From the IMG/VR virus record IMGVR_UViG_3300031857_000807, positions 1 to 32,647 of that record: a stretch of DNA of 32,647 nucleotides. One strand, written 5' to 3'. The notes beneath the pieces are model-generated. The model ran no database searches. It had not been told where the DNA came from and worked only from the letters and a program-made list of their open reading frames with translations. Below are positions 1 to 32,647 of this stretch, in pieces (the first letter of the stretch is position 1; every line of letters starts with the position of its first letter). This stretch comes from a virus. Made by a program: the position numbers and the translations under genes.

Positions 1-729
1 TGAGCGTATTCTTTTATCATACTGTAAAAAATATAGCCCATGTACTAGCTCCTGAGATCTATGCTTAACTACTCTAATAGTAGGATAGAATCCATCGTTA
101 ACCTCAAAGCGCTGGAGTATATAAGCGAACTCTACCAGGTTAGCTAAATTTTTAGATCCTCTTATATCGTTAAGATTAATTAGCCTTCCCATAGAGTCCG
201 TAGCTTTAGCGTCTGTATGGGCGATAATAATAGTAGCTATGTTAAGTCTGGTAGTAGCTTCCTTAAGCTTCTTAGAGAAAGATCCCTGCTCCTTAGCTGT
301 CTTATCATTGTAGAGAGCGCTGGTAGTAATGTTATCGAAGATAAGTACATCTGGTCTAAAGAAGTCTAACCACTCGAAGAAGGTAAGCTCGCTCACGGTC
401 TTAGACTCTAGCTCAGAGTAAGCATTAGTAGTTAATAGCTTATCATGGCTAGGCATACCGTAAGCTACTTGGCGCTTATAATCGTCTACCGTTTCCTCGC
501 TTAACCAGATACCTACCGATAGCTCATTTTGGGGGTTAAAAATAATATCTCTTAAAAGCGTCCTGACGAGCGTTGACTTGCCTCCCCCTGTGGTACCAAG
601 GACCAGGTGTAAAGAAGCTCGCCTAAGCCCATTATGAGCGTTTAGGAAGCCTAATCTGGAGTGGGCATGGACCTGTTTTAGCTTATCCTCGTACTGCTGC
701 TGGTCGTCATTAGTAAAATACAGCGTCAC
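1..729 (-). CDS. DnaB/RepA-like replicative helicase (partial, 3' end outside window)
   Basis: RecA-fold ATPase likely to unwind DNA at the phage fork. Translating the complement from GTG at 729 gives an open frame that runs off the left edge without a stop. Walker A (GTTGGGKST) lies near residue 45 and Walker B (VLIFDN) near residue 125. A later IIIAHTDAK segment fits the sensor region of DnaB-type helicases. The N-terminal domain is much shorter than in DnaB, so primase binding through that domain is unlikely. The GTG start is chosen because AAGGGG sits six bases upstream. The replication initiator gene lies just upstream on the same strand, which supports a replication module. A RepA-type helicase or another RecA-like ATPase is possible. 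Confidence 0.8.
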   Translation of the reverse strand, partial: MTLYFTNDDQQQYEDKLKQVHAHSRLGFLNAHNGLRRASLHLVLGTTGGGKSTLVRTLLRDIIFNPQNELSVGIWLSEETVDDYKRQVAYGMPSHDKLLTTNAYSELESKTVSELTFFEWLDFFRPDVLIFDNITTSALYNDKTAKEQGSFSKKLKEATTRLNIATIIIAHTDAKATDSMGRLINLNDIRGSKNLANLVEFAYILQRFEVNDGFYPTIRVVKHRSQELVHGLYFLQYDKRIRS

Positions 730-759
730 GTTAAACCCCTTGCGTTATTAAAATCATTT

Positions 760-1566
760 TTATTTAGTAAACCCATAATCGTACGGTACTACTTTCGCTG
801 CTGCTTCTTCGAAAAAAGCTTTTAGATTAAAATCTGCTTCGCTCAGATTACCCTTCAAGCGCTTGTTATTATCTCGCTCTATCCAGCTAGATAGGAATGA
901 TCCTGCATGGCGCTTTTTATTCTCATTTTGCCAGTAGAAAGCTTTCTCAATCGTATTCGCCAAGTATTCTTCGTCGTATTTTTTTAGGAGCTTTTCCTGG
1001 ATAGGTAAAGATCCTTTACGAAGCCAGGTATTAATTTCAGGATCGGTAAAGTTAAGCACTTCTAGCGGTGAAACATTAACACTGAGCGTAGAATTTTGGT
1101 AAGAAGCCTTCTCCTTTTCCTTAGCCTTATCCTTAACCTTAACCTTAGCTTTATCTTTATCCTTCTCCTTAATACTATCGCTAGTATTGCTATACTCTAT
1201 GGATAGAGTATATAATCTACCTACTTCTAATGAGTTATAAGTAATACTTTCTTTACTCAGTGCATCCATAACGGAGCCGTGAACTTTAGACGCAGGGTTT
1301 AATTTTCCGTACTGAAAGTCTAAAAATTTTGGAATGAAGTATTTGAACTCGCTTAAACGGAGTACTCTATCACTAAAAAAAGTAGATATATCGTCATCTT
1401 TAAACTTCTCTTTTAGTACTAACTCTACCAGCTCTAAATCTATCGTTACTATACCAGCATGGTTACAAGTACAGAGTAAATATTCCCATAGAAGCTTATG
1501 CTTACTAGATAATCTTCGATACCAGGGATCTGTAAACTTCTCAGTATCAGTAAAACGCTTGGCCAT
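760..1566 (-). CDS. Phage replication initiator / helicase-loader-like protein
   Basis: A 268-residue protein with the layout of phage replisome organisers. Residues 1-110 resemble a winged-helix DNA-binding domain, residues 132-154 are an alternating lysine linker (KDKAKVKVKDKAKEKEK), and residues 165-268 form a smaller domain that could contact the helicase (inferred). It lies directly upstream of the helicase gene on the same strand. The ATG has a strong site (AAGGGGGTATTAT) before it. The linker is encoded by hexamer repeats flanked by two perfect inverted repeats, so the gene may contain the origin, as lambda O does. Family assignment is by layout and context, not by a decisive motif. 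Confidence 0.7.
   Translation of the reverse strand: MAKRFTDTEKFTDPWYRRLSSKHKLLWEYLLCTCNHAGIVTIDLELVELVLKEKFKDDDISTFFSDRVLRLSEFKYFIPKFLDFQYGKLNPASKVHGSVMDALSKESITYNSLEVGRLYTLSIEYSNTSDSIKEKDKDKAKVKVKDKAKEKEKASYQNSTLSVNVSPLEVLNFTDPEINTWLRKGSLPIQEKLLKKYDEEYLANTIEKAFYWQNENKKRHAGSFLSSWIERDNNKRLKGNLSEADFNLKAFFEEAAAKVVPYDYGFTK
1106..1171. repeat. Eleven imperfect tandem hexamers (NCCTTA) inside the initiator gene
   Basis: On the plus strand the bases read as consecutive hexamers gccttc, tccttt, tcctta, gcctta, tcctta, acctta, acctta, gcttta, tcttta, tccttc, tcctta. Five in a row (1118-1147) match NCCTTA exactly. On the coding (minus) strand the unit is TAAGGN, giving alternating lysine codons. The array may simply encode the basic linker, or act as iterons bound by the initiator. 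Confidence 0.85.
1171..1188. repeat. Perfect inverted repeat, 7-base arms
   Basis: AATACTA (1171-1177) and TAGTATT (1182-1188) are exact reverse complements with four bases between them. The repeat abuts the hexamer array inside the replication initiator gene and lies three bases from a second, longer inverted repeat. Confidence 0.85.
1191..1212. repeat. Perfect inverted repeat, 10-base arms
   Basis: TATACTCTAT (1191-1200) and ATAGAGTATA (1203-1212) are exact reverse complements around a GG centre. The near-palindrome is coding (about residues 118-125 of the initiator), yet is perfectly symmetrical, which protein coding alone does not require. It is followed by an AT-rich stretch. Confidence 0.88.
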
Positions 1567-1661
1567 ATAATACCCCCTTATAAGTGATCTTTAAAAAACT
1601 GCTGCCTAAATAGGTAATTATTATAGATAAGCTTAAAATTAATTTTCTACAATTAAAAAAA

Positions 1662-1670
1662 TGGTACAAT
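1662..1670 (+). promoter_or_regulatory. Extended -10 promoter for the early plus-strand operon
   Basis: TGGTACAAT fits an extended -10 element (TGnTATAAT with one mismatch). It lies in the gap between the divergent initiator gene and the first plus-strand gene, 30 bases before that ATG. No good -35 is visible, which extended -10 promoters tolerate. Confidence 0.5.
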
Positions 1671-1700
1671 GAAAAATATATAAAACTATGGCGGTATTAA

Positions 1701-1901
1701 ATGACTAAATATTTTACACTTCTTTTTTTGCTATTATTTATATCATGCGGATCTAAAAACGATAAGAGATGCTTCACTAGAGATGAAGCTATACTATCCT
1801 GCCAAGCTGAAGAGATCGCTAATAAACAAGTAGACGCACCTACCGCTAAAAAATTATGTGAGCCATTTTATCCCACTTCTATTAGTTGTTATAACCTTTA
1901 A
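1701..1901 (+). CDS. Small lipoprotein, first gene of the early operon
   Basis: A 66-residue protein with a hydrophobic N-terminal segment ending in a lipobox-like LFISC, so Cys16 would be lipidated and the rest exported. F at the -3 position makes the lipobox imperfect. The mature part has four further cysteines and no recognised domain. It is the first gene after the extended -10 promoter, with a GGCGGTATTAA start region. An early phage lipoprotein could block superinfection, but nothing in the sequence proves this. Confidence 0.7.
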   Translation: MTKYFTLLFLLLFISCGSKNDKRCFTRDEAILSCQAEEIANKQVDAPTAKKLCEPFYPTSISCYNL

Positions 1902-1913
1902 AGGAGTTATTAA

Positions 1914-2495
1914 ATGAAAGTATTAGTAGCCTGCGAGTATTCGGGGATAGTTAGAGATGCATTTATTAAATTAGGTCACGATGCTATAAGTTGTGATCTT
2001 TTACCTACTGATAGTCCAGGTCCTCATTATCAAGGTAATGTTTTAGATATTATCGGGGGGGGGTATGATCTTATGATAGCTCATCCTCCGTGTACCTATC
2101 TGTCTGTATCTGGTATGCACTGGACTAAAAGAGGTTTAAGGGATCCTAAGTTGACAGAGGATGCTTTAGACTTTGTTAAAATTTTACTAGATGCTCCGAT
2201 TAAAAGAATAGCTCTAGAGAATCCTATATCTGTAATATCTAGCAGGATTAGAAAGCCAGATCAGATAATTAACCCATTTATGTTTGGTCACGATGCTAGT
2301 AAAAAAACATGCTTATGGTTAAAAAATCTTCCACTATTAACTGCTACCGATTTAATTTTAAAAGATAGGTACTCTAATCAGACTCCTTCTGGACAAAATA
2401 ATTTAGGACCATCCAAAGATAGATGGAAAATTAGATCTAAGACTTATCATGGCATAGCGGATGCTATGGCTAACCAATGGGGTAGTCTGTGTTAA
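1914..2495 (+). CDS. Small C5-cytosine methyltransferase-like protein
   Basis: A 193-residue Rossmann-type protein. VLVACEYSGIVRDAF (residues 3-17) matches the S-adenosylmethionine motif I of C5 methyltransferases, CDLLP (27-31) fits the next acidic motif, and HPPCTYLS (57-64) corresponds to the catalytic PC motif with Cys60. LENP (101-104) sits where ENV normally holds the target cytosine. There is no target-recognition domain and the protein is far shorter than a full Dcm-type enzyme, so specificity would need a partner or be relaxed. Gly48-50 are encoded by nine consecutive G. The start has AAAGGAG upstream. A base-modifying role other than methylation cannot be excluded. Confidence 0.75.
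   Translation: MKVLVACEYSGIVRDAFIKLGHDAISCDLLPTDSPGPHYQGNVLDIIGGGYDLMIAHPPCTYLSVSGMHWTKRGLRDPKLTEDALDFVKILLDAPIKRIALENPISVISSRIRKPDQIINPFMFGHDASKKTCLWLKNLPLLTATDLILKDRYSNQTPSGQNNLGPSKDRWKIRSKTYHGIADAMANQWGSLC
2055..2063 (+). repeat. G9 homopolymer inside the methyltransferase-like gene
   Basis: Nine consecutive G encode Gly48-Gly50 just before the catalytic motif. It is the longest G run I noticed in this AT-rich window. A gain or loss of one base would frameshift the protein before its catalytic cysteine. Confidence 0.9.
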
Positions 2496-2698
2496 AGCAT
2501 ACTTCTAGCGAGTTAATATTATGCTCGATCTGCGGATATGAGAAAGAGCTTTACTATGACGATAATGGTAGTGTAACGTCTGAAGCATCTTGTAAGTGTA
2601 AACGAAAAGTAAAATTAATAAACGGTATGAAGCCTTTAGACTGGGCGATTAAACAGATAGAAAAAGATTTATTAAAAACTAAAAGGGGTATTAAATGA
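2489..2698 (+). CDS. Small zinc-ribbon-like protein
   Basis: A 69-residue protein with CSIC near residue 12 and CKCK near residue 35, a likely four-cysteine zinc ribbon, followed by a basic C-terminal helix. It starts with GTG, overlaps the end of the methyltransferase-like gene by seven bases, and its end overlaps the ERF gene start as ATGA. The tight packing suggests translational coupling with the recombinase. It may bind nucleic acid, but no family is recognised. Confidence 0.7.
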   Translation: MLKHTSSELILCSICGYEKELYYDDNGSVTSEASCKCKRKVKLINGMKPLDWAIKQIEKDLLKTKRGIK

Positions 2699-3342
2699 AA
2701 GCTAACTCTCTAAACTTATTCCAGCGTATTAATTTAGTAATGAAGTCAGTAGATAGCGTCCATAAAGGATCTACTGTAGAAATGGGTAATGGCAGATCTT
2801 ATACTGCTGTCACGCACGACGATGTTACCGCTCTATTACATGGTCCATTAACTTCTGCTGGTATAGTAGCTATGCCAGATATGGCAGACTTCTCTTTAGA
2901 GGCTATCGAGTCTAAGAGTGAGTACCAGGGAAAAGTAACTACTAAGATATCATACCTAGCCAAGATCCAGGCTAGCGTTACCTTTATTAATATCGACGAT
3001 CCAGCAGAAAAGATAACTACCAAGTGCTACTCATACGCTATGGATAGCTCAGATAAAGCCATGGGTAAGGCTTACTCTATGGCGCTTAAGTACTGCTACC
3101 TTAAGACCTTTATGTTAGAAAGCTTAGATGAGGAAGAGTCCAGAGATTATGAGAAGCCTTATTCTATTACTGTTACTAATGCTAAAAATACTTTTCCTGC
3201 TAATGAGTTAGCTACCCCAGCGCAGATAGGCGCTATTAAGAAGCTGTACCCTATGAGCTACCTAGAAAAACTTGATCCTAATACTATTACAAAAAAACAG
3301 GCTGGAGAGTTAATATCTAACGCTCCCAAAAATAAGGGGTAA
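2695..3342 (+). CDS. erf: ERF-family single-strand annealing recombinase
   Basis: A 215-residue protein of the ERF family, which anneals complementary single strands in phage recombination and end repair. The diagnostic region is residues 121-141 ([20 protein letters not shown]), typical of the C-terminal part of the ERF core. [16 protein letters not shown]-like residues around 30-45 fit the family N-terminus. It has a strong AAAAGGGGTATTAA start region. SSB, a DnaQ-like exonuclease and a RusA-like resolvase follow nearby, together making a plausible recombination module. Confidence 0.85.
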
Positions 3343-3344
3343 TT

Positions 3345-3491
3345 ATGCCATTAAAGAAAGGTAAGTCTAAAAAAGTAATCTCAGAGAATATCAAGAAAGA
3401 GATTAAAAGCGGAAAGAGCCAGGCTCAGTCTGTAGCTATCGCTCTCTCTGTAGCTGGAAAGTCTAAAAAGAAAAAAACCAAAAAGAAGTAG
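3345..3491 (+). CDS. Tiny basic lysine-rich protein (MPLKKG type), early copy
   Basis: A 48-residue protein starting [16 protein letters not shown] and ending in a lysine tail. About a third of the residues are lysine. The ATG lies two bases after the ERF stop, with AAGGGG upstream. Short proteins with this opening are common in phages, but no biochemical role is known to me. Its charge suggests nucleic-acid binding. A related 45-residue protein with the same MPLKKG start lies in the late region at 19467-19604. Confidence 0.7.
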
Positions 3492-3498
3492 GTATTAA

Positions 3499-3837
3499 AT
3501 GTTAGCAGTTAATAAAGTTATCTTACTCGGACCAGTCTACCAGATTAAGAAGATCGAGACTAAGTCAGGTAAAGAAATGGTAGCCTTTACTCTTAAGACC
3601 TGGAGAAGCGCTGGGAAAAATGAGGACGGTACTCGCAAGGAAGATAAGAAGTCCTGGCATAAGGTAGTCTCCTATGGAGCCGCTGCTACTGTACTAGGTA
3701 AGTACCTGGAGGACGGAAAGGTTATCTACCTTGAAGGAGTTATGGACTACTATAAAGATAAAGACGGTATCGAGCGTACTCAAATTATTCTAGAGTCTTT
3801 TAGCTTTATCTCAAGTGATAACCAGGCTTCTGCATGA
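3499..3837 (+). CDS. ssb: Single-stranded DNA-binding protein (OB fold)
   Basis: A 112-residue SSB that would protect single strands during replication and recombination. The pattern NKVILLGPV near the N-terminus, FTLKTWR, then SWHKVVSYG and GKVIYLEGVMDYYKDKDGIERT is characteristic of the SSB OB fold. The protein stops soon after the fold and lacks the acidic C-terminal tip that bacterial SSB uses to recruit partners, so it may not bind host SSB-interacting proteins. TAGGTATTAA precedes the ATG. Its stop overlaps the next start as ATGA. Confidence 0.9.
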   Translation: MLAVNKVILLGPVYQIKKIETKSGKEMVAFTLKTWRSAGKNEDGTRKEDKKSWHKVVSYGAAATVLGKYLEDGKVIYLEGVMDYYKDKDGIERTQIILESFSFISSDNQASA

Positions 3838-4538
3838 TAACTCACGATCTATCGGGATACCTTCCTAAGATCGAGCATTATCTTGTAGTGGACTTAGAAA
3901 CTACTGATAGAGTCTCTTTAAATGCCCAGCTAATAACTGGGTATTTTTTATTACTCGATAAAAACTTAAAGATAATTAAAGAGTATGACTTAAAAGCTAG
4001 ACCTATGATCTGGGATAAGCAGGCAGAAGATAGCGTAGCGATACATGGGATAGGATACGATCAGTGTAAAAGCTTCCCTATCCATAGTCAGGCCATGCAG
4101 GATCTTTATAAATGGCTAGTTACCTTACCTACCTGCCACTTCGTAGCTCATGCTAATAGAACTATCTTTGGTAAGTTTAGTACTTATGATTACGCTGTAC
4201 TTACTTCTAATCTATTTTACTACTCTTACCAGTTTATGCTCTATTCTCGCTGCCCTACTAAGTCTATAATTTCTACCCATAGCCTTGCAAAATACCTTAA
4301 CTTAAGCTGTAATTATGATCTAAAAAGTCTTTCTAGTTATCTCGGACTTAATGCCTTTACTCATCATGATGCTAAAGCGGATACGCTAGTATGCTATGAG
4401 ATCTTTAAGAGGCTTATTAAAGAAGTGGATATAGAGGACTTTTTAAATAAAGAAAATTTTAATCTGGGGGTACAAAATGAAACATCAAAAAAAGCACGAA
4501 GTACTAGACCTTCTCAAGTCCAAGGACTGCAATTTTAA
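3834..4538 (+). CDS. DnaQ-like 3'-5' exonuclease (DEDDh)
   Basis: A 234-residue DEDD-superfamily nuclease expected to remove 3' nucleotides from DNA using two metal ions. The four acidic residues appear as D20 and E22 in VVDLETT, D119 in TYDYAVL, and D183, with the general-base H178 in HHDAKAD (H-x4-D), the DEDDh form. It is coupled to SSB by an ATGA overlap. The last 21 codons overlap the next gene in another frame. It could proofread or process ends for the ERF pathway; no polymerase is visible in the window to pair with it. Confidence 0.8.
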   Translation: MITHDLSGYLPKIEHYLVVDLETTDRVSLNAQLITGYFLLLDKNLKIIKEYDLKARPMIWDKQAEDSVAIHGIGYDQCKSFPIHSQAMQDLYKWLVTLPTCHFVAHANRTIFGKFSTYDYAVLTSNLFYYSYQFMLYSRCPTKSIISTHSLAKYLNLSCNYDLKSLSSYLGLNAFTHHDAKADTLVCYEIFKRLIKEVDIEDFLNKENFNLGVQNETSKKARSTRPSQVQGLQF

Positions 4539-4890
4539 GGATCTCGTATCTAATCTATTCCTAACCATTGATCCAGAAAAGAAAAACTACCGTGAGCTTA
4601 TATGGCTTATGGCCATGCCAGATAGTCTTAAGAAAGAAGCCCATACTATTGTTAAAAGTACCCTTAGAGCTATCGAGCCTGAGCCTGCTACACTAGGAGA
4701 GCTTTTAGACGCATACCCTAGAGGTGCTTTATTTGATGCTCCTACATTAGGAAAGTCTTTTACTACAGAAGGTCCAGTATTTTGCGCAGCTTCTAACTCT
4801 ATTCTTATAGACGAATACGCTTGTAAGGAAGTGGGTACTGAGAGAGTGATAAGCCTCCCTTACTCTACTCATATACGCTGGGTATTTTAA
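4477..4890 (+). CDS. Unknown 137-residue early protein
   Basis: I do not recognise this protein. It is predicted soluble, with a lysine-rich start (MKHQKKHEVLDLLKSK), a helical first half and a mixed second half. It overlaps the exonuclease gene by 62 bases in another frame, an unusually long overlap for this genome, but GGGGG sits seven bases before its ATG, so the start is well supported. TAATG links it to the next gene, suggesting coupled translation. A role near the exonuclease is only suggested by position. Confidence 0.65.
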   Translation: MKHQKKHEVLDLLKSKDCNFKDLVSNLFLTIDPEKKNYRELIWLMAMPDSLKKEAHTIVKSTLRAIEPEPATLGELLDAYPRGALFDAPTLGKSFTTEGPVFCAASNSILIDEYACKEVGTERVISLPYSTHIRWVF

Positions 4891-5018
4891 TGAAGCCCTT
4901 ACCTATTTTTTTAATAATTATCTGGCTAGTTGTCGTATCTTTTTATTATGGCCATAAGATAGGATTAAAGAAGGGATCTATTAACATATCATGCCATAAG
5001 GCTTTCAATGATCTTTAG
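4890..5018 (+). CDS. 42-residue single-pass membrane protein
   Basis: The frame opens at the ATG of TAATG, sharing a base with the upstream stop. It has one hydrophobic segment (about residues 4-20, PLPIFLIIIWLVVVSFYYG) followed by a basic stretch and one cysteine, so it should sit in the inner membrane with a short tail. It overlaps the start of the metzincin-motif gene by 11 bases. No family is recognised. Its position between coupled genes supports it being real. Confidence 0.55.
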   Translation: MKPLPIFLIIIWLVVVSFYYGHKIGLKKGSINISCHKAFNDL

Positions 5019-5493
5019 AATTTTACTACTTATCTCTTTATCTATTGTTAAGGCAGAAGCTAAAGGATCTTTTAGCTATAAGTCATCTATCCCATGGGTA
5101 GCGGATCTCGCTAAAGTGGTTAACTGCGTAGCTAATAATAAAGACTTTATTAATGAGGTTAAGCTTTACCCGAAGTTTACCCATACCTTGGATAAGTCTT
5201 TAGATATATCTAAGAGTCTTGATAACCTTGGATACTTCTCTATAAGTACGTACAGGACCAAGAGTCCGTTTAGTAAGGTTATAGCCACTACCTACAAGAG
5301 CGATAAGACTACCCTGTACCTTAACCTTAGAAGTAATCCTAGACCTATGCCAGATATGATTAATACCGTATTCCATGAGTCTATGCATCTAATGGGATAT
5401 GGTCACGGAGATAACTCTCCTAAAGGTAAAGAAGAAAGCGTACCGTATAAAGTTGGATCAATAGCTTCTAAATACTATGGAGTCTGTAAATGA
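5008..5493 (+). CDS. Secreted protein with a full metzincin zinc motif
   Basis: A 161-residue protein with an N-terminal signal peptide (about residues 1-18, possible cleavage after AEA) and HESMHLMGYGH at residues 123-133. This is a complete HExxHxxGxxH motif, which in metzincin peptidases binds zinc with three histidines and activates water with the glutamate. It would act in the periplasm or outside. A clear Met-turn is not seen in the short tail after the motif, so it is not a standard metzincin. AAGG precedes the ATG. It lies between two tiny membrane-protein genes, overlapping both. Confidence 0.7.
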   Translation: MIFRILLLISLSIVKAEAKGSFSYKSSIPWVADLAKVVNCVANNKDFINEVKLYPKFTHTLDKSLDISKSLDNLGYFSISTYRTKSPFSKVIATTYKSDKTTLYLNLRSNPRPMPDMINTVFHESMHLMGYGHGDNSPKGKEESVPYKVGSIASKYYGVCK

Positions 5494-5606
5494 TAGCAGA
5501 GACTGGAAAGCTTTTTGTTTTTTTCCTAGGCTTTATTTTGGCGCTTTTAATTAGACGTAAAAAAGTTAAGTGCTATGAGATAATCGAGATAGATAAAATA
5601 AGATAG
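5490..5606 (+). CDS. 38-residue single-pass membrane protein
   Basis: The start overlaps the metzincin-motif gene stop as ATGA. One hydrophobic segment (residues 8-21, LFVFFLGFILALLI) is followed by a basic cluster RRKKVK, predicting a membrane anchor with a cytoplasmic tail. It is the last gene of the early plus-strand operon, and hairpins follow. It may work with the secreted protein before it, which is inferred only from coupling. Confidence 0.5.
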   Translation: MIAETGKLFVFFLGFILALLIRRKKVKCYEIIEIDKIR

Positions 5607-5633
5607 GTATTAATCCATCAATAGCCTATCTTA
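5599..5633 (+). terminator. Hairpin at the end of the early operon
   Basis: TAAGATAGG (5599-5607) pairs perfectly with CCTATCTTA (5625-5633), with further TATT/AATA pairing inside. It includes the stop codon of the last early gene. There is no U-tract, so it may be an mRNA-protecting hairpin rather than a terminator. Confidence 0.4.
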
Positions 5634-5640
5634 CCACCAA

Positions 5641-5675
5641 AGAAGCAGGGGTGAAGGATAACCCCACTTCCTTTA
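5641..5675. terminator. Probable bidirectional terminator between convergent genes
   Basis: GAAG...GGGGT pairs with ACCCC...CTTC across an internal mismatch, with an eight-base loop. It is followed by CTTTATAATT on the plus strand and by TTCTTT on the minus strand. It lies between the converging early operon and the DEDD nuclease gene. Confidence 0.5.
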
Positions 5676-5703
5676 TAATTGTTACGCAGTATATTAGATA
5701 AGT

Positions 5704-6669
5704 CTAGCTCAGCTCTTTTAGTGCCTTCTTCTTTTCTTTATCCAGTAGATTAAACTTATCTACGTACTCAGCTCCGCAGCTATTACAGATCAATCTTATA
5801 AATTTTCCGCTATTGGAATACCTGTACCCATGGGACTTAAAGTCTACGGATCCGCATACGCACTTATTTTGAAGGCTATCATGGTAGACGTTAAAGTTAA
5901 GAGAGCTATCCCAGCTTCTTAGTATTAGATATAACTCTTCAAGGCTTAGAATATCGTACGAGTTATAAGTACGCATACAGTCCCATGCCCGAAGATTACC
6001 AGCTAAGCACTCTTTCCATAAATCGAAGCCAGAAAATTCAGCATGATCTAGCTTCTTATACTTGGTACATAGCTTATCTGTCATATAGGCGAGCTTATTA
6101 GACGTAAAAGAGAAATGCTTCTTAGCTATTCTTAGAGTATCTATCTGTCTGAAGCTAGAAGGCTTAGGATATCCGAGCTGTATAAATCGGGCATTAAGCT
6201 TTTTAATATCAAACCGTATCCCATTTTGCGTGATAACTATATCCGCTTCGTCTAGAAGCTGCCATATCTGGGACAGGATCCCTGAGTCATCCTTAGCCCC
6301 ATCTCTGAGATCTGCGTACATTACCTGGCTCTCTGGAGAGCCTAGCCACTTAGCCGCCCACGATAATACTAGCCAGTCTTTTTTGACCTGGTTTAATCCG
6401 AAGTTTACCTCTCCGAATAACTGCCAACCGTATAACTCCAGGGGGCTAGTCTCTATATCCAGGATAAGTATTTTAGGCTCCTGCTTTTCGGGTACAGGAG
6501 GAGGCAGATCTTTAACCCCAGATAGATCTATAAGCTTCTTAGATCCTCCGCAGCTTCTTATGGCATGATCTGTTATGCCTCCAGCTAGAAGATCTTCTCT
6601 AGTGGGTACTCTGCCTATCTGGTTAGCGATACTTTTAACTTTAGCTACTATCTCATGTAGATTAATCAA
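5704..6669 (-). CDS. DEDDy RNase H-like nuclease with N-terminal repeat domain and zinc ribbon
   Basis: A 321-residue three-part protein. Residues 5-52 resemble the small repeat found beside homing endonucleases (GRVPTREDL...GGSKKLI), likely DNA-binding. Residues 67-255 form a DEDD nuclease: D71 and E73 in LDIET, D154 in IRFDIKKLNARF, and D239 in a YxxxD motif (Y235-D239), which is the DEDDy form. Residues 270-298 carry CVC and CNSC, a zinc ribbon. It starts with TTG preceded by GGGGGGATTAA, a strong site. It is transcribed apart from the early operon. It may be an RNA or DNA exonuclease in phage DNA metabolism; the substrate is unknown. Confidence 0.75.
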   Translation of the reverse strand: MINLHEIVAKVKSIANQIGRVPTREDLLAGGITDHAIRSCGGSKKLIDLSGVKDLPPPVPEKQEPKILILDIETSPLELYGWQLFGEVNFGLNQVKKDWLVLSWAAKWLGSPESQVMYADLRDGAKDDSGILSQIWQLLDEADIVITQNGIRFDIKKLNARFIQLGYPKPSSFRQIDTLRIAKKHFSFTSNKLAYMTDKLCTKYKKLDHAEFSGFDLWKECLAGNLRAWDCMRTYNSYDILSLEELYLILRSWDSSLNFNVYHDSLQNKCVCGSVDFKSHGYRYSNSGKFIRLICNSCGAEYVDKFNLLDKEKKKALKELS

Positions 6670-6840
6670 TTAATCCCCCCAGGGTAGGCTTAAGAAAAAA
6701 TAATGATAAGGTATTTTTAGGTAGGTCTAAACAAGCGCCCAGATATGGACATGGGATAGATAGCCTACTCCTAGAGGGTAAGATAATAAACATAACTCTG
6801 CTTCCTTGCTAGAGTACTAAGTCTTTCATACTATGATGAT
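6670..6840. other. 171-base divergent intergenic region
   Basis: This gap separates a minus-strand nuclease gene from a plus-strand RusA-like gene. It contains the RusA promoter, GTAGGCT/AGCCTAC inverted sequences far apart, and GCCCAGATATGG at 6737-6748, a 12-mer repeated exactly in the 31838-31899 intergenic gap. No small frame is convincing. Confidence 0.5.
6806..6834 (+). promoter_or_regulatory. Promoter of the RusA-like gene, placed for a leaderless message
   Basis: TTGCTA (6806-6811), a 17-base spacer and TACTAT (6829-6834) form a sigma70-like site with four of six matches in each box. The -10 ends six bases before the ATG, so transcription would begin at or very near the start codon, and there is no Shine-Dalgarno. 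Confidence 0.45.
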
Positions 6841-7320
6841 ATGAATAATCTAATTATGCAAATACCTATAAAACCGCTATCGGTTAACTCGAAGTTTACA
6901 ATCAATAGACATAAGAGAATGATTGTTAAAAGTACTAGCGCTAATAGATTCGAGAGAGAAGTAGAAAAGTACCTTATAAAGTACAGAAGCGAGATGGATA
7001 TTTTTACTAAGAGCTTCGATAAGTCTAAAAACGCACTTACTCTAGAAGTGGTCCTATACGTCCCTAAGCATGAGTATTTTACCCTTAAGGGAGCAGTTAG
7101 CTCTACCTGTATAGACTCCTCTAACGCTCTTAAGATGCTAGAGGATATAGTCTATAAGCGCATGGGTATTAACGATGCTCTTAATGTTAAGGTTAGCTCT
7201 GAGAAGCGCCCAGCAGACTTAGATCACTGGATAACTTTAATGGTTATTACTAAAATAGATAAGCCTAAAGTAGATCCTCTAGACGCTATAGCCTGGGGAT
7301 CTTTCCACCCTTCTTTATAA
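6841..7320 (+). CDS. rusA: RusA-like Holliday junction resolvase
   Basis: A 159-residue protein of the RusA fold, which cuts four-way DNA junctions made during recombination and packaging. IPIKPLSVNSKFTINRHKR near the N-terminus and DSSNALKMLEDIVYKRMGIND (residues 92-112) fit the family. Compared with the usual D-x-D-N-x-x-K, the line-up gives D92, S94, N95 and K98, so one of the catalytic aspartates appears to be serine. Its 3' end overlaps a convergent small gene by 35 bases. It has no Shine-Dalgarno before ATG 6841 or before the internal ATG at residue 6. Confidence 0.7.
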   Translation: MNNLIMQIPIKPLSVNSKFTINRHKRMIVKSTSANRFEREVEKYLIKYRSEMDIFTKSFDKSKNALTLEVVLYVPKHEYFTLKGAVSSTCIDSSNALKMLEDIVYKRMGINDALNVKVSSEKRPADLDHWITLMVITKIDKPKVDPLDAIAWGSFHPSL

Positions 7321-7447
7321 TCATATCTGCGTAGAATTTTTTAAGCTTTTCGGTAGGTGCGCTTAGGTATTTCTGTTTTAGAGACTCTAAAGGATCTTTC
7401 GGACCTGGTTTTTTTGGATCTTTACGGTCTAATTTTGATGATGACAT
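7286..7447 (-). CDS. 53-residue basic protein at the end of the late operon
   Basis: The frame starts MSSSKLDRKDPKKPGPKDPLESL and ends at 7286. It is rich in lysine and proline in its first half, with no membrane segment and no recognised family. Its ATG lies inside the upstream 30-codon gene in another frame, and no clear Shine-Dalgarno precedes it, so it would depend on coupling. It overlaps the RusA-like gene on the opposite strand. The frame is open over 53 codons of normal composition, which is modest support. Confidence 0.4.
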   Translation of the reverse strand: MSSSKLDRKDPKKPGPKDPLESLKQKYLSAPTEKLKKFYADMIIKKGGKIPRL

Positions 7448-7514
7448 ATAAAACGATAGGTAAAATAGCTATAGATACTGAAAAGTCTACAATGAAAGCG
7501 ATCATACTACTCAT
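7422..7514 (-). CDS. 30-residue membrane peptide in the lysis cassette
   Basis: Starts at ATG 7514 with GGAG about nine bases upstream, inside the end of the lipoprotein gene. The peptide is almost entirely hydrophobic (FIVDFSVSIAILPIVLYVII), one membrane segment with a short basic end. Small hydrophobic peptides beside endolysin and spanin genes can be holins or antiholins, but this is inferred from position only. Confidence 0.45.
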   Translation of the reverse strand: MSSMIAFIVDFSVSIAILPIVLYVIIKIRP

Positions 7515-7836
7515 GGTTATTAATCTCCTTCTCTACCGCAGCTCTAACTGCTTCCCAAAATGAAGCTTTCTTAGTGTACTCTTCTGGAGTCCACCCTATA
7601 AGCTTATCGCAGTACTTGATAGGCTCTTTCCAGGTAGTGATATTAGGTACTTTACCTACGTAGTCTAGTCCGAAGTGGTACATCCTGCATAGGCAGTAAG
7701 AGCTTTCTACCTCGATATACTCCTTACCATCTGTACTTTTTACATAGGTAAAAACTGGAGAGCACTGGGGACCGTCTGGAGTAGTGGGGATATTAGTACA
7801 AGATGCTAGTAGTAATAAGAAAAATAGTCTAATCAT
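7507..7836 (-). CDS. Lipoprotein, possible outer-membrane spanin (o-spanin)
   Basis: A 109-residue protein with a signal sequence and a clear lipobox LLASC (Cys13). The mature part begins proline-rich (NIPTTPDGPQCSP) and has four later cysteines. Its start overlaps the preceding 66-residue gene as ATGA. A small charged membrane protein followed by an overlapping lipoprotein gene is the usual order of i-spanin and o-spanin, which join inner and outer membranes in the last step of lysis. At 109 residues it is larger than Rz1, so another surface role is possible. Confidence 0.6.
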   Translation of the reverse strand: MIRLFFLLLLASCTNIPTTPDGPQCSPVFTYVKSTDGKEYIEVESSYCLCRMYHFGLDYVGKVPNITTWKEPIKYCDKLIGWTPEEYTKKASFWEAVRAAVEKEINNHE

Positions 7837-8033
7837 GGTAAATTATCGAAAGTATTTTTAATTTCTTCTTCTGTCTTAGCTTTAGCGTAAGCTTCTGCCT
7901 TGATCCTGGCAGCTTCTTCTCTTTCTTTACGGATCTGTCTAACTTTAAACATATTATAAAGCATAAATGCCAAGTCTTTAAAGATTGGTATCAGTAAATT
8001 AGTTACCAGGATCTCTATTAACTTGGCATACAT
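7833..8033 (-). CDS. Small membrane-associated helical protein (i-spanin or holin candidate)
   Basis: 66 residues: a hydrophobic or amphipathic N-terminal half (about residues 5-29) and a highly charged helical C-terminal half (VRQIRKEREEAARIKAEAYAKAK). That layout fits an inner-membrane spanin with a short coiled coil, and a lipoprotein gene overlaps its stop. The N-terminal helix contains lysine and asparagine and is not a strong membrane segment, so a holin-like or peripheral protein is also possible. AGGA precedes the ATG. Confidence 0.5.
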   Translation of the reverse strand: MYAKLIEILVTNLLIPIFKDLAFMLYNMFKVRQIRKEREEAARIKAEAYAKAKTEEEIKNTFDNLP

Positions 8034-8037
8034 AAAA

Positions 8038-8265
8038 TTATCCTACTTGACCGTCGATTTTATCTACTGCGTTTTTGATAAAGCTCTCTACCTGAGGGAG
8101 TACGATAAGCGCCATATCGTCATAAGGAGTAGCTGAAAGCTTAGCAGACTCTTTAATCCACTGAAGAGATGATTCTACTACTAGGCTAGCTGCTTCTTCT
8201 GCAATATCTAGACCTTTAGATTTAAGGATAGTGACTAACTCGGATACATCATAAGGCTTAAGCAT
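8038..8265 (-). CDS. Unknown 75-residue protein in the lysis cassette
   Basis: An acidic, mostly helical protein with no signal or membrane segment. It overlaps the endolysin gene end by eight bases, with GGAG nine bases before its ATG inside that gene, so the two are translated together. No family is recognised. Its position between endolysin and membrane-protein genes suggests a link to lysis control. Confidence 0.6.
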   Translation of the reverse strand: MLKPYDVSELVTILKSKGLDIAEEAASLVVESSLQWIKESAKLSATPYDDMALIVLPQVESFIKNAVDKIDGQVG

Positions 8266-8710
8266 TTTTAGGCTCCTTCTTAATAGGTTTATGGACTGGA
8301 TAAGTCCAGTTAGGGTAGAGATGTTTATATTTTTCTATGATATCTAATCCAATAGCTAAGTGGATATGAGGACCGTTACCGTTATTATGGTAATACATAA
8401 GCCTGCGCTCGCCTTTTTGGGTTAAATACCCTAGCTGCTTAAACTTATCAGAGAATACCTGCATTAATAGTATTAGCTTAGGCTTAGCCATATCTAGCGT
8501 ACGGATATCTACTGCCCTAGCTTGGCTATGAGCTGGGCTTACTCGCTCTAGTTTTTTATCTCGCTCAGGAGTACTAAGAGACTCAGTAATAGTAATAGAC
8601 TTTTTATCATAATTTTCGGACCAGGCATTAATCTGGTTTACTATATCTTTTAAAATAGGATGGAGCTTATCGAAGCCTTCTTTAGCAGTATCGTCTTTAA
8701 ATTGTAGCAT
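8258..8710 (-). CDS. Endolysin, M15-type peptidase
   Basis: A 150-residue zinc peptidase expected to cut peptide cross-bridges of peptidoglycan at lysis. H61 and D68 in AHSQARAVDIR, and H115/H117 in GPHIHLAI, give the ligand pattern of the M15 (VanY/DD- or LD-carboxypeptidase) family. There is no signal peptide, so release to the wall would need a holin. Its start follows the stop of the upstream membrane-coil gene directly, and the next gene overlaps its end. The length fits a single-domain phage endolysin of a Gram-negative host. Confidence 0.8.
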   Translation of the reverse strand: MLQFKDDTAKEGFDKLHPILKDIVNQINAWSENYDKKSITITESLSTPERDKKLERVSPAHSQARAVDIRTLDMAKPKLILLMQVFSDKFKQLGYLTQKGERRLMYYHNNGNGPHIHLAIGLDIIEKYKHLYPNWTYPVHKPIKKEPKNA

Positions 8711-8914
8711 CTATTTTCTCTGTAAAAGGTAAAGCGTTAGAGTCTCTATCTTACCTTCAAGCCTAGCGATATCGCTAGCAGTAGCTTGATTTTCTATTTT
8801 CTTTTCTAGCTTTTCTACTTGCGCTACTGTCGAGAAATTAGCATGAGCATAGATAACTAACGAAGCCCCTAGACCGATTAAATAAATAATAGGCTTAAGC
8901 TTTTCTATTAGCAT
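8711..8914 (-). CDS. Single-pass membrane protein with coiled coil, before the endolysin
   Basis: 67 residues: one membrane segment (about residues 8-24, PIIYLIGLGASLVIYAH) and a charged coiled coil (residues 30-65, VEKLEKKIENQ...ARLEGKIETLTLYLL). It lies directly before the endolysin gene. The shape fits either an i-spanin or a holin-type protein. Which of the small membrane proteins here forms the lethal pore cannot be told from sequence. Confidence 0.6.
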   Translation of the reverse strand: MLIEKLKPIIYLIGLGASLVIYAHANFSTVAQVEKLEKKIENQATASDIARLEGKIETLTLYLLQRK

Positions 8915-8920
8915 ACTGGC

Positions 8921-9070
8921 CTAGATCTTTTTTAAAAACTTACCAGCTTTATCTAGCTGCTTAGCTTCCCAGCATGATCCAGTAGAGAATTTTACAGACT
9001 TACACTCTTCATAATTTCTAGTGCCATTATGAGCAGAAGTAACAAGAAAAGCGAAAATTAAAAGAAACAT
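8921..9070 (-). CDS. 49-residue secreted protein
   Basis: Starts MFLLIFAFLVTSA, a short typical signal peptide, followed by a small mature part with two cysteines (EECKSVKFSTGSCWEAK) that could form a disulfide in the periplasm. A stop follows after KKI. It lies in line with the late operon upstream of the lysis genes, with GGGG shortly before the start. No family is recognised. Confidence 0.5.
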   Translation of the reverse strand: MFLLIFAFLVTSAHNGTRNYEECKSVKFSTGSCWEAKQLDKAGKFLKKI

Positions 9071-9080
9071 ATACTACCCC

Positions 9081-9419
9081 TTAGCATGGTTTAATCATTA
9101 TGCCTTTAGACATATAAACGATAGGCTCTATAACCTTATCTACTTCGTAGCTTTTAACTTCTACTATGGTAGTTACTTCGTTACCTTCTGGATCCAGAGA
9201 TACTTGATCTTCGTAAGAGATAACTTCTTTTTTAATAATTAGCTTCTTATCTTGATCGAACTCGTAAAATTTAGGAGTAGTACCTATTCCTGGGTAGTAG
9301 TTAAGATCTATTAAAGACTGAGTAAGCTTAAGCCCTCTGATAGTAGCATCGATAAAGATATCCCCTATCTGATTAGCCCAGAAGTTTATTAGTGAATCAT
9401 TATTAAAAATACTAAACAT
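9081..9419 (-). CDS. Unknown 112-residue protein after the tail genes
   Basis: A soluble protein with a helical first third and a strand-rich remainder (YEDQVSLDPEGNEVTTIVEVKSYEV). AAGGGG precedes the ATG. It lies between the 198-residue tail protein and the lysis cassette, so a tail-associated or chaperone role is plausible. No motif fixes its function. Confidence 0.6.
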   Translation of the reverse strand: MFSIFNNDSLINFWANQIGDIFIDATIRGLKLTQSLIDLNYYPGIGTTPKFYEFDQDKKLIIKKEVISYEDQVSLDPEGNEVTTIVEVKSYEVDKVIEPIVYMSKGIMIKPC

Positions 9420-9427
9420 AAGGCCCC

Positions 9428-10024
9428 TTAAGATATCTGGTTGTACTCTTCTAAAATATACCTACCTGCACCGAGCGGTATCGTAATGACCGTACCCGAT
9501 GGAATCCAAAAATCTTTTTTTTCTGAATTTTCAATATACACGCGACCAGTATAAGTTGTCGCACTGATAATCGCAGCTGCAATTTGAAAAATCACTGTAG
9601 AAGTAAAACTAGCGTTAGAGTCTGAAGCGTTTCCCGATGAGCCCGCCCCTGTTGCTGTGAGTGTCGAGCCTGCAAATCTAGTTATCGACACATTTAAAGG
9701 ATTTGAAGCTTGGTTAGATGATGCAAAAGCATATATATTCGCAGAGTTTATTTCCACATTTGGATAAGTTATTGTCCTAGTCGCAACTGTCGATGATGTT
9801 GCCGTCACTTGAAGATACAATGAACTTGGAATCGGTTCTCCGTCTATTTGAATGCTTGGTGATGCTTTTGTTTGGGTTGTTGGGTTTGCCCCCAAAGAGT
9901 CAGACAACCAAACGCCCGTGTTATAAATTTTGGCGTATTTTCCTGTGGGTATCGTGTAAGACGCTGCCTTTATGCTAGTAGATGCTGGGTTAAAATTAAA
10001 TGGGACTACAATAGGCGCTGCCAT
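9428..10024 (-). CDS. Probable tail appendage / receptor-binding protein of foreign composition
   Basis: A 198-residue protein rich in Ser, Thr, Ala and Asn with strand-like segments, such as TSSTVATRTITYPNVEINSANIYAFASS, typical of virion surface proteins. It lies at the tail-tip end of the morphogenesis genes, where receptor-binding proteins usually are. Its DNA differs from its neighbours: CTAG is rare (about three in 597 bases) and GTC/CGC/CCG-containing codons are common. This suggests acquisition from another phage. AAGGAG precedes the ATG. Confidence 0.6.
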   Translation of the reverse strand: MAAPIVVPFNFNPASTSIKAASYTIPTGKYAKIYNTGVWLSDSLGANPTTQTKASPSIQIDGEPIPSSLYLQVTATSSTVATRTITYPNVEINSANIYAFASSNQASNPLNVSITRFAGSTLTATGAGSSGNASDSNASFTSTVIFQIAAAIISATTYTGRVYIENSEKKDFWIPSGTVITIPLGAGRYILEEYNQIS

Positions 10025-10033
10025 GGGATCTCC

Positions 10034-10546
10034 TTAAATAGTTCCGTAGACTAATACTCTAAACTTACCTAGTGGTATAGAAGGTAGAGATGTTACGTCT
10101 AGTCTTAAAAATTGACCAGCAGATACCGTCTGGTTACTTACGTTAAGAGTACCTGTAGCTATAGCGTAATCTGCAGCAGTAGAAAAGTCTATAGAAGGCT
10201 GCGCTGATAGTACTGAAGTCATAGATCCAGCATCCATTGTATTACCTTTCTCGATATCGATAGATAGAACTCCAGAAGTAATTATTCCCTTCTGAAAGAT
10301 CTCTATCTCTACTCTACTAATAGTAAAATTAGTAATAGCTCTGTAGTAGTCTAGTCCTGTCATAGTAGAAGCTGAAGAAGCATTAAGTACGGTATTATTC
10401 CATATCTCAATAGGAGCAGCTCCTAGCTCCTGAGCCGTAATCCTAGTCTCATGATCTATTAGATCCGAGCGGATAGTAGTAAAAATTTCTCGCTTAATCG
10501 CTTTACCTACTGCAATGATCGCTAAAGGAAGCTCTGTATATGCCAT
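10034..10546 (-). CDS. Tail-tip or fibre adaptor protein
   Basis: A 170-residue protein. The N-terminal third (ELPLAIIAVGKAIKREIFTTIRSDLIDHETRI) is helical and resembles the conserved anchor seen in several phage tail or fibre proteins. The C-terminal two thirds are strand-rich (about 70-170). Its base use matches the core genome, unlike the next gene downstream. It probably attaches the receptor-binding protein that follows it to the tail tip; that pairing is inferred from order. Confidence 0.55.
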   Translation of the reverse strand: MAYTELPLAIIAVGKAIKREIFTTIRSDLIDHETRITAQELGAAPIEIWNNTVLNASSASTMTGLDYYRAITNFTISRVEIEIFQKGIITSGVLSIDIEKGNTMDAGSMTSVLSAQPSIDFSTAADYAIATGTLNVSNQTVSAGQFLRLDVTSLPSIPLGKFRVLVYGTI

Positions 10547-10552
10547 AGTCTT

Positions 10553-13312
10553 TTATCCGATTAAAATAGTACCTAGCTCATCTTCGCTAGTTATATCTGG
10601 AGTCTCCGTATCATTATCTAGGACGTATCCGTATCTGTCTAGATCCTCGCTGCCTGCTGTATAGTCTGCTGCTGTATCTGGAGCTATCGCAGGTACTCTA
10701 GTAAAGACGTTACCTAGATCGTTAATCTGTACGCTAGTAGTATCCCCAGTTTTAGAGATAGAGTTAATAATCCCTATCTTTCTCCTAGATGAGCTACCGA
10801 AGCGCTTATAAAGCCTAGACAGGTCCAGGAAAAGAGCATCGTTAAGAGTCTTAAGAGCTAGGTTAAGCTTAGCCGATAGAGTTACTACTGACTGAGTTAG
10901 GGATCTAAAAAAGATCCAGCGCTCTGCTATGATCGTAGCTTCATCCTGGTAGTAAAGGTAGCTAGTAACTTCTAGGCGCTGCTTAGTCTCTACTGCTTCA
11001 TTAACGAAAGTAGAATCTAAAAGAATAGTCTTAAGAGCCTCGGACTGAGCCTCTAGATCTACGTATGGACCGTACTTTAAGATTAAAGAGTTAATGATAT
11101 TAGACTTAGTAGCTACGCTAAAGTTAATTATATCTTCATCTTTAATAGCCTCTAGATCCTCTGGCTTATCTGCATTAAGTACTTTATATGTGTAATTAAA
11201 TGAGTTATCTAGGTATAAGCTACCGAAAATACTTTTATTAATATCCGTAACCATATCCCTAAGAGAGGGTATCTCCTGCCCTATAGTCCTAGGATAGTAT
11301 AGGCTTAGGGTAAAGCTACAATCTGCTTCTGCCTGGGTAAAGCTAGCTGTATTAATATCCGTTAATCCTGCAGTAGTAAGCATCCAATTAACTGCCTGAG
11401 CAGGATACCTAATCCAGGATCCGTTATCTAGACCTAAGCAGCTAGCAGTTACTAAAGAGTCGTCATTAATATAATCAGGACTTTTAAATTGAATAGTACC
11501 AGTATGGTTAGCTAAAGCATTAGTCCTAAGCACTAGGCTAGAAGTACTTACGCTTAGTACTTCGTACCAGTCTGGAGCCGTGACAGTCTTAGCTTTAATC
11601 CAGTCTCTAGGCTTAATTAATGTAGTTAGATCTACCGTAGTAGAAGAAGTGGTTACATTCCTAGATCCGCTAGTAAGGGTAAAGCTTATGGTAGGATTAT
11701 TAGTCTTGGCTACGTTATACTCTGCTGCAGAGTTAAAAGCTAAGATAGCGTCTGTAGCTGTATTACTTATAGTAAAGTCTCTATTAATTACGTACTGGGT
11801 AGTACCTACGTTAACTGCCTGTACTGGTATTTTAGTTACTGGAGTACCTATACTAGGAGTAGGAAAAGTAGCTTGGTTAAGAGTTATAATATTACCAGAT
11901 ACCCTAAGCACTAAGTAAGAAGATCCTAAGATAGATAGGTAATCTCCTGCCTGGATATCGTTAATACTAGCTACAGTAATATTAGTAGCGTTATTAACCT
12001 CTGTAATAAGTACAGAGTACTCTCTTAGCTTATGCCCTGATATATGCCATAGCCTATTTTTACCTCTATACGGTATAGCTGGTAAGTTAGTAGCAGGGGA
12101 GGTAGTTAAGGTAGCTTCTATCTCATCGTCTAAAAGCAGAGAAGTATTAGAGCTTATAGATCTTATCTTATAGCTGTATTTAGTTGTATTTATGTTAGCG
12201 CTTATTATATCCCCAGGGGATAGCTCAGATAAGAATAGGGTCCCTACTCCAGTTACTACGTTATTTTCTACGTCTGCGTTACGTGCCTGAGCTCCTGAAA
12301 AAGTTACGGATATAGTACCAGATATGGTAAGCTGCGTATTACTTACCACCGTATTAACCGTATAAGAGTAATCTACGAAAGGGGTAATAATTTTAATCTT
12401 CTGCCCTGCTGAGATCTGAGTAGTAAAGCTAGTACCTAGACCGTTAATAGTATTAGTAGTAGCTAAGCCCGATACAGTACCAGAAAGTAAGTTAGTATCT
12501 GAAGATCCTGATATAGTCCCAGTGATAGGGTACCCCTTTAGCGTCTTATCTACTCCTACGGTACGGATATTATCTACTCTACCGAAGATTAATCTTTTAG
12601 GAGTATTAATAACGGAGTTATCTAACTCCCCGTCTAAAGAAGAAAAGCGCCCGAAGGCTAAAGGTTGACGTAATTTTGAAAGCTCATCTTTTAGATTAAA
12701 AGATACCTGGTTAGGACTAAAAGTCTTATCCGATACGATACCCTTATAGATTAACTTAGCTTCTGAGGTTGGTAGCTCATCTGACCAGGACCAGAAGCGT
12801 ACGGTCCCATTCTCCCATATAAGGGGATCAAAAATAGAATCGAAGTATCCATCATTATTTTCTAGAGAGATAGAGCTATTAGTCTCTAGTGCTATTCCAG
12901 TCTGCTCGAAGTCTAGCTCTAGCTTAAGATTACCTATGGACTTAATCCTAGAATCATAATTAACGATCTCGCCTGTAGTAATACTATGGGGAAGATCTAC
13001 AGGGATATTAGAAAAGAAAAATTTATAGGTAGCGTAGATGCTATTAAGTTTAGGATCCGTATTATCCGAGAGCCTTACGTATAGTACCCCTTCATTAGGA
13101 GAGTAATAGAACTCTCCAGCATTAAGAGCATTAGAGGAAGCTTCTGTTAATAGAGTACCGTTAACCTTAACTTCTGTTACAAAGTAGTTAACCGATCTAG
13201 AGTATATAGTCCCAGAGTAAACGCTAAATAGTTTAAGCTTTTCTCTAGCTTCTAAATGGGCGAGTATTATCTTTTTAGATCTGGTCTTTTTAGCGAAGTC
13301 TGCATAGCTCAT
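10553..13312 (-). CDS. Large tail-tip / hub protein
   Basis: A 919-residue structural protein, the largest in the tail set after the tape measure gene in transcription order, consistent with the tail-tip hub through which DNA passes. The middle holds two tandem strand-rich units of about 60 residues, each with GxGTxF...G(Q/D)xI...YSY and a closing SNTxLxL segment. No enzyme motif was found. Its start overlaps the stop of the discoidin-like protein gene by one base. Its N-terminal part differs from lambda J, so assignment rests on size and order. Confidence 0.65.
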   Translation of the reverse strand: MSYADFAKKTRSKKIILAHLEAREKLKLFSVYSGTIYSRSVNYFVTEVKVNGTLLTEASSNALNAGEFYYSPNEGVLYVRLSDNTDPKLNSIYATYKFFFSNIPVDLPHSITTGEIVNYDSRIKSIGNLKLELDFEQTGIALETNSSISLENNDGYFDSIFDPLIWENGTVRFWSWSDELPTSEAKLIYKGIVSDKTFSPNQVSFNLKDELSKLRQPLAFGRFSSLDGELDNSVINTPKRLIFGRVDNIRTVGVDKTLKGYPITGTISGSSDTNLLSGTVSGLATTNTINGLGTSFTTQISAGQKIKIITPFVDYSYTVNTVVSNTQLTISGTISVTFSGAQARNADVENNVVTGVGTLFLSELSPGDIISANINTTKYSYKIRSISSNTSLLLDDEIEATLTTSPATNLPAIPYRGKNRLWHISGHKLREYSVLITEVNNATNITVASINDIQAGDYLSILGSSYLVLRVSGNIITLNQATFPTPSIGTPVTKIPVQAVNVGTTQYVINRDFTISNTATDAILAFNSAAEYNVAKTNNPTISFTLTSGSRNVTTSSTTVDLTTLIKPRDWIKAKTVTAPDWYEVLSVSTSSLVLRTNALANHTGTIQFKSPDYINDDSLVTASCLGLDNGSWIRYPAQAVNWMLTTAGLTDINTASFTQAEADCSFTLSLYYPRTIGQEIPSLRDMVTDINKSIFGSLYLDNSFNYTYKVLNADKPEDLEAIKDEDIINFSVATKSNIINSLILKYGPYVDLEAQSEALKTILLDSTFVNEAVETKQRLEVTSYLYYQDEATIIAERWIFFRSLTQSVVTLSAKLNLALKTLNDALFLDLSRLYKRFGSSSRRKIGIINSISKTGDTTSVQINDLGNVFTRVPAIAPDTAADYTAGSEDLDRYGYVLDNDTETPDITSEDELGTILIG

Positions 13313-14073
13313 TACTTACCTTCTTCGAAAGATAACTCAGTATTCCAGTAATTACCTACCACGAAGTTAAGCGTAGGATCGTCTTTTAAGTAGTAGTATC
13401 CGCTAATCCTATCATTATCAGTAGTGATATTACCCTGGGGAAAGATTAACCAAATAGGGAGAGTAAAGGAAGTATAGTCTAACATGGTTAGAAGGGGAGC
13501 TAGCTCTTCTTTGGTCATCGTAGAGATGGATCCGCTAATTTCTTTCTGCGTATTAATCAGATCGATAAAGCGCTGCCCGAGTCTATTCTTAGTAACGGTA
13601 GAGTTATTATTTTGTTTGTACTTGATCGGGTACTCGAAGGTAAGCTCTCCTATAGAAGCATACTTACCTAGGAAGATCTTACTTACTTCGCAGTAAGCTA
13701 GTGAGCTAGCTAGTACGATCCTAGCGTATCTATAAGTCTGGGTAGTGTTAAAGATATGGTAGCCGATACCATGAGTAGTATCTAAGGTTATAGCTTGGCT
13801 TACTGCTGGAGAAGCCCAGGAGTCTGAAGAGTTAAACTCTAGAGTGATAGAAGTAATACCGAAACTAGTTCCATTATGGACTATACAGAAGGAGTCTAGA
13901 TCTTTAGCAGATCCTAGATCTATAACGATATTAGCTGAGTTAGCAGTAGATCGATAAACCTTAGAGCGCCTATCGTCTACTAGGTTAGATGCTGGGTACT
14001 GAGCGCTAACCGTAGAAGGAGTTAAGGTAGCTGACTTAATTAAGTTATCGTATAAAAAATATTGATTAGCCAT
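13312..14073 (-). CDS. Tail protein with N-terminal discoidin-like domain
   Basis: A 253-residue protein. Residues 1-135 (YPASNLVDDRRSKVYRS...IVIDLGSAKDLDSFCIVHN, then YRYARIVL) match the pattern of the F5/8 type C galactose-binding-like fold found in tail proteins. The C-terminal half (EYPIKYKQNN... and FTLPIWLIFP) is strand-rich. Directly after the tape measure, it occupies the distal-tail-protein position and likely links tail tube to tip. Start and stop are flush with both neighbours. Confidence 0.65.
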   Translation of the reverse strand: MANQYFLYDNLIKSATLTPSTVSAQYPASNLVDDRRSKVYRSTANSANIVIDLGSAKDLDSFCIVHNGTSFGITSITLEFNSSDSWASPAVSQAITLDTTHGIGYHIFNTTQTYRYARIVLASSLAYCEVSKIFLGKYASIGELTFEYPIKYKQNNNSTVTKNRLGQRFIDLINTQKEISGSISTMTKEELAPLLTMLDYTSFTLPIWLIFPQGNITTDNDRISGYYYLKDDPTLNFVVGNYWNTELSFEEGK

Positions 14074-16073
14074 TATGCAAATACCTCGAAGCCATTTTTC
14101 TGCTCATCTCTGATTAGACGAGCGATCTCCCTACCGTTGGCCTGGACGATAATAGGGATATTACGGATCTCTGCTATAATAGCTCCCATATCGGAGCCAT
14201 TACCGCCACTTCTGCTACCTGTAGCTAGTCCGTATAATTCAGTCTGCTGGTTTTTATTAAGTATCATTTCTCCAGAGTTAACTAAAACAGGTACTCTGTC
14301 CCCTGAGGTAGAATAGCCAGATACGATACCCCCAGTAGCGAATTTAGCGCCTGCAATTTTAGCTACGTTAGCTAGACCTAAGGCTACGATAGAAGCCGCT
14401 ACTGCTGGTCCTAGGAAGGCTGGTCTAGTATCTGCTAAAGCGTTAGTAGCAGCGGTATAAGTTGATACTGTAGCAGTAGCGATAGATAGAGCTTTCTGAG
14501 CGGTAGATCCTTCCTTACTTAAAGCTAGCCCTGCGTTTAGAAAGTTGCTTGTAATAGCTAGGCGAGTATCTGCCTCCTGGCGTTGCATCTTAGATAATTC
14601 TTTCTCCTGGTCTATTTTATTCTTATTATAGACCTTCTGTTTATCTAGATCTGCTTTCTGGTTAACCGATTCTATAGTAGCGTTACGAAGTCCTGAGTCT
14701 GTAATTAGCTGTGCCTTAGCTAGCTCTGCTTGCTTTACTGCTTCTATCTTAGACTGCTCATAGGCTAAAAGACTTTCATACTCTAAAGCTCTCTGCTCCT
14801 GGGTTAAAGTATCGTCTGCTAGCCTTAACTGGCTCATATATACGTTAAAATCTTGCTGCTGCTGTATAAGCTGCTGGTTAATCGCTTCTTTATCAGATAC
14901 TAGCTTAGCTGCTGCTGTCTTTTCTGCTTCTGTTTGTACTGGAGTACCAGTAGTACCCCCAGGAGTAGCTGCGTTAACTGGAGCTTTATTAATCTGATCG
15001 AATAATTTAGCCTGCTGCGCCTGTAATGATATTAACTCTTTCTTAGCAGACTCAGCATTAAAGAATAAATTATCAAAGAAGCCTAGCTTACCTTCTGCAT
15101 CTGCCTGTAGTTGATTTTGATAAGCCTCGATCCTGGTAGTTAGCTGAGAATATTTAGTAGAAAGAGTATCTACTGCTGCTGCCTGCTGCTCCTGGTTTAA
15201 TCCAGTGCCTAAGATAACTGCATTAGTGTCTTGGATAACCCCAGTAAGAGTAGAAAATACAGAGTTGACTGCGCTTAATGATCCAATGGTTAAAGAATTT
15301 TGAGTAATTAAATTACCTAGCTCTTCTTGAAAGTCGCTAATAATATTTTTACTCTCAGCTACCTTACCATTATAGGAGTTAAGCTCGTTAGCTGCTGCTC
15401 CTGCGAATTTTGCATTGACCACGTCTAAGGCTGCCCCAGCTTTTAACTGCTCTGCTGTAAGTCCTCTTAGCGCTGGTATCTGCTCGTTAAGCTTACCTGC
15501 AGTACCGTCTAGAGTCTTGGCTAGCTTACTAACATTTTCTTCTAGAGATCCTCCGAAGGTAGATGTTAAGTTAGCTGCTGCTAGTACTAAATTTTTAGCC
15601 TGCTCGTTAGTTACTCCGAAAGACTTAGCGATAGCTAGCTGCCCTACTACTACCTCATCTGCATAGACTGAAGTTTTTTGTAGCTCAGAAGCGAAAGCTG
15701 AGAAGTCATCTACTGCCTGCTTAGAGAATGATCCAGAAGCTTTAAGCGCCTGAGATAATCTATTAAGAGCTGCCTCCTGCTCTGCAGAAGCTGTAATAGA
15801 TCCAGATACGAAGCTAGTAATAGCATTAAAAGCGAAGCTAATACCTTTCTCTACCAGGCTTCCTACTGCTACCCCTTTAGCTACGTCTGTAAAAGCTTTA
15901 TTAAAAGCGTTGCTAATAGTATTACCAGTCTTGGCCGCTTCTGTCCTGATAGGTGCGAAACTTGATACTACGTTAGCACTAAATTTAACTGCTGCCTTAT
16001 CTGCGCTATTTAAAGCCTTGATAAGATCCTCAGTACCTGCGCTAATTTCTATTTTTATTTGATTGTCGGCCAT
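14073..16073 (-). CDS. Tail tape measure protein
   Basis: A 666-residue helical protein that sets tail length; at about 1.5 angstroms per residue it predicts a tail near 100 nm. Residues 50-80 hold a hydrophobic stretch, and long coiled coils follow. LTAEQLKAGAALDVVNAKF near residue 210 and a C-terminal FATGGIVSGYSTSGDRVPVLVNSGEMILNKNQQ are typical of tape measures. It overlaps the chaperone T end by 32 bases, the usual arrangement for this protein, which the G-T chaperones coat before assembly. Confidence 0.9.
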   Translation of the reverse strand: MADNQIKIEISAGTEDLIKALNSADKAAVKFSANVVSSFAPIRTEAAKTGNTISNAFNKAFTDVAKGVAVGSLVEKGISFAFNAITSFVSGSITASAEQEAALNRLSQALKASGSFSKQAVDDFSAFASELQKTSVYADEVVVGQLAIAKSFGVTNEQAKNLVLAAANLTSTFGGSLEENVSKLAKTLDGTAGKLNEQIPALRGLTAEQLKAGAALDVVNAKFAGAAANELNSYNGKVAESKNIISDFQEELGNLITQNSLTIGSLSAVNSVFSTLTGVIQDTNAVILGTGLNQEQQAAAVDTLSTKYSQLTTRIEAYQNQLQADAEGKLGFFDNLFFNAESAKKELISLQAQQAKLFDQINKAPVNAATPGGTTGTPVQTEAEKTAAAKLVSDKEAINQQLIQQQQDFNVYMSQLRLADDTLTQEQRALEYESLLAYEQSKIEAVKQAELAKAQLITDSGLRNATIESVNQKADLDKQKVYNKNKIDQEKELSKMQRQEADTRLAITSNFLNAGLALSKEGSTAQKALSIATATVSTYTAATNALADTRPAFLGPAVAASIVALGLANVAKIAGAKFATGGIVSGYSTSGDRVPVLVNSGEMILNKNQQTELYGLATGSRSGGNGSDMGAIIAEIRNIPIIVQANGREIARLIRDEQKNGFEVFA

Positions 16074-16509
16074 GCTTCTTTACCTCTGCTGTCTGCTTTT
16101 TAAGACGATCTATCTCATCTTCTAACCGTAAAGAGTTAAGTAGATTAAGAAGCTCTATAAGCTTCGCTGGCTGCTCTAGTAGCCCTCCGCTATATGGTAA
16201 CAGCCCATTTTCTAAATGCCTAGCATGGTTAGCCATTTCTGCTATATACGGAGAGTAATAGTTAGCAGGACATTTATAAAATACTATCTTATCTTTGTAC
16301 TTAGCCACTGGGTTAGCAATAGGTCCAGAGCATCCCTTCATAGTAAAGCGCTTAGCCTCTGGGTATCTAGGCTTACATAGATAGCAGCTAAAGTTAACAT
16401 TATTTAAAGCGTAATGAGTAGCTACTATCTCTACAGTATCTGCCCAGGTTAGCGTAGAGATCCAAGTTATCTCGCTTAATAGATAATCTAGTAAACTACT
16501 CGGATCTAC
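16042..16509 (-). CDS. Tail assembly chaperone T segment, made as G-T by -1 frameshift
   Basis: This 155-residue extension has no need for its own start: the frame is open from the slippery site to its stop at 16042. It would be joined to the 131-residue G protein to give about 286 residues. It contains CYLC (near the junction), KGC and YKCP, possibly a zinc site, and a basic tail. In lambda the G-T protein recruits the tape measure to the tail tube, and here the extension ends inside the tape measure gene start. An internal ATG at 16341 could start a shorter product, but it lies mid-domain. Confidence 0.8.
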   Translation of the reverse strand, partial: VDPSSLLDYLLSEITWISTLTWADTVEIVATHYALNNVNFSCYLCKPRYPEAKRFTMKGCSGPIANPVAKYKDKIVFYKCPANYYSPYIAEMANHARHLENGLLPYSGGLLEQPAKLIELLNLLNSLRLEDEIDRLKKQTAEVKKHGRQSNKNRN

Positions 16510-16901
16510 TTTCCCAGGTCTAGCGCTTTCCCATTAACCATAATTTCTACTCCCTCATACTGTCTAGGAGTACCAGAAGTAGAGATATAGCTAATAGGTG
16601 CCAGAAAAGGAGTCTTAACCAGGACATTAATAGCCGTGCTTACGTCATCGTCTGAAAGCTCGCCATTAACTGCCTTTACTTGGATCGGGTTATTATCGTA
16701 ATCAGTAAGCCCTCTAAGCTCTTTAACTGCGTACTTAATCATTAGAGAAGTCTGCTTAGTAACGTCTACGATGCTATTACCTGCTTCATTCCTGGTAGTA
16801 TTAGCGATCTCGATAGATCGATCATACCTTAGAGGGGAGAAGTCTACTTCTAGCTCTTCGTGTTTTAACGTAATAATGTCATTAGTCCTAAGTACTTTCA
16901 T
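16506..16901 (-). CDS. Tail assembly chaperone G
   Basis: A 131-residue protein between the tail tube and tape measure genes, in the place of lambda gpG. It ends AAG TAG immediately after a GGGAAAG heptamer, so most ribosomes would make G and a few would make G-T. Such chaperones coat the tape measure and are absent from the mature virion. CAGGAG lies upstream of the ATG. Sequence alone shows no diagnostic motif; order, size and the frameshift give the assignment. Confidence 0.85.
   Translation of the reverse strand: MKVLRTNDIITLKHEELEVDFSPLRYDRSIEIANTTRNEAGNSIVDVTKQTSLMIKYAVKELRGLTDYDNNPIQVKAVNGELSDDDVSTAINVLVKTPFLAPISYISTSGTPRQYEGVEIMVNGKALDLGK
16509..16515 (-). other. Programmed -1 frameshift site GGGAAAG
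   Basis: The heptamer, in frame as G GGA AAG and directly followed by the G stop TAG, is identical to the lambda G-T slippery sequence. Slipping back one base gives GTA GAT CCG and an uninterrupted frame into the T segment. Confidence 0.88.
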
Positions 16902-16950
16902 AGCGTGTTATCTCCTGTTAATTCATAGGTAGATCGTACTAACTCGAGTA

Positions 16951-16980
16951 CAAAAAAGAAAGCCCAGCTTATGCCAGGCT
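16951..16980 (-). terminator. Terminator after the tail tube gene
   Basis: On the minus strand AGCCTGGC and GCTGGGCT form an eight-pair stem (two wobble pairs) with an ATAA loop, followed by TTCTTTTTT. It lies just downstream of the tail tube gene and before chaperone G. Confidence 0.75.
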
Positions 16981-17023
16981 CCCCACTTAGTACGTAACAC
17001 ACTATAAACGCACTAGGTAATAA

Positions 17024-18199
17024 TTAGATAAAGCTCATAAACATAGTATCGTTACCAGCGCTAACGTAAGCTTGGAACTCTAGATCATCCGTTAGTACTC
17101 CGTCTTGATCTCCGTTAACGATAGCTGTAAGAGATACCTGGGGAAGCCAGATAGCTGAAGAGTTTTTAATCTCGCCTGCTCCTGCTCCTGGATTAGAGAT
17201 ATGGATAAAAAGTGATACTGGAGTACCATCGTTATACTTAGTAAAGCGATCTACTGCGTCTGTCTTCATATAAGGATTAATCTTACCAGATACTAAAAAG
17301 TTAGTATTTCTGCTACCGATTTTACCCTGAGCAGCGCATGGGCTTAGCACGTCTACCAGGGTATTACCCATAGTAAGGCTAAACTCTACGTAGTCTACTT
17401 CTACTCCGTCGATATAAGCGCAGGCTTCTAAAGCTACAGGAGGCTGAGGCTCAGCAGAAAAGTCTGGCACTAGACCAGATACAGAGTCTACTTTATTAAG
17501 GCTTAAACCTTTAAGAGAGAAGTTGATCTGAGGGATCTGTCCAGTAGTCCAGTTAGAGATCTCTGCAGACTCTACTTGAGATCCTGCGAATTGCTCGGAG
17601 ATCTCGCCTCCCATCTCAGCAGTTACCGATAGAGAGCTAGAGTTATCTTCAAAATAATAAGTAGTAAGAGGAGCAATCTCTACCCCTGATACTGGAGCAG
17701 AAGGAGCTGGTACAGCTAGAGTAACTTCTACGTTACCTAGTACGTTAGATACAGAAGCTACTGGTCTAATACAGTGAGCTCCTGGGATCTTGATATGGAT
17801 AGAATCCCCTTTCTCGATCTTGTTAATATCTACATCTGCTAACTTTAATACTGTAGTAGTAGATCCTGAGAGTAGCTCGATAACAGTAGCTACCTGTCTT
17901 TTACCACCTAATAGGGACTTATAAAGAAGATCCGCTCTAGGAGCTGCACCTTCTATAGCTGCTGCCTTATACTCAGTAGGTAAAGCACCTGAAGCGCTAG
18001 GTAGACCAGCTCTAGGAGCTACAGACTCTACAGTAGCTTTTAATACTTTTCTTTCGATCTTTTCTTTAGTGAACTCGAAGCCTGCGAAATCATCTAGTAC
18101 TTCTACTGCCTCCGCTGCTGAAGTAGGAGCTACATAAGTGCCCTCTGTTACTTCTTCTTTTACGAAGATCGAGCTTTTACCCTTGATTACGAAGTTCAT
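17024..18199 (-). CDS. Major tail (tube) protein
   Basis: A 391-residue protein with an N-terminal FVKEEVTEGTYVAPTSAAEAVEVLDDF segment and strand-rich body, the usual look of siphovirus tail tube proteins (a ring-forming beta fold). It lies between the tail terminator and chaperone genes, has a strong AAGGAG start, and is followed by its own terminator, as expected for an abundant protein. It is longer than the lambda tube protein, so extra surface domains are likely. There is no sheath gene beside it. Confidence 0.8.
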   Translation of the reverse strand: MNFVIKGKSSIFVKEEVTEGTYVAPTSAAEAVEVLDDFAGFEFTKEKIERKVLKATVESVAPRAGLPSASGALPTEYKAAAIEGAAPRADLLYKSLLGGKRQVATVIELLSGSTTTVLKLADVDINKIEKGDSIHIKIPGAHCIRPVASVSNVLGNVEVTLAVPAPSAPVSGVEIAPLTTYYFEDNSSSLSVTAEMGGEISEQFAGSQVESAEISNWTTGQIPQINFSLKGLSLNKVDSVSGLVPDFSAEPQPPVALEACAYIDGVEVDYVEFSLTMGNTLVDVLSPCAAQGKIGSRNTNFLVSGKINPYMKTDAVDRFTKYNDGTPVSLFIHISNPGAGAGEIKNSSAIWLPQVSLTAIVNGDQDGVLTDDLEFQAYVSAGNDTMFMSFI

Positions 18200-18210
18200 G
18201 TATTATCTCC

Positions 18211-18660
18211 TTAAAAATTACTTACTCTGTACTTAACCGATAGCGTGAGAGTTATCGTTATTAGATTGTTATCATTATCTATATTAGGAGCTGATAAGTC
18301 TACTGGAGCTATAACTAGAAGGCTCGCAGAGGTTAAGGCTCCAGGTCTACGGTAGAACTCTTTATAAAGAGTCTCTATATCTGTAGAGATTAGGGATATC
18401 TTAGCCCTTAGGTCCGAATCCCCTGTGGCTTTCTTAGGCTCATATCTCTGAGTTAGATCTATCTCTACTGCATGATCGAAGGTAGCTGCATGGTTAGTGC
18501 CTGCAATAGTGCTAGCAGATCCTAGACGTACCCCATAATTTTTAGAAGCTAATCGATCGTTAAGATCTAGCTCGTAAACGAAGGGCATAGCCTTATAGTC
18601 TGGTAATAAGACTGATACCTTATCTTCTACTAACTCCAGGATCTCGCTAATAGCGCTCAT
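18211..18660 (-). CDS. Tail terminator / head-tail joining protein
   Basis: A 149-residue protein of mixed helix and strand, ending in a strand-rich DNNLITITLTLSVKYRVSNF. Its place between the connector and the tail tube gene is that of the tail terminator, which caps the tube and joins it to the head. It overlaps the upstream connector gene by four bases. The family is inferred from order and size. Confidence 0.55.
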   Translation of the reverse strand: MSAISEILELVEDKVSVLLPDYKAMPFVYELDLNDRLASKNYGVRLGSASTIAGTNHAATFDHAVEIDLTQRYEPKKATGDSDLRAKISLISTDIETLYKEFYRRPGALTSASLLVIAPVDLSAPNIDNDNNLITITLTLSVKYRVSNF

Positions 18661-19454
18661 AATCTGCCTACGATAATAGGTTGATCTGCTGCTTCTTCGT
18701 AGTCCTCGATAATGCCGTTATCGTTTTGGTCTATAGTGATAAGAGGAGTTAAGGATCCTGCTGCTTCTGCTTCATACTTAGCGGCTAGATTTTCCCACTT
18801 ATCGTTAGGAGCATCCGAAAGCCATGCGAAGATCTTAGATAGAGCGAAGTACTTAGCAGCATCTCTAACTTCTTCCTTATCCAGGAGATCGAAAGCGTCT
18901 AGCTGCTTTCTAACCGAAGGAGCGGATAGCTTACCGTTAATAACTAGTCCAGTACGTCTTAGGTCTATAATAATATCTTTAGCTGCTTCTTCGTGAAAGC
19001 GTACGAAAGACTGCTGCCCTTCTGGTAGGTGGTTCATAATCGAAGGATAAGCAGCTATTAGATCGTAGTCATCTGAGAATAGGGTAGAGATACCTCTAAA
19101 GACAATGTTAGCTGGATCATTAGTAGTTAGCTTATACCAGTATAAAGTCTCTCCAAATAGTAAGTTAGGCACCTGTCCTACCTGTCTATTTTTCCAGCTA
19201 ATGAAGCCTGGGGTGGTTAGACCGAAGGAAAGATCTTTAAAGCCATATACGCTTTCAAAGATAGATCCAGAGTAGTACTTAACATCTAATACTAGATCTT
19301 CTGTATTCTTAATTACATTAAGGAATAGAGTAGAGATAGGCTTATAATACCCTACGTATAGATCATAATCATTTAGGTCTAAAGTATTAGACATATACTC
19401 ATAGCGAGATTGTTCTCTAGATAAGTCTAATTCATTGTGAAATATTTTAAGCAT
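18657..19454 (-). CDS. Head-tail connector protein with an EF-hand-like loop
   Basis: A 265-residue protein upstream of the tail terminator gene, in a neck/connector position. Near the C-terminus, DQNDNGIIEDYEE (residues 242-254) matches an EF-hand calcium loop: D242, N244, N246, G247, I249 and E253 at the coordinating positions. The rest is not recognised. Calcium may stabilise the head-tail joint. It could instead be a minor tail protein. It starts just downstream of a tiny lysine-rich gene. Confidence 0.5.
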   Translation of the reverse strand: MLKIFHNELDLSREQSRYEYMSNTLDLNDYDLYVGYYKPISTLFLNVIKNTEDLVLDVKYYSGSIFESVYGFKDLSFGLTTPGFISWKNRQVGQVPNLLFGETLYWYKLTTNDPANIVFRGISTLFSDDYDLIAAYPSIMNHLPEGQQSFVRFHEEAAKDIIIDLRRTGLVINGKLSAPSVRKQLDAFDLLDKEEVRDAAKYFALSKIFAWLSDAPNDKWENLAAKYEAEAAGSLTPLITIDQNDNGIIEDYEEAADQPIIVGRL

Positions 19455-19466
19455 ACTACCTCTAGG

Positions 19467-19604
19467 TTATTTCTTTTTCTTCTTAGCTTTTTTAGTTAAA
19501 ATTAGCGATATGTCTATGGATTGCTTTTTAGATTTCACGGCTTTCAGCCCTTGCTTAATGCCGTAGGCTATAGTTTTTTTGCTGTAACCTTTTTTTAATG
19601 GCAT
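19467..19604 (-). CDS. Tiny basic lysine-rich protein (MPLKKG type), late copy
   Basis: A 45-residue protein, MPLKKGYSKKTIAYGIKQG then lysine-rich to the end (KKAKKKKK). It shares its first six residues and overall design with the early 48-residue protein at 3345-3491, so the two may be diverged copies. It lies between the fibre terminator and the connector gene, where a DNA-binding virion protein is possible. GGGG lies upstream. Confidence 0.6.
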   Translation of the reverse strand: MPLKKGYSKKTIAYGIKQGLKAVKSKKQSIDISLILTKKAKKKKK

Positions 19605-19613
19605 TACTTACCC

Positions 19614-19645
19614 CACAAAAAAGCAGGGGATTTCTCCCCTGCTTT
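19614..19645 (-). terminator. Strong terminator after the fibre gene
   Basis: AAAGCAGGGGA and TCCCCTGCTTT are perfect 11-base arms with a four-base loop (TTTC on the plus strand), followed on the minus strand by TTTTTT. It closes the transcript from the fibre gene. Confidence 0.88.
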
Positions 19646-19708
19646 GTTAAACTAAATTTCTAGCTGCAGTTTTACTTCTAAAGATTTTTTTATCATAAGT
19701 TTTTTCCC

Positions 19709-21850
19709 TTAAAATGCTCCTGACCAAAAAATTTTATCCCCTGCTTGAACTTTTTCAACACCATCTGGGTTTGCAAAAGAGCTAATCCAAGTTAAGCGAG
19801 TTACACCACCGATAACAGACACTGTAAAATCTTCTCCTTCATGCGCTGAAAGTCTTCCGTTAGAAACTGATAGAATCATTGAATACTGTCTATCAAGATC
19901 AATAAACCCTAGCTCGGCACCAATTACCTGAGACCCTTTTGCAAAACCTTTCGCCTCAAGGCTATCAATTCTTGAATCTAGACCAGCAACCGCTGCATCA
20001 TTAGAAAGAACATAGCCGGCAAAAGCAGTATCGTTTTCAATGTCGACACTGTTAATAAGAGCAACAATCTCGGCAAATGAGTCTTTGTCAGCCTGTGAAG
20101 AAAGTAGAATGGCATCGATTCTACCTTTTTCAGTATTAACCTGAGTCTGGAGACTAGATGTGGTGCCCTGAAGAGTAGAAACTGAGGATTGCAGCGAACT
20201 GACGTTTGACTCAATAGAGGCAATTGAGGATTGATTTGCTTTAAGTCCCAGAGCTGTATCGATACCTTCAAGAGCAGCGTCTACAGTGTTTGCGCTTCTC
20301 GAATAGTTTGTGGCAGGATCGTTAACAAAAACGCTTCGTGCATCATCGAGAAGGTCGTAGTTAACACCACCGCCCACATCAAGAGTTCTTGCAGTAAGAA
20401 CACCGGAACTATTTCGACTGAACGCAAGAGTCGTATAAGAGACAGAATCAATTTTATAACGAGTAGAACCTGACGCTTGACCAATCTTGTATGCAGATGC
20501 GAGGTCGCCAGAGCCGCCATAAATTCTGAATTGGTTATTTATGATACCAAGATATGAGGTTGAAGTAGAACCAGAGATTGCTCCGTTATCCACGGTTCCA
20601 CGCATCGATCTATCGATATCGTAAATACGACAACCATCCATCTCGCCCAGTGTAAGGCGTGGACCGATTACGTTCCCAAATGTTGAGTTATGGGCTTTCA
20701 GTGTCCATGTACCTGTAGGTGTCTTATTAGCTGTTCCTTTTGTGGTGGTATTCCATGTGGCAAAATCAGCAAGGTAAGCATAAGGAACGATACCAGTATG
20801 CATACGATATGTTGCCGAGGAGGATGCGATGTTACACGACTCAATTTCAATAACACCGGCCGGGAGTGTCGGAGTGGCAGCATTGTGACTTGTGGTTACA
20901 ACGAAGTTGCCGACAGATGCACCACGGAGGTATGCGTAGAACTGGCCAAATGACCCATCCCAGTTAGGAAAGATAACCCCAGACCCTGGGACTGTTGTTT
21001 CCTCGAATGCCATAGAAACTTGGCCAGTAACAACTAGTACGTTTGCTGTCGGGTCTGATTCAAGTCCACCACCGCCTGACTTGCCGACTACCTCAAAGTT
21101 CATAAAAGCAGAGGCACCAGTATAAGGAGCAGGGAAACTGTTTTTAAAATTTTCCAAACTTGCAGCAGGAAAGTCAGCGAGCTTAACTGACATCTTTACG
21201 TCGCCGACAATGGTAGCACCATCACCAGTAATTCTTACTCGTGCACGTTTAAAGCCTAGGACTACATTTTCGGCATATCGGCCAGGAGCCAGGTGAATAA
21301 CGAGTTTTTCAGTAACATAGCGACCGACATTTGCATTGTAGGTAGTATTTGATGGAGCTCCTAAAGACGGAACTTGAGAATAAGCGTAGTTAATTGTTTT
21401 GAAAGGTCTAAGCATTGATCCACGACCAACTTCATCCACACCATTAACATCATCGACGTGAACAGTTTCTTGATCATAAGATTCAAGAGCTGAAATTTTA
21501 TTAGAAAGAACTAAGTCCTTTCCATCAACTTCGGATTTGTTATAATAGTTACTTAGATCGACAGACGGTATAGTAGCTATTTGCGAGTCTGTATAAGCCT
21601 TAGCCTCAGCTAGTTTTGCTGCATCTTTAAGGTCTACGTTAACAATTGTTTCATACAGCGATAGATCAACTGGAGGAATAAGAGCGATCTGGGCATCAGT
21701 ATAGTCATTAGCAGACTCAATAGAAGCTAAATCACCTTGCGCTCTATCTAGCAACTCCTGTGCTAATCCCTGCTCAACCAAATCAATCTGGTCGTCAAAG
21801 TAATCAATAATCTCTGGGGCTAAGAACTTCTTTTTAATTTGCTGCGCCAT
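19709..21850 (-). CDS. Fibre / spike protein, mostly of foreign composition
   Basis: A 713-residue fibre. Residues 1-110 contain two copies of a YTDxQIAxIPxVDLSxY repeat and an NYYNKSEVD segment, a trimeric coiled-coil anchor common in phage fibres. Residues 130-460 (VDEVGRGSMLRPFKTINYAYSQVP onward) look like a right-handed beta-helix. Residues 540-600 are a Ser/Gln-rich coiled coil (SSLQSSVSTLQGT), then a compact C-terminal domain. It probably binds the host surface or cuts a polysaccharide. The first ~100 codons match the core genome, but the rest has few CTAG and more GC, indicating exchange of the distal part. It lies among head and neck genes rather than tail genes. Confidence 0.7.
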   Translation of the reverse strand: MAQQIKKKFLAPEIIDYFDDQIDLVEQGLAQELLDRAQGDLASIESANDYTDAQIALIPPVDLSLYETIVNVDLKDAAKLAEAKAYTDSQIATIPSVDLSNYYNKSEVDGKDLVLSNKISALESYDQETVHVDDVNGVDEVGRGSMLRPFKTINYAYSQVPSLGAPSNTTYNANVGRYVTEKLVIHLAPGRYAENVVLGFKRARVRITGDGATIVGDVKMSVKLADFPAASLENFKNSFPAPYTGASAFMNFEVVGKSGGGGLESDPTANVLVVTGQVSMAFEETTVPGSGVIFPNWDGSFGQFYAYLRGASVGNFVVTTSHNAATPTLPAGVIEIESCNIASSSATYRMHTGIVPYAYLADFATWNTTTKGTANKTPTGTWTLKAHNSTFGNVIGPRLTLGEMDGCRIYDIDRSMRGTVDNGAISGSTSTSYLGIINNQFRIYGGSGDLASAYKIGQASGSTRYKIDSVSYTTLAFSRNSSGVLTARTLDVGGGVNYDLLDDARSVFVNDPATNYSRSANTVDAALEGIDTALGLKANQSSIASIESNVSSLQSSVSTLQGTTSSLQTQVNTEKGRIDAILLSSQADKDSFAEIVALINSVDIENDTAFAGYVLSNDAAVAGLDSRIDSLEAKGFAKGSQVIGAELGFIDLDRQYSMILSVSNGRLSAHEGEDFTVSVIGGVTRLTWISSFANPDGVEKVQAGDKIFWSGAF

Positions 21851-21867
21851 AATACTCTCCTTATGGG

Positions 21868-22248
21868 TTAGTACGTTATAATGATAAGATCATCTTTCTC
21901 TATGAAATTATCAAGCCCCTTACCTTCCCATGACAAGACATTTCCTAAAATAATTTCGAAATCCGTACCGTTAAGCTGTGGTATTCCACCGATAAAATCT
22001 AGAGTAACTTTAGATGAAAATAGAGGGTCTTTTTCTAGATTTAATCTTTTATTGTTAACCATTTCTTGAGTAATCAATACAGTCTCAGTAGATGAAAACA
22101 ATCCTCCCCCTAAGGGAAATCCCCCTAATGTCTCTCCATCTCCTCCATAGTAAATATTTTGATCTGTATCCATAACTATCTCAGCTTTTTCTAATACTAG
22201 ATTAGATCTAGACAAAGTAGTTATTCTTGGTACTTTTAATATAGCCAT
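21868..22248 (-). CDS. Small appendage protein with fibre-type N-terminal domain
   Basis: 126 residues. AEIVMDTDQNIYYGGDGETLGG (about residues 23-44) matches the short strand-turn module that opens many tail-fibre proteins. The second half is strand-rich. Its ATG overlaps the stop of the upstream 56-residue gene (TAATG). It probably forms part of the same appendage as the 713-residue fibre that follows. Confidence 0.6.
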   Translation of the reverse strand: MAILKVPRITTLSRSNLVLEKAEIVMDTDQNIYYGGDGETLGGFPLGGGLFSSTETVLITQEMVNNKRLNLEKDPLFSSKVTLDFIGGIPQLNGTDFEIILGNVLSWEGKGLDNFIEKDDLIIITY

Positions 22249-22418
22249 TAGTCTATTATCCTTGATCCTTGATCGATTACCCCTTCATTCTCCCTCAATC
22301 CTGTATCGATTGCCAAGTCTCCAGAAGCTACATCTATTTTAGCGCTTACCTCTATAATATCACTAACAGTGACTGCCCACACTATTTCTACTTTTATTGG
22401 GTCAAATTTCCAAGCCAT
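22248..22418 (-). CDS. 56-residue appendage-cluster protein
   Basis: Starts MAWKFDPIKVEIVWAVTVSDIIEVSAKIDV and ends GSRIID. It is strand-rich with no membrane segment. Its start overlaps the upstream stop (TAATG), and its stop overlaps the downstream start in the same way, so all three genes are likely translated as a coupled unit. It is not recognised, but the exact coupling on both sides supports it being real. Confidence 0.65.
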   Translation of the reverse strand: MAWKFDPIKVEIVWAVTVSDIIEVSAKIDVASGDLAIDTGLRENEGVIDQGSRIID

Positions 22419-22789
22419 TAAACTCTCGTTTTTTGTACTCTTAAAATAGTATTCTTAGACGCATTCACATAAGTTACTAATACAGTTTGGACAGTTACCC
22501 CATTAGCTTTATACGTGTGGAGCTCTGTAATATTAGTGGGGAACGATACTAAAAAATCGTCCCAATCTGGACTTACGCTTATTTTGCTGGTTACGTTACC
22601 GGCTAAGTTAGCTTCATAATCTAACTGATCCAAATTACCATCTTTTACAATGTTGCACTCATAAGTAACAGGACCATCTACGGCCAATAGATTATAGAAA
22701 TCTGCTCTAATCTCTCCGATGAAAATCTGTAAAGACTTATCTAATACTAAGGCTTTAAATGCTTGATAGTCTCTTTTAAGTTTAATCAT
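22418..22789 (-). CDS. Unknown 123-residue virion-cluster protein
   Basis: A strand-rich soluble protein (VTYECNIVKDGN, VSPDWDDFLVSFPTNITEL) without a recognised motif. It starts immediately at the stop of the 426-residue structural gene (overlapping by one base) and runs into the next gene as TAATG. It is likely a small component of the appendage built by this cluster. Confidence 0.6.
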   Translation of the reverse strand: MIKLKRDYQAFKALVLDKSLQIFIGEIRADFYNLLAVDGPVTYECNIVKDGNLDQLDYEANLAGNVTSKISVSPDWDDFLVSFPTNITELHTYKANGVTVQTVLVTYVNASKNTILRVQKTRV

Positions 22790-24069
22790 TACTCGAACTC
22801 CTTAAAAGAAATTATACCGTATAACGTAGCATGGGTAGTTAAGGGAGTAGCTGCCATTAGCATTATCTCAGAGTTACCATCAAAATCATTACCTAAAGTA
22901 AGATCCCAGAATCTAGAAAGTAACTCTAGCTTCTCAGAAGCCTGTAAGTTACCCTTCATATAAAACTGAGCAATAATATCCCCTCCAGTATATCCAGTAG
23001 CGGACTGATCTTTTTGAGAAAACGAGTTAGGAATATTAACCCACACTGGATTAATGAGTGTAGGTTTATGAATAACCTGTATGAGAAAGTCATCATTTGA
23101 TGCAGAAAAAGCATTTAGATCTAAAATCTGTATCGGAATATCAGAATAATTAGGGGCTTTTCTTACCGCTAATATTGGGTATGTCTGCCCCACTGTATTT
23201 AGAAACCTTGGAGTAATGCCACTGGATACCGCGTGTAGGTGGCCATGCATTGCGGTAGATCCGTTAGAAACCACTGAGCAGCAATTAAACTCCATATAAG
23301 AAGCAGGTCCGGACGTATTTATTATCTCGGCTTGTATTGGCAGGGTAGCAGTTTGAGAATAAAGCCCTGTTCCTATGTTAGCAGTCTGGAATTTATGAGC
23401 TGGGTATTTTCTCCCATTATAGGAAAAACCGAACTCTACCTGACCAGATCCTAGCCATTGAAACTGGCAATAAAAAATCTGCTGCTTAGCATAATCTAGA
23501 TCAACTCCAGATATACCTGTACCATCGAACTTATCTATATTCCAATTTTCTTGATTTACGTACGTATCAACTTGAGATCCCCCGATAGAGGATCTAATTG
23601 CTAGTTTTAATCTACCTTCTGATAGTTCTAGTATATAGCCGTTTTTCTCATCATATAACCCTATTCTTTTAGCCACTCCATTAGCGGATCCCTGAAAATT
23701 AAATGAGCCTATGATAGTATTTGAGAATGAGGGAGAGTACTGGAAATAGTTTCTAGATCTAAATCTAGCTCTAGATCCAGCTGTATCTGAGCAGGCTATG
23801 TTTGCAGCAGCTCTTAATGGGTCATGGGTAATAGTCGCTCCCAATAACTCACTACGTATAAAGACTTTAGTTTGTAAGCTGTATTGAAATGATGAATCAA
23901 AAAGCAAATGAGGAGGTGCTACTTTTAGCCGATTAAAGCTATCTTCTACGTCTAGCCTAACTGGTATTTCACCGTAGATTTCCTGCTCTACTTTAACTGC
24001 TACTTTAGATTTACCTTCGTCTGCTTCTCTAAATTTGTCGTACTCTCTACTTTTTATTTCTGACTGCAT
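22789..24069 (-). CDS. Structural protein with jelly-roll-like phage virion domain
   Basis: A 426-residue protein. Residues 130-260 (FNFQGSANGVAKRIGLYDEKNGYILEL, IFYCQFQWLGSGQVEFGF, then AEIINTSGPASYMEF) match a domain that recurs in virion proteins of diverse phages, thought to be a concanavalin-like sandwich. A C-terminal domain follows. It lies just after the capsid gene and before fibre genes, so it may be a capsid or neck appendage. Its composition is native. It overlaps the upstream 76-residue gene by 23 bases. Confidence 0.6.
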   Translation of the reverse strand: MQSEIKSREYDKFREADEGKSKVAVKVEQEIYGEIPVRLDVEDSFNRLKVAPPHLLFDSSFQYSLQTKVFIRSELLGATITHDPLRAAANIACSDTAGSRARFRSRNYFQYSPSFSNTIIGSFNFQGSANGVAKRIGLYDEKNGYILELSEGRLKLAIRSSIGGSQVDTYVNQENWNIDKFDGTGISGVDLDYAKQQIFYCQFQWLGSGQVEFGFSYNGRKYPAHKFQTANIGTGLYSQTATLPIQAEIINTSGPASYMEFNCCSVVSNGSTAMHGHLHAVSSGITPRFLNTVGQTYPILAVRKAPNYSDIPIQILDLNAFSASNDDFLIQVIHKPTLINPVWVNIPNSFSQKDQSATGYTGGDIIAQFYMKGNLQASEKLELLSRFWDLTLGNDFDGNSEIMLMAATPLTTHATLYGIISFKEFE

Positions 24070-24277
24070 TAGTGGCTTCCTTTAAAGAGTTGTACTCCTG
24101 CGCCATAATATTTTCTGCTTTATCGTGATACCAGGCTACGTGCTTTTTACTTACTGTATCGTAATAGACTGAGAAGAAGTTAACAGTACCCCCACGGTTA
24201 AGGCTTACTGTACTCATCTTGGATCTAAGCTCTTTAGGATTAGAGGCTTCTACAAAATTCGGGAATAATTGATCCAT
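24047..24277 (-). CDS. Unknown 76-residue protein after the capsid gene
   Basis: A small basic mixed-structure protein (TVNFFSVYYDTVSKKHVAWYHDKAENIMA). It is the first gene after the capsid terminator and overlaps the 426-residue gene. The order suggests a minor virion or assembly protein. No family is recognised. Confidence 0.55.
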   Translation of the reverse strand: MDQLFPNFVEASNPKELRSKMSTVSLNRGGTVNFFSVYYDTVSKKHVAWYHDKAENIMAQEYNSLKEATNAVRNKK

Positions 24278-24286
24278 TTTATTACC

Positions 24287-24322
24287 TAAAAGAAAGGCTA
24301 CCCAGGATTAACCCAGGTAGCC
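24287..24322 (-). terminator. Terminator after the major capsid gene
   Basis: On the minus strand GGCTACCTGGG pairs with CCTGGGTAGCC over 11 positions (two wobble pairs) around a TTAAT loop, followed by TTTCTTTTA. It lies just after the capsid stop. Confidence 0.82.
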
Positions 24323-24335
24323 CATTTAAAAACTA

Positions 24336-25187
24336 TTAAGCAGCTTTGAACTTAATCATAAGAGCAGACTTAGTAGGAGCAGCGTTACCCATGCCCACTT
24401 GTAGAGACTTAACTCCGTAAAGTGAATCTAGACCACGCTTCTTAGCACCTACGCCATGGTCGATATCATCTTGCTCGCCATAAGCAGGATCACGCTGGAA
24501 GCCATAAGCGATAGCGCCTTTCTCTGCCATGAAGTACTCTCCGTCTTCAAGTGCATTACAGACTACTACGTCTACACCGAATACTTTACCGATAGAACCA
24601 GTAATCAATACTGGAGCTCCGTAGACCTGGTTAGAAGAAAATTCTTCGATCTTAAGAAGCTCAGTCTCCTGAGCAGGAGAGATAAAGAGAGCTACTTGGC
24701 TCATATCTGCTTCATTCTTCTTAAGGTACTGGCGCATCTCAAGTACTAGATCTCTAGTGATATTACCAGTAGCAGAAACTTCTGTAGCATCTGCAAGTAC
24801 AGAGGCTCTAATCTTCTGATCGAAGTAGCGTCCGTGAGAAGCAGCAGCTTTAGAAACTAACTCAAGTTCCCAGTTAAGTGTAGACTGAATAGAATCGTTA
24901 GGATCAATGATCCATTTTACTGCAGCTGGTACGTTCAATAGAAGCGTATCTACTGTAGAAGTAATGGCCTGAGCGTCAATAGTACCGCCTGAAGATCTTT
25001 CTTGTACTGTAAAGGCTGAGAGCTTAGGAAAAGAGATGCTCTTCATTCCTTTCTGGGCAAACTGCGATACGTTAGTAAAGTAGTTAGCGAAAACTGCTTT
25101 AGCTAGAAGCTCCTTCTGAGCCATATCTGTAATAAGTGCCATTTTTGTCGCGTTAGTCTGCGACGATCCGATAATTGCATCTGACAT
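24336..25187 (-). CDS. Major capsid protein
   Basis: A 283-residue protein in capsid position, directly after the scaffold gene and before a terminator, with the strongest Shine-Dalgarno seen here (TAGGAGGGTAAAAATG). VQERSSGGTIDAQAIT, the VSKAAASHGRYFDQKIRASVLADA helix and the late GAIAYGFQRDPAYGEQDDIDHGVGAKKRGLDSLYGVKSL fit the HK97-fold capsid proteins. The short length leaves no room for a delta scaffold domain, and a separate scaffold gene supplies it. No prohead protease was seen, so the shell may mature without cleavage. Confidence 0.85.
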   Translation of the reverse strand: MSDAIIGSSQTNATKMALITDMAQKELLAKAVFANYFTNVSQFAQKGMKSISFPKLSAFTVQERSSGGTIDAQAITSTVDTLLLNVPAAVKWIIDPNDSIQSTLNWELELVSKAAASHGRYFDQKIRASVLADATEVSATGNITRDLVLEMRQYLKKNEADMSQVALFISPAQETELLKIEEFSSNQVYGAPVLITGSIGKVFGVDVVVCNALEDGEYFMAEKGAIAYGFQRDPAYGEQDDIDHGVGAKKRGLDSLYGVKSLQVGMGNAAPTKSALMIKFKAA

Positions 25188-25221
25188 TTTTACCCTCCTA
25201 AGAGTAATTTATTATTAAAAA

Positions 25222-25809
25222 CTATTTAAAAGTACTAGCTATATACGCTTTTAACTCTGCTGCGCTCATTTTGTTGGTATCTACCGAAGCAGAAGTACCA
25301 GTAGAGCTAGGTCTAGAGGTGTTAGCCCCTATAGGACCTTGAGCTTTCCAGAAGTACGGAGCTTCTTTCTTCGTATCTTCTACAAATAGCTTGATAGAGT
25401 CGTCTGCTACGTCTAGGTTATCTTCGTCTAATCCGCTTTTTAGATACTCTTTAAGCTTAGGTCTAGAGAGAAGATCGTCTATGTTGTGTACGTCCCCTGC
25501 TATTCTTTGGATCTTATCCTTAATAACTTGAGAGATAACCTTCTTCTTCGTCTTTCCTAGCTCCTGCATGGCTGCTAATGATTTTCTCTTCTCTGCCTCT
25601 AACTGAGCCGCTATATCTCCTGACTCCTGAAGCTTTTTAGCCTCCAGCTCGTCTTTCTCTGCTAGCGTCCGCTTGTACTTTTCTTTGTACTCCTGGGACT
25701 CTTTTAGAAGCCTCTGATTAATTACAGCCGCTTTCTCTGCATCTAAATTTTCGTGATTAGTCTTTGCTGCGTCTTGACCTTCGTCAATAGCCTTAGAGCC
25801 TTCGCTCAT
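25222..25809 (-). CDS. Scaffolding protein
   Basis: A 195-residue hydrophilic protein. Residues 15-100 are a charged coiled coil (KYKRTLAEKDELEAKK, AAQLEAEKRKSLAAMQELGK). The C-terminal third is Ser/Thr-rich and ends in a short helix AELKAYIASTF, the usual capsid-binding end of scaffolds. It precedes the major capsid gene, the standard order. It would guide procapsid assembly and then leave. A promoter-like site lies before its ATG. Confidence 0.8.
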   Translation of the reverse strand: MSEGSKAIDEGQDAAKTNHENLDAEKAAVINQRLLKESQEYKEKYKRTLAEKDELEAKKLQESGDIAAQLEAEKRKSLAAMQELGKTKKKVISQVIKDKIQRIAGDVHNIDDLLSRPKLKEYLKSGLDEDNLDVADDSIKLFVEDTKKEAPYFWKAQGPIGANTSRPSSTGTSASVDTNKMSAAELKAYIASTFK

Positions 25810-25822
25810 AACCTACTCCCCT

Positions 25823-25852
25823 ATTTAATCTCGCTTAATTGCGATATGTCAA
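25823..25852 (-). promoter_or_regulatory. Internal promoter before scaffold and capsid
   Basis: On the minus strand a perfect TTGACA (25852-25847) is followed after 18 bases by TTAAAT (25828-25823, four of six matches). It lies in the short gap between the neck gene stop and the scaffold ATG, which fits extra expression of scaffold and capsid. Confidence 0.45.
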
Positions 25853-25857
25853 ATAAC

Positions 25858-26538
25858 TCACTTAATATTGAACTTAACCGAAGCGAAGCGCTTAATCTTA
25901 CTCTTAGACTTAGAATCTAGTTTGAGAGCTATAAGTAGTGCTTCCGTTATCTTCTGGTCTATACGTCTATTAAACCTTTCCCCTGTACGGTTAGGCAATA
26001 GTCTTCGCTCGGGTATATTTTTTTCTGGTACTCCGTCATTATGGATAGCCCATAGATTCTCTCCGTCTACCAGAGTCTGAGCAGTTAGTATCCCTGTCTT
26101 CTCATCGTAGACTAAGCCTTTATGCATCTCGCCCGATACTTTAAGGTTAACTGGGCTTACCTTCTTCCCTTTAAAATACTTAGAGGATCTATCCTTAACC
26201 CATTTTTCATTCTCTTTATTCTCTTTTCTAGCCTCTGGAGAAGCCCGATAAGATTTAAGCTCTTTAAGTTTTAATGGCTCTAGCGCTCCTACTGTACCGT
26301 TAGGTCTAGTCCAGAAAGCTATCTGCCCCTTAATCTGCTTAACGTAGTTAACGCTATAGCTCTTAAACCTAGCAGCAGCTCCGAATACTGGAGAGATACC
26401 CTTTTTAATTAGGTCTAGGATTATGCTAACGATGTCGATTTTTTTTATTTCTTTACGAAAGGCTTTATTAATATCCCCGATATTAGCTCTTAGGATCCTC
26501 TCTATCTGTCCAGGCTTTAGCTTATTATTAATAGCCAT
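25858..26538 (-). CDS. Head completion / neck protein (Mu gpG / HK97 gp10-like)
   Basis: A 226-residue basic protein. LKVSGEMHKGLVYDEKTGILTAQTLVDGENLWAIHNDGVPEKNIPERRLLP (about residues 130-180) follows the pattern of the virion morphogenesis family: a strand pair, H-N/Q-x-G, then NIPxRxxL. These proteins cap the tail tube or join head and tail. It lies between the portal-side neck gene and the scaffold. Its start overlaps the upstream gene stop by one base. Confidence 0.6.
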   Translation of the reverse strand: MAINNKLKPGQIERILRANIGDINKAFRKEIKKIDIVSIILDLIKKGISPVFGAAARFKSYSVNYVKQIKGQIAFWTRPNGTVGALEPLKLKELKSYRASPEARKENKENEKWVKDRSSKYFKGKKVSPVNLKVSGEMHKGLVYDEKTGILTAQTLVDGENLWAIHNDGVPEKNIPERRLLPNRTGERFNRRIDQKITEALLIALKLDSKSKSKIKRFASVKFNIK

Positions 26539-26990
26539 TAATCCTCCAGGTAGTCCTGTAGTATTCTTTTTACCCCTCTAATGATCTCAGCTTTTAGTAG
26601 CTGGTCCTCATCGGGTATAAACTGCCTCTTAGGGAGGGTATCGCCTTTATTATGGTTATAAGACTTAATAGCCTGGTCATCGTCGAAGATACCTACCGTA
26701 ACCTTTCCAGTAGCAGCATTAGTTTTGAAAGTAAGAGCGTTAAGCATATCTCCGTTAAGATCCAAGTTAGCTAGCTTATCTCCGTTTTTTTGAGACTTAG
26801 CGTAAAGATCGCTTAGAGTAGACTTATACTTACCCCCAGCTACAGGGGACTTCGCTTCTCCTACGTAGTCCAGGATAGACTGTACTAGGTAATCTCCTAC
26901 CTCATTAACCAGGTCACTCCTAAGATTAGAGGGCACCTGGTCTATGTTAGGTATCTCGAAGATAAAGCTAGTCTCTTCTTTGGTTATCAT
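26538..26990 (-). CDS. Second neck-type protein related in design to its neighbour
   Basis: A 150-residue protein. DLNGDMLNALTFKTNAATGKVTVGIFDDDQAIKSYNHNKGDTLPKRQFIP repeats the pattern of the gene downstream: a strand pair, a His-containing loop, then PxRxFxP. The two adjacent genes may be an ancient duplication, one becoming the head completion protein and one the tail-joining protein. Both ends overlap neighbours by one base, implying coupled translation. Confidence 0.55.
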   Translation of the reverse strand: MITKEETSFIFEIPNIDQVPSNLRSDLVNEVGDYLVQSILDYVGEAKSPVAGGKYKSTLSDLYAKSQKNGDKLANLDLNGDMLNALTFKTNAATGKVTVGIFDDDQAIKSYNHNKGDTLPKRQFIPDEDQLLKAEIIRGVKRILQDYLED

Positions 26991-28642
26991 TAGAATCCTG
27001 CTGGTTTACTTGGCTCTACGCTACCTGCCTCGGATACCATAAGTCTTGCCTGGTCCTCTGGAATACCGAAAGAAGTAATAAGGATATTAACCCCAGCTTC
27101 ATAGGTAAGCTGCCCGAGTCCGACCTTAGTAGATACGTCTACGATAGCCGATACCTGCGCTCCGTTAAATACTTTAGAAGGATCCGTAAACATCGTAGCG
27201 AGATCTACCTTAGACTGCTGGATAGCTAATAGCTTATCTTTAGCATCCTGCTCGCTTAAGTTAGGATCGTACATCTGGACTAACTCATAATCTGGCCATA
27301 AGCCTAGATCCTTCATAGTCTTAAGATTTTCTAATTTTTCCTTATCCGAGATCATAACTTTAGGCTTACGGTAGATAACTTTAAGAGCATCGTAAGGTAG
27401 TACGCTCATACCCTGAGTGATTAGCTGAGCTGCTACGATCTCATAGATCTCATGCTCTACTTCTGAGTAAATCTCCTGGTTATCTTCGATAATTCCCTGT
27501 ACGTCTGCCTGAGCGATTAATCGATCGAAGCCAGAGTTAAAATTCTCTACTCCTCCAGAGAGTACCTGGGATCCAGAGATACCATGCTCATCTAAGATAG
27601 TAGCTAGATACGTGCTAATAGCTTCCTTATGTCCTGCCATGTTAGGAGTAGGAGAGATAAAGCTAACGTCCGTAGGTTTATCCTCTGGTCTAGAGGACTG
27701 AGGAGCTTCGATAGCTGTATAGAGAGAGTGGGAAGATATGTTAATCTTCTGCTTCTCTGGTCTAGAAATCTTAAGTACTCCTACCTGCATATTAGCGCTG
27801 GTTAAGTAAACGCTCATTAAAGCGTTAAGCTCTACCGTCTGCATAGGCAGAGGGGAAGGAGTAGGATAGTTTTTAGAGTAGTTCATGGGCACGTAAACGA
27901 AGGGAAGTTTACCGTAGGGATTAATCCCATTTTCGTTACCCTCGATAGGCTGAAACTGGATAAGAAGCTTATCGCTTCCCTTGTTACCAGTAACCTTAAT
28001 CATGATATGCTGAGCATCCGTCCAGAAGCTATAGAAGCGCTCCCTTCTAGTCTCATCGTTAGATCCGTCCTCTGCTATTAGAGAATTATAACCGTCTGTA
28101 CCTAGACCTGAGCTTATGCTCTCATCTGGATAAGATAGGATTACTACTTTAACTTCTCCGTCATCGTTTTTAACTACGTCATACTCATAAGGAGCAAGGC
28201 TATAAAACTTCCAGTAGAGCTGAGTCTTAGCTGAGTTAGTCTCGTACTCTCTATCCATAAAGCAGGCTATCATACCATGCTTATACTGGTTAAACTGAAT
28301 ATCTAGCTCTCTCATGGCATTATTAAGACCGTACTCGTTTACGATATTATGATAGATCTCTGTAGCCGCATCATCCCCTAGCACTTTTCTAATAGGAGCT
28401 TCTTTATAGGCTTTAGACTTTTTATTAATGATCTTATTAAGTACTGAGTAATCAGTAACAGAGTACATAGACCAGGTCTTAGGATACATCTGCTTAATGC
28501 GTTGCTCTACGAAAGGTTTAAGATTACCTGTCCTGATCTGCTCACTATCCCAGGCTATGCGCTTTCTACGGAGATTTTCTCCGCTTTCGATCTCCTGGAT
28601 AATTTTCTGAATGAAGTCGGGGGTTAAGGTAAAGTCTTTCAT
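26990..28642 (-). CDS. Portal protein
   Basis: A 550-residue protein directly after TerL, in portal position. The N-terminal part (SVTDYSVLNKIINKKSKAYKEAPIRKV) and the middle SLPMQTVELNALMSVYLTSANMQVGVLK fit the clip and stem regions of siphovirus portals, and a helical C-terminus (SKVDLATMFTDPSKVFNGAQ) fits the crown. Twelve copies would form the channel for DNA entry and the site for TerL docking. GGAG precedes the ATG. Confidence 0.8.
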   Translation of the reverse strand: MKDFTLTPDFIQKIIQEIESGENLRRKRIAWDSEQIRTGNLKPFVEQRIKQMYPKTWSMYSVTDYSVLNKIINKKSKAYKEAPIRKVLGDDAATEIYHNIVNEYGLNNAMRELDIQFNQYKHGMIACFMDREYETNSAKTQLYWKFYSLAPYEYDVVKNDDGEVKVVILSYPDESISSGLGTDGYNSLIAEDGSNDETRRERFYSFWTDAQHIMIKVTGNKGSDKLLIQFQPIEGNENGINPYGKLPFVYVPMNYSKNYPTPSPLPMQTVELNALMSVYLTSANMQVGVLKISRPEKQKINISSHSLYTAIEAPQSSRPEDKPTDVSFISPTPNMAGHKEAISTYLATILDEHGISGSQVLSGGVENFNSGFDRLIAQADVQGIIEDNQEIYSEVEHEIYEIVAAQLITQGMSVLPYDALKVIYRKPKVMISDKEKLENLKTMKDLGLWPDYELVQMYDPNLSEQDAKDKLLAIQQSKVDLATMFTDPSKVFNGAQVSAIVDVSTKVGLGQLTYEAGVNILITSFGIPEDQARLMVSEAGSVEPSKPAGF

Positions 28643-28680
28643 ATAGCTCCTATTTATTCTATTTTATGGTAATCATTAAG

Positions 28681-30051
28681 TTATGATATGACTAGCGCCT
28701 GAATATCTCTACTAATCAGATCATTACGATAGACATAATATCCGAGAGCCGTTGTTATATGCTGCTCTCTCAAAGAGTCATCTTCTATTAGCCTGGAGTC
28801 TTTTTTAAGTTGGGTTAATCTTAGACCTTTAGCCAGATCCTTAGCCTCTTTATAGATGAATAGATTAGACTGCTTAAGATCGTTTACGCATAAACCGTTA
28901 ACTAGGTTATGCCTTGCTTTAATAGCTGGGTTAGCTGCTGGTACTTCTATCTCGTAGTCCAGGTAGGCTCTATGCTTAGGTCGATAGTTAGCTATAAAAT
29001 TCTCGATTAGGTCCCAGTCTGGCTTATTAGATCTCGTATCCCCATGCCTACCCGAAGCATCCCCAAAGAAGCGTACCATAGGAAAGCCCATATCTAGGTA
29101 CCCATCGTTAGCTACTTCGTCCATCATATCTAGCGTCCTCATGCCTCCGATAATCCAGGTCTTTCCTAAGTGATACTGCCCATTGATATACTGCCCAGCT
29201 CCTACGCTCATAGGCTTACCGCTCTTACTATTGTTAAAGTCTAAGAATAAATCTATAGGCTTAGTTAGATCCCACTTGTAGACGTAATCTCTATAGTTAT
29301 TCTCATCCTCATAGGCATAGTAGACGTTATCTTTATTAATCTCGATCCATTGACCTTTAAGCATCCTTAGCGCCTGCTTATGATCTAGAGTCTTTCTTAG
29401 GCTTTCGATATACCACTTAGGAAGGAAGGGGTTATCTTCTGTCTTAGAGTAGAATACTTTTCTCGTATCTGAAGCGCCTTCTATGAAGTACTGGTGCGCA
29501 GGGTGAGAAGGAGAGTCTGGGTTAGTGGCGCATATAAGCAGATTTTCCCTTACCCCCTGAGCTCGCCCTAGTCTCATACGGATCTCTGTTACCATATCCA
29601 TAGTATCATTCTCAGTGAGCTCTTCTATAACTGCTAAGCTTAGCTCGTAAGATCTAAACTTATCGTAGTCCCCTTTATCCCAGGATACTCCGTAGATAAT
29701 GGATCCGTTAGGTAGTCTTATAGTGGTATCTGATTTATTCCAGTACTGTCTTAGCGCTGGGTAGTGTTTTAGAATCATGGCCCAAATAGTATTTTTCATA
29801 TCCTTATGGACTCTCCGTCCTACCAGGACTCCAGCTCCAGGGTAGAGTATTACGTGAGTGGCTACGATATGAGCTAGGAGTAGAGACTTAGCCGATCCTA
29901 CCGATCCGCTTAAAAGTATCTCAAGTGGTCCCAGGTTGTAGTTGTAATCCCTCCTGATAAGAGTTATAACATCTATCTGATATGGTACTTTGTACGGATC
30001 AAACTGCTCTATAGTTGGGACCGCACTAGCTACCTGTAGCTCTGTAATCAT
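28681..30051 (-). CDS. terL: Terminase large subunit
   Basis: A 456-residue packaging motor and nuclease. The ATPase has the P-loop GSVGSAKS (residues 49-56), Walker B VIEE (141-144, with E143/E144) and motif III CATNP (174-178). The RNase H-like nuclease has D271 in FLDFNNS and D331 in FFGDASG, with D/E residues near the C-terminus. It pumps DNA through the portal and cuts the concatemer. The P-loop has Ala instead of Gly before Lys, which terminases often show. It follows TerS and precedes the portal. Confidence 0.92.
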   Translation of the reverse strand: MITELQVASAVPTIEQFDPYKVPYQIDVITLIRRDYNYNLGPLEILLSGSVGSAKSLLLAHIVATHVILYPGAGVLVGRRVHKDMKNTIWAMILKHYPALRQYWNKSDTTIRLPNGSIIYGVSWDKGDYDKFRSYELSLAVIEELTENDTMDMVTEIRMRLGRAQGVRENLLICATNPDSPSHPAHQYFIEGASDTRKVFYSKTEDNPFLPKWYIESLRKTLDHKQALRMLKGQWIEINKDNVYYAYEDENNYRDYVYKWDLTKPIDLFLDFNNSKSGKPMSVGAGQYINGQYHLGKTWIIGGMRTLDMMDEVANDGYLDMGFPMVRFFGDASGRHGDTRSNKPDWDLIENFIANYRPKHRAYLDYEIEVPAANPAIKARHNLVNGLCVNDLKQSNLFIYKEAKDLAKGLRLTQLKKDSRLIEDDSLREQHITTALGYYVYRNDLISRDIQALVIS

Positions 30052-30119
30052 TTCTTAATGAAGATCATGGTTAGGATAGAGTACATAAATAAAAGCAGTA
30101 GTAGCTTCTCAGTCTGCAT
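30048..30119 (-). CDS. 23-residue membrane peptide between terS and terL
   Basis: Starts at ATG 30119 with AAGGG five bases upstream, inside the end of terS, and its stop overlaps the terL ATG as ATGA. The peptide (MQTEKLLLLLFMYSILTMIF then IKK) is one hydrophobic segment with basic ends. Its position couples TerS and TerL translation. It could be a real membrane peptide or only a translational relay. Confidence 0.4.
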   Translation of the reverse strand: MQTEKLLLLLFMYSILTMIFIKK

Positions 30120-30570
30120 CGTTACCCTTAGGAAGGTTATAAGCTAGCTTAATTAAGTTTTTAGCTTGATCGTCTACAGTATGCTCGATCTTCTCTTTGA
30201 AGGTATCAGATACAGAGTTAAGGATAAACTTAACGAAGCCTGGATCGTAGGCTCTAGAGATACCACCCTGTACTAAGATATTCTCCTGGATCTTTTTACA
30301 CTTCTGATAGACTTCTCTAAATTCTTTATGCTCTTCTGCCCAGTTTAGTAGCGTCTGGTAAGTAATGCATCTAATTACTGCCGAGTAATACTGAAAAGTA
30401 GGTAGATCGTTTAGCTCTTTTTTATTAAAAGTCTTAGTCTCTTTATAAAGCCCTCTATTAAAGTAGTTGAGCATCTCTTCGCAGTATGATGGATCATACT
30501 TAGACTTAGCTCCCTCCCCTGGTCTAGGCGCTCTCTTAGGTACTTTTAGCTTCTTAGTTTCTTTTTTCAT
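30109..30570 (-). CDS. terS: Terminase small subunit
   Basis: A 153-residue protein directly before TerL. The basic N-terminus is followed by a DNA-binding helical region (PSYCEEMLNYFNRGLY... TYQTLLNWAEEHKEFREVYQKCKKIQENI) with the QTLLNWAEEH pattern common in phage small terminases, then a helical oligomerisation region. It would recognise the packaging start and regulate TerL. It overlaps the upstream 67-residue gene. Confidence 0.75.
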   Translation of the reverse strand: MKKETKKLKVPKRAPRPGEGAKSKYDPSYCEEMLNYFNRGLYKETKTFNKKELNDLPTFQYYSAVIRCITYQTLLNWAEEHKEFREVYQKCKKIQENILVQGGISRAYDPGFVKFILNSVSDTFKEKIEHTVDDQAKNLIKLAYNLPKGNDAD

Positions 30571-30757
30571 TCCATATCTCCCAAAATTTTGTCACCTTAT
30601 AATAGATCTTAACGCTCTTTTCTTCTGCTATTAGCATCCCAGAAGCTTTAGTAAAGTACCTTACGTTAGCCTTAAAATAATCTTTACCCTGATATCTGAT
30701 CTTTACGATCTCAAGATAGAAGCTATTCTCTGGTACGTGCCAGGTATTACTTAGCAT
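30554..30757 (-). CDS. Unknown 67-residue protein before terS
   Basis: A strand-rich basic protein (YLEIVKIRYQGKDYFKANVRYF). Its stop overlaps terS by 17 bases and its start overlaps the upstream gene by one base, so it is coupled to both. No family is recognised; the position suggests a packaging or late-control accessory. Confidence 0.55.
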   Translation of the reverse strand: MLSNTWHVPENSFYLEIVKIRYQGKDYFKANVRYFTKASGMLIAEEKSVKIYYKVTKFWEIWNEKRN

Positions 30758-30945
30758 TACTCGCCCTTAACGAAAGCTACGGTTAAAAGCTTTTCATCGT
30801 TTAGGTATGCGCTCATTAGCTTATTAACTAATGCCTGGTCTTCTGGGTTAATTTCTAGCTTTATAGTTACGGAGCCGTCTACTCTGGTATTTATGGAGGA
30901 TAGGATAGCCTGGCATACGCCTAGCTCTGCTGCATTACTTTTCAT
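30757..30945 (-). CDS. Unknown 62-residue protein, first gene of the late operon
   Basis: A small mixed protein ending LINKLMSAYL-like: INPEDQALVNKLMSAYLNDEKLLTVAFV. It is the first gene after the promoter-like site, with AAGG upstream of the ATG. I do not assign a function. Confidence 0.55.
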   Translation of the reverse strand: MKSNAAELGVCQAILSSINTRVDGSVTIKLEINPEDQALVNKLMSAYLNDEKLLTVAFVKGE

Positions 30946-30999
30946 CTTTAAGCCTTCGCTTTAAAGGTTAAGACTCCTTCGAGCCTATTTTTTTATAAG

Positions 31000-31028
31000 A
31001 TTAACCTAGTACCATAGTAGTACGTCAA
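31000..31028 (-). promoter_or_regulatory. Candidate promoter of the late operon
   Basis: On the minus strand TTGACG (31028-31023) is followed after 17 bases by GTTAAT (31005-31000, four of six matches). It lies in the divergent gap upstream of the first late gene. Confidence 0.45.
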
Positions 31029-31068
31029 GTAGTAGACTTATAAGATTTAAGTAATTAGCCTATTATTA

Positions 31069-31320
31069 ATGAAAGCTCTGATCTTTTTAGCTTTATTCCT
31101 TTATCCTTCCTACTCTTACCCTAGAGATTACCTACTAGAAGCCATGTTTAACTCCTGGGCTTATGCTCCAGAAGCTGAAGAAGTTAAGGAAGTAGAAGAG
31201 TATTCGGATAACTCAGGAGAGGCAGAGTCCTATAGCTGGGATAATCTTTACCTGGATCCTTACGCAGATACTATTATTATCTATGAGGGAGCAGATAGTA
31301 ATAATACTGGCTGCCATTGA
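31069..31320 (+). CDS. Small secreted acidic protein
   Basis: 83 residues: a signal peptide (about residues 1-17, LIFLALFLYPSYS) and an acidic, tyrosine-rich mature part (EAEEVKEVEEYSDNSGEAESYSW). It is the only plus-strand gene at this end, divergent from the late operon. No Shine-Dalgarno precedes the ATG; TATAAG at 31039-31044 may be its -10. Its end overlaps the next minus-strand gene by 40 bases. Function unknown. Confidence 0.5.
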   Translation: MKALIFLALFLYPSYSYPRDYLLEAMFNSWAYAPEAEEVKEVEEYSDNSGEAESYSWDNLYLDPYADTIIIYEGADSNNTGCH

Positions 31321-31535
31321 CCTTTAAAGCCTGGGTATATTTTCCATTGATCTCTAATCCCATGATGAAAGCGAAGCCTAGAGAGATATCTTTCCCCAGC
31401 GTTAAAATGTTTATTATCCCACTCTCTGATTAAGTCCACTCTCCAGCGTGAGATCTCTTTCTGGAGATTATCTAGCCTATCATACTCCTGAATAGTGGGA
31501 AGATATGAAGTGGGGAAGATTAGTATATCCCCCAC
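31281..31535 (-). CDS. Unknown 84-residue early-type protein
   Basis: A basic, Trp/Tyr/Arg-rich soluble protein (EISRWRVDLIREWDNKHFNAGERYLSRLRFHHGI). It starts with GTG that shares a base with the stop of the HExxH gene (TAGTG), so it is coupled to that gene. No family is recognised. It may act with the peptidase-like partner. Confidence 0.55.
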   Translation of the reverse strand: MGDILIFPTSYLPTIQEYDRLDNLQKEISRWRVDLIREWDNKHFNAGERYLSRLRFHHGIRDQWKIYPGFKGQWQPVLLLSAPS

Positions 31536-31837
31536 TATTTAAAGATACCTTTCTGGCTTAGTACGTCCTCTATTAGGGTAGCGTAACTCTGGCAGATAAT
31601 CTCCTGCAGCTCAGCAGGTAGGATCTGGTCTAGTCCTACGAAGGTCTTAGTAGCGTGACCCATCTCATGATAAAGCCAGTATAGTTGAGTCTTTTTAGGA
31701 GCGTTTTTATCAATGTATATAGTCCTGGTAGTAGGATCCCAGATACCTGCAGCATCTTTAAAGATTAGGTCTAGCTGCTCTTTAGTGCATAACTTGATAG
31801 GTATTTTTCTTCCAAAGATTGTCACGTACTTAGGCAT
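31535..31837 (-). CDS. Small HExxH zinc peptidase-like protein
   Basis: A 100-residue cytoplasmic protein with LYHEMGHA: H57, E58 and H61 form HExxH, and glutamates at about 77-79 (AELQEI) could give the third ligand. The compact size and HExxH near the middle resemble ImmA/IrrE-type peptidase domains, which cut repressor-like proteins. A GGAGG lies upstream of the ATG. It may process a host or phage regulator; no substrate gene is evident nearby. Confidence 0.65.
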   Translation of the reverse strand: MPKYVTIFGRKIPIKLCTKEQLDLIFKDAAGIWDPTTRTIYIDKNAPKKTQLYWLYHEMGHATKTFVGLDQILPAELQEIICQSYATLIEDVLSQKGIFK

Positions 31838-31899
31838 AAATGGACCTCCTAGATAATGGTATCAGGGAAGCCCAGATATGGTTAAATAATAATTCCTGA

Positions 31900-32124
31900 C
31901 TAGGGTACTATGCCTATATGAAAGTCGGGGTACTTATCGTAGATATTACTAACTGCGTTAATTAAATTTTTATCAGGCTTTCTATCCGATAGGATTATTC
32001 GCTTATAAGCTACTGCTACTACCTTCTCTTTTACTGGTAGATCATTCCAGATCCTAGCTTCTAGCTCTTTTAATTCGCATGAGTAGCACTTATACCCTTT
32101 AGCCTCGCATACTATACAGATCAT
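31900..32124 (-). CDS. Small zinc-binding protein
   Basis: 74 residues, with CIVC (residues 3-6) and CYSC (13-16) forming a four-cysteine zinc site, followed by a helical region (LKELEARIWNDLPVKEKVVAVAYKR) with no known motif. AGGTAATAA precedes the ATG. It probably binds nucleic acid or protein. Confidence 0.6.
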   Translation of the reverse strand: MICIVCEAKGYKCYSCELKELEARIWNDLPVKEKVVAVAYKRIILSDRKPDKNLINAVSNIYDKYPDFHIGIVP

Positions 32125-32160
32125 TTATTACCTACTTCTTTTAGTGCTTATAATTACCAT

Positions 32161-32196
32161 TTAATAGGTACAGAGGAAGGCTTTTATACCTATTAA
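32161..32196. repeat. Perfect 10-base inverted repeat
   Basis: TTAATAGGTA (32161-32170) and TACCTATTAA (32187-32196) are exact reverse complements with 16 bases between. It overlaps the stop codon of the next minus-strand gene. Without a clear U-tract it could be a transcript-end hairpin or an operator. Confidence 0.7.
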
Positions 32197-32504
32197 TTGG
32201 TTGTTATTCTTGTTTCTTTTAGTGCTTCTCTAGCTATTTGATAAGAACAAATGCACTCATCGTCTGCACAAAAACCGTCACATTTTGAATAAAACTCTAA
32301 AGCCTCACGTAACTTTTTGTTTTCAGCTTGTAGTTCATTTACTTCCTGTGCCTCTGATCTTGCAGCTTCCTTATATTCTAAAAGCTCTTTGTCTTTGTAC
32401 TCACAAGCGGCTTTCCATGCTTCATAAAGAAAATCTTCAACAATATGCAGATAGCCGTTCAAATCACACCACTTATCAAAAGCTTCTTTGTCTTTATTGT
32501 TCAT
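32193..32504 (-). CDS. Coiled-coil early protein with cysteine cluster
   Basis: 103 residues: a helical N-terminus (AFDKWCDLNGYLHIVEDFLYEAWKAACEY), a coiled coil (VNELQAENKKLREALEFY), and a C-terminal cluster CDGFCADDECIC that may bind zinc. Proteins of this design occur in many temperate and lytic phages as early accessory genes. Its codon and base use differ from the core genome, suggesting exchange. It overlaps the gene upstream as ATGA. Confidence 0.65.
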   Translation of the reverse strand: MNNKDKEAFDKWCDLNGYLHIVEDFLYEAWKAACEYKDKELLEYKEAARSEAQEVNELQAENKKLREALEFYSKCDGFCADDECICSYQIAREALKETRITTN

Positions 32505-32647
32505 TCATTCCATCCTAAAGCCCTAGAAAGCTCCTTAATTAAACGTTCATTAGCTTTATTTAACTTATCCAACTCATCTTCAAAATCTTCTATTTTCTTT
32601 TGCGCTTCTACTAACTGCATTTCAAGTTCATTGAATTCTTTTTCCTG
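32501..32647 (-). CDS. Coiled-coil protein, partial (5' end beyond the window)
   Basis: The complement is open from the right edge to a TGA at 32501-32503. The visible 48 residues are a charged heptad-like helix (QEKEFNELEMQLVEAQKKIEDFEDELDKL then ERLIKEL). The stop overlaps the next start as ATGA, so the two coiled-coil proteins are coupled and may be partners. The composition matches that neighbour, not the core genome. Confidence 0.6.
   Translation of the reverse strand, partial: QEKEFNELEMQLVEAQKKIEDFEDELDKLNKANERLIKELSRALGWNE

Follow-up and report, generated by a model that had tools for sequence, protein, structure and literature searches.

A replication origin placed inside the gene of its own initiator is a known kind of arrangement. 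For example, the origin of phage lambda lies in the middle of gene O, where the iterons are inverted repeats of ∼19 bp, spaced at 20–24 bp and followed by an AT-rich tract that is needed for unwinding (PMC7466680). In the genes of the P335 lactococcal replisome organizers, such as Rep2009/ORF16 of Tuc2009 and ORF13 of TP901-1, direct repeats bind the protein and act as the origin (PMC8965321). Gene 38 of SPP1 contains internal direct repeats together with an AT-rich unwinding element (oriL), at which gp40, a helicase of the DnaB family, is loaded (PMC6316719). In the plasmid pSK41, four Rep boxes occupy the middle of rep, in the part that encodes a dispensable linker; between pPR9 and pSK41, ∼500 bp containing the N-terminal domain and the origin have been exchanged with the C-terminal domain kept, and pPR9 replicates autonomously (PMC5703833). 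Within oriC of Bacillus subtilis, short tandem motifs in single-stranded DNA adjoin the double-stranded initiator sites, and their reading on one strand directs helicase loading (PMC10201434).

Here, we analyze a locus in an IMG/VR virus record of a phage from environmental DNA; the whole stretch (32,647 bp) is referred to as the window. An initial annotation had placed a candidate origin within a replication initiator gene, and this placement has gained support from constraint across the family, from codon-shuffle statistics, and from the PHROGs matched by relatives. Judged by these comparisons, the segment 1,105–1,212 is very probably the phage’s origin of replication, contained within the gene that encodes its initiator. 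This is the best explanation for the segment; the initiator family itself is uncharacterised. The features of the locus are as follows.

760–1,566, minus strand: initiator-like gene encoding 268 amino acids, which holds the candidate origin (open reading frame, and PHROGs matches of relatives)
1,228–1,566, minus strand: N-terminal DNA-binding-like domain, codons 1–113 (AlphaFold2, pLDDT mostly >90)
1,072–1,227, minus strand: disordered linker, codons 114–165, the DNA of which is the candidate origin (AlphaFold2)
763–1,071, minus strand: C-terminal helical domain, codons 166–268 (AlphaFold2)
1–729, minus strand: P-loop ATPase, DnaB-like or primase-helicase related, running off the window edge (phrog_239, 1.2e-18; phrog_19, 5.6e-13)
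1,191–1,212, no strand assigned: palindrome 1, 10-bp arms and GG centre, two inverted 11-bp half-sites (exact)
1,171–1,188, no strand assigned: palindrome 2, 7-bp arms and 4-bp centre, two more half-sites (exact)
1,105–1,170, minus strand: eleven tandem hexamers, pattern ANRGNW on the coding strand (Tandem Repeats Finder, codon register)
1,207–1,266, no strand assigned: AT-rich flank on the palindrome side, 28% GC (base composition and stability)
1,073–1,613, minus strand: exchange cassette of DNA-binding domain, palindromes and array (replaced as a block in the sister phage L003; blastn)

The initiator gene and its protein

The protein was modelled with AlphaFold2 from 35 aligned relatives. 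Its first 113 codons are conserved in a 20-sequence alignment (A2), and the predicted order of helices and strands suggests a winged-helix-like arrangement; this reading uses that order only, because a Foldseek search against the PDB gave no significant match for the window protein. In the linker, pLDDT is <50 over residues 114–118 and 120–165, and the palindromes and array occupy codons 118–154 within it. The C-terminal domain is retained in sister phages that have a different N-terminal domain.

Several aligned relatives match PHROGs described as ‘replication initiation protein’, ‘O-like’, ‘DnaD-like helicase loader’, and ‘replisome organizer’. No Pfam, NCBIfam or PHROG model matched the window protein itself, no Pfam family matched the 20 aligned N-terminal domains, and a sequence search of the PDB matched nothing. 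Membership of the lambda O family was considered and rejected, as the window protein has no homology to O detectable with Pfam, PHROG or NCBIfam; a few relatives match O-like PHROGs. A RepA_N initiator (PF06970) was also rejected, with no Pfam match to it in the window protein or in the 20 N-terminal domains.

In the window and in relatives, a helicase or loader gene adjoins the initiator gene, as the class of initiator-embedded origins requires; nine of the ten relatives tested have a DnaB-like or primase-helicase-like gene immediately downstream. A DNA methyltransferase-like gene at 1,914–2,495 (phrog_757, 5e-64) is divergent from the initiator gene. By comparison with the sister record G001, the window seems to cover almost the whole genome, with its ends inside the helicase gene; if the genome is circular, ∼1 kb is missing.

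Palindromes and a hexamer array in the linker DNA

Both of the perfect inverted repeats that had been reported are exact. Palindrome 1 reads TATACTCTAT-gg-ATAGAGTATA and palindrome 2 reads AATACTA-tcgc-TAGTATT. Their centres are 22 bp apart, and 11-mers on the coding strand tile across 1,169–1,212 as TATACTCTATC / CATAGAGTATA / GCAATACTAGC / GATAGTATTAA, giving four half-sites; the two palindromes are predicted to be, and probably are, binding sites for the initiator. In the sister phage L002, the 10-bp-arm palindrome is kept despite two changed codons, and palindrome 2 is identical. An arm of at least 10 bp arises in 0.4% of synonymous codon shuffles of the gene (760–1,566), and two arms of at least 7 bp within 60 nt arise in 0.13%. 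Across the whole window, only two inverted repeats have arms of at least 9 (loop up to 8), at 1,191–1,212 and at 19,620. The second of these (19,620–19,645) is a strong hairpin with 11-bp arms and flanking A/T runs, and is probably a bidirectional terminator.

The initial annotation described hexamers followed by palindromes and AT-rich DNA. The array and the palindromes do adjoin directly; read in the direction of the gene (minus strand), the palindromes precede the array, and the AT-rich DNA flanks the palindromes and not the far end of the array. This flank (1,207–1,266) is the least stable 60-nt step within the part of the gene examined (nt 241–630).

On the coding strand, units 1–6 of the array are AAGGAG, AAGGAT, AAAGAT, AAAGCT, AAGGTT and AAGGTT, and units 7–11 are AAGGAT, AAGGCT, AAGGAA, AAGGAG and AAGGCT; Tandem Repeats Finder gives a period of 6 with 10.8 copies at 1,107–1,171. 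The count of eleven tandem units made at the outset holds, with the qualification that NCCTTA, the motif proposed for the plus strand, is exact in six and the rest differ from it at one or two positions. The pattern ANRGNW was defined after inspecting the sequences. Nowhere else in the window does CCTTA occur more than twice in a 66-nt stretch. The window array is not significantly more repetitive than synonymous shuffles (combined 6-mer repeat test, p = 0.13; inverted repeats only, 0.055), because the alternating Lys codons already repeat. Since the window gene alone is not significant in this test, we rely on palindrome-specific and family tests, and take the evidence for the array from relatives. 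The array is predicted to be an unwinding or helicase-loading tract, and this role is probable.

Constraint on the DNA in relatives

An alignment-based search gave 80 viral loci from at least 483 confirmed relatives, and 23 further loci are in bacterial genome records (Bacteroidota, Elusimicrobia, Bdellovibrionota and others); among 50,697 named phage records, the N-terminal domain is in Pan5 only. Grouping of the viral set at 75% identity, with the window and Pan5 included, gives 30 clusters. A K/D-type array of 4–11 units is present in 26 of these clusters, and the other four have no array recognisable under the pattern used. In the window and the family, the initiator gene encodes its DNA-binding and C-terminal domains on either side of the sites.

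Within the 60 nt before the array, 6.8 direct 6-mer repeats were observed compared with 1.25 expected from synonymous shuffles (26 clusters), with p < 0.05 in 17 of the 26 genes. For inverted repeats the values are 2.3 observed and 0.55 expected (8 of 26 genes), and the remaining 60-nt steps of the relatives’ genes are near background. Homologues with the same linker and no repeats or symmetry had been named as evidence against an origin; most K/D-linker clusters instead have repeats just before the array. The repeat spacing is most often 11 bp (16 of 26 clusters), corresponding to one helical turn and out of frame. Because 11 is not a multiple of three, successive copies fall in different reading frames and cannot arise from peptide repeats. 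As controls, lambda O, with its known embedded origin, scores p = 0.005 in the repeat test, Tuc2009 Rep p = 0.005 and TP901-1 Rep p = 0.03; one of 25 other window genes scores p = 0.045, which is the chance expectation.

The expectation that the sites would be kept while synonymous positions drift was borne out in two groups of relatives, as well as in the shuffle statistics for the 26 clusters. In one group of 28 relatives, synonymous differences are 0.30 overall but only 0.02 in the repeats and 0.07–0.11 in the array, and the amino acids over these elements vary more than average. In the second group they fall from 0.144 to 0.00–0.04 over the site, with low stretches also near the C-terminus. 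On these comparisons, the repeats or palindromes and the array are under DNA-level constraint in the relatives. Between the window and L002 alone, the longest unchanged codon run is not significant (p = 0.34). Their arrays differ by one hexamer gained and one lost, the ten shared units have no substitution, and 13.6% of positions differ in the remainder of the gene; 98 nt are without substitution when the hexamer gain and loss are set aside (∼6e-7, for a region chosen post hoc).

Codon usage in the family arrays also follows the DNA pattern. Even codons end in T in 81% of cases compared with 66% under the null (p ≤ 0.001), and Lys is encoded by AAG in 52% compared with 37% expected (p ≤ 0.001). 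Between K[DE] units, Val takes the place of Asp 13 times and Met that of Lys five times, but Arg takes the place of Lys only once; the Val and Met replacements are radical for the protein and the DNA pattern is kept. Lys/Asp linkers such as MDMDKEMDMDKDKVMVKKK would make little sense as protein and fit a repeating DNA hexamer, and the linker part of the protein sequence appears to be dictated by the underlying DNA site. Constraint on the array is less secure than that on the repeats, because slippage and concerted evolution could add to its uniformity. Purine content on the coding strand of the family arrays is 81%, compared with 56% elsewhere. The array is the least stable gene segment in the family (dG/step −1.154 vs about −1.25; GC 0.30), whereas the AT-rich minimum in the window is on the palindrome side.

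Some relatives have other arrangements. The initiator genes of L056 and L062 contain 12-bp in-frame iterons, GAAGGGTCTACG, in three to four copies that encode GSTE before the array, and the next large downstream open reading frame in L056 is a terminase instead of a helicase. In L103 (3001–3639), an HNH endonuclease domain (PF14279, 1e-11) is joined to the N-terminal domain of this initiator family, and there is no hexamer array; in L101 (3001–4053) the N-terminal domain is followed by an HNH domain (PF13395, 0.0002) that precedes a later K/E-rich stretch. These fusions recall the origin-directed nuclease Odn of ICP1 (PMC8263062), and by this analogy they may be origin-cutting weapons or may reflect insertion of homing endonucleases.

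Exchange of the DNA-binding domain with its sites

Alignment with blastn matches L003 to window positions 1,072–2 at 88% (the C-terminal domain and helicase gene) and 1,674–1,614 at 79%, with no match between 1,073 and 1,613. The replacement N-terminal domain in L003 is of the Lin1244_N type (PF14297). Another phage with this type of domain, L115, has a related C-terminal domain and contains AACTTGCC four times at an exact 11-bp pitch, with a purine-rich array after the four repeats. The block swap in L003 and the layout in L115 show that the DNA-binding domain, its sites, and the tract travel as a unit. In a further Lin1244_N-type relative (L124:2762–2828), five tandem 12-bp repeats of GGTAAGGGTATA encode GKGI.

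Proposed mechanism and alternative explanations

Comparison among relatives shows the constraint on the sites, their position between the domains, and their co-transfer with the DNA-binding domain. In the mechanism that we propose, the N-terminal domain would bind the four half-sites tiled at an 11-bp pitch (1,169–1,212), and the bound initiators would put strain on the neighbouring purine-rich array of hexamers (1,105–1,170) or open it. The C-terminal domain would then bring the DnaB-like helicase, encoded next door, to the opened tract, and replication would start at 1,105–1,212. This course of events is the most likely one and parallels those of lambda (PMC7466680) and SPP1 (PMC6316719). 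Mapping of the start by GC skew, which the initial annotation suggested, adds weak support. Detrended minima are near the site in the window (1,879) and in G001 (29,613, against 29,924 for its palindrome). A change of gene orientation at the same places confounds these minima, the breakdown by GC3 is weak, and Pan5, which has all genes on one strand, gives no GC-skew signal. The DnaA box TTATNCACA, with one mismatch allowed, is at chance level in the window and absent from 1,000–1,300. A DnaA-dependent origin with DnaA-trios was rejected, as there are no DnaA boxes beside the array.

Different explanations can be proposed for the same elements. The sites could bind the encoded protein for autoregulation, or could be a partition or packaging signal, with replication starting elsewhere. 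Palindromes are a typical form of operator, autoregulation is common among iteron initiators, and binding alone would account for the constraint on the sites and for their transfer together with the DNA-binding domain. Against this, the sites are inside the gene, away from the promoter, and have an array attached; helicase genes adjoin, and experimentally assigned origins share this anatomy, so that we consider this explanation improbable. An account at the level of protein only, in which the charged K/D linker serves as a tether that is flexible or contacts DNA, codon bias and replication slippage produce the hexamers, and the palindromes are due to chance, is already disfavoured, and we give it very little weight. 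In its favour are the dominance of K/D alternation, the gain and loss of hexamer units, and a window array that is not significantly repetitive by itself; such an account nevertheless conflicts with the out-of-frame 11-bp repeats, the lost synonymous change, the wobble bias, the replacement of Asp and Lys by Val and Met, and the palindrome shuffles (p about 0.001). The palindrome with 10-bp arms could also form a hairpin in the transcript, and the palindromes might then act in mRNA to control translation or termination. They are AT-rich and have no U-run, and most relatives have direct repeats, with no hairpins, at the same place; because of these direct repeats, the RNA-hairpin explanation is rejected as extremely unlikely.

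An origin embedded in the initiator gene would provide a sequence-based route to replication origins in hundreds of uncultured phages (at least 483 relatives). The K/D linker, which is odd as a protein feature, would be explained by a repeating DNA hexamer, and the domain and origin would form a cassette that sister phages exchange. Neither the 11-bp pitch across the family nor the DNA-dictated hexamer linker appears to have been described; no description of the initiator family or the hexamer array was found in the open-access literature, which is no proof of novelty.

Comparison with known systems

The likeness to lambda that had been proposed holds for the anatomy, with dyad sites of ∼20 bp followed by a purine-rich tract inside an initiator gene. 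As in lambda, the window has dyad sites, in this case two with centres 22 bp apart, and then a purine-rich tract; unlike lambda, it has two dyads instead of four, and a hexamer array instead of an A-rich tract. The arrangement had also been thought distinct, and it is less so than claimed because the experimentally assigned origin of Tuc2009 has the same two-part layout. The Tuc2009 rep gene (L127:3427–3546) contains four copies of CAACCA at an 11-bp pitch, with a purine tract of TAGGAT/TAGGTT/TAAGGA immediately after them. The window differs from Tuc2009 and TP901-1 in the sequence family of its N-terminal domain and in having half-sites arranged as palindromes.

The exchange between pPR9 and pSK41 resembles the difference between L003 and the window, although these are plasmids of Firmicutes and not phages. 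In SPP1, helicase loading has its own protein, gp39, and there is a second origin, oriR; neither a separate loader nor a second origin was identified in the window phage. The comparison with the DnaA-trio and DnaD recognition elements of oriC is an analogy only, as those elements have a period of 3, the window array has 6-nt units, and DnaA boxes are not in excess. By this analogy, we tentatively suggest that the hexamer array could be a hitherto unrecognised, strand-specific code in the single-stranded DNA of phage origins, equivalent to DnaA-trios and DnaD recognition elements, that would be read after melting by the C-terminal part of the initiator or by the helicase. Such a code would be shared by unrelated initiators (the initiator family, the Lin1244_N types, and Tuc2009 Rep), and the Lys/Asp-rich linkers would largely be its by-product. 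This is a speculative reading that we hold to be rather less likely than its absence. The presence of an 11-bp pitch and a hexamer tract in Tuc2009 as well makes a common single-strand helicase-loading code of phage origins testable.
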